Assembly (NCBI GenBank): GCA_025526935.1
Contig: JAHLKD010000095.1
Coordinates: 150,038-214,037, forward strand
Length of the DNA stretch: 64,000 nt
Direction of reading: 5' to 3'
From: Cladochytrium replicatum
Taxonomy: Eukaryota; Chytridiomycota; Chytridiomycetes; Cladochytriales; Cladochytriaceae
Below the pieces are notes generated by a model. The model saw nothing but the letters and a program-made list of their open reading frames with translations. It was not told the DNA's origin and made no database searches. Position 1 is the stretch's first letter. Each line of letters begins with the position of its first letter. A program made the translations under genes and the position numbers. Shown here piece by piece: positions 1-64,000 of this stretch.

Positions 1-1039
1 CGAAGGATTTGATGACGATGGCGTTGTGACTTACGAGGATGAGCATGGGATCAGGGAAAAGCGGAAGCTGCTTCACCAATTGTCGGCGGGGAACAAGCGC
101 ATGAGATCCACGGATAGTTTGTCTGAATTCGTAAACCAGCAGAAGCAGAATTCGCGGCCACCGTCACCTGTTGCAAGATGCTTCATGATCACAGGGATTC
201 CTCAAGCTGATCGGGCAAAGATGGTGAAGAATATCCTTTTCTTGTTGTGCTTTTGGAAGTGATTGTTTGAAATGCTTCGCGAGTAGTTCCATAACCGAAA
301 CATTTGAATTACTTATCAAGCAGCTAGGTGCGACTGTGCTTGAGTTGGACTGCTGGGACGACCGGTGTACGCACTTGATTGTCGGGAAACCGAACAGGAC
401 CGAGAAGTGCCTGGCAGCAATCGCGTCTGGAGTTTGGTGAGACACCTTTGAGAGAATGTTTGCGGAAGGGTGAACTCAAAGAGTCATTGCGGTTAGGGTG
501 TTGCGGCCAAGCTATGTGTATGCGAGCGACGATTCCGGATGTTTCGTGGACGAAGACGAGCATGAATGGAATGTATCCATCGAAACACCTGCAGAGGATC
601 ACCAAACGATTCTGGCTGCGCGTCGATGGCGAACCGCGCTCTCCGACGGGGATTACACGAACAGTATGAGCACAAAACATAGCTCAGTTCTATGCAATTC
701 TAATGTCAGCTGTTTATTGTGTACAGAGGCTTTCTCAGGCTGGAACATTTTGTTGCTTGTGGAGGGCAAGAAGCGAGACGGGTACTTGCGGGTGCTCCGC
801 GCAGGCGGTGCTATGGTCACGTATGACGTTCGGTCGGCGAGGGACATTGAGCATGTAGAGGTAGATCATTCAACATTTCGTTTTTCTTCGACTCACTCCC
901 TGTCATCAATAGCAGCCATTTACGCACTGCATGACGGATGCGACCACGATGGTCAGTGAGGACTTGAAGAAACTACTGCGGACATGGGGCACCACTATCT
1001 GCGATGTTGGGATAATGGCAGAAGCATTGCTTGGATAAA
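1..1039 (+). CDS. TopBP1/Rad4/Dpb11-like BRCT protein, 3' part
   Basis: The gene enters from the left edge, so only the C-terminal part is visible. After splicing short GT-AG introns (about 222-286, 437-496, 675-733, 858-910) the protein reads through one BRCT repeat (DDRCTHLIVGKPNRTEKCLA, then a W-VLRPSYV segment), an AARRWR linker and a second BRCT beginning EAFSGWNILL. This order, including the acidic DEDEHEW stretch and the AxRWR linker, is that of the last BRCT pair of animal TopBP1. That protein binds phosphorylated partners in replication initiation and ATR/Rad3 checkpoint activation in the nucleus. The 437-496 intron is well supported: it splits the Trp codon and restores frame. The last exon ends at TAA 1037-1039. 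Exact exon edges other than 437-496 are estimates. Family assignment is firm; which of the BRCT repeats lie upstream cannot be seen. Confidence 0.82.
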
Positions 1040-1095
1040 TAATATCCACTCTTGGAAATGCAACAGCTAGCAACAAAACAGGTTATAAATACGAT

Positions 1096-3227
1096 TTAGT
1101 CGTGTAATTTAATGGTTCCATCCCAGCTGCACGTCAACACTTTGCTCGTTTCGTGTGGATGCCACTCGCAACCGATGAGCACACCGTCGTGTGCCTTGTA
1201 CTTTCGAAGCACTTTGCATGTCTTCCAGTCCTGGGCAAACAAAAAATTGGTGGATGAGATGTAGTGATCAGATTGATTTTCGAACAACTCACCCAGAACC
1301 AAAGCATTCCAGCAGAATCGCCTGACATGACAAATCGACCGTCAGGAGAGAAACCAGGTTTGCATGCATAACCTGCAATAAGGTGCCCTCGGAAACCCTT
1401 GCTTCGATGCTGTCTGAACCGATCTTTGGCGGAGTACACCACAATCTGATTATCCAGCGACTGGCAAGCCAACCATTTTTCTTAGCAAGAAAACAGAAGT
1501 TAAACTACCCAGATTCATCAAAACTAAACTAATATTAGCTTACTGTCGGGGTGCATCGTCACAGCGGGCAGAGAATGCATGCTCGGTTCCGCAACGTACT
1601 TGATCACCACGGGAATATCAAACTCCCACGCTCGGAGGGTCTTATCGTCCGAAGTCGATATGAAGCGGCGGTTGTCGTCGACAAAGGTGATCGTGTTGAC
1701 GGGACCCAGGTGCTGGTCGTACTCCTGTGTAATCTCGCCGGTGGTGACGTCGAACTGGTAGATCTTTTTGTCCTGGCATCCGGTCAGGAAGATGTTCTGC
1801 TTGTCTTCATCGGGGTTGAAGGTGACGCAGTAGGGGATGCGCTTGGTTGTGAAGCGGGAGATACATTGACCTTCAAAGAACAGTAAGTTTTGATTGATTT
1901 ATCGGGGGATAGATTGTGGCTCACCTGTTTCGGTGTCCCATAGTTTGATCCATTTGTCGAGACTTGCAGTCAAGAAACGCTTGCCGTCGTTCGAGAAGCA
2001 GATATCGCGTACACCTTTTGTGTGGCCGATGAATGTTCGCAAACAGCGGCGGTCATGATACACGTCCCACAACTACGCAAATCGATGAGTTAAAACGATC
2101 AGAGTAGGGTTACATCTTTTGCAGACCTTCACTTTTGAATCCATACTTGCACTCAGGAACATGTGCGCACTGTTTGGGATCAGGCGAATAGCATTAACCC
2201 CTTTTGTGTGCCCCGTGTACGTATGAATGCACCGTTTCGGGATGTACGCTTCTTTAATCCCCGGCTCAGCCAGCAGATCCACGTCCAGATCCGTCGGAAC
2301 ATGCATGTACGTTCTGCCGAGATAGTCCGTTGTGCTTTTACCGTGGAAAATGGTCTTCTCGTTGCCATCGTCTTCTTCTTCGACCAGCTTAGGAAGATCT
2401 GTGGAATTATTGAGAGCTTCGGCGAGCTCTTCCTCTGTGGCGGTGACAGGTGTTGTTTTTACAGTCTCGCCCTCGTAACCGGCCCACGGTCCCAGGAATC
2501 CTTCTGCGTTGCCGGGGTCGCCTTTCTCTTTCCGCTTTTTCGGTTTCATGTTGGTATTTTTGCGAGCCACGAATATGTCTGGCCCACGCTTTGTGTTAGC
2601 ACCTATACAGACTTCTGCCAAGAAACACGGAGAAATATACCTGATGGTGCATCCTGTGACATCCCAACGAACTGTCTCCCATCTCCGTCTGGATCAAGAG
2701 AGTAGTTTTTGCTGTGGAAAGTGCGATGGAGTGTGTCGAAAGCATAATCGGCCATACTGTGTTCCTCGAAATAACCTGGAATAGAACATCCACAGACACA
2801 AAGTTTGAAGGTGCAATTTAGCTAACCGATAATCTGAATGTGTTTCGGCTCTTCTGTTGTTACCGGTGAGGTGATTTCGTTGGTTCTTTCCCGCTGGTTC
2901 GAACGGATTTGCAGGGCCGAGGGTCGGTTGAATCAAGTCGCGATACGGCACATTGTGTGTCATCTGCTTGAGTCGTGGATCCAAGACGTGACGACCGACT
3001 CCCCCGTCCTAAACGAATTGGATGACCATTTTAGCAATTATCCAGCCTGGAATGAGTTTGCAGTTTTCACGTACATCAGCAGGGATTGCCGGTGCCAGTT
3101 CCATGCTGTTTCTTTTCCAGTCGGCATTATTCTCGTTGTCCGAGTCGTACGCCCCCAGGTCGACCTTGTGCACGTCCCCGTCCGAATTCGAATCCGAATC
3201 CGAGTCGTATTGGGCGAGAGAATCCAT
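1096..3227 (-). CDS. PRP17: Pre-mRNA-processing factor 17 (CDC40/PRP17), WD40 spliceosome protein
   Basis: Second-step splicing factor of the spliceosome, nuclear. The start at 3227 gives an acidic Ser/Asp-rich N-terminus ([16 protein letters not shown]). Next comes the PRP17-specific segment ([18 protein letters not shown]), then [20 protein letters not shown], which closely follows human CDC40, then [11 protein letters not shown] and the first WD repeat ([17 protein letters not shown]). Further exons carry the remaining WD40 repeats, including a [11 protein letters not shown]-like block near 1450 and the final [19 protein letters not shown]. Several short introns interrupt it (for example near 2060-2130, 1870-1930, 1470-1540 and 1230-1300). 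The last repeat ends KLHD where the family normally has KLWD, so the terminal Trp of the WD repeat is replaced by His. It is the downstream member of a same-strand pair with the methyltransferase gene. Confidence 0.92.
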
Positions 3228-3491
3228 TGGAGTGGCTGGAAGTGAAAATATCTTTCTTTTCTTTGTTCTGTTTTAAGAGATTGTCTGTGGATGTACATAG
3301 CTGGAAAGTCTGGAGAACCCAATAGTGATCGTCATTGAAAAATTGCAAAAAAAAGAGGAGGAATCCAAAAAGAATCAACGAGATCGAACAAAAGCAATGG
3401 AAAAACAGAAAAAAAAAGTTCCAGCAGCTGCACCATGCCTTGAACAGTTATTGGAAACTGTCGCACGCAAGACAACAACGCAAATCAAAGA

Positions 3492-5797
3492 TCACCGGCC
3501 TGTAACCTGTCCGACACACGAAGTCCATACAACATATGTCCTGCGTGTCTCCCACTCTTTCACCGCTTCCTCGAGAACCTTCTCGTACTCCTCCACAGGA
3601 AGCCCGATACTCGTGGCCAGCCACGGCCGCAACCCAATAAACAGCCCAATGACATTTTCGCGGTTCAACTGCCCGAGCAGCCCCCCCACTGGCCATCCCA
3701 TCTCCACGGTCCGGAGCTCAGAGTCTACATTCGTCATCGACTTTTTGTTCTTCGTCGATGCCGTGTGCAGCACACCGTGGGTTTCGAGGTGTTCTTGCAG
3801 GAAACGGCCGGTGTTGGTGTAGATCCCGCGGGATCGCAGGGCGCTTGTTAATGCGCCTTCGAGACGCTCGAAGATCGGTCCGACGTTTTGGAACGAGTCA
3901 AACTAGGTGAGGATAGAAAAGAATGTTAGCACTTTAGAAACTGAAAATCACATGGTTTCAAAACCTCCAAAAGTTCGATCCAACCGCCAGGGCGTGTGAC
4001 ACGAACTAATTCTGAGATCACGGAGCACCATTGAGAATCGGGAACGCCAAAGTTGACTAGTCGCTGGAACACGAAATCAAACTCGTTGTCGTCAACTGTC
4101 GAAATTAATCGAGTCATTAGGTCAAGCTGAGCAAGTCAAATCGATATCGCTACATACATGGAAGTCTTTCTAGCAGGTTTGCGTGTATGAACTGTGTGTT
4201 TGGTGGCTGGTCTCCATCTGGGAACGAGTCCGAAGATACATCGATACCAATAAACTTGGAATTGGGGTACTTTTCCGCCACATCCATCATCCATGCTCCC
4301 TCAGCGCAACTGAACAAAACTAATCAGCATTCCTAGATCTCAAAAAAAATCCATGATTTATCAGGCGTACCCGACATCGAGCACTTTTGCACCGTTCGAC
4401 AACATCTGATGCACCGGGGCTCTAAACGCGCCTCCAAACACATGCGTCAGAATCGCATGCTGCTTATTCAACCGATCCTGTTCGACGAAATCCGTCGGCA
4501 GCACGTACACGCTCGACTCCTCCGCGGGGTACCGCCTCAGCTTCAACGGGCCGTCCTGCGCGAAACGGACGTTGGGAGTCAACGGGGATGTGATCGTGGG
4601 TTTCCATGAATGTGCTGTGCGGGGGTCGATCGGGAACGCGTGGGTCGATGCCACGATCATCTGCACGGGCGTTGCGCGGTCGTTGTTGTTGTGGGTGAAC
4701 TGTTCGGTTTCGGCTAGGGATGTTGCGGAGGGGCGGCGTGAGCCTGGAGGTGTTGGGCGGGCGTGGTGGGCTCCGGGGGGTGTTGGGGGCCGCGGAGTCG
4801 TTTCGAGCATTTGGGGCGGTGGTGGTGGGGTGTGGAATTTGTCTAAGGAGATGGGCGGGGCGCCGTTGGGGGTTGTTGTTGCGGAGCGAGGGGGTGGTAC
4901 TGGGGTGGTGTGAGGGACTGCGGTTGTGGCGGTCGAGAGGGCGGGTGTGTTGTCGAAGAATCCGGTGCCGGTGCCCTCGTGTACGGGAGTTGTTGCTGGG
5001 GACGGGGTACGGCGGAAGGGGAGGCCGACGGGCGGGATTGCAGATGCGGATGCGGATGCGCCAGATGAAACGGGACGGATTGCAGCGAACGGACTCTCTT
5101 TCACCGGTCGATAGACAGGCGTAATACTCTGATCCACCTGGTTCTGGAATACCGTTTGCGATAATTGCTGCATCTCGGGCGAAGGCGCGCGAGAGTAATT
5201 CGATATCCCGTATTCGTCAGGTGTTTTTGCGTGTGGTGGGAACACGTACTGCGACAGCTGCTGTTGCTGCTGCTCCCGCGCATTCTGAGCGCTCTCATCG
5301 CTGATTGAGGCGGCTTCCATATAAGTTCTTGGTGGACCACCGTTAGAACCCATTCGTCTCGAGTAATAATCTGCCGGGGTCGCTGCCGTAGGCGGGTACT
5401 CTGTTGTGCCTGGTTTCGTCCCTCGCCCACTACCAGAGTAATACTCGGACCCTCCTGAACTCACAATGTCCCCGCCTGGAGTGACCGCACGAACGTTTCG
5501 AGGCAGTGAGCTCACGCGGCTGTCGGGAAAGTATTTCGCCGGCGGCTGCACGCTCCGCGCACGGAACATCACGGATGCAGATGTATTCGTGGAAGTCGAA
5601 AACGACTCTGCAACGTCGAACCCGAAAGCTCCATTTGGCCCCGTGCCACGACTGTTGAAGGTGGAACCGGATGCATGTGTTGGCCCCGTGCCACGACTGT
5701 TGAAGGTGGAACCGGATGCATGTGAAGCATAAAAGTATGCCGGCGTCACCCTCGGATTCTCCTCCTCCATTTTCGTGCAGCTCGGAAGGTTCCCCAT
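3492..5797 (-). CDS. SAM-dependent methyltransferase with long disordered, possibly acylated N-terminus
   Basis: Predicted class I methyltransferase; substrate unknown. The first exon encodes about 475 residues of low-complexity Pro/Ser/Thr-rich sequence, then the start of the fold. Motif I is split by an intron: GAKVLDVG joins CAEGAWMMDVA after splicing (intron about 4312-4370). Next come the acidic-loop strand (FIGIDVSSDSF), a D-rich block (TVDDNEFDFVFQRLVNFG) and the post-motif VTRPGGWIELLEV, all typical of Methyltransf_11/25 members. The final exon ends at 3494-3492. I chose the ATG at 5797 because the frame is open further upstream only from non-ATG codons. It gives MGNLPSC, a good match to an N-myristoylation signal (Gly2, Ser6) with an adjacent Cys for palmitoylation, which suggests membrane attachment. 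A 45-bp in-frame duplication lies in the N-terminal part. Acylation is inference; the methyltransferase fold is well supported. Confidence 0.78.
5637..5726 (-). repeat. 45-bp in-frame tandem duplication inside the methyltransferase gene
   Basis: Two adjacent near-perfect 45-bp copies (period from 5637 to 5682) encode two copies of a 15-residue unit reading HASGSTFNSRGTGP plus one residue. Because the unit length is a multiple of three it keeps the frame, so it is a coding-length polymorphism candidate. Confidence 0.85.
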
Positions 5798-6615
5798 CGT
5801 GTCATGAAACGTATCAGCTAGCGAAAGCCAGTTGTCGGTATGTTTGCTCAGCTCAAGTGCCAACAACACACCGCAGGTCCCTGAGAGAGTTTCCGATATA
5901 TTCACAGCACGCTCGAATGCTTGAAATGGCACGGAAACGCACCGCAAGACGACCGTAGCTCGGCTAACTCCCCGTTCTGACTGATTGTTGGAACGTTAAC
6001 TTGGAGGGTGACAAATTTGAAGTTGATTTTGGAGATTTTAAAAAAATAGGAGCTGAAAGAAATGTGGGGGGAAATATAATCTATCTCAATCATTGCAACT
6101 CATCTGTTATGTTTGTGCAACAGCCGAAAAGGAGCGGCACAGATCGATAACGTCAAAAAGTACAAGACAGCTATCAACATTTGTTTACAGCTATCATGAC
6201 AACTTGATCAAAAAACATTACATTGGATATAGATCATAGCGGGTCATGATGCATTGCACATTGCAATTGAATTGAACTTGCATCGCACGCTGCGCGCTGC
6301 GTTGCATTGCAAACGCTTTCTCGCATTGCACTCTCAGAGCGTAGCTGTGCATTTATAAAATTCGCTGCACATGTTTGCGGCGTTTTGTGAACCCCCGTTT
6401 TGTGAACCCCCTAAACCTTCCCAGCGGTCCGTCACCAATGTCAATGTCCTCGATTCCACCATGATCGTAAGGCTCTGAATTGCAAGAAACGAAAGGTACA
6501 CTTCTTTGTGGCACTGATTTGCGCAGATGATGGGATCTGGCGGTGCACAGCGTTCCTTCTTTCAATTGTGTTCGTGTATGAGGGTGTATGTAGGTGCGTG
6601 TTGGGGTGCGCGTTG

Positions 6616-6616
<1 letters not shown>

Positions 6617-6667
<51 letters not shown>

Positions 6668-6679
6668 ATGTGTGTGTGC
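6617..6679. repeat. (GT)n microsatellite
   Basis: Nearly uninterrupted TG dinucleotide run of roughly 50 bp, followed by imperfect TGTGTGCATG extensions. It explains the spurious His/Thr (minus) and Cys/Val (plus) open frames here. Confidence 0.95.
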
Positions 6680-7465
6680 ATGTGTTTGTTGTTCTTGTCT
6701 TAAGCCAGGGTGAATAGCCGTAGTCAGTGTTTTTGTGGGGAGCACAGGTGTTTGCATGTGTTTTGTGAATGTTTTTGTGAATGTTAACATTCTTTTTACT
6801 TTATAATGAAGTGCAGCAGTGACTTAGTCTTTAATGGTGGGTTTTTGATAGATCAGGAACTTCTTGAGCACCTATAGCTTTCAACTGTGTTGTTCGTGTT
6901 TGTTTTCCCATCCTATTGTAGTTGGTGTCCTTCTTGTACACCTGTGCAACCATCTCCTTGTTTCCAAGTTGCGATTGAATGGCAAAAATGAGTCAACCCC
7001 ACTTCCGTAACAAATCCAGAACTGAGGGAGACCGGGCACGCAAGAGTTTAACTTTTATTCATGACTTCGTTGGATTTTCACTTTTGCCCTTGCAGTTCGC
7101 TTTTTCTAAAAGAACTACAGCACATCATCATATTGGTTTGGTGTTTGATCATTGCTATTGAATGTGTGTCCCCTCGGCACAGATCGGTTCTCCTACAACG
7201 CCATCTATTTGAACAGCTGAGCAACAGCCTAAGCTAGGTAACCTTCCTTTCGTGGTGTTCTTTGCCCGGGAAACATACGGATATGCTTGCTGGGATCTCT
7301 TGAACACAGCAACAATCACAAGAAGTTGGGTGGTTCTGCTCAACAATGATGACCCCAATCGTATTACGTGCAGAACAAGGTGCTGTATTATGATGGATGC
7401 GCCAGCAAAACCGCGGAAGTGAGAACAAAAGTCCATCGTTTATTTTCATTACAGAACAGAGCGAG

Positions 7466-7537
7466 CCAGGCATCAGGTCGGAAAAAGGGTCAAGTATGGA
7501 ACCAGGCATCAGGTCGGAAAAAGGGTCCAGTATGGAA
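7466..7537. repeat. 36-bp tandem duplication
   Basis: Two adjacent copies of a 36-bp unit starting CCAGGCATCAGGTCGGAAAA (7466 and 7502), differing at one base. Noncoding as far as I can tell. Confidence 0.85.
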
Positions 7538-7734
7538 TAAAAGCGTACAGCGAAAAGAGAAAAAACGACAACGTCAATGGGTTGCGAGAGGGAAGCTTTG
7601 CCCCTTAACATCCAAAACCAAAAAAGAAAAAAGGACTTGAAACGAAAAAAATATCACAAAAAAGCACAAAATGCACATGCATTCTCTCAGGGTGAAAGTA
7701 AAAACCGAATATTCAATACCGCCAACATTGTGTC

Positions 7735-9732
7735 TCAACGCATCGCCATGCTCGAGTCCCTCTGATTCGCATGGCTCGACACCAGCAAGTCCAAAACATG
7801 CTGCGGCCCAAACATCAAATCGATCCCAAAACGGCTCTTCAAGAACCCCCTCACTCGCTCCCTCATCGGTGCAAACCCGCCTCCGCCGGGCTTCGTACCC
7901 CTCGTATAGTACATATCCAGCACCTTCACAAAACATGCCCGGATATGCTCGTCGGGCTCCTCGGCAGCAATCGCTTCCTGCATCTGCGCGTGGAAGTCCG
8001 AGGTCAAGTACGCGGAATAGGACGCGTCGAGCAGCAGCAGCGCCTCTGCGATCGGCGCAGAGAACACGAAGCGCCGGTCGAGCTCGTAGAGGTCGACGTC
8101 GCGGAGGTCCGGGTCGTTCGTCTCGGAGGCGGCAAAAAGCTGGTGTAGCAACACAATGTTTTCAAAGGCGTTCCGTCGCGCGCGGTCGGATACGTTGATT
8201 TCAAAGAGCGCAGAGTCTTTTGCAATGTAGGTCTTGAAGATCGAACGGGCGGTCTTCTCAAGAGTGGGGTCGGAGGACGGGTTGAAATCTCTGAGTTCGA
8301 ATTGGTGCACGTCGAGGATGAAGAAGAGGAGCTCGGAGGTGCGAGTTGTGAGGAGCATCGCGAGGAAGTAGGCGAGGGGGAGGTTGGACCGGAGGAGGGA
8401 GGCGAGGGGGAAGGTGTATGATGCGGACTGCTTCGTGATGAAAGTGTTGCGTTTTCCGGCGCCGTCGCCGATGACGGATGCGAGAAAGCGTTTGTCGGCG
8501 GACTTAAGGCGGGAGTGGAGGGATGGTGTGGTGGGGATGGCGGGGAGACGAGGCGCTTGGGAACGTTGTGGGGAGGTCTCGAGGTATTGCTGAGCCTTTG
8601 ACGCACCGGGAACGACCATGTTGACTTCTTCGTCTTCTTCTTCGATGGTGCGACCCAAACCGGAGCGACCCAGCGCTGGCATTGGTGGAGGTTCGGTTTT
8701 TGGCGGTGCTTTCGGACGGTCATACAGAAGCGACATGTGCCGGGTGGGAATCGGAACATTGGACTGCTTTGCAGGCACAGCGGGAGCGATCGACGCTGGA
8801 GAAGGTGGCGTCCGTGGTGCTGGGTAGGATGGAGGAGAGTTTGCGGCGTTGTTGGAATTGTTTGTGAAGATTGGAGTGGTATTGGTGAGCCTATTGGGCG
8901 AACGAGGAAACATCGACGACGTCCGCGGGTTGAGAGTGACCAGCGGACCCTGGATCGACGTCTTTCTTGGCGGCAGGTTTACGGCTGGTGCAACGGGCGA
9001 CACCGGCGACGTAACACTAATCTCGCCATTCCTTTCATTTTCCGGCTCCTCTTTCTTTCTGCCGACTTTAAAGAAAATATTGTAGTCCGTCTCTCTTCTG
9101 GTCGGATACCTCTCCACTGGTGTGCCAGGCCCAGCATTCGGGCCTGTCTCCTTTAATCGTCTGTACTCCTCATCTTCCTCCCACTCATCCGCTTCCGTTT
9201 TCCAAGACGGCGGCGCTTTAACCTCCACTGCTGGCGCAGGAATTCCATTGGCGTCAGGCGCCGTCCACAAATAGTCGGTATCGTCAAGAACAGTATCTGA
9301 CGTCGGCAACGGTGCTGCAGAATCAACGGTCACCGTGCTTGCTGTCGGCGCACCACCATAAAATGGGTTGACGGAATCCGTAGTGCGCACTGGCGAAACG
9401 ATGTGGTTTACAGTCTTAAGAGGTGGAAGGTTGGGCTTTTGCGGCTTCTGGGGTACAGGAGGAGCCGATTCCGGGACAACCTGCTGTAGTGGGTTAAATG
9501 TTCTCGTCTGAAGAGGTGGAGGAGAGCCCTGAGCTGCAGTGGCGATGGGAGCATCAGCAGGAGAATCTTCAAAGTCAGCGAGCACGTCGAGCAGGGCGGT
9601 CCTCAGTTCGAGCGTAGAGCGTTTAGCAGTAGCAGATGCAAAGATGTCGTCCTCCTCTATGAGCGCAGACACAGCAGGGATGGCATTCTCCAAGGCATTC
9701 GCATTTTGTACTGCGATGGCATTTGTAGTCAT
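7735..9732 (-). CDS. RGS-domain protein (regulator of G-protein signalling-like), 665 aa
   Basis: Single-exon gene from ATG 9732 to TGA 7737-7735. Residues 1 to about 60 are a conserved-looking acidic segment (ALIEEDDIF, then a LELRTALLDVLADFED helix). A long Pro/Ser/Thr-rich disordered region follows to about residue 420. The C-terminal 200 residues have the RGS pattern: a helix with PLAYFLAML, then SELLFFILDVHQFE, then ARSIFKTYIAKDS and FEINVSDRARRNAF, ending in a helix with TSDFHAQMQ. RGS domains accelerate GTP hydrolysis on heterotrimeric G-alpha subunits at the plasma membrane. Key Asn/Glu positions were not verified residue by residue, so GAP activity is inferred. It is divergently arranged with the secreted glycoprotein gene at 10114. 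Confidence 0.7.
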   Translation of the reverse strand: MTTNAIAVQNANALENAIPAVSALIEEDDIFASATAKRSTLELRTALLDVLADFEDSPADAPIATAAQGSPPPLQTRTFNPLQQVVPESAPPVPQKPQKPNLPPLKTVNHIVSPVRTTDSVNPFYGGAPTASTVTVDSAAPLPTSDTVLDDTDYLWTAPDANGIPAPAVEVKAPPSWKTEADEWEEDEEYRRLKETGPNAGPGTPVERYPTRRETDYNIFFKVGRKKEEPENERNGEISVTSPVSPVAPAVNLPPRKTSIQGPLVTLNPRTSSMFPRSPNRLTNTTPIFTNNSNNAANSPPSYPAPRTPPSPASIAPAVPAKQSNVPIPTRHMSLLYDRPKAPPKTEPPPMPALGRSGLGRTIEEEDEEVNMVVPGASKAQQYLETSPQRSQAPRLPAIPTTPSLHSRLKSADKRFLASVIGDGAGKRNTFITKQSASYTFPLASLLRSNLPLAYFLAMLLTTRTSELLFFILDVHQFELRDFNPSSDPTLEKTARSIFKTYIAKDSALFEINVSDRARRNAFENIVLLHQLFAASETNDPDLRDVDLYELDRRFVFSAPIAEALLLLDASYSAYLTSDFHAQMQEAIAAEEPDEHIRACFVKVLDMYYTRGTKPGGGGFAPMRERVRGFLKSRFGIDLMFGPQHVLDLLVSSHANQRDSSMAMR

Positions 9733-10113
9733 GGTAAGATGGTAAGGGGAGGGATAGGGTGATTATGGATGGTTAGGGTTGGGACTAATGATGGCAATGG
9801 GTTGGCAATAACGATTATGGCATTATTGCATCGCACTGGTACTGTTAGTTGGCTAATACTCGTGTGCTGGCACGCACGCAAAACATATCTCTCGGCATTC
9901 ACATATGTGAAAACGTCGCACCTGCCTTTCTGGGAAATTCATGCAAGGCATATGTAATTCCCCGGCACAGTCGTGCTGCACCGTTTAAAAGGATGACCGT
10001 TGCACCACTGGGGGCATCACTTAACCAAGCTTCCAAATCGCTCAACAAAGCATTTCAGCGCATATCCGCCAACACACCTTTTTAAACTCTTACCACTTTA
10101 CACACTGTTCACG
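9733..10113. promoter_or_regulatory. Divergent intergenic region between RGS gene and secreted glycoprotein gene
   Basis: About 380 bp separates two outward-facing start codons, so it should carry both promoters. I can name no specific element. The sequence just upstream of 10114 is pyrimidine-rich, as is common before fungal start codons. Confidence 0.4.
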
Positions 10114-10767
10114 ATGTACTACCTCCGCGAGCTCCTCCTGACCTACCTCCTCGCCCTCCCCGTAACCATTGCTCTCGTAATCCCAATTCACAAGCGTCAG
10201 CCCACCAAAACTGCTGCATCGCTCCCCACATCCAATGTCGCCCCAGTCAATGCAACAAATTCGACCGTACTGGGAAACAACAGCACCAACTCGACAAACG
10301 CTACCACAATCGTGCCCGTTGGCAATGGAACAAACTTGACGGCTTGGGTTCTTGGGAACGTGTCGGTGCCAGCTGAAAACAGCACGAGTACGGTGAATCT
10401 CACGGTGTCACTCCCCACTGCGGCTGCGACACCAACGGAGATCACAACCTCTATTGAATCCCCAACCACAACAACAACCGAACCGGCACCAGCACCGACT
10501 GACTTTGTGCTTATGCCCGTCAAGCGCGATGTCCCGATCTTGCCACCTGCACTCAACGCAACCACAAACTCGACGACCTGGATCAACGGCTCAAACTCTA
10601 CAAACAGCACTATGTTCCCTCTGAACTCGACAAACGTTACGTGGCCACTCAACGCGACTAACCACACTGTTCCTGTGAACGCCACAACGACCACAAACAC
10701 GGTGACGATACCGGAACTCGCCACCACCAAGGTCGTCGTCGCGAACCCATCGGAGACATTGGTATAA
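10114..10767 (+). CDS. Secreted/cell-surface Asn-Thr-rich glycoprotein, 217 aa
   Basis: The ATG at 10114 gives a clear signal peptide: MYYLRELLLTYLLALPVTIALV followed by a polar region and a KR site. The rest is built of N-glycosylation sequons (many NST, NTT, NAT, NGT repeats) in a Thr/Ser/Val-rich low-complexity chain, plus one VKRDVP segment. No known domain is visible and there is no obvious C-terminal GPI signal (the end is VVVANPSETLV). A heavily N-glycosylated wall or extracellular protein is the most economical reading. It resembles in style, though not by clear homology, the minus-strand secreted protein at 44733-45272. Confidence 0.72.
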   Translation: MYYLRELLLTYLLALPVTIALVIPIHKRQPTKTAASLPTSNVAPVNATNSTVLGNNSTNSTNATTIVPVGNGTNLTAWVLGNVSVPAENSTSTVNLTVSLPTAAATPTEITTSIESPTTTTTEPAPAPTDFVLMPVKRDVPILPPALNATTNSTTWINGSNSTNSTMFPLNSTNVTWPLNATNHTVPVNATTTTNTVTIPELATTKVVVANPSETLV

Positions 10768-11143
10768 GCACGGGTGAGCTTAAAAACAGCGAAAATAAGT
10801 TCAAAAAAGGCTGATCTTGAAGCAATTCTGCAGATGAAGGTTGGGAGGGAAGCAGTGACACATTCAAAACTTTTTATTTCTTGGGTTGCACCTAATTTTT
10901 TTTATTCTGTCTTCTTGAATACATACCAGTGTTAAGTAACAACACCATAATACCAGCTTGGGCATATCACTGTATTCAGGGAGTTCGTTCTGCCCTTCCA
11001 CACTTTTTTCGCAAACAATCCGGAATTCCATCATGTCTGCTGTATTTCAATCGTAATGAATCACATCCGGCCAATGTAATCAAACTCTCAAATATTCACA
11101 GATTCGAAGCACCAGCCTCCATCGATCGTCACACCAGCCGAAT

Positions 11144-12589
11144 TTGCCTCACCGTCCATCACAGAGCACAATTAGCAAAGAGGCCGCTGGCGCTGACATC
11201 GCCGGGGAGGAGTCAGATGTCGAGGCGATCAGCATCCAGGAAGACGCACCGAGGCGTCGAAGGGCCAAGATCAGAGATCCAGGAAAGGTCAAGGAAGCTG
11301 TTGGAGAAAACACGTCGTGTTTGGGTCATAAAAGCGAAGGTGAGGATCAGCATCGTTGGCGCTCCTGAGAAGCAGGACGACGAGGGGACCCATCTATCTC
11401 CCGGAGTCTCCACTTTCATTGTCAACCAGCTTGACGGATCTCCTACCCCTGACCATTTCTTGGACCACATGCTTCCACCCCATCCCTCTCTTCGACTTTT
11501 TCCTGATCCCGCAAGACGAACATCGACACGAAGATTGTCACTAGATCCCGGCGTGTGCCTAGCGAGAGACGCTCCACCATCAAGAAATCCGCCCCCCCCT
11601 TCATCCGCGTCGACGCCTCCTCCTCCTCCTCCTCCTCCACCACCAAAATGTCATCTTCCCCTCCTTCGCACGCCGCCAGCACGTGTCCAAACTCACCGGC
11701 CGTCACCTCCCCGCAATCGACAATCTCCGTCGTCTCTCCCCCGTCCGAGAAGACCCAACTGAGGACGAGTACATTGAAGAGGAGATCGAGGACTTTGATG
11801 GCTTGCTGGAGGGATACGAGGACATTCCGACGTATATTTACCGCCGGTTGTCATCCGCTCATGCGTATGGATCAACTCCGGGGGAAATTGCGTAGACACT
11901 GGGGTGATGTTCCGCACCGGTTCGCTCCATCGGCATATCCAACGCCCCTTATGGCCCTTGTCTCTCGCTACGGAGTCTCCACAACTCCCGTCACACTTCA
12001 GATAGCACGCATCGGGAGCTCGCCGACGATGAGCTGAACCTTCGCCTTGCGATGACTTTGGACGAGGCGAGGGCGGAGTGCCGGCAGGGAGTTGGATCGA
12101 GCTCGGTTTCACGAGGTCGAGCGACAGCGTTGCGGACAGAGATAGGAGTACGCTAGGACGTCGACGGAACGGGTACAAGTATGAGGACGAGGACGGGGTT
12201 TTTCAGCATCCGCACGGAGTTAACCTCTATCCGCGGCGACGCAAATCTGTCATTTTGAACTCGGTGGACGCTGCAAAGGATGCGGCGGACCGGCACAAGA
12301 TCGGGCAGCAGTCGGTGTTGATACGAACGACGTCGTGGCTCGGAGCTATCGATCAATGTCGAGAAAGACGTGGGAAACGAGCCTGATGACGTGGTCACTT
12401 TGCTCTCAAGGGTTCTCTGGATGATCCTGGTGATATGGGCTTCGCTTAGCGGAAGGCGATGGCACTGCGACCCTTCGAGGAAGCTCTCATCCAAGCGAAT
12501 ACCATCCATGAAATCAGTGCGATCAAGCAGGATGCGGATGTTATTGTTGTCAAGCCAACCAAAATGCCAGTGGTGGTCAAAACATGATA
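11144..12589 (+). pseudogene. Decayed or poorly resolved plus-strand gene, function unknown
   Basis: Several coding-like plus-strand blocks occur here in different frames. They are an acidic/basic block near 11210-11340, EDPTEDEYIEEEIEDFDGLL near 11750-11810, LADDELNLRLAMTLDEARAE near 12020-12080, and YEDEDGVFQHPHGVN near 12178-12225. The last block is RPFEEALIQANTIHEISAIK near 12473-12535, preceded by a plausible CTTAG acceptor at 12460. Two in-frame stops separate the blocks at 11750 and 12020, which share a frame, and I could not build a clean spliced model. Either this is a multi-exon gene I cannot resolve or a degenerate one. No domain is recognised. Confidence 0.35.
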
Positions 12590-12811
12590 TGGTGATTTGT
12601 ACTGAGAGAGGAACTGATACTTCGCTTGAGTTGAAACAACCGAATGTAAGAACATTACCATGGCGATCAAACTGAATGTAGATATGTGATCTCATTCAAC
12701 GTCGCTATGTAGCTTGTTTTGGGCTCCTCCCTTCCGGCAAACAACCATGCGGACTCTCCGCTGGGCGGCAAGTGGCGGTTTAAAAAATGCATCTTTACGA
12801 ATCTCTACGAA

Positions 12812-13145
12812 ATGACCGGGCACGGTCAACAACAATTTGATGTGAGCAGGCTGGCATTCATGGAATGTGCGAACGGCTAACTTTGTGTTGTTCGAAAGGT
12901 AATGCTCAGCTATCCATGGGCTGACCAGCACAGGGTATGTGAAATCAATTCCGTACGAAGCTCACCATTCTGACCGCAGATTCGATTCATCCAGGTGTTT
13001 AAAATCAGAGACAAGCTCCGCGAACGTGGTGCAGGTGTCTGGATCCACGTCGAGTGCATGCATGGAAACATTTTCACCGCAATGGCGAACGCGATCCTCA
13101 GCAGCACAGTCTTTGTTGCGTGCATCTCCCCGGCTTACGAGAGGA
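12812..13145 (+). pseudogene. Truncated TIR-domain gene copy, 5' exons
   Basis: This is a partial duplicate of the TIR-Sel1 gene just downstream, with the same architecture. Exon 1 starts MTG and ends FD (12812-12841). Exon 2 is 36 bp (12899-12934, VMLSYPWADQHR). Exon 3 starts at 12995 with VFKIRDKLRERGAGVWIHVE and continues through NIFTAMANAILSSTVFVACIS. The intact paralog has a 36-bp exon 2 and the same splice phases. After CISPAYERS the similarity stops, so the region carrying the expected catalytic Glu is gone. From there the opposite strand reads as a relic of the WWK-repeat family. The Sel1 part is absent, so no functional product is expected beyond perhaps a short peptide. Confidence 0.75.
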
Positions 13146-13440
13146 GCGTAAACTCTGCTCGATTTCCACAATTCAAGAACTTAAACTCGTCCAAATTTGC
13201 TCGCATCAATCATTGCCTTCTCAATGTACTTCAGAGTCAGACCACTGTCGCCTGAAAGATTGATTCACGCGTGCCTGCAGCGCTCGCCCCATCCAAAACC
13301 CGAGATGTCCATTCGGCTCTAACCGTTCGATTTCCACCACTCGAGCACCGCGACCATGTCACGGTTGCTTCGGTCAAAACTCTGGTCTCGGTGCACTTCA
13401 ACGGCCCAGTGCACGAGTACCTCAGCTCCTAACCGCTCGT
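13146..13440 (-). pseudogene. Relic fragment of WWK-repeat gene (inverted)
   Basis: Read on the minus strand, this encodes about three decayed units of the repeat that makes up the intact gene at 51816-53450. The pieces are MVAVLEWWKSNG, VLDGASAAGT, SGLTLKYIEKAMIDASKFG and VLELWKSS. They are broken by frame changes and in-frame stops. It lies directly against the truncated TIR copy, so the two families have recombined or inserted into one another here. Confidence 0.6.
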
Positions 13441-13806
13441 GAGCCACCACGATAGTCCGTAGCACCTGCAGAGTCCATTCATCCCTGCCTACAAGAGTTT
13501 AGTCACAGGTCGACTCCATTGGATGGGCCCTGCAAGTTTAGTTTCTGTTAGAGTCTGATCCAGGCTCTTCCACCACTAAGATTCATAGCGGTGCCGTGTC
13601 TGAATGCACCGAACCACTGCCTCCACCAATTGACCGTTCTTGATCGCAGCATCGATGGAATTGAAGGTGTACGTGAGGGCAAAGGGGCATGCAATTGTCG
13701 TAGTCGAGATTCTCGACTTTGCCGTGAGTGTACACGATGCGATGATCCACCACGAACACCACGACGACCACCGGTGTCTGAGCCAAACTCGACTTTACGA
13801 AAATCA

Positions 13807-16639
13807 ATGACGGGGGAAACCGAGGTTGGAGCGGAACAGGCAACGTTGCAGACTTTCGATGTGGGTGAACAGCAATGGAGATTGCGAGTAGGCGTGTATT
13901 TTAACCTGGCAGCCTTGCCTTGCAGGTCATGCTCAGCTATTGTTGGGCCGACCAGCAGAGAGTGAGCCTTCGGCACTACCTTGATACCCAACATCTTTCA
14001 AATGCTGACCATTTCTAGGTCTTTAAAATCAGAGACAAACTCCGCGAACGGGGTCTGCGTGTTTGGATCGATGTGGAGTTCATGGAGGGCGACATTTTCG
14101 ACGCTATGCCTACTGCAATCCTCCACAGCTCGGTCTTTGTCGCTTGTATCTCGTCGGCTTACGCAAAGAGCAAAAACGCAATGCGCGAATTCAAGTTTGC
14201 TCACAACAGAGACCGAATCTCGGCCTACATCTTACTCAGCGACGATCCTATCCATTCATCCATCGAGTTTCTGATGGGTTCCGCACTTTATCAAAAGTGT
14301 TTCAATGACGATGATCTTGATTACAGCGTCGCCGCTGATTTTGTGTTGAGACAGCTTCCTCAACAAACGTCAGTTAACTTCAAAATTGCTTATTAATATC
14401 CTACTCATTGCTTCAATTTAGTTCGCCAGAAACTGGACGCTCCTACGTGAACTTGAAATCCCATGAACTGTATGATGCTCTCGCAATCAATCTCCCAAAG
14501 TACTATGACGCACTGAGTGGCGATCCAGCTGCGCAGAATTTCATTGGGAAGCGCTACTATGACGGAAATGGAGTTGACCAAGACTATTGTCGTGCAGTAC
14601 AATGGTTTCAGAAAGCTGTTTTGCAGGAATACTCAGAGAGTCAAAGAAATCTTGCAGAATGCTATGAGGAAGGAAATGGGATTGAAAAAGATGCAAGCCT
14701 GGCTCTGCAATGGTACAAAAAATCAGCCAATCAGGGCAATGCGAGTGCTCAGAACAAACTTGGATGGTATTATCAGACTGGATATTGCGTTGAAAAGGAC
14801 GTGAGCATAGCTGTGCAATGGTATCAAAAGTCAGCAGAAAATGGAGATGCAGGTGGACAGAACAGTCTTGGGTTGTGCTATAGAAATGAATGCGGAGTCA
14901 AGAAAGACAAAAGCCTTGCTGCATATTGGTTTGAAGGGTCAGCACTACAGGGCAACATATCTGCGCAGTTCAATTTTGGATATTGTTTAGAAAAGGGAGA
15001 AGGTGTTCAGAAAGACATTAATGAGGCTCTATATTGGTACAGAAAAGCTGCAGATCAGAATGATGCTGATGCACAGAATAGACTGGGGTGGTGCTATCAA
15101 AGTGGATGCGGTGTTCCGAAAGATCAATGGTTGGCGTTCTACTGGTACCAAAAGGCTGCAGATCAGGGCCACGCAGCTGCACAGAACAATATTGGATGGT
15201 GTTATCGAACTGGCTTTGGGGTTGAGCTGAATGAAAGTCAGGCAGTGTTTTGGTATCAAAAGTCTGCAGATAATGGGAATGCAAATGGACAGCACAATCT
15301 TGGATGGTGTTACAAAAATGGAATTTGTGCTGAGAAAGATGCAAAAATGGCAGTATATTGGTGCAGAAAGTCAGCAGAACAGGGAAATGCACCTGCACAG
15401 TTTGTTCTTGGATTGTGCTACGAAAATGGGGAAGGGGTTGAGAAGAACATATCTCAAGCAGCATCTTGGTACAAATCTTCAGCAGAGCAAGGAGATCCGG
15501 ATGCACAATTCAAGATTGCAATGTGCTTCACAAAGGGTATTGGAGTTGAGAAAGACGGGAATGAGGCACTGTATTGGCACAGAAAATCAGCGGATCATGG
15601 GAATGCTGCAGCACAAAATAGTATTGGGTGGTGCTATCAAAATGGATTTGGCGTTGAAAAAGATTCGATGCAGGCATTTTACTGGTACACAAAATCAGCA
15701 GAAAGTGGGTTTCCATCAGCTCAGCGCAATCTTGGATTGTGCTATCAAAAAGGAGATGGGATCGAGAAAGACTTCACTCAGGCGGTGTATTGGTACAGAA
15801 AGTCTGCTGAACAGAATGACGCAGATGCACAAAATAGACTGGGATTGTGCTATCAACATGGACATGGGATTGAGTTAGATAGTGAACAGGCAGTCTATTG
15901 GTACAGAAAATCAGCAGAGAAGGGTAATTCAGCTGCACTGGATAGTCTTGGGTGGTGCTACAAAACTGGATTTGGCGTTGTGAGTGATATGGCAGAAGCA
16001 GTAAAGTCTTTCAATATGTCAGCCGAAAAGAATAATGCAAGTGGACAGAACAATCTTGGATTATGCTATCAAAGTGGGCTAGGAGTACACAAAAACAAAG
16101 AGTATGCAGTAACTTTGTTCAAGAAGTCAGCGGATCAGGGCAATGCACATGGACAATTCAACCTTGGGTGGTGCTACCAACATCAAGATGGTGTGGAAAA
16201 AGACTACGATCATGCAGTATATTGGTACAGAAAGTCAGCCGAGCAAGGACATTGTTATGCTCAATATCATCTTGGCTTGTGCTACAAGAAGGGATTGGGA
16301 GTTCAGAAAAATGATCTAGAGGCGGTGCAGTGGTACATAAAATCAGCAGAGCAGGGGCATGCTGGTGCTCAGTGCAAACTCGGGATGTGCTTTCAAACGG
16401 GCCATGGTATCGAGAAGGATGCCAAGAAAGCAGTGTTTTGGTTTTTGAAGGCAGCTCATCAAGGTGAAAAGGGTGCACAATACAAACTGGGAAAGTGCTA
16501 CGAGCATGGAGATGGAGTAGAGAAGGATGGCGAACAGGCGTGGTATTGGTACCGCAAGTCATTAGAGGGTGGTCATTCCCGATCAGAGCATTCGCTAATT
16601 CTGATGACGTTGCGACGGAGCGGACTCTCTTCCGATTGA
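13807..16639 (+). CDS. TIR-domain protein with 19 Sel1 repeats, 885 aa
   Basis: Four exons: 13807-13860, 13926-13961, 14019-14368 and 14422-16639, all joined in frame across GT-AG introns. Residues 19 to about 145 form a TIR_2-type domain: VMLSYCWADQQR, VFKIRDKLRERGLRVWIDVE, then VFVACISSAYAKSKNAMREF. Glu87 in the MREF motif sits where TIR NAD+ hydrolases carry their catalytic Glu. From about residue 170 to 866 there are 19 Sel1-like repeats of 36 residues each (consensus AQxxLGxCYxxGxGVEKDxxxAVxWYxKSAEQGNA), an alpha-solenoid used for protein binding. No membrane segment or signal peptide is visible, so it should be intracellular. A start at the MTG is supported by the same start in the truncated duplicate at 12812. 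An innate-immunity-like or self/non-self sensing role is inference from the domain pairing; NADase activity is untested. Confidence 0.85.
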
Positions 16640-16892
16640 ACTATAGCTAGACAGTATTAATTATCACAGCAATAAACTCCGAATAGCCCTCTAATCTGTC
16701 CAATTATCGATTCAACTCCTCTTATCTCAATCCGCGGTTTGTGACGCCAATCAAGCGCCCCCTTCCCGCGTGTTTGGCACCAAATCGAATCACGGCTTCT
16801 TCATCATAATGGCCCACAGGTGATGACGCTTCGCATTGTGCTCCTTGCCATCTGTTAAAGCCTTTGCTGACGACATCAATCCCTCCAGCGTC

Positions 16893-19800
16893 ATGAGAGC
16901 GGAAGCGACCGCTGTTGCCTCAAACGAACCCGACGACTTGTTCGACGATGGCCCTTTTGGCCCCTTTGTCTCCGGTACTTCGGCTCATCACAGCGCCCTT
17001 CAGCCTGGAAACGCTCTGCACCGTCCGAAGAGCAGTCGCTCCCGTCAACCATCTCGAGCATCCAGTAGTAAACGGCCCCAGAGTCACAAAGATGGCAATG
17101 CCGCTGCCCGTTCTGTTCGCAGTGGCTCTGGTCGCTCTTCTGCTTCTTCATCATCCTCATCTTCTTCACGCTCCTCGTCGTCACGCTCCACTTCGTCGTC
17201 CTCATCGTCATCGACCTCTTCTCGATCCCAACCTCGTCGATATCCCACCCCACCTCTCGTTCACCCACTCTATGGATACGGTCCAACTATGTCGCAGTTC
17301 GACACCGATACTTTTGCGAATGACAACGCTTCTCGGTCTGACATCCCGCCTCTACCTACCAGTTGGCCACACTGGAGAAAGGAACTCTACCTAACCATCC
17401 ACCATCCCCGCACTCTCTATGCTCGGATCCTCCGCTTGATTTTCTTGGCTGCAGTTGTTCTCTCCGTCGTCTCCATCGCACTTTCGACGGTCCCATCTCT
17501 CACGGCCGGTTCGAGATACCACAGGGAACTGTTCTTCATCATCGACGCTTTCGCCACAGCCGTGTTTACAATCGAGTTTGCGCTCCATATGATCGTCGCG
17601 CCTACTTGGAGGGATATGATCGGCTGGGGATACTTCATTGATGTTCTTGCGATCCTGCCGACTTACATTGAGTTGATCTTCTTGGCAGCTCGGAACGAGG
17701 ACATTGTCGATGGTTTCTCGGGGTATAGCGGTCTCGCAATCCTTAGGGTTCTCCGGCTCGTTCGTATTGTTTTGATTTTCAAGTTTTTCGCAAAGTCCAC
17801 AAAGGTAAACAAACTGGATTGCATCATTTGATTCTTGGGGTTCAACATTGCTTTTGTGAATTTAGCTCCAACTGCTTGGGGAGGCGTTCCGGAACTCGGC
17901 GGACGGGATTCTACTCCTCATTTACATCATTCCGCTTCTGGTCGTCTTCTTCGCTTCGCTCGTGTACTATGCCGAGATTGCCAGCTGTTCATTTTCGGTA
18001 AGACAACAATATGCCAACACGCCAGCATTTTTCATTTTGTTGACCATTGATTACTCTCCAAAAAGGATGGACTGTGGCGGTACCAGCTACCCGACGGCCA
18101 ACTCGGCGACCCGACCGCCTTCCAAAGCATCCCGGACTGTTTCTGGCTCGTGATCATCACCCTGACCACGATCGGCTACGGCGACGTGACGCCCAAAACC
18201 GTCCAGGGCAAACTCGTCATGGCCGCCGTGGCCGTGACCTCGATCTTTGTCCTCGCTTTCCCGCTCACGATGATCTCGATGCAGTATTCACATGTCGTCA
18301 GACTGTTCGCGCAGAGACGTAGACGCAAAGCTGAGATGCGGGCGGAGGCGAGGCAGAGGGCTGGGGAGGCAGCGGAGGAGGGTGTTGTGGGGGGTGAAGA
18401 AGAAGGGGGTGGTGGAGGGAGGAGAAAGAGGAGGGGTTGGGGGGTGAGGTTTTCGAGGTTTGGGAGGAGGAACGGTGAAGAGGAGGAGGCACAGAGGAAG
18501 AAGATGGAGGCGAGGAAGATGGAGCAGGTTGAGAAGTGGGTGTTGGGGACGGATGGGAAGGGAGAGGGGCAGAGAGAGAATGAGGCGGGGCCGCATGTCG
18601 CGATATATATCGAAGGTGTGGAAGATGTTGTGCCGAAGGTTGAAATGGACGATGGACCCGCACTGCAGGCTTCTGGAGATGATGTGGATTTGATTGGCGG
18701 AGAATATGAAGTTAAGGTCGATGAAGCCAAATTAAGACAGGAAGGTGATGAAGATAATGTGACGGAGTATCGAATTGACAATCCGGTCGTACCTGACAAT
18801 CGTCGCGTGCCGCGTTTGGAGGAAACCGTATCGGAAGGAACACTCAACGAGGGTCCCGATTCGCTTGATATTTTCCGTCAGAGTGTTCATGTTGGACCGT
18901 CTGCACCATTGATCGTGGTTGGGCCGACTGTTTTTGTAGATCAGGAAGCGATGAGCGCGAACGACGAAGAATATCGAGCTGCCGATGGACCGTTGGTGGA
19001 TGACTTGGTTCATCATCTCGAAAGCTCAGGGACCGAGTACAATGCGGATACTTCGTCCCGGGATGATCCTGCAGATGAAATGACATCAAGAGTGGAGCGT
19101 ACAATGGAACCTGGCAATCAAGATCACGACCATGACAGGACTGCCGAGTCTGAGAACTTGGTGGCCCTATCTGCCGATCCTGTGGACATTGATGTTCGCC
19201 ACACAGAGCACCCTGGGTCATCTCTGTTGAGAAAGGCTCGGAGTCAATCTTCGCTTCGCTTGTCATTGTTGGAAAGATCCATCGTGCGACTCCGTCATCA
19301 CCGTAGTCACGATGAGACGATCACACGGCGAATTCAGCACGATTCGCTCGAAATCCTTTCCGTGAGACATTTTCGGGATCGACAAAGCGATAAACACCAT
19401 GACACTGAACAATGGCAACCGCATGTCCCTCTCCTGCATCAATTTCTCCCAAGTGATGTACATCAGGAAGGAGACGCCCAGAACCATCAACAGCATGACG
19501 AGCAGGACGGTGCTGCATCTGCTGAAGCGTCGCGTGAGCATCGTCATCGACACCACCACCATCACCACCATAGCAGGCACCATGACGATCAATCGGAGAA
19601 TGGCAGCCACGCTCACAGGCATCATCACGAACATCATCATAGCAGTCATCACGAGGAGCAGTCTGAAGCCGGAAGCCACTCTCACAGGCGCCATCACCAC
19701 CGACACCACCATAGCAGCTCGAACCTTGACGTGACGGACAGCCTCTCGCAAACGTCGAGGTCGCATCGACACCATCATCATCGTCACCATCACCATCACC

Positions 19801-20387
19801 ACCACTCTCGTCAGGACTCGCTGGATCGATCTCATGGTTCACAAGCTCTCGATCCCACAGGGTCGGAAACACACTCCCAACAGCACAACGATAACGAACA
19901 CCCACGGGACCCGAATTGGGAGTCGACGTCTAACGCCGGGACCCACACAACCATCACGCCCAAACAGCGGCTCCGGACCACCTTCAACGTTATGAACAGC
20001 TTGCTCCACATGTCGTACCCTCCAACAACACACACGCCGCCCGTCGACACGGACGCGGTCTCAACGACTACGGCAACACAATCTGTTCGAAGGGTGAGAA
20101 CGCGCGCGGGGGTGGTGCCGGACCCGTTCCGAAGGCCGACGAGCTCGACGGGCGTGCAGGGTGCGACGATCGAGTCGATCGAGCTTGCGATGGCAACGTT
20201 GCTTGCGGGAGCCGAGGACGGGTCTGAGTTGGCGTTCCCGGATGTCATGAGGATCGGAGTGAGGGTTGTTGGGTGGGAGCACCAGTATGTTGCGAGGAGT
20301 CAGGAGGACGTGCTGATGTTGAAGATGGCGGTGGGGAGTCAGGAGCAATATCGGTTCATCATGAAGGTTTTGGCTGCGTTGCAGTAG
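16893..20387 (+). CDS. Voltage-gated K+ channel (Kv-type) with long histidine-rich cytoplasmic tail, 1121 aa
   Basis: Exons 16893-17804, 17866-17997 and 18066-20387 join in phase 0. The N-terminus is Ser/Arg-rich. S1 to S4 lie roughly in residues 180-305. S4 reads AILRVLRLVRIVLIFKFF with Arg every third residue, the classic voltage sensor. Exon 2 holds S5 (ILLLIYIIPLLVVFFASLVYY). Exon 3 holds the pore loop with the K+ selectivity filter TLTTIGYGD (about residue 382) and S6. It should be a tetrameric plasma-membrane K+ channel. The remaining ~700 residues are cytoplasmic: a Gly/Arg/Glu-rich stretch, an acidic region, then residues about 839-929 dominated by runs such as HRHHHHHHH and HHHEHHHSSHH, and a structured-looking C-terminus (GATIESIELAMATLLAG onward). 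No T1 domain is seen. The His-rich tail is unusual. Confidence 0.9.
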
Positions 20388-20585
20388 AGCACCTATGCTT
20401 TTGTGATGTATTTTTTGTCCTTTGCTATGTTTTTTCTTGCTTCCTCATTCCTTTTTTTTGCTTAATACTGTCTTGCTTGCTGCTGTCGATCATTGTGTAC
20501 GATAAAACATCATGAATATATTTGTTAAAAAATAGAACGGCCCTTCCCTTCTGTGTGGCTTTCGTTTCCTGTCACAAACTTTTCG

Positions 20586-21334
20586 ATGGTTCGCAAACTC
20601 AAATTCCACGAGCAAAAGCTGCTCAAGAAGGTCGACTTCCTGCAATGGAAGACAGACCCGTCCATCAAGGAGAATGAGATCATGAAGAGATACCATCTGC
20701 AGCGGAGAGAGGAATACATCAAGTATGTAACAGTCTTCCGTACCAAAAGAGAAGCATCGCTGAAACTGTGTTTGTCGTGTAGATACAACAAGCTGGGTGG
20801 ACAGATTCGAAAGCTCGCGAATAAAATCGCACTGCTGAAACCGCAGGACCCTTTCCGTGACGAGATGACTACAGCCATACTCAACAAACTATCAAACATG
20901 GGACTCATCACGGTGCGCAAAGCGTTGTCCGAAGTGGACAAGATTTCTGTGTCCGCCTTTTGCCGGTACGTCTCGAGCTTTGGGGAAGTTGACCTACTCC
21001 TTTGGATGTACTGATGACGGTCTGTGTGGGGGAAACAGGCGACGATTGCCGGTTGTCATGGTGAGATTAAAGATGGCTCAGACGGTGCGGCAAGCGGTAA
21101 CTCTGGTCGAGCAAGGACACGTTAGAGTTGGCCCGGATACCATCACGGATCCAGCGTACTTTGTCACAAGGTGATGTTCATGTGATCGATGAGGGGCTTG
21201 AATCTCATTGGTTGTTTAAAAGAACAATGGAGGACTACGTGACTTGGGTGGATTCGTCAAAGATCAAGCGCAAGGTTATGGCGTACAACGACAAGGTATT
21301 GATGGAAGGTGGATTGTGCCAACCGCAATACTGA
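20586..21334 (+). CDS. IMP3: U3 snoRNP protein IMP3, 187 aa
   Basis: Component of the small-subunit processome that pairs U3 snoRNA with pre-rRNA in the nucleolus. Four exons (20586-20722, 20783-20965, 21039-21170, 21223-21334) give a 187-residue protein, the usual family length. It begins [19 protein letters not shown], nearly identical to human IMP3. It contains [16 protein letters not shown], the SxFCRRRLP junction, and the S4 RNA-binding domain ([20 protein letters not shown], then TDPAYFVTR). It ends with [15 protein letters not shown] plus a divergent tail. Every intron preserves the human-like sequence across its junction, so the model is secure. Confidence 0.95.
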
Positions 21335-21698
21335 TCGCTTCGTCCACCAGCTCGACGATTTCGACTTGTTGTAGCATGCATGCTCTTCTGGCTGCATGTT
21401 GAGCACACACAAGTTTTCCACTTGTTTCATCATTTTACTTATAAATTTGAGAGGATGGTCATGGTTGAGGAGATACTGATAAAGAGTTCGCATAAGCACT
21501 GGCCATGTGCCTGCTAATTACATGTTTTACATAGAAGAAGCTGATGATTGTCTAATAACGAGGCAAGACGAAATGATACAACTTGATGGTGGTCGAAGAA
21601 TACAGAATCGCTTTATACCGAGGGTGTTGATCACCTCCTTAACCGATACACAAGAATGACATTTGCAAGGCTGAATCTGAACCTACACCGCCGCGTAT
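21335..21698. other. Intergenic spacer between IMP3 and the TIR pseudogene
   Basis: No coding sequence supported. It should hold the 3' regions of two convergent loci. Confidence 0.4.
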
Positions 21699-24632
21699 TT
21701 ACCACTGATCACTCAGGATGTGTTTGCGAATCCTCTCAACAGGGCCTTCGACGTTCCTGGTCACTTCCAGAGCTTTAGCAACGTCCGTTTGCAGCTATTT
21801 GACGGTGTCGTTGCCGCTGATTTCCTCACGCACTATCCGACGCACAAGATCCTCCAAAGCGACCCAACGGTGGTTCCACCGCTCGCTCCACCCGACACTG
21901 ACTTAGGGTCGACGCGTTGCACCAGATCAACCTTTCTTGTATCGTGAGGGGAACGCCTAACCCTTTTCCTGAAGCTGCGCTGCGTCGGGATCGAACTCTG
22001 ACTCAGGCTCAAAGTCCTTCCTCTGCAAGGTACTCGGCGGAAGCTTCAGGAGGGTTAGTTGGCAAACATGGGCTCGAGTAAGTTGCGCGAGAGGCGTTTG
22101 ATCAGCTTCTCGTACTTTGTCGTTGACTCGACAACTTTGTCGGATTCGGCGTTCCCCGCCGCGTCACCGTGCGGAGCGATGGGGAAGAACGCGACGGTCG
22201 AGGTTGTTGGGGAACTGACCACGAGCTTGAAGGCGTAGACTTTGCGGGCTGGAACGTCAAGCAAGTACTATATCTCGAAGGTGAATCCCAAGTACTCGTA
22301 GTCCGTTGAAGTTTAATGCTTGATGCAGTTGGCGTTGAGCCATCTTTGTCCTTCTCGATACCGGACCTCCGACAGCTGCTCCGCACGAAGGACCGCACCG
22401 CGGAGAATCTCGGTGGGGATGTAAACTCTGTCCGTCCCAAAATCCACTGAATAGAGGTAATTGTACCGGAGTTCTTGGACGCTGAGATTTGCCCGTTTCC
22501 AGAGATTGGTGTCATCGCAGGTAATGTACAGTAAGTCGCTGCCGCGCGTTGTGTCGTCAAAGCGTTGCCACTTGTACGATGAGGTTCCTGTCCAGATGTA
22601 CTCTATCAAGATACCGCATTTGTCGCAGTTGTGATCCTCTAATTCAAAGTCAACATGGATGGGGAATAGGAAAGTCATCCAAGTTGCGTAGGAGTCACGG
22701 TTTCAGGACCTCTGGGGCAGTATTCCACAACACACTTAACGGCGAGAGTTGTGGAGCTGAATGGATCCACTTGGAACGGAAACAAACTACGCCCGTCGTC
22801 GCGTGTGGTGGTACGATCAGCGAGAGTCCATTCCGCACCATTTCCGTCGTTGGACGCCAGAATGTCATCGGTGGTGACCGAAAGCTTATAGAATGATTCA
22901 CCACCGATGATTCCAATACCCTGTCCGAGACATTGGCGATCTCCAATTCCGCCTCGAAGATATCCGACTGTGTATCGGCATGCACCTGGTCGGTCTTTTT
23001 CAATTTAACTCTGCGCTTTGAGGATGCCCAAGCCTTCGTTGGTTGCTCTCCAAACGATGCCCTGCTCAGCTCCTCGATCGAGATGACGGAAGCAGTCTTC
23101 TTGGGGCCATCGGAAAATGCTCGTGCAGTTGCTGGACTACCACAGGTTCGGGTAGTCCATCCAATCTGCAATCAACCAAAAGACTGTCACCGTAGTCTCT
23201 GAAAGTAGGTTTTAGCGGTACCTCGACTCCCATCACGAATGGATCTTTATCATCATCGTTAATCCATTTGGCTCATGCTGACAATCCTTCGCCGTTTGAA
23301 TCTTTGAAGAAATCTGCCGAGGACTTGAGCGACTCGATGTCCGAGAAGGAGAACACGAGTTTACGATCCTTGGCATGTCCAAAGATATAAATCTTTCCAG
23401 CCTCTGTTGGGTCCGTGTTTGGTACAATCCCAACTTCCACGTACGATGCCTTCTCTTTCCAGATATAGCGTCGTTCGCTGACACGTACATAACCGTCTGC
23501 AAGTAAAGCGGTCAAACTCGAGCTCCCAAAGCCCGTCCCTTTGACACACGTTACTCCCTCGTAACTTGTGAACCCAAGCCTGCCTTCCGGAGTGTAGGTA
23601 GTCGGTATGCTGCGCGTTTCTGCGAACCCCGCGCTGGTAACCCTCCCCGGGCTGGTCGCAGCACGGGAAATTTGCGCCAGCATGTCTGTAACTTGGATAC
23701 TTGTCAGTTCAAGATTTCATAAAAGGAGTTATACCAAAGATCTTGCTTACTTCCACTTCATGTGAAACTTGCAAGATCCTTGGCCATTCTCGGATTGCTT
23801 AAAGTCTGTCCCGCACTGAACTCAGTACAAAACGGGCTCGGGTCCGAGAACAGCTTGGTCATGCCACATGGGACGATAGTTGAGCCAAACGTCCTTCGAA
23901 AACCTTCAAACCACAATGAACATAAGAACAATTTTCGCATGTTTTGCTTTACCACATACTTTTCAACAATGGAATTAAGTTTCTCTGAGAGATCTGTAGG
24001 ATTAACAATAGAACTTACAGCCTAAATAGCTGGGAGACTGTCTCTCGGACCGTTCGCTTCTCTCCTCAGAGGAGGTATGGAGTGAGCAAGGACGTGTTGA
24101 ACGCACTGAAGTTTTTGTATCTACCGTCGGCGGAGACGCTTCCTAGAAGCAGCGGAATGAAATCGATCTTTCCCTCGTTGAAATTGGTCGAGGGCGAGCT
24201 CCTATTCAATCAAAACGTTGTCCGAGCCACCTTCTTCAATGTTGCGCATGGTGGCCAAGTTTGGTTCAGAGATGATGGGGAGGAAAAGACAGGAGCCCCT
24301 CAGTGCTGAGAGACTGGATCATGTAGTCCTCACCCTTCCATTGATGTCAGCTCCATTGTGTAGACTGTCCCCAATTGTAGTTTCTGCCTACCTGGCGAAG
24401 GTTTTGCCTGGTCCAGAAAGCAGTTCAGAGGGACATCTTTGTCCTCGCCTTTGATGCGACGGAGCTGAAGCTTGTCAACAATGCGCTCTGCAAAACTCCC
24501 TGATACACAAACATTTCAGAATTGCCAAAAAACCTGAATAGTGAAGTTGAAAAACGACTCACCATCAGTGCGCACACGATAGGACACAAAGATGTGGTAC
24601 GACTTCTGTTCTTCAGAGGACAGCGCGAGCAT
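21699..24632 (-). pseudogene. TIR-domain gene, frameshifted and stop-containing
   Basis: Starts at ATG 24632 with MLALSSEEQKSYHIFVSYRV, a TIR beta-A strand. An intron follows, then SFAERIVDKLQL and LNCFLDQAKPSPG, then (out of frame) GEDYMIQ, ALRGSCLFLPIISEPNLATM, and DNVLIE followed by a TAG where Tyr is expected, then ELALDQFQRG. One base is lost before IDFIPLLLGSVSADGRY. These are TIR strand and loop motifs in order. Downstream pieces include TVRETVSQLFRL, a KDVWLNYRPMWHDQAVLG block ended by TGA, a Cys/His segment (CGTDFKQSENGQGSCKFH), and long coding-like blocks of unknown type (for example KIYIFGHAKDRKLVFSF and LEDHNCDKCGILIEYIWTG). Further frameshifts and a TAG near 22270 interrupt it. 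The final helix ends HILSDQW at 21701-21699. It was once a TIR protein of roughly 800-900 residues; now it is a pseudogene unless the assembly has many errors. Confidence 0.75.
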
Positions 24633-24876
24633 TGTGGATGTTGCTTGTGGTTGTAATCAAGAGACACTTGTATGCGTATGTCCACAGTGCAGCCATATTA
24701 CATCATTAGAAATAACGTTGGGGCAGAGTGCCATGACCCAAAAAAGAGAGGTGGACTTGTGCTTCCAACCACCAGAATGCTACAACCAACCAAGTTCATA
24801 TTTTCTTAAAAAATAAGCTCCTCAGTACCGCCACTTCAGGGCAACGACCGACAAAACCGACGATCAGCCGATCGCA

Positions 24877-27800
24877 ATGGCGGACACGCTAAAGATCACA
24901 AAGGTATGACAAGATTTAAATGTAGAATACGACCCAGAGGGGTGCATTCGGAATCTGGAAGTTAATCTCTTGGTGCATTCGATCCAGGTGAACTATGTTC
25001 GTCTCGAAAAAGGACGTTCTCCGCCTCAAACAGGCACACTCCACCTGTTGGCACATCACTTGCTGTTCATTCCCGCAGATTCTGACCAGGAAATATGGGT
25101 ACGATGGCTCGATGGTGAGGATTGTGTCGTTTGTTGACAAAACACAAAAAATGGTTTGCAGTTCAGCTATTCCACAATCCACACAATAGACCGCAAGGTT
25201 GCAACAGCACAAGGATACCCTATCTACATGTACACGCGCAGCTTCTTGGCCGTGAAGGTTTTCATTCCGGGGGAACAGGATGCATCGGACGTGTTCTCGA
25301 GTTTGGAAAGGCTCATGAATATCAGTGCGAACCAGAAGAGTGATGCCAGTTCTGCGAATAATTCTTTTTCTTACAGCGTCTATTGATCAGCTTTACGCCT
25401 GTCACTACAAACCACCAACTCCGTTCACATCCAACGACCATTACTCGCTCTATGATCCCAATGAAGAATTCCGAAGGCTTGGTGTTGGTACAAAGACTGA
25501 TGCGTGGAGATTCACAAAGATCAATAGTGGCTATGAGGTGTGTCCCAAGACACGTAACTATATTTTGTTTAACGGACGTTTATGTCAGTTCTCGTCGACG
25601 TACCCGCAAGTTTTGGTTGTTCCTTCACGGATAAGTGACAACGTGCTGAAATACGTTGCAAAGTTTCGGAGCAAGGGCAGGATACCCGTGTTGAGTTATT
25701 TGCATGGCAAAAACATGGTTAGAAGTACCTTCTTGTGCGATCGATGTGTATTTATCTGATAGTTGTAGGTCTCTATAACGAGATCGAGTCAGCCCATGGT
25801 TGGGCTGAAGAACTCACGCTCGATTCAGGACGAAAAGCTGATCGAGGCGATTTTCGAATCGGCAGAGGCCTTTGTAAAGCCAGCCACTCAGCAGAATATG
25901 ATCATCGATGCACGACCAACTGCGAACGCGATGGCGCAAATGGCCATGGGTGCAGGAGTAGAAAGCTCCGATCATTATGGTGACTGCAAAATTGTGTTTG
26001 GGGGAATCGAGAATATCCACGTAGTCCGTGACAGCATGAGCCGCCTCGTTGATGGTACGTTTTCTAACTTTGCGCTATGCATTAAATTGCTAATTAACCA
26101 ATTGAATGTCAGCTATAGTGTCTGCAGACAACAAGCTAGTATCTCGGAAGGAGCTCGACCGATCAGGGTGGCTGAAGCATGTCAAAACATTGGTTGACTC
26201 GACGTACCTGATTGTCAAGAGTGTTGACCTAATGAACAACCATGTGCTCGTACATTGCAGGTACGGTGAAAGAGATATCGATCTCCAGTGTGTGTCGTAT
26301 TACTATTAACCGCGCTTAACTCAGTGATGGTTGGGATCGAACCGCTCAGCTTTGCTCTTTGGCTGCCATGTGTCTGGACCCATTCTACCGCACAATTAGG
26401 GGCTTTGAGATTCTTGTTGAGAAGGAATGGGTCTCGTTTGGACACAAATTTTGTGATCGTTGTGGACACCTTTCTCGCGATCGTCGCTACGCAGACTCGG
26501 GAGCATCGGGGAAATCACACGAACTACATAATTCATCTTCATCCACCTCAATGAGACATCAATTACAGGCGGCCTCCAAATCCGTATCAAAGTCTTTTAC
26601 ATCGGCTGCGAAGAGTCTCCTTGCAACTAACGCTCCAACCAACACAGTCCAAAGCGCTTCAGTTGGAAGTGCTGATTACTTCTCCTCTTCGTCATCATAC
26701 TCCTCCGAGCGAAACCCTGCCGGAAGTGGATTGCAATACACGCCTTTCAGCTCATCCACTGGACTAGCTTCGTCTGAAACATCCACCACAAACAACCTTG
26801 CACCAAAAGAAGTTTCCCCAGTTTTCACACAATTCCTCGACTGCGTTTATCAACTCTGGGTGCAGTTCCCAACCCACTTTGAGTTTTCTGAACGCTTTCT
26901 GATCCAGCTCAACCATCACCTGTACTCGTGCCAGTTTGGAAACTTCTTGTTCAACTGCGAGCGTGAGCGACGCAACTTTGTGCTCAAGAAGAACGTAGCG
27001 GCGGAGGAGGAACATGTTCATGCCCACGGTCGGCCAGCTGGGGTTATTAAAGTGCCAATGGAGGAGTGCACGTACTCTATTTGGGACTGGTTCAACTCGA
27101 GCAGGGAGGAATTTTTGAACCCGTTGTATCAGAGCCCTGAAGAGCGGGAAGCGCAGGCGGGGAATGTGGTGGTTGGATCTGGAGGAGGGAGCGTGAGGTA
27201 CGACGGCACGCCGGGGTCGGTGAGCGCGGACCAGCGGATCATGTTCCCCGACTCGTCGAACTTGCGATATTGGGCAGGGTTGTTTATGCGTGGCGATGAC
27301 GAGTTGAACTCGCTCGAGCCGCTTGTTACCGGTGGCGCTCAGCCGCAACCGTCGGAGACATCGTCGTCGGCGGGAGCTGCGGTGGGTGCTGGAAGCCCAC
27401 AGATTCCGATGAGCGGAGGGTTTGAAGATCAGCCGCTGAGCGCGGTGAGTTCGGGACGCACGACGCTTCCGCGGAAAACGTCGAGTAGCTCTCTTGGAAC
27501 GAATGGGTCGACTCCGAGTGCGGACACGATGCAGCAGCAGCATCATAGGACGCGCACGACGTCAAACAACACGACGTACTCGACTTTGGAGGGCCCGACT
27601 GGTGTGGATGGAGCTGCTGTGGTGACGAACCTGAAGCGCGGGTTCCTGGACGGGATCAATTCGATCTCGGCTTGGGGAAGCGCGGCGTGGAATGGTGTGG
27701 GAGGAAACGGAGGGGATGAAGGGTGCTTGAAGAAGACAGAGGAGCTTAAGGGGATTAATTGGACGCGGAAAGCTGACGATGATGGAGGAGGATGGAGGAG

Positions 27801-28278
27801 CGGAGAGGAGGAGAGGAGAGGGTCGCATTTGCGAGGTGGGCAAGGACCGACGTGGGGTGGACAGGGTGACTCAGAGATGGGAAGTCGGTGGGGTAGTGGT
27901 CTTGCGGATAACGGCAGTCACGGTATAGAGGCGCAGGTTGAAGAAGCGTTCAATGAACAGTTATTGGTTCCTGTGAATGCTGCTGTTGCGAGTGCAACGA
28001 TGGAGGTGGCCATGGAGGCTCTGGACTTGGACACGGATGGTGCTCCAAAGCGACGATCGAGATTGAGTCGTGAGACAGATGCTGTGGCTGCGGTTGGCAC
28101 ACAAGAAACTCCCACCGGAGTGGGGGAGAAACCCATCGATCCACTCGGCGTTGGAGATGTCGCACATCACCAAACACCGCCATCCCCATATGGGAAACGA
28201 CAAGCCGCACAGAAAAGGGAACCAATCCCACCTGCTGCAGCGTCGCCGTTGCCGCACCCGTTGTGGGAGCCAGAATGA
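24877..28278 (+). CDS. Myotubularin-family phosphoinositide 3-phosphatase
   Basis: Removes the 3-phosphate of PI3P/PI(3,5)P2 on endosomal membranes (yeast relative Ymr1). Starts at ATG 24877 (MADTLKITK). Short exons give PH-GRAM-like sequence, then the family signatures QVLVVPSRISDNVLKYVAKF, GRIPVLSYLH and RSSQPMVGLKNSRS-type blocks. The catalytic P-loop is HCSDGWDRTAQ, split by a 64-bp intron (26261-26324): HC plus AG of Ser before it, T-GATGGTTGGGATCGA after it. All Cys-X5-Arg residues are present, so it should be active. GFEILVEKEWVSFGHKFCDRC follows, as in the family. The last large exon (from about 26325) ends in ~450 residues of low-complexity Ser/Gly-rich tail. Internal exon borders upstream of 26261 are approximate. 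Confidence 0.92.
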
Positions 28279-31059
28279 AATGTGAGGTGTTGGGGAAGTG
28301 TAATGCAGAATACGACCCAATAAATGCTTGAAATAAAATGAGGTCTTCGCAATGCTACGCCAATGTCATTGTGCAGTGGTGGGGCTTGGCACCTCTCGCC
28401 GATCCCGGCATCGCAAACCGAACCCGCGGAACGGCCTGGCACAGAACCGAAAGCAACAGATCCTTGCCATGAATGGGTCTCGCCGCATTACCACTTGTTC
28501 TCATACTTTTCAGCAATAGAAGCCAGCATGCTCGCACTGAGACCAATTTCTGGAACCGGCGCACAGAACTTCCCCAGTTAGTAAGAATGGATGGACCGCA
28601 ACTTTCCCCTGCTTCACTCTTACTCTCGAGCTCCAACTGAAGCGCGACTGCCCCATCTCAGACCGGTGCAATCCTCCCCGAGAACCTTCGCTCGACGATA
28701 GGTGTGATTGATAGTCAGGCAGCACATAATTGCGTACCCATTCTTATGATGCTCTCTGCGTTCTTCCAATTGAATCCCTTACCCTCGAGATACTACTGTG
28801 AATTCACGCTAACGGCTCAAGAAGCAAACCATCGAGGGAGCCAGGCGCTTTTGGTGTGCGAAGAAACCTTCAACTGTCACATCCCCGCACCAGCACAAAC
28901 ACTCTGCTTTCACACCGCCAGCACCCCACGTAAAGAAAAATCGTTGCGCGGAAGCTTCTCGTCATAGAACAGCAACGTAAGCCGGAGGAGAGCATCTTCA
29001 AGATGGCGGAGTGGGTCGGATTGGGCAGAGACTGATCTGCCACCGTGCTGAATCTTCGCCGTGACCGCAGCGCGTTTCGCCTATGAATTGGGAAGGGACA
29101 TCCACCGACAGAGGCTAGAGATCGCCGGTGTCCTGCTATCCGTCACAACTCAATCTCTCGCAAAAAATCCTTCCTACTCGTCAACTTCACTTGATAGACT
29201 CGCTGCTGGGCTGGAATTCTTCATGTGTTTGGACAGCGACTTCACGTCACTCGGCCACAACAACATCTACTTACTGCCAAGGGGAATGAGCATTGAGTTC
29301 GAAAACTATACATGCTATGCACCTTTGAGAACGACCTTGTCTTCCGACGATGGCCGGGGGAAGCCTCTCTTGAAAAGGTTGGGGTTCTAGTGACCTGTTA
29401 CAATGGACTGCCAAGACGTCAGATAACAACAAAGGCTCGACTTTGACGCTGACGTGACATTTACGGAATGAACGATAGATCAAATATGCCTATCCGCGGG
29501 TTCCAGGGCGGCAACTTGACTAGCACGTTGGCTGGAGGCGGACGGATGAGCTCAGGACTCGAAAGGTCATGGGGACACGAAGTGCTGTTACGGACAGCAC
29601 ACCAACAAATGTGTTGCCGAAAGCTGTGGGAGCCTCTCTCGAGCAGCACTCACGAGAACAATAAGATGATTCCTGCTCTTATCTGCTTCGTGTTGGAATT
29701 CTGGAAAAATGCAACCATAAAGGAAAGAAATGAGGAACTGGAACAAGCATCGACCATTTGCTACAATCTGTTCTGGGGAGGTGAGTTCGGTTGAAAGCTG
29801 TTCGGGAATTTTGTTTTTTGAGAGTGCGATAGAAATCCATTGGATTCTAACAAACTAACAAACTGCACGATGACTGGTGGGTTCGCTACTTGAACACGCC
29901 AGGGTTATTGCATTCCGAACAGTGCTTCGGCTCTGACGCTGTCGTGGTGTGCGCCGCAAATAGAAAGAGATTTGTGGAAAGAGTTGCGAGAATGGGATTT
30001 CCTTTCTTTTGTTTAGAACTTAACTAATTTTTGATTTGTTTAGAATTTGGATAATTCTTGATTTGTATGTTAATCGCACGCTAAGAAAATAGAACACGTG
30101 ACCACAGATCTAACTACGCGTTGCAAATAGCAACAGATCATCCTAGACAGACCACTGAGTGACCTGAAGACGATTTCAGAAGCAGTATGTTGGTTCGCTT
30201 GCGCCCAGTGTTCGGACTTAGCCTTGCGGATTGCTGTAGAAGAAAGGACAGTTACTTGAAGGTTATTTTACTTTCAGGAGACAGATTGTAATGCGCCGCA
30301 AATGTAGCATAGAAAGAGATTTGTGGAAAGAGTTGGGAGAATGGGATTTCCTTTCTTTTGTTTAGAATTCAATTAATTTTTGATTTGTTTAGAATTTAAT
30401 TAATTTTTGATTTGTTCAGATTTATGTTAATATTCTTAGAAAATAGAACACGTGACCATAGATCTAAGAGCGTGTTGCAAATAGCATCAGATCATCGTAG
30501 ACAGACTACCGAGTGACCTGAAGACGATTTCAGAAGCAGTAGGTTGGTTCACTTGCTCCCAGTGTTCCGACTTAGCCTTGCGGATTGCTGTAGAGGCAAG
30601 GACAGTTACTTGAAGGTTATTTTACTTTCAGGAGACAGGTCGACAACACTCGAATCAATGCCACTCAATGCCATGTTTTAAAATTTTATAATCGATCGAC
30701 TTATCGCTATGGACGACTGTTCCAAATCCGGAAAGGGGTGTGCGGTACGGCAGTAATTAATGTCTCAGGATGTCTTTGATAGTAGAATGGGTGGTGAATA
30801 GGAGCTTTGAAGCTTGATATCGGTCATTGTGGAAATGCCCGGTGTAGATTGCTTGTATTAGCAAAAAAGCTGTGTGATTCTCCAAAAGCATGTCCAGAAT
30901 GGAAACCACCAACTTGCAGTCAAGCGCACATAATGAGCTAAATTTCAACCAATTTTCATTGTATTAGTCCCCTGTTTCTAATGACTACCACTATAGTTCT
31001 CGACTCAGTATGAAAGCCTCCTTGCCCCATTATTCCTAGGGGCGGCGCCAAAAGCATCT
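28279..31059. other. 2.8-kb gene-poor stretch
   Basis: No gene is well supported. A 109-residue plus-strand frame (29061-29390), a 108-residue one (29468-29794) and a 63-residue minus frame (30757-30948) are open, but none shows a recognisable motif. A minus-strand fragment near 28900-29030 reads DPLRHLEDALLRLTLLFYDE and could be a gene relic. The stretch contains the 342-bp direct duplication described separately. Confidence 0.4.
29951..30638. repeat. Direct duplication, two copies of about 340 bp
   Basis: Copy 1 (29951-30284) and copy 2 (30293-30638) share nearly all of their length. Both begin GCGCCGCAAAT, contain TTGTGGAAAGAGTTG and GAACACGTGACCA, and end GGTTATTTTACTTTCAGGAG. They differ by scattered substitutions and small indels. 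The end segment recurs in reverse complement at 60388-60425. Confidence 0.85.
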
Positions 31060-31971
31060 ATGCACCAAAATTACAATGAAGTTGGCGGTCTTCCACTTCC
31101 CACTCCAACAGACCTCCCCACACCTCCCCAGATTCTCTCAGCTCCTGCTCTTCCGCCGGGGCAGATATTATCAAACTTTCTCGGAGTGTCGACTGGAAAT
31201 ATGCAAAGCGTCGATGGACTTGGAGAAGGAGAAAAGGGACAGCCAGCGATCAGCTTAGCAAATCATCAGCCTTCTGGGATTTCGCGACAGTCGTCTGTTC
31301 GGATCATTCCACTTGGGGTTGTTGCAAATATTTACAATGGCTCCAAAAACAAAGCATCAGCTCTGTATGGGGCGTCTTCGAGCGTTGAAGGTCATCCACA
31401 ATCACAGCCGGACGCCTTTCAAGCAACACAAGCGGCCACAATATTTCCTGCGCTCGTCAACTCCTCTGTTGCTCATACTGCCACATCATCGTCAGTATTA
31501 GAATCCCCCTCTTCTACTTCTCAACAAGCCGGAATTTCTGAAGTCAACTCCCATATGCCGCTCATGGAGCGGTCATCGACTCCACGGGGACGTTCTCGCG
31601 AAGCTCGGACAACAAGTTCCGTTGTTCATCGTAGTACTTCACGGAAAGCTGCTGAAACTGCCAAGTCCCAAAAAGACGCCATTTCCTCCGCTGTTTCCGA
31701 AGCATCGGCCATTGAGGACATGAGTGCATGGAAGGAACACATGCTCAGATGGGCTGCCAAGAGTCGAGTTTGTTTCGTTCCCGAATGTAACCACCCGCAC
31801 ACGAAAGGCTCGAACTTTAAAGGTGAACCAAATCGCGCTCTGTTCTTTCTGAATGAAATTCACCAACCTCTTTTGGTAGTCCACGTTATGCGTCATGTTG
31901 GTGCACGATTTAACCATGACTGGGCATCGTTTCGACGAGCCATCGAAGGTGGTGACCTCGAGTTCAAATAA
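31060..31971 (+). CDS. C2H2 zinc-finger protein with disordered Ser/Thr/Pro-rich N-terminus, 284 aa
   Basis: Read without splicing the frame is open, but removing a 57-bp GT-AG intron (31823-31879) keeps the frame and creates a textbook C2H2 finger: CFVPEC, twelve residues, then HVMRH, giving C-X4-C-X12-H-X3-H. That makes the spliced form (exons 31060-31822 and 31880-31971) much more likely. The N-terminal ~220 residues are low complexity, with a basic SSTPRGRSREARTTSSVVHR segment; an amphipathic stretch with WKEHMLRWAAKSR precedes the finger. The C-terminus is HDWASFRRAIEGGDLEFK. A single finger and basic region suggest nucleic-acid binding, but no target can be inferred. A decayed duplicate lies 1.3 kb downstream. 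Confidence 0.65.
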   Translation: MHQNYNEVGGLPLPTPTDLPTPPQILSAPALPPGQILSNFLGVSTGNMQSVDGLGEGEKGQPAISLANHQPSGISRQSSVRIIPLGVVANIYNGSKNKASALYGASSSVEGHPQSQPDAFQATQAATIFPALVNSSVAHTATSSSVLESPSSTSQQAGISEVNSHMPLMERSSTPRGRSREARTTSSVVHRSTSRKAAETAKSQKDAISSAVSEASAIEDMSAWKEHMLRWAAKSRVCFVPECNHPHTKGSNFKGEPNRALFFLNEIHQPLLVVHVMRHVGARFNHDWASFRRAIEGGDLEFK

Positions 31972-33279
31972 GAATTGTGAAAGATATACGGTTTTAAACT
32001 GCAGCTGTCATGTGCGAAATTCGAATGATGAGTCCATTTGCAAGCCTGTGCATTTGTCTCCGCTTGGTTTTTGGATGCCCTTCCTTCAGCACAGCTACAA
32101 ACTCCCTCCTTCCCACGAGACCGAGCATTTTTACTATGCAAGAAGTTAAGGTTGCTCCATGCCGATCCCCTCAGATCGATCCCTTCAGGTTTACCGCTTT
32201 CGCCTTTAATCCGATCGACCGATCTCCATGGAATGTCCGAGATCTAGTGACTTTCGGGTACTCCTTACCTCTACCGGCAAGTTGGAATGTGGGATTCCGA
32301 AACACCTTTGCTAAGCTAACTACATCGCCGATGGATCGGATATTCCTTGAGTTTAGTGAAAGACGGTACGAGACTCTCTTGTTCGGCCCGTTACGTCCAA
32401 TAGTCACAAACGTCTGGGCTCATGAACACTTCTCATCATCCCCGCTCATCAGGTGTCCGTTCCGGAGATTGCCGGTGAGGTATTCGATTAGTGATCGCGC
32501 ATTCGGCGCGCATTGCTTCTGATTCGCAAGACAAGGCCCTTTAGGTCGAAATACTACTGGAAAACGCTCTGGTTGGATATCTTGTGGCGTGTCTAGTTCG
32601 CTACTCTTCCCCTGGAATGGAAGTTGACGCGCTGTTCCACCCGACACAAGCACAACCTCTGCACAGGTACAAACGACGCCCACCCCCCTCCGAACCAACC
32701 TTCTGTCAAACGTGCACTCTTCACAAATGTGCCACAAATCTATACACACGTGACCACGTTCCTCTCGAGTGGAGACGCACCCGTTCATCTTCTCGAGACA
32801 CAACATCCGCCCTCCGTTTCAACAGCCAAATGACCATATCCACCTTGCCCTTACCGAATAGGACCCCGAACAGCGGGCCGGGAAACTCTCCGGCGATCCC
32901 GGCCACTACCCTGACCCACACCTTGAGCATCTTCACCAACCCTCTGTCCGTATCTTTCCGCCAGGGGTCGCCGCAAACATCATTTGGGGCGCAATCAACG
33001 GTTAAGCCAAAGGAGGATTGCTGGAACATCAGACGTAGCCGGTGTTGGAAAAAGGTTCACCTCAGTTAATACCAACCAGCGTCGTTAACCTCAGCGAGCT
33101 CTTCGAATCTCCCTCAAAATCCGCACGCCATCAGCCCAACATGCTTTCGAGCCCAGGCATCGTGGGACTTCCGGCTGTTGCATTTCAGACATCAAAGTTC
33201 TTCTCATTCGAGCACGGCAGCTTCTTCGCCTCCAGTCCCTCTCTCGCTAAGCTGTGATTCACAACAAGCAGTAGTTTCT
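31972..33279. other. Spacer between zinc-finger gene and its decayed copy
   Basis: Open frames of 170 aa (32010-32522,+), 161 aa (32584-33069,+) and 128 aa (32420-32806,-) overlap one another and carry no recognisable motif. I cannot support any as a gene. Parts may be the eroded N-terminal half of the duplicate at 33280. Confidence 0.35.
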
Positions 33280-33650
33280 CGCAGTCCGATCGTCCATCGA
33301 CTTCGCGCGGGCGAACTCGCGAAGCTCGCACGTCGACATCATCTATAGTGAGACGGAGCACTTGTGCGCGACAGAGACCGGTCCGGTGGAAGCTGCCGAT
33401 ATTCGGGGTATACCAACCTGGATAGAGGACACGCTCAGATCGGCAGCGAAGAACCGAATGTGGTTCATATATGAGTGCACAAACTTTAGAGTTCTGTCAG
33501 CTTTGGCACAGCACAAGCACTGTAGAGAATGTCATCTTACAAGCTTCTTCTATTCAGTTCATATAATGCGACAACGTGAGCGCACGATTCCACCAAGATT
33601 GGGGCAAATTTCGACAAACAATCAAGGGGGGTGAGCTGGAGTTTTGATGA
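33280..33650 (+). pseudogene. Decayed duplicate of the C2H2 zinc-finger gene
   Basis: Matches the 3' half of the gene at 31060 with frame breaks. SDRPSTSRGRTREARTSTSS corresponds to RSSTPRGRSREARTTSS; TLRSAAKNRMWFIYEC to MLRWAAKSRVCFVPEC; and SARFHQDWGKFRQTIKGGEL to GARFNHDWASFRRAIEGGDL. The first zinc Cys is Trp and the last zinc His is Gln (HIMRQ), so the finger could not bind zinc even if the frame were intact. Confidence 0.75.
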
Positions 33651-34097
33651 TAGCTGCGTACAACCGGAGAACAGATAATGTAGGGTGAAGAATGCTCACC
33701 CTTTTCTACACGCATTCAGACTGGATTGGCAGCTAGGGCAAATTGTTTCCCCCAGCTAGGATGGTCGCTATTTCAGTAACTTCTGTCTCCCACAAATTGC
33801 AATGAAACACATGGCTGTCTCCCACACTAACAGCGCGACGCTCGAACCTTTCCCTGGGTTTTGTTCTTGTTTGTCCAACCTTGAATGTATGTACCAACGT
33901 TACTCCACAACAAAATACAAATACATGTGAGTCGCAAGGCTAAAAACAGATCTTAACCAAAGCCGCACGAACCGCATGTATGTTATGCAAGCATTCGACA
34001 GATTCTAACACTTTCGACATGAGTGGCCAATACAGATCTGTGACCAACACCTGTAACCTCTCCTTTTATCCCTACCGGTGTAGAATGTGCGCAAACC
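33651..34097. other. Intergenic, nothing recognised
   Basis: About 450 bp with no coding or repeat signal I can support. It holds the 3' end of the membrane-protein gene at 34098. Confidence 0.4.
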
Positions 34098-35006
34098 TTA
34101 CTTCGACCCACTCTCATGCTTGAGCATTATAACGCCTCCACCTGAACCCCCCGAACCTTGGTTCGACTGTCTCTGGACGTCGGGTTCGCTCTGACTTGAA
34201 TTTACCACTGTAGCGGCGTCGAAGTTGGTCATCGTTGGCGGCATGTAATAGTACGGTTGATGCTGATGCTGCGGTGGGAACATGTTGGGATCCGCAAACA
34301 TTGGCTGTGGCTCGAAATGCGGTGGTGGGGGGTAGGGATGCATGGGGGGTGGTGGTTGAGAAAGTGGAGTGTAGAGGGTACCGGCGTGTTGATTGGACGC
34401 TGAAGATTTTCTTCGACGAAGTGAGAAGAGCACTGCGAAGGCGACTGCGAAAGCCAGAACAATTGCACCGACAACAATACCAGCCACCGCGGCGACGGAA
34501 AGACCGGCTGATCCGGTATCGAGGTCAACTGATGGCGACGATGTGGAAGAGATTTGGAGGAGAGATGTGGAATAGGGCGATACCACCCAGCGAACAGCGA
34601 ACGAGACTGACGAACAATTTTCTGCGACGGTTGTAGCAGTTCCATCAATGGTGGTTGCATAACGGCCGCATTTGACTAATACAGAGCAGTTGTGAGATTC
34701 AGGGAAGGTGAGCGTGGTCGATAGCGATGTGAATGGTGGGGCAACGTAAAAGTACGTCTTCGGGTCGCCTTGACCTGCCAAAAAAAAAAATCATGATTTT
34801 GGTTGGGGCTTTTGCATGCGCATTGACGCACCTGTTACCCATGAGGAGTAGTCTTGAGCATCGAGAATCCAAAGAGATGGTCTTCCCTGGGCAGCAGCGA
34901 TGGTGACATCGATTTCGGCAACGCCAGCGGGGATGGTTGCAGAGGTGCGGGTGTGGACCGTGAGTTTCAGGAACGAAGTACTTCCTCGCCAGGCAGTGGT
35001 GGCCAT
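34098..35006 (-). CDS. Single-pass membrane protein, paralog A, 283 aa
   Basis: Exon 1 (35006-34832) and exon 2 (34774-34098) give 283 residues. Residues 1 to about 140 form a beta-rich domain of unknown family (FLKLTVHTRTSATIPAGVAE, SLWILDAQDYSSWVTG, then four Cys in HNCSVLVKCGRY and ENCSSVSFAV, likely disulphide-paired). One transmembrane helix follows (GLSVAAVAGIVVGAIVLAFAV), stopped by LRRRK. The cytoplasmic tail is Pro/His/Gln-rich (PPPPMHPYPPPPH). No signal peptide is obvious at this start, so either the TM acts as a signal anchor or a 5' exon is missing. The Cys and N-glycosylation sites argue for an extracellular N-terminus. A Ty1/copia element begins about 105 bp upstream of its ATG. 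Family unknown to me. Confidence 0.72.
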
Positions 35007-35110
35007 CGTTCACAACGAATACGACGTTCCTTTGTTTTAGTTGCGAATTTTTATCAGCTTTGATATCAAAGACAACACAGGCAGACCGTGGGAACGGGAG
35101 CGGGAATATT

Positions 35111-35390
35111 TGTGGGAGTGGACGAGTGATAATGTTGTGATTGGGGCCTCGTGAGAGTTTGAAGAGACCAGTGAAATATGCTCCTTTTTGTTATGATGTA
35201 TTTACCAAGACCCACTTGCCCTTTTATAACAGAACACCGGAAAAACATTCAATCGATCCGAACTGCAAACAGAAACAAATAGCAAGCCAAATAATGATCA
35301 AGACAAGCCAAAAGACGTTTCGCATGAAATTGTGGAAATCAAACAAAGTTAGCCACAATAATATTACACCAGCCACCAATTTCTCCAACA
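35111..35390 (-). repeat. 3' LTR of the copia element
   Basis: 280 bp, begins TGTGGGAGTGGACGAGTGAT and ends AATTTCTCCAACA on the plus strand. The interior just inside it (35391-35420) is, on the coding strand, the purine-rich GAGCGGGGCC, a plausible polypurine tract. Confidence 0.9.
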
Positions 35391-35547
35391 AGGCCCCGCT
35401 CAAAACGAATTTGGATTGAGTGAAGCAAAGAAAATGTTGAAGGTTCCCAACAAAACTCTGATAAAAACAGACATGTCCCCAACACTACCTAAACCGGGTG
35501 CAAGCCATTCCTAAGGTGAGTGAACAAATCCTTCCCCAAAGGCTTTG

Positions 35548-36006
35548 TCAAGATATCTGCCAAGTTCTCTCCATTCGAACATTAACAGGCTCCGCAATGT
35601 TCTCCGCTATAGCCTCCCGGACAAACTGTAGTCGGATTTCCACGTGTTTGGTTCTTCCTCGCTCAGTCAGGTTGTGCAAATATGCAATGCACGCTTGATT
35701 GTCTTCGAAGATGGTGAACGCCTTCTTCAGTGCAAAATTGAGCTCTCCGAGAAACATCTTGAGCCAGATCGCTTCCTGTGTCGCCCCTGCAAATGCGTAA
35801 AATTCCGTCTCCATGGTCGACAGTGCTGGGGACCGCTGCAGCTGCGACTTCCAGACAATCGGTCCACCGTTAGGCAGAAACACGTAGCCAGTTGTGCCAT
35901 GTCTTGTAGTCGCATCCGCTCCAGGACCGCTTGCATCGCTATAGCCTGTGATCTGCAGACCGCCAGCCCCGCTGAATTCGATTCCTAGGTGCTTGGTGCT
36001 GACCAA
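35548..36006 (-). pseudogene. copia RNase H domain
   Basis: Encodes the copia-type RNase H: GYSDASGPGAD (first catalytic Asp), TTGYVFLPNGGPIVWKS, SPALSTMETEFYAFAGAT (catalytic Glu), IFEDNQACI and KHVEIRLQFVREAI. It lies one frame away from RT because a base is missing in an A-run near 36018 on the coding strand, so it could not be translated as part of the polyprotein. Confidence 0.85.
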
Positions 36007-36880
36007 GTATCGCAGAACTTTTTACCGCCTTCACGTCCTCTGCGCATGGATCCTCGAGGTGCCGTGAGGCTTCCATGATAGCGTGGGCGATATCAGGTCT
36101 GGTGCCTAACATCAACAACATCAACGCTCCTACTGCTTCCCGATATGGATACTCGCCCTTGGCAATTGGTGTACGTCGTCCATCTCGTTGCTCTTCCGGC
36201 GTTGCCACTGGGTTCGCCTCGTCCATCTTGAATTTCTTTAAGATCTTTTCGACGTATGTGGTCTGATCCAACCGCAGGCTTCCACCACCACCGCGAGTTA
36301 TTCGCATTCCTAAGTAACTCTCGGCATCCTCCTCCTCGCTGATTGCAAACGCTGCCCGTAAGATCTCAAAAACCTTTTCAACCATTGCCAGCGGTCCTGC
36401 CACTAGTGCATTATCTACAAACACCGCAACTAGCGCCGAGCTCGCCAGGTTCTCATTCCACAGGACGTAGACGCACGAGTTGCTTCGTAAGCGCCGCAGC
36501 CCAGATTTTTGCATTTTCTCATCAAACTCCCGATTCCACTCCATCGCCGACTGCCGCAGACCGTAGCGAGCCCTTGAAACCAAGTATACCTTGCCCGTTC
36601 TGTTGCCTTTGACCTCCGGCGGAAATTCCACATACACTTTGTGTTTCAGCAGCGCGTTGAGGTAAGCTGTCCATACATCTCCCTTCTTTAGTTTCCATCT
36701 GAAGGTTGCGGCTAGCGCGCAAATCAGTCTGAGGGTGACAAAGTCAAGCACTTGCACAAACGTTTCATCAAAGTCCACTCCTGCGCACTGCGAGAATCCT
36801 TTGGCGACAAGTCGAGCCTTAAACCAGTCGTGTTGCCCATCTGCATGAACCTTTCTCCTCAGGACCCACTTGCACCCCAC
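35939..36880 (-). pseudogene. copia reverse transcriptase domain
   Basis: RVT_2 domain: KARLVAKGFSQCAGVDFDET, then the first-Asp motif KKGDVWTAYLNALL, GLRQSAMEWNREFD, and the active-site box VAVFVDNALVAG. Copia enzymes have YVDD here, so the second catalytic Asp is Asn. The frame is lost before RNase H. This copy should be catalytically dead. Confidence 0.9.
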
Positions 36881-36910
36881 AGCCCGCTCTTCAGGTGGTA
36901 GATCGACTAT

Positions 36911-37649
36911 CTAGAACACTCCCATCGCGGCAAGTGCGGCAATTTCAAGCTGCATCGCCTCGATCCACTCCGCCCGGAAAGGTGATGCCATCGCTTTGTC
37001 TAAGGTTGGTGCCTCGGGTTCGCTGTCCACAGCTTCCAGCGCTACATCGCTCCGCGTACCAATGAGGTCGTCCACAGTAACGTCCTCAGGTCCTTCTAAA
37101 TCGGCCAAATATCCAAAGTCCCTCGGTGCAGGAACTCCTAAAATTTCCCTCAACGACGGTAAAGGTGTCCGTGGCCAGGCTTCCCAACCCGGCAGTACAT
37201 CAAACACTTTCGCACTGTTGAACAAAGCTCCGCGAGTGAAGCTGTTTTCCAAGAATCGGGCATGGTGTGATGTGATGACTCGCCCAGTATCCCACTGGTA
37301 AAACATCCACGCCCAAACCTTATCCATTCCAATGAAGATCATTCGCCAGGCTCGATCTCCCATATTCACATCATGCATACTTGCCGGGATCAGTACGTAC
37401 GCATCACAGCCGAAGACCCGGACTCGACTTACGTTTGGTTTCTTTCCGTACCAGCACGCGTAGGGCGTTATTCCTTGCTGGGACTTCTTCGGCAAACAGT
37501 TTGAGATAATGATCGAGTACTTCATCGCGTATTCCCAGAACTGCTCCGGTAGGTTTGCGTGATGAAGCATACATCAAGCGCGCGTCAGAATCGCTCTGTT
37601 TGTGCGTTCTGCTACTCCGTTGTGCTGGGGAGTGTACGGCTCTGTCGAC
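36911..37649 (-). pseudogene. copia integrase, C-terminal part
   Basis: Starts, reading leftward, at TEPYTPQHNGVAERTNR, the end of the integrase core. It then continues HHANLPEQFWEYA, CLPKKSQQGITPYACWYGKK and the GKR-like C-terminal segment. A TGA and a frame change occur near 37575. The core upstream, with the DDE residues, is absent because the nested element and a deletion replace it. Confidence 0.85.
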
Positions 37650-38204
37650 CAGGGTCTGCCACGAGTCAAATCGAGTCAAATATTTTGCTATATTTGACTC
37701 GTGACCATTTGTGGCTTCCTTTGATTGGCTCGCCAGTCAAATGCCAGACGCCCCATTTGACTCGCCAAATATTTGATATACCATTCTGTTGGACCCCTCG
37801 TCAAATGCCTTACAAATATTCGATTTGCCCAAATATATTTGACAAATAGATATTTGCCTATTCGATTTGTCAAATATTTGCCAAATGATAACTATTTGCC
37901 AAGGATGCGTACTTCATCCTACTGTGGCAGTCACGTGACTGACTTTTTGAGGTCCGTACCTCGCAAACTTATGAGTTGCTTTCCTGCTCAACCACTCCCG
38001 CGCGCGACTGGCACCCCATACAAGGCTAATCGAAGTCACATACCGCTATTGGAATATCGAGTCTGACAAGCTGGTGCGGAAGCGTACTTGATCCAACTAT
38101 GGTGGTCACGTGACTGACTTTTTGAGGCTGTACATCCCGAAGTTGTGAGTTGATCTCCTACCCAACCCACACCCCCGGCTGGCACCCGATACATTTGTAA
38201 CTTT

Positions 38205-38278
38205 AATGCTCCACGCAGGTTTCGAACCTGCAATCTCTTGAGTGAAGGCTGTCGCTGTAACCAACTGAACTACTAGAC
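38205..38278 (-). ncRNA. tRNA-like sequence with intact Pol III A and B boxes (tRNA pseudogene or SINE head)
   Basis: On the minus strand there is an exact A-box match (TAGTTCAGTTGG), a B box (GGTTCGAAACC) and a perfect T-arm (GCAGG, 7-nt loop, CCTGC). But the 5' sequence GGTCTAG cannot pair with the 3' acceptor-like GTGGAGC, and the anticodon arm does not fold. So it is not a functional tRNA. It sits inside the nested DNA element. Confidence 0.45.
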
Positions 38279-38997
38279 CTATTTGTTACTTCCTCTGTTT
38301 TGCTTTCTTGATTTTCCTTATGATGAGCGAGCTTCACTATGTGCTGCTCCATGACCATCTTGTAAGGCACTTCGGGTGTTTTTTATTGTTATGCATTGTG
38401 TGTGCAAAGTAAATAAATAACATTGTTCAAAAAAAATTACTTTTTGTTATGCATTTTATCATCAAAAGATATGTACTAAAAAAAAAGGAAGAAACAAAGT
38501 TTCATACTCGTATTTTAATTTTGCACCAGCAGGTGATATGTATTGGTTGGAAATAAATACATATTATGAAGATTCGGAAAGAATCAATATGCTGAAATAA
38601 TTATAATAATTATATTTAGAAATATGTTCTAAGAATATAACTTTAAATCAGTTTTACCAGAGACCACAGCGATGAAAATCTTGTGTCAGTCCCGACTCTG
38701 GCAGCATCTTGGGCCATGCCGAGTTCAGAAGTTGGTTCTGCTGCAGTAAAATAGCCCTGGTTATCAGCCTCCCCCTCACCCTCAACTGCTTGTGCTGAGC
38801 TTGACAATGATCTGCTTGAAGTGTGTTAAAAACCAAGGGCTTCTCCTGGCAGCGGTAGGGCGTCTTTAGCTGTACTGTAGCTAGCACAACAGCTCCAGGT
38901 TCCGTCTCTTGGCCCAGTACCTGTTCTCCCAGGTGTGTATATGCCTAATACTCCGACAGGCTGTACACTACACCCAAGCTGGTCAGGCAACCAGGGA

Positions 38998-39098
38998 ATG
39001 CTGTGGTCAAAGACATTGGTCACATCAACTCCTATATTCAAGTGAACAGTGCGTGTGGGCATACCTGTGGTCAAAGACATTGGTCACATCAACTCAAA
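38998..39098. repeat. Short direct duplication in nested element
   Basis: CTGTGGTCAAAGACATTGGT and the following TCACATCAACTC occur twice, about 62 bp apart. Confidence 0.7.
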
Positions 39099-39861
39099 GG
39101 ACCAAGCCACACCACATTCCCCACTAAATGCCAAGATCACTCCACACAGGACCTGCCAAACATGGATATAAATACATGAAATACAAGTCCATAAATAAGA
39201 ATGAAGTGGGATTGACAAAAAAACTCTCAGGTCAAAGAGAAAAAAGACAACCCAAAGGATAACCCATATAGCAAACAGTCTGATATGCTAGTTTTTAACA
39301 AAGTGTTCAACTTGCGTCGTTTACGATTGAGGGCGTTGTTCTGGGTTTCCCTCTCTTTTTCAAGGGGTGAAGATGTTGATGAACTTTTATCAATATCCTC
39401 TGGTTCTTTATTGTAGACGTTGCCCTTATTTTGTTGTTTTTTCGATCTCTTTGACCTGTATCCTAGGTAAGTCAAGTATCATTACAAGCCTGAAATTCCT
39501 ACTCACCTCCTTTTTTCTTTTGGCATTTGCTTGATGTCTACCTCAAATTACAAGAACAATCAAGGAAAGTCCAAGTTACAGCACAAACTGTTTAAGGGGG
39601 AATCGGGAGTGTAAGAGTATTAATGTTGGGTGGGGAGTCTGGAAACATATTACGACACACAATATTTGACAAATATTTGCCCAAGCCTTGTGGCCTATTT
39701 GCCAAATAGGTAGGTACCATTTGTATTTGACAAATTGGCACCGCTATTTGCTCAAATCACATTTGAGCAAATCAGGGGGCTCCCCTCGATTTGACTCGCA
39801 CAAATAAGTGCAAATAAAATTTGACAAATCAAATAAACAATTTGACTCGTGGCAGACCCTG

Positions 39862-40297
39862 TCTCTGGGTCAGATGCTTTTGCGAATTCTGTCGCGTTGT
39901 CGAGGTCGATTGTCTTGAGGATCGTTTCTTCCCAGAGGTCGACCTCGAATCGCCAGGCGCACAAGTGGCAGTCGTCCCCGGCCGATAAAGTAGGAGGTTT
40001 TTCTCGTCCAGAGTCGTCCCATACAGTGTCAACTTGGTTGATCACAGGAGGCACTCCCGATCCAGTCGGGGTTGCCGCCAGCGTCGATCCTGATCCTGAT
40101 CTGGGAGTTGCCATTGCTGGTTGTTCTGGGTCTGGTGCTGCTGCTGTTGGTGATGTTTCTGATGCGGTGTGGAACTGTGCCTCGTCGTCACTTTTGTTGA
40201 CGATCCGTTGGGGTTGTTGCTTCTTCTTTCGCTTGGGTGGTGTATAATGAATAGGTTCAATGGGTTTGTTGCTTGAGCGAAGCTGACAGTTGCTCAT
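39862..40297 (-). pseudogene. copia gag-like N-terminus
   Basis: Starts at ATG 40297 just inside the 5' LTR/primer site. A basic PPKRKKKQQPQRIV segment and low-complexity Ala/Pro/Thr sequence follow, then HLCAWRFEVDLWEETILKTI. The frame then enters the nested element. The position directly after the primer site identifies it as the element's first coding region; the sequence alone would not. Confidence 0.6.
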
Positions 40298-40332
40298 ACA
40301 ATGGGTCTCGTATCGTTGTAGATCAGAACGAT

Positions 40333-40346
40333 GGGCTCATAACCCT
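40333..40346 (-). promoter_or_regulatory. Primer-binding site (half initiator-tRNA-Met type)
   Basis: GGGCTCATAACCCT is identical to the anticodon stem-loop of yeast initiator tRNA-Met. It ends 1 nt from the 5' LTR, so the RNA of the element would pair with that tRNA region. Confidence 0.8.
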
Positions 40347-40347
40347 T

Positions 40348-40623
40348 TGTGGGAGTGGACGAGTGATCATGTTGTGATTGGGGCTCGTGAGAGTTTGAAG
40401 AGACCAGTGAAATATGCTCCTTTTGTTATGATGTATTCCCGAGACCCACTTGCCCTTTTATAACAGAACACCGGAAAAACATTCAATCGATCCGAACTGC
40501 AAACAGAAACAAATAGCAAGCCAAATAATGATCAAGACAAGCCAAAAGACGTTTCGCATGAAATGTGGAGATCAAACAAAGTTAGCCACAATAATATTAC
40601 ACCAGCCACCAATTTCTCCAACA
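40348..40623 (-). repeat. 5' LTR of the copia element
   Basis: 276 bp, TG...CA ends, matching the other LTR except for about nine small differences. Flanked outside by ATATT. Confidence 0.9.
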
Positions 40624-40805
40624 ATATTTGATAATTGAACTGTAATGAAAATCTCACAGCTCAAGAAATAAGTGTCATAGGGTCACTGGCAACAACATGA
40701 GGAATTAATTGCAGTAACTGTCATAGGGTCACTGGCAACAACGTGAGGAATCAATTGCAGTCTGGAATCCACTCCCACATCTTAGTTGTCACGGCAGAGC
40801 AGTCT

Positions 40806-41741
40806 CTATTGCACGAGCATCACAACACCTTTTCTCTCCGATACCGACACCGGTTCGGAACTAGGACTTGATCCAGCTTCGGTGGGCTGAAGTACAGCTG
40901 TGTCACTCTGATTAGAGTTCGCCAGGCTGTTATCATTACTGTTCGTTCCTGCAACCAGTGACGGTGGGGTTAAGAGCTCAACCTGTTGGGTAGTAAACTC
41001 GGGTTGGTTGAACGGGGGCCGAAGGTTCGGATCCAAGTATATTGCTTGAGGGGGATAGAACATCATGACCTGCGGCGGTTGTGCTTGCGGAACTGGAGCA
41101 AATCCCGTTGTTTGCTGTGAGAACTTGGATTTTTTGCGGCGGAAAGAGATGAAGATCGCCACTGCGACGGCAAATGCGACCGCGAACGCTCCAACTCCGA
41201 TACCTGCTGCTGCGCCAACCGAGAGACCTGTTGAACCAGCATCAGGAGAGTTGGATGGAGACACTGTCGGCGGGATGGTGATGAGAGATGTGGTATACGG
41301 TGAAACGGCCCAGCGCACTGCGAACGACACTGACGAGCAGTTTTCGGCGACGGTAGTGGCGGTTCCATCGATGGTAGTTGCGTAACGGCCGCACTTGATC
41401 AGAACCGAGCAGTTATGGGATTGCGGGAAAGTGAGTGTTGTGTTTAGCGATGTGAATGGCGGTGCGGCGTAGAAATATGTCTTCGGGTCACCTTGACCTT
41501 ACGGATGATAGTTGTATTCAATTGGGATTCGTCGCCGAATTCCTTTAGGATGTGTAAAGAACAAACCTGCCACCCATGACGAGTAATCCTGAGCATCAAG
41601 GATCCAGAGAGATGGTTGGCCTTGCTCTGCGGAGATAGTCACATCGATTTCCGCAACGCCGGCGGGAATAGTTGCAGCGGTGCGGGTGTGGACCGTGAGT
41701 TTTAAGAATGAAGTGCTACCACGCCAGGCAGTGGTGGCCAT
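40806..41741 (-). CDS. Single-pass membrane protein, paralog B
   Basis: Close paralog of the gene at 34098-35006. Exon 1 begins at ATG 41741 (MATTAWRGSTSFLKLTVHTR, identical to paralog A here) and ends WVAG. After a ~75-bp intron, exon 2 gives GDPKTYFYAAPPFTS, the same four-Cys pattern (HNCSVLIKCGRY, ENCSSVSFAV), one TM helix (GIGVGAFAVAFAVAVAIFISF) and FRRKK. The cytoplasmic tails have diverged completely: this one has NQ/S-rich sequence and ends in GVVMLVQ. Extracellular conservation with tail divergence suggests a shared ligand-facing role and different signalling or anchoring. The pair was a tandem duplication before the copia element landed between them. Confidence 0.72.
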
Positions 41742-42793
41742 TGCAGCGTTGTAGGAAGAGTCTCACGCAGAGACGTGGCGAAAAGCACCAAAAAGCAGAT
41801 ACTCAAAAGACACAGAGGGCAACGTGAAAATTTTTAGGTTGTGTCTGAGAAAAAATTGAACTAAGAAAATAATTGACCTGCCTTGCTCAAGCTTGATCAC
41901 CAACGAACACCACCAAAATCACATTGAACTCGTACCTCGGGCAACAGCCCAAGTATATTTTAACGTTGGGGGTTCGCTGATTCTTCGCTCGTTATCAGCA
42001 CCCGTTGCTCTGAAAAACAACTCGACCGCTAACGAAAACAACATCCAAACATCATGTCGCACGCTCAGAACGATCTCCCCATGTAGAAACTCTCGGTTGC
42101 TCTCCTCAGTGATTATCACTGACTGGGCAGCAGCATTTCTTCTAATACTGGTGGAGCATTCTCATGTGACATTTCCAAAGGAGTCAACTGTGATCGCAGA
42201 ATCTAAGTGATTGGGCGGATTGGTGTTCCTTTCTTTACTTTTTTGCAGCCAAGAGGAGTCTTCGCCCGAACGCATATATTTCCCTGCTTTGCAGTGGAGT
42301 ATCTTGCTGATCCGGATCAACAGCCCTCACGGAGCATCCTTTCCACATACAGCATTGCGACTCAACCCCTGCGAAACTCTAGTTGTACCCTCCACTTTTT
42401 AAGAGCGTGATCGCGTTCGTGAAGTTTCCTTTACAAGCAGTTCAACCCTCGCTCTCCTGCGCCAATCCAGTCCCCGCACCATTGCCTTTCCATTCCAGTA
42501 ACGGATCACTGCGACTCCGAGCTCAACTTGTTCGCTGGATCACACTAAATCCTCTATTTCGGAATCAAATGTAAGCATGGCACATTTTCGACACTTGGAA
42601 TTGTGCTAACATCCTGCAGTGATTTGCCTTACCGAGAGGGTTAAGTGATATCTGTAAAAGCTACCTGTAGAATCGTTTGATAACGTTGTGAATATATCAG
42701 AAGAAACAGGTAAGTTGAAGTGAAGGGAGTGTCCATCTAGAAATGCTGATCAGATATCAAAATCTTAGGTGTATAAAGATCGATATCGTATAA
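41742..42793. other. 1-kb stretch without a supportable gene
   Basis: Frames of 105 aa (41893-42210,+), 67 aa (42207-42410,+) and 63 aa (42383-42574,+) are open and lie head to tail, but I recognise nothing in them. They may be noise or an eroded gene. The last part should be the promoter of the 42794 gene. Confidence 0.4.
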
Positions 42794-44462
42794 ATGAACC
42801 AACGAGAAGAGTTCGCTTTGGGCCCCCGGCCACGAAACCCTGCGCTTCCCGAGCTTCAGCTGGGAAGGACCCTGCTACCGCCAACAAACCCGTTTGTTCG
42901 GCCCCGTAAGTGCCAGAAGCGGTACATTCATGAAAATGTGCTTACTTACTCTGTTTCAATCCAGACCCACCGCTCATCAACCGAATCTCATCTACCGGCG
43001 GGATCCGCCCGTTTGTGCCAAGGCGTGTGGAGACTCACCTGCCTTGGGTCGGGTACCCGTACGATCTGGACGTCAAGCTTGATGCGATGTCAAAAGCAAG
43101 GAGTTCTAGGATGACTCAAGGGCAAGTGGAAGTCCAGGACTCCACGCGCACATTGACAGGAGACAACGACATAATGACTGGGGCTGCGCCTATGGTCGGA
43201 ACGACGTGGATGGACCAGCTGTGTCGGTTTCCGACGCTCAAGAAAGCCATGGAGGACAAGGCCGTGATCTATGACGAGGCGCTCTGTGTGGAGATTTTCC
43301 CACGACGGGAGGAAGTTGGTGGTATCCCCTTTGGGTTTCTGCCTGGCGCTTTGACGGCGCGGTGCATAGTCACCGCTTTCGGGGAAGCATATTTATTCCC
43401 GGACAATGTGAACGAGGATGCGGCTGTGGTAAAGTTGGGGCCAGGGAGCGACGGCGTCCGCTGTGCGGAAGTGAGTCGGGAGAGGGTTGGAACATGCTTG
43501 AGGGTTTCTATCGGTGTTGCTGAGACACGGGTGTTTCGGGTAGCGGCGGAAAAGAGGGGCGAAAAGGTGAATCATGAACAAGACCTTAATGGATCTGCTT
43601 CGGGAAGCGAGAATCATGTCAGTGACGGGCCGTCGTTTGAGGATGATGGACGGAGAGCGGGTGTTGTGGTGCCTCCCACACACCTTGCGGATCGACTCCG
43701 ACAACTCAATGAGAGCAGGAATGTTCAAGAGGTCGAGGAAGCCCTAGACGAGTCTGAGGATCTTCTGTTTCCTGCACCGCCGGTGATCCAAAAGAAACCT
43801 CGCCGGTTTCGCATCAAAAAGATTTTCAACAAGCTGAAGCAATCGGTGTTCCATAAGCTCGCACCACCACACCGTGATGCGGATTCTCTGTACGCCACTG
43901 AGCATGAAGAAGAGCGTCAAATGCACGAGATCTTTGAGGCTCTTGATGCTGAGGACGGCGTCGAGGTCGAATCACCTGCCATTCCGTGCGCCAACATACA
44001 CATGTCGTTCCCAAGTGCGATCATGACTCCGGAGATGATGGCCAAGATGGAGAGGCTGTATGAGGCGTTGACCATGGCTTCTTCTCCCATGTTTACGGAC
44101 CACTGGATGGAAAACTTGGAGAAGCAGAAGGAGCTGGCTCGGTTGCGGGAAACGGTTCGCGCACTTCAGGATCGGGCGACCGATTGGGCGCGCCAGCAGC
44201 TGATCCTCGAGTCGCGCCTAGAAGCCGCGAGCCATTTGCGTAAGTAGTAGTGACAGTCGAAGTGGTCGTTAATGACTCTCTGTTAAAAGACTTTGACACG
44301 GTGGACAAGCTGGACAGGTGCGCGGCGCAAAGGAACCAGCTTGCAGTGCAGAACAAGAACCTGTTCGATCTGGTGCGAGCGGAACAAGTCCGGGTGGCCT
44401 CGCTCGAACAAGTGATCATCGAGAACCGCCGGCGCGAGCAGGTCTCTCGAACGAGTTTCTGA
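42794..44462 (+). CDS. Hypothetical protein with C-terminal coiled coil
   Basis: Exon 1 starts MNQREEFALGPRPRNPALPE. A short intron (about 42906-42968) joins to PPLINRISSTGGIRPFVPRR, and the long second exon runs to about 44238. A further GT-AG intron leads to a last exon (from about 44289) with a coiled coil, KLDRCAAQRNQLAVQNKNLF and onward, stopping at 44462. The middle has a folded-looking region (WMDQLCRFPTLKKAMEDKAV, GGIPFGFLPGALTARCIVTA), then an acidic/basic region with KKPRRFRIKKIFNKLKQSVF. Heptad-like helices appear after MTPEMMAKMERLYEALTMAS. No domain family is recognised. A cytoplasmic scaffold role would fit but is not demonstrated. Confidence 0.65.
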
Positions 44463-44732
44463 AGATTCAACCCAACAGTAAGAATGAAGGATAGTCGATG
44501 CTGGGGAGTGGGGGGGGGGAAGCCCTTCGACAAACAACACAACCATCGCTGAAATAAGAAGAGATTCAAGCCGATTGCGAGTTTACTCTTCCATAACATC
44601 TCCGTGTTCTCTTCAGTACAAGTATTAAAAAGTATAAAATCGACAATGCACAGCGTCAGATTGAGTTATATATATTAGCGAAGGAAAGAAGGGAACAGAT
44701 CAGACGGCTGAACGAAGCACAGTAGAGTCCCC

Positions 44733-45272
44733 TTACTCAGAGGCACCGACAGAAGACAAACAAATCCTGAATGCTGGCGAGGATTTCCACTTGCAAGCGT
44801 TCGCGACTGGATCGAAATCGCAAGAGCTGAGGGAACTTCTGCATTGAGCAGCAGGCAATTGCAGGACCGAGCACCGTGGCACCGAGTTAAGTTTAACGTC
44901 TCTGGCGTCGACGCACTGACCAGAGAAGCAACCAGTTCTGACGCACGTGGGAATGAAGTGCGGAGACGTTGTAGTGTTGGTAGAGTTGGATGAGTGGATC
45001 ATGGTCGAGTTTGATGGCAGTGGATGCAGAGTAGTGGTTGCGTTGGTTGTGTTTGCCACGGTGGGAAAGGTCGAGTTTGTGATGTTTGAGACGATAGTTG
45101 TGTTCGATGGGAGTGCAGATGCGTTGAAGTTGGGACTGGGGTCAATGGTAGACGTCGGAGATGGTTCGTCCCGTGGTTTTACAACGAGGGCCGAGGTGAG
45201 CGGCGTCAGTGAGGTTGACAACGAGGCAATCAGAGTGATAGCAGCCAGCAACGCAGGTTTTGAGACGATCAT
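44733..45272 (-). CDS. Secreted N-glycosylated protein with Cys-rich C-terminus, 179 aa
   Basis: ATG 45272 gives a signal peptide (LLAAITLIASLSTSLTPLTSA) and a KPRDEPS region. About 70 residues dense in N-X-S/T sequons follow (NASALPSNTT, NITNSTF, NTTNATT, NSTNTTT). The last 70 residues have eight Cys (CVRTGCFSGQC, RCSVLQLPAAQC, SSCDFDPVANACKW, ICLSS). A glycosylated stalk with a small disulphide-stabilised head is the likely structure, as in secreted wall or environmental-binding proteins. No catalytic motif. Divergent from the 45735 gene across a 460-bp intergenic region. Confidence 0.75.
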   Translation of the reverse strand: MIVSKPALLAAITLIASLSTSLTPLTSALVVKPRDEPSPTSTIDPSPNFNASALPSNTTIVSNITNSTFPTVANTTNATTTLHPLPSNSTMIHSSNSTNTTTSPHFIPTCVRTGCFSGQCVDARDVKLNSVPRCSVLQLPAAQCRSSLSSCDFDPVANACKWKSSPAFRICLSSVGASE

Positions 45273-45734
45273 GGTGGTGACGATAATACAGGGAGAGAAT
45301 ATGAACAGTGGTGGATTCTGGAGGACAAGCGCAGAGAAGAGAGCAGGTTATAACCGCCGAGACGAGCGACATATGTGGTGCACCATTACATAAGTGATGC
45401 CGACCACGGCAATGACAGATATAATACCCTAACATTATCGTACAGTAAGTATCATGCAGAGTATAATACTATCCCATCCTAGTTTAGTACTCCTATTCGT
45501 ACTATTCGTATTATCGTATTATCATATTATTGTCTTTGTCCCTGAATCTCTGCCCCTGGGTGTTCCAACACCAACTCAAAACTTGTTATTTTTTAGCGGC
45601 AACGGAACCGCCCCCAGACCAGAACCTGCACCGAATCTCCACGACTAGGACTACGATTAGTACTACGACTACTACCACAGATAGTACTGCTTGCCGTGTT
45701 CTGTATCAACGGACTTCTGCGCACACCTACAACA
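45273..45734. promoter_or_regulatory. Divergent intergenic region
   Basis: Lies between two outward-facing start codons. AT-rich, with imperfect CGTATTATCGTATTATCATATT repeats near 45498-45525. No specific factor site can be named. Confidence 0.35.
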
Positions 45735-48700
45735 ATGGCCTCTAACGGCCCCTCGCTCGAGGACGACATCTCGTTCCTGCTGAACTCGTCGTTCGGCGCT
45801 GACATCTTCAAGAACTCGGAGCTGTTCTCGTCGCCATCGACCTTTGACCTCGACCTGTCTCCCTCCGCGAAGGCGACTTCCACCTCCACATCCACAACTT
45901 CTGCCCCGGCACCACCGCCGGCCAAACCCGCCGTGAAGAACGTCGCTTCTCCTGTCGCTCTACCGCCCGCAAAATCTGCTGCCGTGTCCGCACAGAAACC
46001 TCCCCCGCCAGCTCCAAACCCTACCGCCTCTGCCCCTAAACCCACCCCCGTTCAACTGCCTCCAAAACCTGTTCCTGTGGTGCCTCATACGAACATCAAT
46101 GTACCACCAGTTGTGTCGCCCTCGAAATCTGCACCCGCGGCGTCTCCGCGCTCACGCTCACCCATCGCCATGCTGAGTGCGATGACCTCGCCGAAACTGG
46201 TGCCTGCCACCCCACAAAACTTGCAGCAAGCCCAGCAGACCAGTGGCGGGTTTGTCGTTCCTGAACCTACAAAGCGAACCGCGAGCATGCAGCCTTACTC
46301 TAACCCGGTGTCTGTAAACAACAACAACAATGCTCCACCGCAGATTCCAGCAAAGAACTACCAGGCGTTCACTCCTCCGACAGTCAACACCTCGACACAG
46401 GGTGGAGTCATGTTCCAGCAGCAACAGCAACAAATGCAGCAACAACAGCAACAGAGAGAGAGAGAAAGTGCGATTTCGCCGACTCCCCTCTCCCCCCGCA
46501 CTGGAAACAGTCGAATGAGCGACAAGCCAGAAAAAACCAACGCTTGGGGTGAGCATTGAATGTTCAAAGAATAAGTAACTTAGACCATACTAACTTTTGC
46601 TTTAGGGACAATCACTCGAGCTACTGGTGGGAACAACTCCGCTTCTTCTGGCGCTAAGCGAGAGCCAGTCCAGGTTGGTCAAATTCAACCATACCACACA
46701 TATTTATCCAATCGAGCTCATACCAAATGTTTACCCAGGTCAAAGACGCCAGCCGTGCCATGGATTTTGAGCGGTTGCTGCAGACCAAAGAGACCACCAT
46801 CAAGCTTACCTCCACACCTGACCGTCTCAAGAGTATTGAGGTATGGACAATATAACTGAACGTTTTAAAACTTACAGCTATAAACGATATTGTTGTATTC
46901 GTAGGTTCGAAAACCCGGACAGTCGGGACGGATGGAAGCTAAAGGACCCGTGCACGAGGTCGAAAGCGGTGCAGTCACCGGCGACGAGGAGTCCGATTTT
47001 GAGGACGCGGCGGGGAAACTGAAGCGGTCCGCAAGCAGGAAACAGGAATCCTTTGCGGATTTCCTGAAAAACACGGCGCCAGAGGACTACGGCATGGGCG
47101 GGATTCCGCCCGTTCCTGCGCTCAACAAGAACGCTGCGGCTGCAAAGGCGCGTGCGAAGAGTTTGGGCGATGTGATGCCTGAAAGTAACAACAATAACAT
47201 GATGCAGCCGCAGTCTGGTTATGTGTCGCCGTCGCCACCGAGAGGTGGCCCGAACGGCGTGAAGGGACGGTCGATGTCTGCTGGAGGCGGAGGACCCATC
47301 GATTCTGAGGACGAGGAGTGGGATTCGGAGGACGAGGAGCTTTTTGGGCCTAAACCTGGACGCAGGAAGAAGCAGCAAGGCGGTGCGCACGGACGACAAG
47401 AGTCGCTGATAGATTTCCTGAAGAGCGAGCCGCCCCCGGAAATCATTGCGCAGCAAGAAGGGAAAAAGAAAAAGGATAAGGGTGCTGGTACGAACAACAC
47501 CTCGCCTTTGCGACTGTTTGGGCTCCGTAAAGGATCCGAGGGCGTGATGGCGCCGATGCAGCCGATGGAGTATCCGAAAGAGAAGCAGGAGGAGATTGTT
47601 GCGTATGGCGGGCAGGTGAAGCACCAGACCAAGGCGCATATACCCTTGCACATTCCGTACGACCCGCTTACGAACGGTCCTTCGACAGCGTCGCCGACGG
47701 CGTCTCCGATCAGCTTGCAGCAGATGAACGGTGCGCCGCAGATGCAGCAGCAGCAGCACAATGGGCATCCGAACGGCCATCAAGACAGAGACAGTGCGGC
47801 GCCGTCGGCGAGAAGCTCGGTGTATTCGACGGGTTCGAACTCGAGCATGAGGTCTGGACGCGGGGAGGCTCGTGAGTATGTAGCGCCCACGCCTAGGAAC
47901 GTGTCGATGGAGGCCGGGCGAGTCCCGCCTGTCCCACCGCTTCCGGACAAGTACGATCCCAAAAAATCGGGGTCTTCCATGAACGACCCGAGCGCGCACG
48001 GGCAGCAGTTGCATTCCGGACATAATAGCCAGCAGCGGCAGATTCGGATGGGTTCGGGAGAGCGTGGGATGGCGGGACCTGGAAGCGCGGGACCCGCGTC
48101 TCCGCAACTTGGAAGCGGATACAATACGCCTGTTGCGGGGTATACATCTCCGCCACCGCACCACCAACAACCGCAGGGTTACTACCAGCAGCAGCAGCAG
48201 CAGCAGCAAGACCAGTCGTCTGTATATGGCGGAAGGACGCCAGTTCCGGGAGTGTATGCGAGCCCGCCTACGACGCCTGCGTACGATGTGAACGGAAGCA
48301 AAGGCAGAAGTGTGACGCCCAACGCGGGACTTTACGGACGTCAAGGAGAGTACCCGCAAGAACATGGACACGGGCAGCACCATCCATACGATGCTCCTAT
48401 TACGCCGACGTCCATCCAGAGTGCGCCGAGCGGGAAGACGCAAGGACACGGAGGCGTGTCGATTCCTACGAGGAGCAACTCGGAGTCTGGGAACGGGACG
48501 TTGCAGAGGCAAGGTTCTAGGGGCACCACGAACGCGGCGTCGGAGATCTCTGTGATGACGACGACGGGTATGGAGCTCCTCGAAGCGTTTACGGCGGGGT
48601 CTGCGACTGGAACGATGGAAAGAGTTGTGCGCGGGCTAGGTGAACTGGACCGAGAGTTTTCGAGACTTTTCGAGGAGTATGGTGTGGACGACGGGGAGAT

Positions 48701-50333
48701 GTCTACGACGAGCGACACACGGTCGTTTGTGAGCTCGAATGCGCACGTGAGGCATTTGGAGAGTTTGCTTCGGATGGCGGCTGCGGCGAGTCCGTCGCGG
48801 TTTGGCGGGGTAACGTCGCCGCGGGCGTCTGTTGCACGGGCGCTTGCGAACCGGCAGAGTGTGTTGAGCTCAGGGAGCGTTGCGGGCAACGGGGGGTTCG
48901 GGGGTCCGGTTGCAGGGTTGCTTGTGTTTGACAATGGGACACAGACTGAGGCTGTGGGAGCTAGCGGAGGGGTCTTGAGTGATGTGGATGTGCAGACGGA
49001 GGTTGTTGGTGTGAGCGAGGAGGGGGTGCAGGTAAGCCATTGGTGGGAAGACGATGGAGCGCGGTATGGGTGGGTGAAGGAGGTTGGTGCGCAGACGGTT
49101 CCTGGGGAATACCAAAAGGATTCGTTTGCGCAGTGTGATATTATTCGGTTGAGGGGTGTTGGGAAGGGCGTTGAGGTGATCGAGAAGGAGTGCCAGACTG
49201 TGTGGGATGTGCTTGTGGTCGAGGAGATGCCGCTTGAAGCTGGAGAGGGAGAGGAGTGGGAGGATACACAGGGTGAAGGGGAGGAGGAAGATGCGGATGG
49301 AGCGAGCGATGTGTGGAGGAGGAGAAGGTTTAGTGTGTTCCGAAGGTACTCTGCGAGCGGGAACGCCGGAGGGAACAATGGAGGATTTGGAAGGGTTTCG
49401 TATGGAGGCGGACAGAGCTTGTCTGTTGCACTTGAAGAGTACACCGCTGCGATGCAGCAAGTTCCGACCGTGACGTCTATTGTTTCTCCGACTATGCTTA
49501 CGTCGGGAGGGACGGAAATGACTGTGAGTGCGCGGGGTGGACCAAAGTCGACGTCAAGGTGCGAGGCGTGCGAACGGAGGGAGAGGTACGAAGCTGGTAC
49601 TTTTGTGAACGGGTTGGTGTGGAATTTGGTTGAGAACGCGGCGGGTGGTGCGAACCGTGGCACGCCTACTGGGTCCGAAGGGACTGAGAAGACGGTTGTC
49701 ATGAGCGACGAGGACGAGGAGATTTCGGAGGAGATTGGGGCGATGGGGAAGAAGAAGCGGTACAGGAAGACGAGGAGCGCTGAGGCGTTGCTTGTGCAGA
49801 GCAGGGACGTGTGGACTGGGGAGACTGAGTCGAGCTGGTTGTGGCCGAACAGGGTCGTGAGCGTTTCTGCGCAGACCGATACAATCGAAGAGAGGAAGGC
49901 GGTCGTCGAGGAGAAGAAGGTCGAAGTCGTCAAGTACGCTGCCGGCACTCAGACGCTTGCAGTTGTGCACCACACTAGCACCCGCGAGACGCAAACGGCA
50001 AAATCATCGGTGACGCTCGGAACCCAGACGAGCGGGAGTGCGGTCGCGGAGAACCAACACAACGTCGGTGTATCGATGGTGCTGGTGAACGAGAACGCGA
50101 GGATGGTGGAGGAGATTGAGAGGATCAAAGCTGTTCTTGTTCAGGAGAGGTCGAAGAGGGAGAACGCGGAGGCGGAGGTGCGAAGTGCGGAGAGTCGGTT
50201 CGAGAGTCTTGCGAGGTTGACGCACAGGAAACTAGTGGATGCAACTGAAGGGCGGAAGGCTTTGGAAGAGGAGGTAAAGATGTTGGCGGAGCAGCTGTCG
50301 ATGTATGTCGAAAGATTTGGGCTTTTAAGATAG
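45735..50333 (+). CDS. Large disordered scaffold-like protein with QT-motif array and coiled coil, 1470 aa
   Basis: Exons 45735-46548, 46606-46673, 46739-46840 and 46905-50333 join in frame. The N-terminus is Pro/Ala/Ser-rich with polyQ. A small conserved-looking block spans the intron junctions (AMDFERLLQTKETTIKLTST, PDRLKSIEVRKPG), followed by two copies of a QESxxDFLK motif (SFADFLKNTAPED and SLIDFLKSEPPPE). A long disordered segment with polyQ follows. The C-terminal third carries eight QT motifs at about 48937, 48991, 49091, 49192, 49868, 49946, 49988 and 50023: GTQTEA, DVQTEV, GAQTVP, ECQTVW, SAQTDT, GTQTLA, ETQTAK, GTQTSG. TQT is the core of LC8 dynein-light-chain recognition. A final coiled coil (MVEEIERIKAVLVQERSKRE onward) ends the protein. 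An LC8-bound dimeric scaffold is my inference. Confidence 0.8.
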
Positions 50334-50892
50334 AGTTGTTGTGTGGTGAATGTTTTTGGAATCCTACTCTGATTCTGACGTTTTCTTATCACCATTGTTA
50401 TTTTTTTTCGCTTGTCAGATTGGCCTTCATTTGTAGAAATTTTGCGGTTGTTTTTGTGGTTGTTTTTGGGTCATTTCGAAATGTGGTTTTCTTGCCGAGA
50501 GAGATCCATCCATTCATTTCTTATTTCCAAAGTTTGCGGGTTTTTTTTGTGACAATCCATCTGCACTGGCTGCGGTTTTTGTTTTTCATTTTGGTGGAAG
50601 CGAGGTCTTGAGGAGACGGTTGCTCATAGAAATGTATCCTTCTCACGGACCAGGAATCCCTTTTTTTGAAGAAAAACGGGCTAAAAAGCATTGTGGTTTT
50701 GCAAATACAGGTGGTATGTTTTCAATCAATTTTCTTAAAATTAAGCACGAAGATGAGAAACCACGACCATCGCCCGCAAGAACAAGCAGAAATACGATAA
50801 GAGAAACGTCCAAGCGATGGCCAAACCAAACGAACGTATCTATCACCGAGTCCCACTGATTCTCCAAAAAAACATACACCTAATTTGGTGGG
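50334..50892. other. Intergenic, T-rich
   Basis: Between convergent genes. T-rich on the plus strand (runs such as TTTTTTTTCGC near 50400), as expected of 3' untranslated and terminator sequence. A plus-strand 83-aa frame (50608-50859) and its 78-aa minus-strand shadow are open but unrecognised. Confidence 0.4.
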
Positions 50893-51598
50893 TTACAGCT
50901 TGACGACGCCGTCCAAGCAGGTAATGAGAGTTCCATCGGGGGTGTACGCCTCAGAGTGGATGGTGTAGGTGCCCTACAAAGAAAGTAGAGCTTTTTAGTA
51001 AACATGAGGAATAGTGATATGTGCTTGGCACAAGAGTGTTCCAACTGGCCATAGTGCCATGCGTTGAGAGGTGTTTTATCATAGCGCAACACCTCTACAC
51101 TCTCTTATTTTCAGAGCAACACCTCTTATCGTATGGTATGCATTCGAGTCTCACCGGAAAAACCCAGCCAGGGATATCGGCCGATTTTGCAACGACGACT
51201 TCGCCCTCCTTGAAGGGGCACTCTTCACCGAGGGTAGCCATCTGCTCGCAAAAATCGAGTCTCCCGGAGTAGAGCTGGATGATGCCGTACTTGACCTTGA
51301 TGTCGACGTAAGTGCCATTGACGACTTCGCGCTTGACGGTGCCACGGACTTCGAAGGAGAGCTGCTGGCCACGTACGGGCGGGTCGGGGTTCAAGTTGAG
51401 AGCATCGAGGATGAAGAGTGCTTCTTCATCGGGGACGCATGGGGAGTAGGAGACCGGGTCCTTCGCAGCGGTCAACTTTGGGATGCGGTCGGAGATGGAG
51501 CGCCACAGGTTCGAGAAAGAAATCTGTTTGTCAGCCGAGGCGAACGAAGCGACGGCGAGGACGACCAAAAGAACCAAAAGCGACTTTGAGTTGGGCAT
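50893..51598 (-). CDS. ML-domain lipid-binding protein (NPC2 / PG-PI transfer protein type), 174 aa
   Basis: Exon 1 (51598-51155) and exon 2 (50973-50893) join in phase 0 across a 181-bp intron, long for this window. Signal peptide is SLLVLLVVLAVASFASA. The mature protein shows the ML fold landmarks: SYSPCVPDEEALFILDALNL, PVRGQQLSFEVRGTVKREV, VKYGIIQLYSGRLDFCEQM, GEECPFKEGEVVV and, in exon 2, TYTIHSEAYTPDGTLITCLD. Cys pairs match the usual disulphides. Members carry sterol or phospholipid in the vacuole/endosome lumen or outside the cell. Yeast Npc2 and Aspergillus PG/PI-TP are the nearest known types. Confidence 0.88.
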
Positions 51599-51815
51599 TT
51601 CTGGTCTGCGGGAGGTTGAAATTTTATCACACGGAGAATTGGTTGAAGGTGGCGGGTGGGTACGACTGTTTTAATAGTACAGAAAAGTAGCGGACGGCGG
51701 CAGTATTCGTATTCATATCACAGCGGAGAGTGTAGCTGGACTAACAGAGTTTATTCCCGGTATTTTCAAGTAGTTTTTGTAAATAGTTTTATAAATACTC
51801 AGGCCCAGTGTCTGA

Positions 51816-53450
51816 ATGGGCAACATGGATGGCGACTCAACGACCAGCTGCTATACTGGCCTGCCGAACCTCCCGCTTGAGATCATAGACAAGATAATTA
51901 TCATACTCGCAAGGGTCTCGGTCACACCGCGGACAGCATTCAAAACTGCGCTCTCCCTCCGAAGAAAACATGTTCTCCAAACTATCGCATCCGCAATATC
52001 AATGGACGATGCAAGCAGGCTCGGGCTCGTCGAGGTTCTTGATTACCATCTGGAAAACAATGGTCCGGACGGCGTCACATACACCTCAAAGTCGATTTTT
52101 TATGCATGCGAGAACGGCTACATGGACGTCCTCAACTGGTGGTGGGACAGTGAGCTCAAAATCGAATATCCGTCCGGAGCAATTAGCCATGCCAGCACCT
52201 ATGGAAAAGTTGATGTGCTTGAGTGGTGGAAGGACGTTTTGGATAGCGAGGGCGAGTTGGACTCTTGCGGGAACATGGATAAGATCATCAGTGAGTGGAA
52301 CAAGTCAGTGGACTACGCCAGCGCATATGGCCGTGTTGACATGCTCAATTGGTGGCTCCACAGCGGTCTGGAGCTCACGTACACTCAGTATGCAATGGAT
52401 GGACCGAGTGGAAGTGGGTTTATCGACGTTCTCGACTGGTGGGTGAAGATGAGTGTCACTACGGGAAGGGAGTTGAAGTATTCGATATCTGCGATGGATA
52501 TTGCGAGTCGTGAGGGCCGCCTGTCCGTTCTAGATTGGTGGGTCAACAGCGGCCTCGAGCTGAAGTACACAAAGAGCAGAGTATTGACCGATGCGAGTTT
52601 ATTCCATCGAATCAACGTTCTCGACTGGTGGAAAGCGAAGGGATTGGACGTCGACTGGGACCAGTTTAACTTGGATTGGGTGTGTTACTACGGATTCGTC
52701 GATGTCTTGGACTGGTGGAAATCAACCGGGCACGAGCTCAAGTGGTCTGAACAATCCCTGGACGAAGCTAGCAAATACGGCCACCTCAACGTGCTTGAGT
52801 GGTGGAAGTCCAGTGGGCTCGAATTCCGATACTCTGAGAGTGCGATAGACCATGCCAGTGCAAAGGGACATGTTCATATACTCGACTGGTGGAAGGCCAG
52901 TGGACTCAAACTGAAGTTTTCGGAGAAGGCGATGGACGATGCCAGTGCAAAGGGACTCATTCCCATCCTCGAATGGTGGAAGGCGACGGGTGTCAAGCTA
53001 AAGTATTCAACTGCCTCCATGGACGGAGCCAGTGCAAACGGCCACGTCAGCGTTCTCGACTGGTGGAAGAGTTGCAGCGGAGCGAAACCAAAGTTCACCA
53101 TACGATCCTTGGACGATGCGAGCAAGTACGGTCAACTCGATATTCTGGAGTGGTGGAAAGCTAGTGGCCTAACGCTCAAGTGGACTACAGTTGCAATGAA
53201 CGGCGCATGTGGGTTCGGACATGTGTCCGTCTTGCAATGGTGGATGGACAGTGGTCTGGAACTGAAGTATACAGAGAAGGCTATGACCCAAGCAAGCAAG
53301 TATGGACATGTGGAGGTTCTTGAATGGTGGGAATCGAGCGGTCTTAGTCTCAAGTGGAATCGCAGGAGGGCAGAACAAGAAGCTCTTTATCAAGGGGAAG
53401 ATGAGGTATTGGAATGGTGGAGAATCAATGAGTTTTATTTGCAGAGTTGA
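51816..53450 (+). CDS. F-box-like protein with about 15 ankyrin-like WW-K repeats, 544 aa
   Basis: Single exon. Residues 16-55 look like an F-box or short adaptor (LPNLPLEIIDKIIIILARVS). From about residue 70 to the end there are some 15 units of roughly 33 residues, consensus VLDWWKxSGLELKYSExAMDxASxxGHV. The invariant (D/E/N)WW and the AS..GH core resemble ankyrin helices; members of this style occur in big families in chytrids as far as I recall, but I cannot check that. The solenoid should bind proteins; with an F-box it would be a substrate receptor for an SCF ubiquitin ligase, which is inference. Repeats differ from each other enough that this is not a recent expansion. Related fragments lie at 53475-53700 and, inverted, at 13146-13440. 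Confidence 0.75.
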   Translation: MGNMDGDSTTSCYTGLPNLPLEIIDKIIIILARVSVTPRTAFKTALSLRRKHVLQTIASAISMDDASRLGLVEVLDYHLENNGPDGVTYTSKSIFYACENGYMDVLNWWWDSELKIEYPSGAISHASTYGKVDVLEWWKDVLDSEGELDSCGNMDKIISEWNKSVDYASAYGRVDMLNWWLHSGLELTYTQYAMDGPSGSGFIDVLDWWVKMSVTTGRELKYSISAMDIASREGRLSVLDWWVNSGLELKYTKSRVLTDASLFHRINVLDWWKAKGLDVDWDQFNLDWVCYYGFVDVLDWWKSTGHELKWSEQSLDEASKYGHLNVLEWWKSSGLEFRYSESAIDHASAKGHVHILDWWKASGLKLKFSEKAMDDASAKGLIPILEWWKATGVKLKYSTASMDGASANGHVSVLDWWKSCSGAKPKFTIRSLDDASKYGQLDILEWWKASGLTLKWTTVAMNGACGFGHVSVLQWWMDSGLELKYTEKAMTQASKYGHVEVLEWWESSGLSLKWNRRRAEQEALYQGEDEVLEWWRINEFYLQS

Positions 53451-53474
53451 TCAAACTGGACCTGGATGTAAAAG

Positions 53475-53813
53475 TTGGAGATTAGAATTTTCGAGCTCTG
53501 GTCATCGATGGCTGTTGAAAAGGAGGCTGCAGCAACAAGGTCCACGAATCTGTCAACTGCATCCCTTACCCCCATGGATGAAGCAAGCAGGCACGGGATT
53601 GTCGAGATGCTCAGCTACCACCTGAAAACCAGACGACCGGTGGGCTGTACCTATGCGTCTGAATCAATCGAATACGCCAGCATGAATGGCCAGGTTAGAA
53701 GAAAAGCGTCCTCCAGATCCCATAGTCATCTGGTGGATGGGACAAGCGTAGCGAATGAACTGCTCAACGATCACTCTGATACCCAAACTAACTGCGATTT
53801 ATTCTTAAAATAA
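53475..53813 (+). pseudogene. Truncated 5' copy of the WWK-repeat gene
   Basis: Begins 25 bp after the intact gene and shares its N-terminal region: PMDEASRHGIVEMLSYHLKT corresponds to SMDDASRLGLVEVLDYHLEN, and CTYASESIEYASMNGQV to VTYTSKSIFYACENGYM. No WW repeat follows; the frame changes to unrelated sequence after about 53700. There is no good ATG for a full protein. Confidence 0.65.
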
Positions 53814-53978
53814 ATGTGATAGCCCTACTATTACTACTATTACTACTTCCATGTTGCCATCCATCCCCATCTCCCTCTCTAATCTTTAAAATGTGAGTAA
53901 TTCCATCATTTTGTGTGATCCTCCATGATCCACCACGCTCCCTCACCTCCTAACCTACAAACGCTGTGACGCTGTGAC

Positions 53979-56744
53979 ATGAATCCCCTCCAAGGGAATG
54001 CTGATTCGTCGCGTTCGACTGCCGACGCTGACTTCACGGAGGCTACTCTGCACCCGCCAAACATTGCCCAACCCTCATCGCCTGCTGTGCTGTCTGCTAA
54101 CTCTCCTCCTACGCCCACAAACTCTAATCCCTTTGCTCAAAAGCCCGCACCGACAACCTCTCTGAACGCTTACCACAACCCATTCAATGAATCTGGCCGC
54201 GACGGGAACCCGTTCGAAGAGTTTGATAACCACCTAAACATCCCCGCTGGTGCTCCCATTCCTCTCACCGAAACAAACTTTTCCGCCAAAAAATACGACT
54301 CATTTTATCCTGGCTCGACAGACGATATCGAACCACCGGGCGGTGTCAACACAAAAGGCCCCCCTGCACACATTACTGCCATCCCTGCCCGCTATCTCAC
54401 TCGCTACCGGCAGCTCGAAGATGACCTGCAGGGTACTTCAACCACCATGCGCTACGATCCGACAAATGATATGCACCCTCAGACTCACCACCATTTCTTT
54501 TCGCGTAACTACATCAATTCCACCATCGCTGATATGAGGAAGAACAAACGTGCGCGCGTTATGATATGTTTGTGCATCGGATTTGTCGTGTTTTTGACGC
54601 TCATTGGCGTCATCGTTGCGGCAATTGCCCGCTCTCTGTCCGGAAACACGAACGTCGCGCTTTCCATCGATATTTCAATGCCAAAGGCTGCTGTACTCAG
54701 CGCCAGGTCTGGCGAATCCATGTGGACACTCATTCTTGCGGCAGCGGTCGGTGGCCAAGAAGTGCGCGTGGAGAGACTGGGAGGACAAGGTTTTTACTCG
54801 AAAGTTGAGGAAGGTGAACTTCGGACCTCAGGCTTGCAACGTGGAATATGGCTGTAGGTTTTAATCTCATTGCGTAAACTACAAATGCTCATGTGTTCTG
54901 ATTTTTTTGTTCTTGGGGTAGGGCATCGGATTCTGCTGAAATTGTTTTCACCGAGCAGGAGCGAGCGAAGGCTAAACTTCCATCTCTATTCAGCCCGTCG
55001 ATTGCATCCAGCTGTGTCTCCGTAGCGTCATCACCTATTGGAATCGCTATGCTTCGCACTACAGCCCAGCAACTGATCCCTGGATGGCCAAATGCCAGCC
55101 TCTCTTGGACGGAGTTGTTCAATCTTGCAAAGAACGGAAGCGGGACGTTTTCCATGGCTTACGCGTATGTAGTAGTAGATTCGCATTTCGGCTGTGTGAT
55201 AACATTCTGATCTTTCTATTTTCTTCTCTAATTCGAAGGAACCCTGGCTACTCCACCACTGGCAGGCTTGCAGTGCTGGCAGTCACATATGGGCTTGCAG
55301 GCGTGGATCCATACACAACGGCAGTGGGACAGCTTCCTACCGCCGCGATCAATAAGTTTGACGAATTCGACGATTTCGTCCTTAAGAGCGGTGTTGATGG
55401 TCTTGAGCTGCTCGAGTCGTTGGCGAACGTGAACGCCGTGAGTGTAGTGGGGACAATTGTTTGGCTGTATCTCATCTCTTCCAAGAACAGCCGGCCAATT
55501 TCAAGGCGGTTATCACCACGGAGCAGAATGTGATATATTTGAACCAACGCGCAACTAGTCCGAACAAAATTGCGTTTGTCTACGTATCGGACTGGACCTA
55601 CGTTCTTGACTACCCGCTCTGTGTCATTACAAATCCGAGATTGTATCCGGAAGGAGTCGCACCAACGAACTATCTGACAACAGCGGCGACACTCCAGACT
55701 TACCTCCGTACACAATCAGTCCAGACTGCACAGTTTGTTTCCGCAGGCTTCCGACCAGCAAAGGATCTCATTGCTCAACAGAGTCCTGGGTGGTACTTGG
55801 TTTCAAACAACCCTTTTACAAGCGAGAACGGTGTTCGTGCGAACGTGAACATCACCACACGAACAGTGTTCAACAGTACGGATCCTCCAACTCCGACAAC
55901 GGCCGTCAGCTCATCCAAAACTGCGACGACGACTGCTACCGCTACGTCTGCTCCTCCCCAAGCCTCGGATTTGGTCAAGATTACTGAGTTACCGTTGGAC
56001 GCCAGCACATTTGTATCGCATACAAGTGCCATCCTTGACGCACGGACTCCTCCTCGGGTGTGCTTTGTGATCGATACAAACTTTCAAACATCCAACTTGC
56101 TTCTTCCAATGGCACTTGAGTCCATGGAAAAGTATTTGCCCAACATGCAGGTTGGAACGCAGCTCACGGTTGTTTGGACGAACCAGACCGGAACAGAAAA
56201 GCTTGTTTCGACGACGATCAAAGGATCAGGAGATAGCGATGCACCAGCAGCGCAAAAAGCGTTGAGAGACGCAATTAATAACCTCGGGGCTGGCTACAGA
56301 GCGAACAACACGATGAACGGAAGCTCGTTTGTTTTCAGAGCGCTGCGAACGTGTTTGCAAACTGTTATTGGGAGTGGAGTGAACACGACGAACTCAACGA
56401 CGACACCCACGACGGCAAGGGCACGAATGATTGTTGGAGCGTTGACGGAAGGAAGAGATCCGGAGATCACGACAAAGTTTGGGAACGGAGCGCTTTTCAC
56501 AACAGGTCTGCTGGATGGTCTGGGAACTACAGCCGGAACGGATTCTGTTCCGCGAGTCTATCCGATGTGGGTCCACTGGAGCCAGAACTCAGAGGAAGGG
56601 GCATTTTCCATACGTGGCTTGTTTCAGGAGATGAGTGACCGGACTGGGGGGGAATTCGATTGGGTCCGGGACACTGGTACTGGAATGGACGGTGCTATCG
56701 CAGATTCCCTTTCGCGGTTTGTTGCGGCTGCTGGTGGTGTTTAG
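53979..56744 (+). CDS. Type II membrane protein with SBP_bac_11-like and vWFA-like extracellular domains, 856 aa
   Basis: Exons 53979-54853, 54922-55164, 55239-55437 and 55491-56744 join in frame. The cytoplasmic N-terminus (about 190 aa) carries three NPF motifs (SNPFAQ, HNPFNE, GNPFEE), which bind EH domains of the endocytic machinery. One TM segment follows (VMICLCIGFVVFLTLIGVIV). The outer part matches the bacterial solute-binding fold seen in SBP_bac_11 proteins: ASSPIGIAMLRTTAQ, SWTELFNLAKNGSG, GYSTTGRLAVLAVTYGLAG, then TEQNVIYLNQ, WTYVLDYPLCVIT and FVSAGFRPA. A Ser/Thr linker leads to a vWFA-like domain (RVCFVIDTNFQTSNLLLPMA to the end). In bacteria these two domains occur together. 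A surface receptor recycled by endocytosis is my inference. Confidence 0.75.
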
Positions 56745-57354
56745 AGAGTGTTTGTTACGTCCGCGTACGTGTAACGGGACTGGTGTCGATTATTGGAACA
56801 TTCTTCAGTTCTTCTGAAAGCGTTGTATCAGTCGCGGTGAATCGTCGTTTGTGTATTTCTTTTGCGGTGCTTTGCTTAAATTATTTTCAGCAGCAGTCCC
56901 CGCACCATCATTGTAGTTTACTTGCAAAGACACTAAATATGTCAATCTACTAAGAACAGACTTCTTATTTCATATTTATTGATGTGATCTGCGCTGGTTC
57001 ACCATGACCGCGCTTTCCTCTGTTTCGCTGCATTCTCCCCCTCGATTAACCTTTGGTTCTGGCCACTATGTCACCAGAATCGTCTGAATTTTGTGCATCT
57101 AGAGTCCTTGCGTCATCATCGTCCGACACCTCAAACAGAGGCCGAAGTTGCTCGGCAATCTGGAAGCCTCAGCACCGTTTGTTAGCCCACTTGATAGCTC
57201 TCACGATTGGAATATCTTTCTCTCTTGCCGCATTCCTCGTAGCCTCTGCCTCGTTCCGTACCGCATTCGTCGAGTGCAGGCTCCTCCTCAAACAGCCACG
57301 GATTCTTTAGTTTTGAAATTGTAAAATTCATTTCATGGTCACGTGAGCAAGGAA
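56745..57354. other. Intergenic region upstream of TAF5
   Basis: Contains an 85-aa plus frame (57053-57310) and coding-like minus pieces (FTISKLKNPWLFEEEPALDE, then in other frames EATRNAAREKDIPIVRAIKW and QLRPLFEVSDDDDARTLDAQ) between about 57335 and 57045. The minus pieces could be a small gene divergent from TAF5 or its relic. I could not find splice sites joining them. Confidence 0.35.
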
Positions 57355-59937
57355 ATGTCGCAGCCAACAGCATCCAATTCGAATTCCGGGACGGGAGGGG
57401 CGGTGGGGACGACATCTGCTGGGTCGTCGGTGGGGCTGTCGGGATACGATGTGGAGACTCAACAGCTGCAGTTTGTCGCGCACTACTTGCGCTCAAAAGG
57501 TGTGTGTTCACTTGAGAAATCTAGACTCATCAAAATCAGCTAATCACTTGGCAATAGGGTTCCAGAAGACAGAATTGCAGTTGCGAGCAGAAGCAAAACT
57601 GGAGTCGGTTTCCAATCTTCAGAACATGGCCAAACGCGTAGCGAGGGAAGCGTCGCTGCCTGATTTCGTACTTTTTTACAACGAGAAAGAAGCATCGAAT
57701 CCAGCCGCTTACGAAACGAGTTATGGTCGGCTAAGAAAATGGATAGATGAGAGTATTGTCAAGTATCAGGTATCGTAAGCTTGATTTGGTAGACTGGGAT
57801 AATCATCTACTTTTATAATGTAGGTTGAGCTACGAAGAATACTCTGGCCCACGTTTGTAAACAGCTACCTCGACCTCGTCTCGAAGAACATTCCTGATCA
57901 AGGTGCGCAATCGCATATAGGTGAAACAGAAAGAAAGCTCATGATTTATACAGCAAAGCACTTTCTTGAACTCTTCAAGTCCGACCATATAGAAGAACAC
58001 TCTCCTGAAATCAACCGCATGTCTTACATCACTACCCCTCAACACGTCGCAGAGAACCAGCTCGCAAAAGATTTCCGTGCGGGAAAGTACTGGGTCGTTA
58101 TGTCTCGATATTCGTTCGAGCTCCTCCTTAATTTCTTAATGGAAAACGAATTTATGCTCATCTTGCGAATTATCAACCAGTATGTTGATATCAAAGGTGA
58201 ATCCCTATTTGATATTTTCGACATTTTTTCTGAATTTCTCCTGAATTTAGTGAGAGATCAGGATGTGGGCGAAAAAGAACTGGTTGCTGGTGGAGGGGCG
58301 GATGATGGAAGGGTGGAGTTTTTCAACAAGCAGCCTGTGATGCTGGCACCGCTGCCACTAGATCCTGCCTTTGCCACCGAAATGGAACTGTTATTGAACC
58401 AAGAGGTATTTGAAAATAAGCCGTCGGAAAGCGTGGCTAATTATATCAGGGAGGAGGGCCGGGCATGGCTGACAAATCAATGCTTCAAAAGATCAAGCGT
58501 GAACCAGCTGCCGACTCGCCACATAGAGACAATGTTCCCCAACCTCCAAGGTAAGCAACGACGAGACTCTCGCTTGAAGCAAAGCTTATGCCAGCACAAC
58601 TAAGAAAACTGATCGATGCAAGTCGAGAACTCGCGGCGCTCCAAGACGCGCGCAAACGCGTAGCGTTGAGCGCGAGCTCACTTCCTTCAGTTTGCATGTA
58701 TACGTTCCACAATACCTACGACAGGTTGGGCTTGCGATTGGGAAGAATGAGCGTTTATTGATGGTGTGTGGTAGCATGAACTGTGTGAGTGTCTCTGCCG
58801 ATACATCAATGATATGCGGTGGATTCGCTGAGTCGCATTTACGACTTTGGAATCTCAAACGAGATGGTGAGTGTATTCTGGATTTTCCTGGCCAAAATTA
58901 CTAACTGATGACGCAAGAATCGCAGCAAGCAGATCAGCGACTGCATTCTGAAAACGGGCTGAGAATGATCGGACATGCTGGGCCGGTGTACGGAACCTCG
59001 ATTAGTAGAGATAATCGATATATCGTGTCTTGCTCGGAGGACAAGACTGGTAATAACGAGATACTCCTTGTGAATTCATCTAACCGCCACATGCTACAGT
59101 TCGATTATGGAGCACGGTGACAAATAAGAATGTTGTTTGCTACAAGGGGCATAACTACCCTGTCTGGGATGTCGACTTCGGACCCGAGTGCGTATATTTT
59201 GCCACCGGGTCGCATGATCGGACGGCAAGAATATGGAGCTGTGATCAGATATACCCCTTGCGGATTCTCGCAGGTCATTCCTCGGACGTCGATGTATGTG
59301 AAATCAAATTACCAAGAGACTTGTTTTGATGCTGTTTATGACAGTGCGTGAGGTTTCATCCGAATGGCAACTATGTTGCGACGGGATCATCTGATCGTAC
59401 CGCTCGGCTATGGGATGTTCAGCGCGGGGCCTGTGTACGAATCTTTGCGAAGCACACCGCACCCGTTTACGCAGTTGCAATTTCACCAAATGGGCGTATG
59501 CTAGCCACAGCCGGTACAGTGAAACCACCACTTCATCTTTGCTTCTCATTTCCAAACAATATACATTTTTGGCTCTCCAGGAGAAGACAAGAAGGTCATG
59601 CTGTGGGACATTAGTCATGGGCGATGCCTCAAGACTATGGAGGGGCATACAGATGTTGTCTATTCGCTAAGTTTCAGCGAAGACAGCACAATTGTTGCAT
59701 CCGGTGGAGCGGATAACACAGTAAGATTATGGGACGTAAAGGGATCAGAAGGCAATAAAGTCGACAAGCAGCATTCCTACAGGTATGAGGGGATATAAAA
59801 CAAGGGAATCCGCAAATTTGATGGAATCTACACACAGTGACCTGATCAAGACTTTTTACACGAAGCGAACACCTGTGCAAAAAGTTCAGTTCACCCAGAC
59901 AAACGTGTTGGTAGCGCTTGGGGCGTACAGCCGCTGA
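57355..59937 (+). CDS. TAF5: TAF5, TFIID/SAGA subunit with WD40 propeller
   Basis: Scaffold subunit of general transcription factor TFIID (and SAGA in fungi), nuclear. ATG 57355 (MSQPTASNS) leads to a LisH-like helix (TQQLQFVAHYLRSKG). After introns comes the TAF5 NTD2 domain: ELRRILWPTFVNSYLDLVSK, ERKLMIYTAKHFLELFKSDH, YWVVMSRYSFELLLNFLMEN. The WD40 propeller starts near 58790 (ADTSMICGGFAESHLRLWNL) and runs through MIGHAGPVYGTSISRDNRY, YKGHNYPVWDVDFGP, CVRFHPNGNYVATGSSDRTA and GHTDVVYSLSFSEDSTIVAS, with GGADNTVRLWD as the last clear repeat. The end is LVALGAYSR, TGA 59935-59937. At least eight short introns, whose precise limits I only partly fixed. Confidence 0.9.
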
Positions 59938-60423
59938 TTGTCATGTTGGGATTTGGCCGAGATGTAGAAATAAACATTGTGAAAATCGGGTGGCCTTAAC
60001 TAACCTTTGGTTGGACAAACGTTTGTTCCGCTGGTTTTGGCAACGCCCCGAACCAACGGACGACCAACGAATCGCTCGATTTCACAATGGGAGCAGCAGA
60101 CCGAGTTCTGCAGTGTTTGCATCAACCACGCTGGTAACGAGGTTATCGTGAAAATCTACGAGGACAAGTCAAATGTGTATTCAAGGAAGGATATAAGAAT
60201 TCGGGGGCAGCTCGAACAATTTCACACTGACCCTGGTTTTCCAGGTGAAGAACGAGTGCGCGATTTCGGGGATGCCCGAATTTCGCTTTTGGTTTTCTTA
60301 AGTGAAAATCGCGAGAAATTCTTGGACGTCCAACGCGACGCCCCCAAAAAGTCTAGTCTTTTGTCTATGGGATGGTGTCGACCTGTCTCCTGAAAGTTAA
60401 ATAACCTTCAAGTAACTGTCCTA
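59938..60423. other. Spacer after TAF5
   Basis: A 128-aa plus frame (60007-60393) is open but unrecognised. The end (60388-60425) carries the reverse complement of the terminal segment of the 30-kb direct repeats. Confidence 0.4.
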
Positions 60424-60912
60424 ACAGTTATTCCAAGCCGGAATGTTAGGACGAACAGTCCGACGCGAATTCATTAAATGTGGACGGACTGTCCTCCTCG
60501 AATTTATTAGTCATGGACGGACTGTCCAACACAAATTTATTAGCCACGGACGGACCGTCCAACGCGTTTTTATAAGGCGCAGATAGACCGTCCAACCCAT
60601 TTTTATTAACCATGGACGGACCTTCCAGATGCACTTTATTCTGCTTCAACTGTAATTCATGCTACCTAACAGTTATTCCAAGCCGGAATGTTAATAACAT
60701 TCGGACGGACCGTCCGACGCGAATTTATTAAATGCGGACGGACCGTCCACCTCGAATTTATCAGCCACGGACGGACCGTCCAACGCGTTTTTATTAGCCA
60801 CGGACGGACCGTCCAACGCGTTTTTATTAGGCGCGGATGGACCGTCCAACCCATTTTTATTAACCATGGACGGACCTTCCAGATGCAATTTATTCTGCTT
60901 CAACTGTAATTC
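60424..60912. repeat. Two ~245-bp tandem blocks of a ~32-bp palindromic minisatellite
   Basis: Each block starts ACAGTTATTCCAAGCCGGAA and ends TTCTGCTTCAACTGTAATTC. Inside are about six ~32-bp subunits centred on GGACGGACCGTCC, a perfect or near-perfect palindrome, followed by a TTTATTA spacer. Read on the minus strand the array is open and encodes repeats of the type LDGPSVANKNA (60691-60903 and 60446-60649), but there is no sign of a real gene around it. Confidence 0.85.
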
Positions 60913-61489
60913 ATGCTATCTCAATCTCTCTTGTAGGTGGATTTTTCACTAAGTCTTTTCATTTCATGGGTTAGGCGATGATGCTGTTGGGAGAGACTCC
61001 TTTGATTTCGTGGGCTAGAGCATGCTACTGGTGTAGAGAACTGATTCTTTGTATTTGTTTGTCCAAAATCTCCACCAACCATACACCTTGATAACAAGCC
61101 TCTCTGCCACGCCGGGGGTTATCAGGGCAAGACCTGGCCACAGGGTCTTCCTGCTATAGATAGTGGATCTCAACTTCCTCTCCGGCCATACCACAGCTTC
61201 TACCGCTGCTATTAGTGCAACTTCCACTCTCGTCAAAGCTAGTCAACAATCTGAAGTATGCTCTCACACGGTACACTATACACTAGGTGCTCATGGTCCT
61301 ACCGTTAGATGCAATCTAGCAGCAGTGATGTTTCTGCAATGGACTGCAATGAGTTTGTTCAACCAGGTATCACTGAAACCACTCTTAAATCTGCCCCTGG
61401 TGAGCTTCTCACTATATGTGAACATACCCAATCTCGACCTTTCTCACTAAAGGGCTCATGTTTTTTGAGTAGCCGGGCCAATCTCGATC
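60913..61489. other. Spacer with no recognised gene
   Basis: Short overlapping frames only (61015-61236 minus, 61163-61450 plus). No motif seen. Confidence 0.4.
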
Positions 61490-62153
61490 ATGTCCATGTT
61501 AGACCAGCTGAGCAACCGCATCAAGGAACCCAGGATGGAGTGGATCACCAGGGAAGATGGCATGCTCGTGTGCACGCTTTGCACTGGCAAGGACCACAGG
61601 GAATACAAGGAGAGAGATGCTTTGAGGAAGCATTGTCGAGCTTCCCATCCCGCCAAGGAAGGGTTGGGCACCAATCCTAGAGTTCATACAGAGGAGTTCC
61701 TACGCGACGCGTTCGAGGTTGCGGGCCTCCCGGCTGCTGGCCAAGAAGGGGTTGACATGGTTCTTCGCATTCTGCAAGGCACTGTCAAGAGAGATAAGAA
61801 CAGCCTCAACAATGACAGTTACGAAGAGGACCTCGCCAACTTTTGTGTAGCACCCCTTCACAATGAGAACCCTGTGAACAACCCTCTGATTCAGAGCGCC
61901 ATAGCTACAGGAAACCTTAGGCGTAAGCTTCCTTCATCAGGACTGCTGAAAGCATCTCACCTCTATCATTTCCTATCCTCCAGGCATAGCCTTGGATTTC
62001 TTCATAGCAGAAGAGTTTGGTGTGCTGGGTTGTATCAGCTGTGGCATTCTCGTGGACGCGTCTTCATGCGGGGCCCATGTCCAAAAGTACCACAGTCAGG
62101 TCGACAGGAGCACCCGCCTGATTGTCCACCCGGACACTTTCTCAACTCATTGA
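61490..62153 (+). CDS. Truncated subtelomeric protein with two zinc-finger-like motifs, 200 aa
   Basis: Exons 61490-61922 and 61984-62153. Residues 27-53 form a C2H2-type finger: CTLCTGKDHREYKERDALRK then HCRASH. Near the end is a second Cys/His motif, CISCGILVDASSCGAHVQKYH. Between them are helical segments. The architecture, with a CxxCG...H...H finger after an N-terminal adaptor and a position 1.7 kb from the telomere, is reminiscent of the N-terminal part of telomere-linked helicases or of transposon proteins, but I see no helicase or recombinase and would not name it. The frame ends exactly where the 97-bp tandem repeats begin: HPDTFSTH and its stop lie in the first repeat unit. It is probably a 3'-truncated gene. 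Confidence 0.5.
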
Positions 62154-62567
62154 CGGTACTTCAGTAATCTCTATCAGGTACAGCTAACCTCTCTACAAAT
62201 ACTACTAGCAATAGGATTCTGTCCACCCGGACACTTTCTCAACTCATTGACGGTACTTCAGTGATCTCTACCCAATACAACTAACCTCTCTATCAATGTT
62301 ACTAGCAATAGGATTCTGTCCACCCGGACACTTTCTCAACTCATTGACGGTACTTCAGTGATCTCTACCCAATACAACTAACCTCTCTATCAATGTTACT
62401 AGCAATACGATTCTGTCCACCCGGACACTTTCTCAACTCATTGACGGTACTTCACTGATACTTCACTGATCTTGATCAAGTACAACCAACCTCTCTACAA
62501 ATACTACTTGTAATAGGATTCTGTCCAGGCGGTCGCTTTCTCAACTCCTGGACGGTACTTCAACAGA
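62124..62567. repeat. 97-bp tandem repeat, about 4.5 copies
   Basis: Units start with GTCCACCCGGACACTTTCTC at 62124, 62221, 62318 and 62415; a diverged partial unit starts at 62523 after an 11-bp internal duplication. The first unit overlaps the last codons of the zinc-finger gene, so the satellite appears to have grown from that exon. Confidence 0.9.
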
Positions 62568-62593
62568 TGAACAGTCTAAACAACAATTTATAT

Positions 62594-63845
62594 TTAAAAG
62601 AGTGGGTTATCATCAGTTGCTTCCAACTCTAATACCACATCAAAATCCTCGCCAAAATTGTGCACCTTTACAAAATCCTTACTAACATCACTTTTTGAAT
62701 CTAGGGAATCATTTTTGAACGGTTCTTCAGCACTCAATTGATGCAACCAGTCATGACGGCACATCAACGCATTTATTGTTCTTGGAGCAAGGCGGTTGCG
62801 AGTTGCAGGTACCAAATCAACCCCGGCTGAAAACTTTCGTTCGACTGGAGCGCTTGTTGCTGGTATTCCTAAATAGTCCATTGCCATCTGGCTTAGGGCT
62901 GGAAAGTTCACACTTCCAACGGTCTTCCACCAGTCCATAATATTGATTGGCTTCCCATCAGAATCAATACCGCGGAGTACCTGATCGCCAAGATAGCGAT
63001 CCAGCTCATCTTTTTCCTCAGGAATCTCTTCTTGCCAGATGAAAACGGATCTAATGGCTCTCAAGCGTTCAGCGTCCGTTTTTTTCTGTCTATCACCGGA
63101 AGCTCCGCTCGAATCGTGTCGACGTTCTGGCGTGTTTCCAAAAACATCGGCACCACTGTTCTTGATTTTCCGTGACTTATACGATTCCTCCCAGACTTTC
63201 CGCACTAGGGTGACCTGATCCCTTCCTACATCTTTCTCCCAAGCCTTTGAAAATCGATAATATTGATCCTTAAAACGAGGATCGAGTACCGTAGCAACTG
63301 CTAAACACGGGCTCTTAGCGATTGAGTAATATATTCTCAGCTTATCTAGTGCATTTCGAAATGCTTTGGTGAAAGTTTCATCTAATTCTGCATCCTCTAG
63401 GTCCTCCAGTTGATCGATAAGATCGTTGTAAAATGGAATAACAAGCGGAAGTGTTGGATATCTAGACCCCTCGATTGCCTTTGATATAACCTCGAAAACA
63501 CTCAAACCATCCCGGATCTTCTGTAGGACCTCCCATTGCTTTGGATTTATTGACCAATCTTTCAAAGAATCTTCAATCCAGCATATTTTGTCCATTGCCT
63601 CTCGTAGCTGTAAGGCTCGTTTGACCATATAGAACGTGCTATTCCAGCGAGTTGTCACATCGATAATTGGTAATAGAGGAACCAGTTTCACAAATCGGCA
63701 CGAATCAATAAATGAGCTTCGTCGTTTTGGGGAAGACCGGATTCCTCTGACTAGCCGTCGAAGAAGGTTTATGACATTAGCGCCGGAGTTATCGTCATTT
63801 GCGACTGTGTCCCCTGCGGGCGCGAATGTATCGATAAAATCCTTT
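62594..63845 (-). pseudogene. hAT-family transposase, 5'-truncated at the telomere
   Basis: The minus frame is open from the telomeric junction at 63845 to TAA 62596-62594. It contains the RNase H-like core end (DVTTRWNSTFYMVKRALQLR), a helical domain with AKSPCLAVATVLDPRFKDQY, and the hAT C-terminal dimerisation signature (MDYLGIPATSAPVERKFSAG, then NRLAPRTINALMC). The N-terminal BED finger and the first catalytic Asp region are missing because the frame meets the telomere repeat. No ATG is present near the junction, so no functional enzyme is expected. Confidence 0.88.
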
Positions 63846-64000
63846 GGTTAGTTAGGGTTAGTTAGGGTTAGTTAGGGTTAGTTAGGGTTAGTTAGGGTTA
63901 GTTAGGGTTAGTTAGGGTTAGTTAGGGTTAGTTAGGGTTAGTTAGGGTTAGTTAGGGTTAGTTAGGGTAGTTAGGGTTAGTTAGGGTTAGTTAGGGTTAG
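63846..64000 (+). repeat. Telomeric array, 10-bp unit TTAGTTAGGG
   Basis: About 15 copies of TTAGTTAGGG run to the window end, G-rich strand 5' to 3' outward, as expected at a right chromosome end. One unit near 63966 lacks a T. The canonical TTAGGG is embedded in each unit but is always followed by an extra TTAG. Confidence 0.9.

Follow-up and report, generated by a model that had tools for sequence, protein, structure and literature searches.

The window, which is the whole 64,000-nucleotide stretch of Cladochytrium replicatum DNA that was analyzed, carries on its plus strand a four-exon gene (13807-16639) encoding a protein of 885 amino acids, with its stop codon at 16639. Exon 1 (13807..13860) supplies residues 1-18 (MTGETEVGAEQATLQTFD) and begins at 13807 with the sole ATG of its open frame; an extra 5' exon further upstream is possible. 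It is followed by intron 1 (13861..13925; 65 nt, GTGGGT...TTGCAG) and by the 12 codons of exon 2 (13926..13961; VMLSYCWADQQR), which by comparison correspond to TIR strand beta-A. Intron 2 (13962..14018; 57 nt, GTGAGC...TTCTAG) precedes exon 3 (14019..14368), which encodes the remainder of the TIR domain (residues 31-146), and intron 3 (14369..14421; 53 nt, GTCAGT...TTTAG) separates this from exon 4 (14422..16639), where 2,218 nt of uninterrupted open frame encode a linker, a Sel1 array, a 19-residue tail and the stop. All three introns are of the GT-AG type, and the weakest of the junctions is intron 3 with its GTCAGT donor. The paralogues, which we designate by their contigs, provide comparisons at each of these junctions. 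As judged by eye, the 'FD' that ends exon 1 is likewise followed by GT in C13, C88, C141, C126, C123 and a decayed copy upstream of the gene, and is replaced by 'ID' in C16, while C9 lacks both intron 1 and the 'FD'. Paralogue C9 also lacks intron 2, such that its exon 2 and exon 3 sequences are contiguous in the genome (VMLSYCWKNQTR-VFKLRDRL), and paralogue C13 has no intron at the position of intron 3.

Two families account for the recognizable domain content of the protein. The first is Pfam TIR_2, which matches residues 19-103 (13926..14237, interrupted by intron 2) at E 6e-16 and 59.5 bits against a cut-off of 28; paralogue C9 additionally passes the TIR model PF01582 (23.3 against a cut-off of 21.3), and the TIR assignment is thus supported at the level of sequence profiles. 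The second is Sel1, which scores 605 bits against a cut-off of 30.7 over 18 stretches of the 885 residues. Cutting the array every 36 residues yields 19 whole, gap-free repeats (14528..16579, plus strand; residues 183-866), the first of them 36 residues beyond the end of exon 3, and a profile built from these repeats recovers 19 domains in the same frame and no domain elsewhere within the window. The coordinates, the 19 repeats and the position of a putative catalytic glutamate, Glu87, had all been read correctly from the sequence alone, as the gene model, the Pfam matches and the own-repeat profile confirm. The Sel1 units share a mean pairwise identity of 0.46. Position 9 of the repeat (LG-x-C-Y) is a cysteine in 17 of the 19 units, and cysteine is frequent there in the arrays of C88 and C141 as well. 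A Pfam search of the 885 residues at E ≤0.1 found no nucleotide-binding family (NB-ARC, NACHT or related ATPase) and no LRR family, by which a Toll-like receptor would be recognized.

Directly upstream of the gene lies the decayed second TIR copy (12899..13255, plus strand), comprising an exon 2-like segment (12899-12934) and an exon 3-like segment (12995-13255). It is 65-67% identical to the window TIR over 60-62 residues, has lost the Glu block and ends in a stop, and the own-repeat profile detects no Sel1 repeat between it and the intact gene. The window contains 28 neighboring frames of at least 230 codons, of which 18 were scanned with Pfam and seven returned a match: two ion-channel frames directly downstream of the gene (16827-20384), a Copia-type reverse transcriptase (35942-36910, minus strand), a hAT transposase (62597-63847, minus strand), a myotubularin-type phosphatase, an ankyrin protein and a TFIID subunit. 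No known defense gene is found among these seven named frames.

The sequence-only reading had proposed that the TIR domain and the Sel1 repeats are joined in frame, and this is upheld by the 885-residue model, by the joined exon 2-exon 3 junction of C9 and by paralogue C13, where one 405-codon frame, uninterrupted by an intron, runs through a TIR exon and six Sel1 units. The linker is also partly alike in C13 and the window gene (HELYD..LA). Genome-wide, there are five loci at which no more than 3 kb separate a TIR match from a Sel1 match, namely the window gene on C95 and those on C13, C88, C141 and C123, with the decayed upstream copy forming a sixth row in the count. Random scatter of 77 TIR matches and 27 Sel1 clusters would yield 0.25 such pairs (P 6e-6), where 27 is a lower bound on the clusters (threshold E ≤1e-5, with scores for 150 out of 254 candidates). 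This estimate treats the loci as independent, whereas the five are kin; they therefore reflect one ancestral fusion that has been kept rather than five events, and the P value counts that fusion repeatedly. The single frame of C13 is accordingly stronger evidence for the fusion than the proximity statistic.

The fused gene is thus open, conserved and present in multiple copies, and the copies differ considerably in their arrays. There are six Sel1 units in C13, ten in C141, 16 in C88 (within a 646-codon frame) and 19 in the window gene, while in C123 a frame with two units is accompanied by one more match in a different frame. Identity among the units within an array ranges from 0.44 to 0.48. 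Only the first unit of the window array finds its best match in the same-numbered unit of all three of C13, C141 and C88; beyond it, no one-to-one repeat order extends across the three paralogous arrays. No Sel1 was detected in the 4.8 kb around the family TIR on C126, 4.2 kb around that on C9 and 3.3 kb around that on C16. At the C126 locus (C126:15800-20600, L043), the frame ends soon after the TIR domain, and beyond two stops an unnamed open stretch continues in that frame.

One of the key features of the family is the conservation of its putative catalytic glutamate, Glu87 (14187..14189, plus strand), which lies in an NAMREF motif. The exons of C13, C88, C126, C141, C9 and C123 are 45-68% identical to the window TIR exon and that of C16 is 34% identical, and these eight family rows share 16 invariant columns, including the Trp of VW and the NAM.E block. 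A broader alignment of 19 rows was drawn from the 77 TIR places in the genome and comprises the eight family rows, eight others, among the matches listed, that reach the Glu column, two NLR TIRs and the decayed upstream copy; a decayed copy on C15, the NLR TIR rows L032 and L033, and places ending short of the Glu column were excluded. The glutamate is present in 18 of the 19 rows, the sole loss being in the decayed upstream copy, and by eye it is present in L032 and L033 as well. The Trp of 'VWID' is found in all 19. The assignment of Glu87 as a catalytic-type residue, already suggested from the sequence alone, is borne out by this conservation and by its alignment with the corresponding Glu of Cat1 (in WCWDE) and of RPP1 (in WCLDE), both of which we take to be catalytic. 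TIR NADases usually carry an aromatic residue four positions before the catalytic Glu. None of the 19 rows has an aromatic there; the residue is Asn in 15 rows, the window gene included, Ser in two, and Asp and Thr in one each. NAD+ cleavage by the window TIR is therefore plausible and nothing stronger, since Glu87 occupies the catalytic column but the aromatic is missing. Paralogue C88 has further lost the Asp after the Trp and the BB-loop Gly.

The TIR exon itself appears to be under constraint. In comparison with C13, exon 3 has a pN of 0.18 and a pS of 0.72, giving a dN/dS of about 0.08 at a synonymous divergence close to saturation, and the corresponding ratio with C88 is 0.29; because several pairs have reached saturation at synonymous sites, these values indicate constraint only roughly. 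A tree of the TIR exons, left unrooted as exons of this length are too short for rooted claims, has good support on only one of its 14 inner branches. Seven TIRs of the TIR-Sel1 family are split from two NLR TIRs with support of 99/99 in this tree, and neither a single clade of the seven family TIRs (p-AU 0.315) nor one of the five Sel1-bearing TIRs (p-AU 0.167) is rejected as a constraint. A long bacterial row placed beside C123 is probably a false placement. The excluded copy on C15 (C15:500183-500497, L018) is C13-like by eye and carries an internal stop.

When compared with solved structures, the single window TIR yields nothing significant, its best match being Cat1 at E 0.47. An eight-row profile of exon 3 likewise ranks Cat1, a CRISPR-associated TIR and presumably an NADase, as its best match, at E 2.5e-4; the plant TIRs RPP1, L6 and Roq1 follow below significance (E 0.17-0.87), with the noise level of this search marked by an antibody fragment at E 0.12. 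Among plasmids, the window TIR matches one record, which encodes a TIR protein from a cyanobacterium, Gloeothece (33% across 84 residues, with E 5e-5). The gene for this protein adjoins another TIR gene as well as one for a WD40 protein, and has no annotated Sel1 gene in the 5.3 kb around it. A scan with the Gloeothece protein returns two bacterial loci. Searching plasmids with the whole protein produces 1,545 records, and none of the best 25 starts before query residue 86. The fusion of Sel1 solenoids with TIR domains in bacterial defense-like proteins, which the sequence-only reading had cited as precedent, was not seen in a small sample: in the phylum of a cyanobacterial MAG, 16 of 98 genomes contain TIR_2 at E 1e-15 or better, and Sel1 lies beside bacterial TIR_2 at none of 30 loci with short flanks from that one phylum. 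Separately, motif scans for prokaryotic and viral kin, which test the NAM[RQK]E block only, returned 57 stretches on genome contigs and eight on viral contigs, none of which was confirmed. The wider kinship to bacterial TIRs is thus ordinary and points to no particular origin.

The source genome (50.5 Mb in 198 contigs) contains seven matches to Chitin_synth_1N and seven to IFT46_B_C, four of the latter in an inverted pair with internal stops, which a search blind to introns would be expected to give. Neither family has a match in 14 prokaryote controls, and, from what we take the two families to signify, the source can fairly be read as a flagellated fungus. TIR domains, although thought uncommon in true fungi at the outset, are not so in this genome: a six-frame search yields 71 TIR_2 matches at E 0.001 or better, and six further places emerge only from searches with the window exon, for a total of 77. 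A STAND query taken from a stretch of C80 gives 62 matches. Of the 77 TIRs, 34 have a STAND match at most 2.5 kb downstream on their own strand, and 31 of the 34 STAND matches of at least 560 bases have a TIR directly upstream. In the two loci examined, one on C61 and one on C80, the TIR is followed by a domain of the NPHP3_N or NACHT type and by an array of WD40 units, and from their domain order such loci are classified here as TIR-STAND-WD40 NLRs. Long STAND matches with an upstream TIR occur on contigs C61, C63, C80, C71 and C38 (e.g., L046 and L047), many of them on C61 and C63. The proposal that the window protein represents a design outside that of the usual NLR thus holds in that it lacks a recognizable nucleotide-binding domain. 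As a lone alternative to NLRs it does not hold, since the presence of the TIR-NLR set makes the window gene one branch of a shared TIR repertoire.

The two branches also differ in the condition of their repeats. Within-gene identity of the WD40 units is 0.75 in one array (five units) and 0.83 in another (12 units), and the 12-unit array has five positions with four or more different residues. According to the available text of a 2014 survey, the repeats of fungal NLRs are strongly conserved internally (PMC4986451). The Sel1 arrays, in contrast to these two WD40 arrays, are unhomogenized (0.44-0.48 vs 0.75-0.83), and on their sequences they display no sign of rapid recognition evolution, so that binding of a fixed partner is no less likely than a role as a pathogen sensor under fast evolution. 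The same survey, in its available text, reports no NLRs in chytrids (PMC4986451), so the TIR-STAND NLR set may be of wider interest than the window gene. A 2022 paper, as represented in its accessible portion, describes TIR-like effectors in Pezizomycotina and mentions earlier reports of TIR in the NLRs of Chytridiomycota (PMC9815663).

Based upon these features, we favor, with a probability of roughly one half, an intracellular TIR signaling protein in which a partner bound by the Sel1 array gathers TIR domains into an NAD+-consuming enzyme or an assembly. The protein would reside inside the cell, where its solenoid could bind either a non-self ligand or, with equal likelihood, a host protein or complex, and would bring several copies of the protein together. 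Clustered TIR domains could then constitute an NAD+-consuming enzyme or an assembly that signals or kills, in a presumptive role in immunity or cell death, and the gene would be a STAND-free member of a repertoire that holds many TIR-STAND-WD40 NLRs. TIR domains become active by assembly, and retention of the glutamate suggests NAD+ chemistry. Two features of the sequences appear to count in the opposite direction: the unhomogenized Sel1 arrays against the sensing of pathogens, and the lack of an aromatic four residues before the Glu against catalysis. It also counts against this reading that eukaryotic Sel1 proteins are mostly scaffolds. A more ambitious scheme, which we regard as speculative, would be a two-branch TIR immunity of zoosporic fungi, in which TIR-STAND-WD40 proteins with fast-changing repeats operate beside ATPase-free TIR-Sel1 proteins with stable ones, the latter using the solenoid alone to sense and to cluster the TIR, and an active site with Asn where an aromatic is usual to generate an NAD+-derived signal.

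Several alternatives should be weighed against this signaling protein. Firstly, the TIR domain might be a non-enzymatic adaptor that only assembles with other TIRs, such as those of the NLRs, with the Sel1 array tying assembly to a client and the Glu kept for structural reasons. The uniformly non-aromatic position before the Glu would be expected of such an adaptor, many NLR TIRs are at hand as partners, and C88 has shed further conserved residues yet retains its 16-unit array in a 646-codon frame. However, the Glu persists in every aligned row except the decayed copy and the best solved profile match, Cat1, is an NADase, for which reasons we consider the adaptor possible but improbable. Secondly, the protein could be a housekeeping or developmental scaffold that functions in the cell wall, protein quality control or zoospore behavior rather than in immunity, and in which the TIR would serve interactions or metabolism. 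Known fungal Sel1 proteins are scaffolds, and this explanation would accommodate the unhomogenized arrays, the constrained TIR exon and the ordinary genes or transposons that make up the seven named neighbors. The variation in array length among paralogues (2-3, 6, 10, 16 and 19 units) speaks against it, as do the decayed copies beside the window gene and on C15, together a pattern of birth and death more typical of conflict genes; such a scaffold therefore seems a rather doubtful explanation. Lastly, a gene-model artefact or pseudogene, with TIR and Sel1 as separate or dead genes side by side, might be entertained from the less common form of the intron 3 donor and from the decayed copy directly upstream, but it is very unlikely given the joined C9 junction and the single C13 frame, with the open exon 4 and the rough constraint on the TIR exon also against it.

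The architecture has parallels among known systems. The closest are in the same genome, where the TIR-STAND-WD40 NLRs (a HET-E/NWD-like design) share with the window protein an N-terminal TIR, the same Glu block and superstructure-forming repeats; they differ in that an ATPase of the NPHP3_N/NACHT-like kind separates their TIR from their repeats, and in that these repeats are WD40 rather than Sel1 and more alike in the two examined. Among solved structures, Cat1 (CRISPR-associated TIR 1, PDB 9mud) is the nearest TIR by profile and aligns at the Glu, but has a Trp in its WCWDE block where the window family has Asn, and it belongs to a CRISPR system. The TIRs of the plant TIR-NLRs RPP1, L6 and Roq1 align in their TIR blocks, and that of RPP1 at the Glu, although their profile matches fall below significance as given above. 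Plant TIR-NLRs carry NB-ARC and LRR where the window protein has Sel1. Receptor-type genes joined to Sel1-like repeats are described in the accessible text on KfNLRs (Kf presumably Klebsormidium), which differ in having an NB domain and in belonging to an alga (PMC7145615). Avs5 (AVAST type 5, Sir2-STAND-repeat) is, in the available portion of its description, a bacterial Sir2 NADase immune protein that senses a phage protein, and in two members of the group the C-terminal repeat domain is predicted to contain units of Sel1-like type (PMC12931631). It thus resembles the window protein in combining an NAD+-cleaving effector domain with a C-terminal array, and differs in that the effector is Sir2 rather than TIR, a STAND ATPase is present and the protein is bacterial (PMC12931631).

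Our searches of the open-access PMC literature found no fungal TIR-Sel1 protein. As far as these searches reach, the TIR-Sel1 fusion is new within the open-access literature, whereas the combination of TIR with superstructure-forming repeats was already known; TIR-Sel1 proteins may well be present, though unremarked, among the predicted proteins of other chytrids. TIR signaling is common to bacteria, plants and animals. In fungi, judging by the accessible part of the open-access literature, it appears to be thinly described. The occurrence of TIR-NLRs and an ATPase-free TIR-Sel1 family in one fungus would allow one to ask whether TIR enzymes serve fungal defense, and whether TIR activation by a solenoid can dispense with a STAND motor. 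The gene is compact enough for testing in yeast.

A few further observations concern this genome. Equal or near-equal scores were obtained for matches in the pairs C9/C24, C57/C69 and C42/C50 and for an inverted pair on C45, which suggests segmental duplications or uncollapsed haplotypes, and some of the counts may include them. Finally, three near-identical short TIR exons lie on C44, C98 and C102 (L022-L024) and are perhaps recent duplicates.
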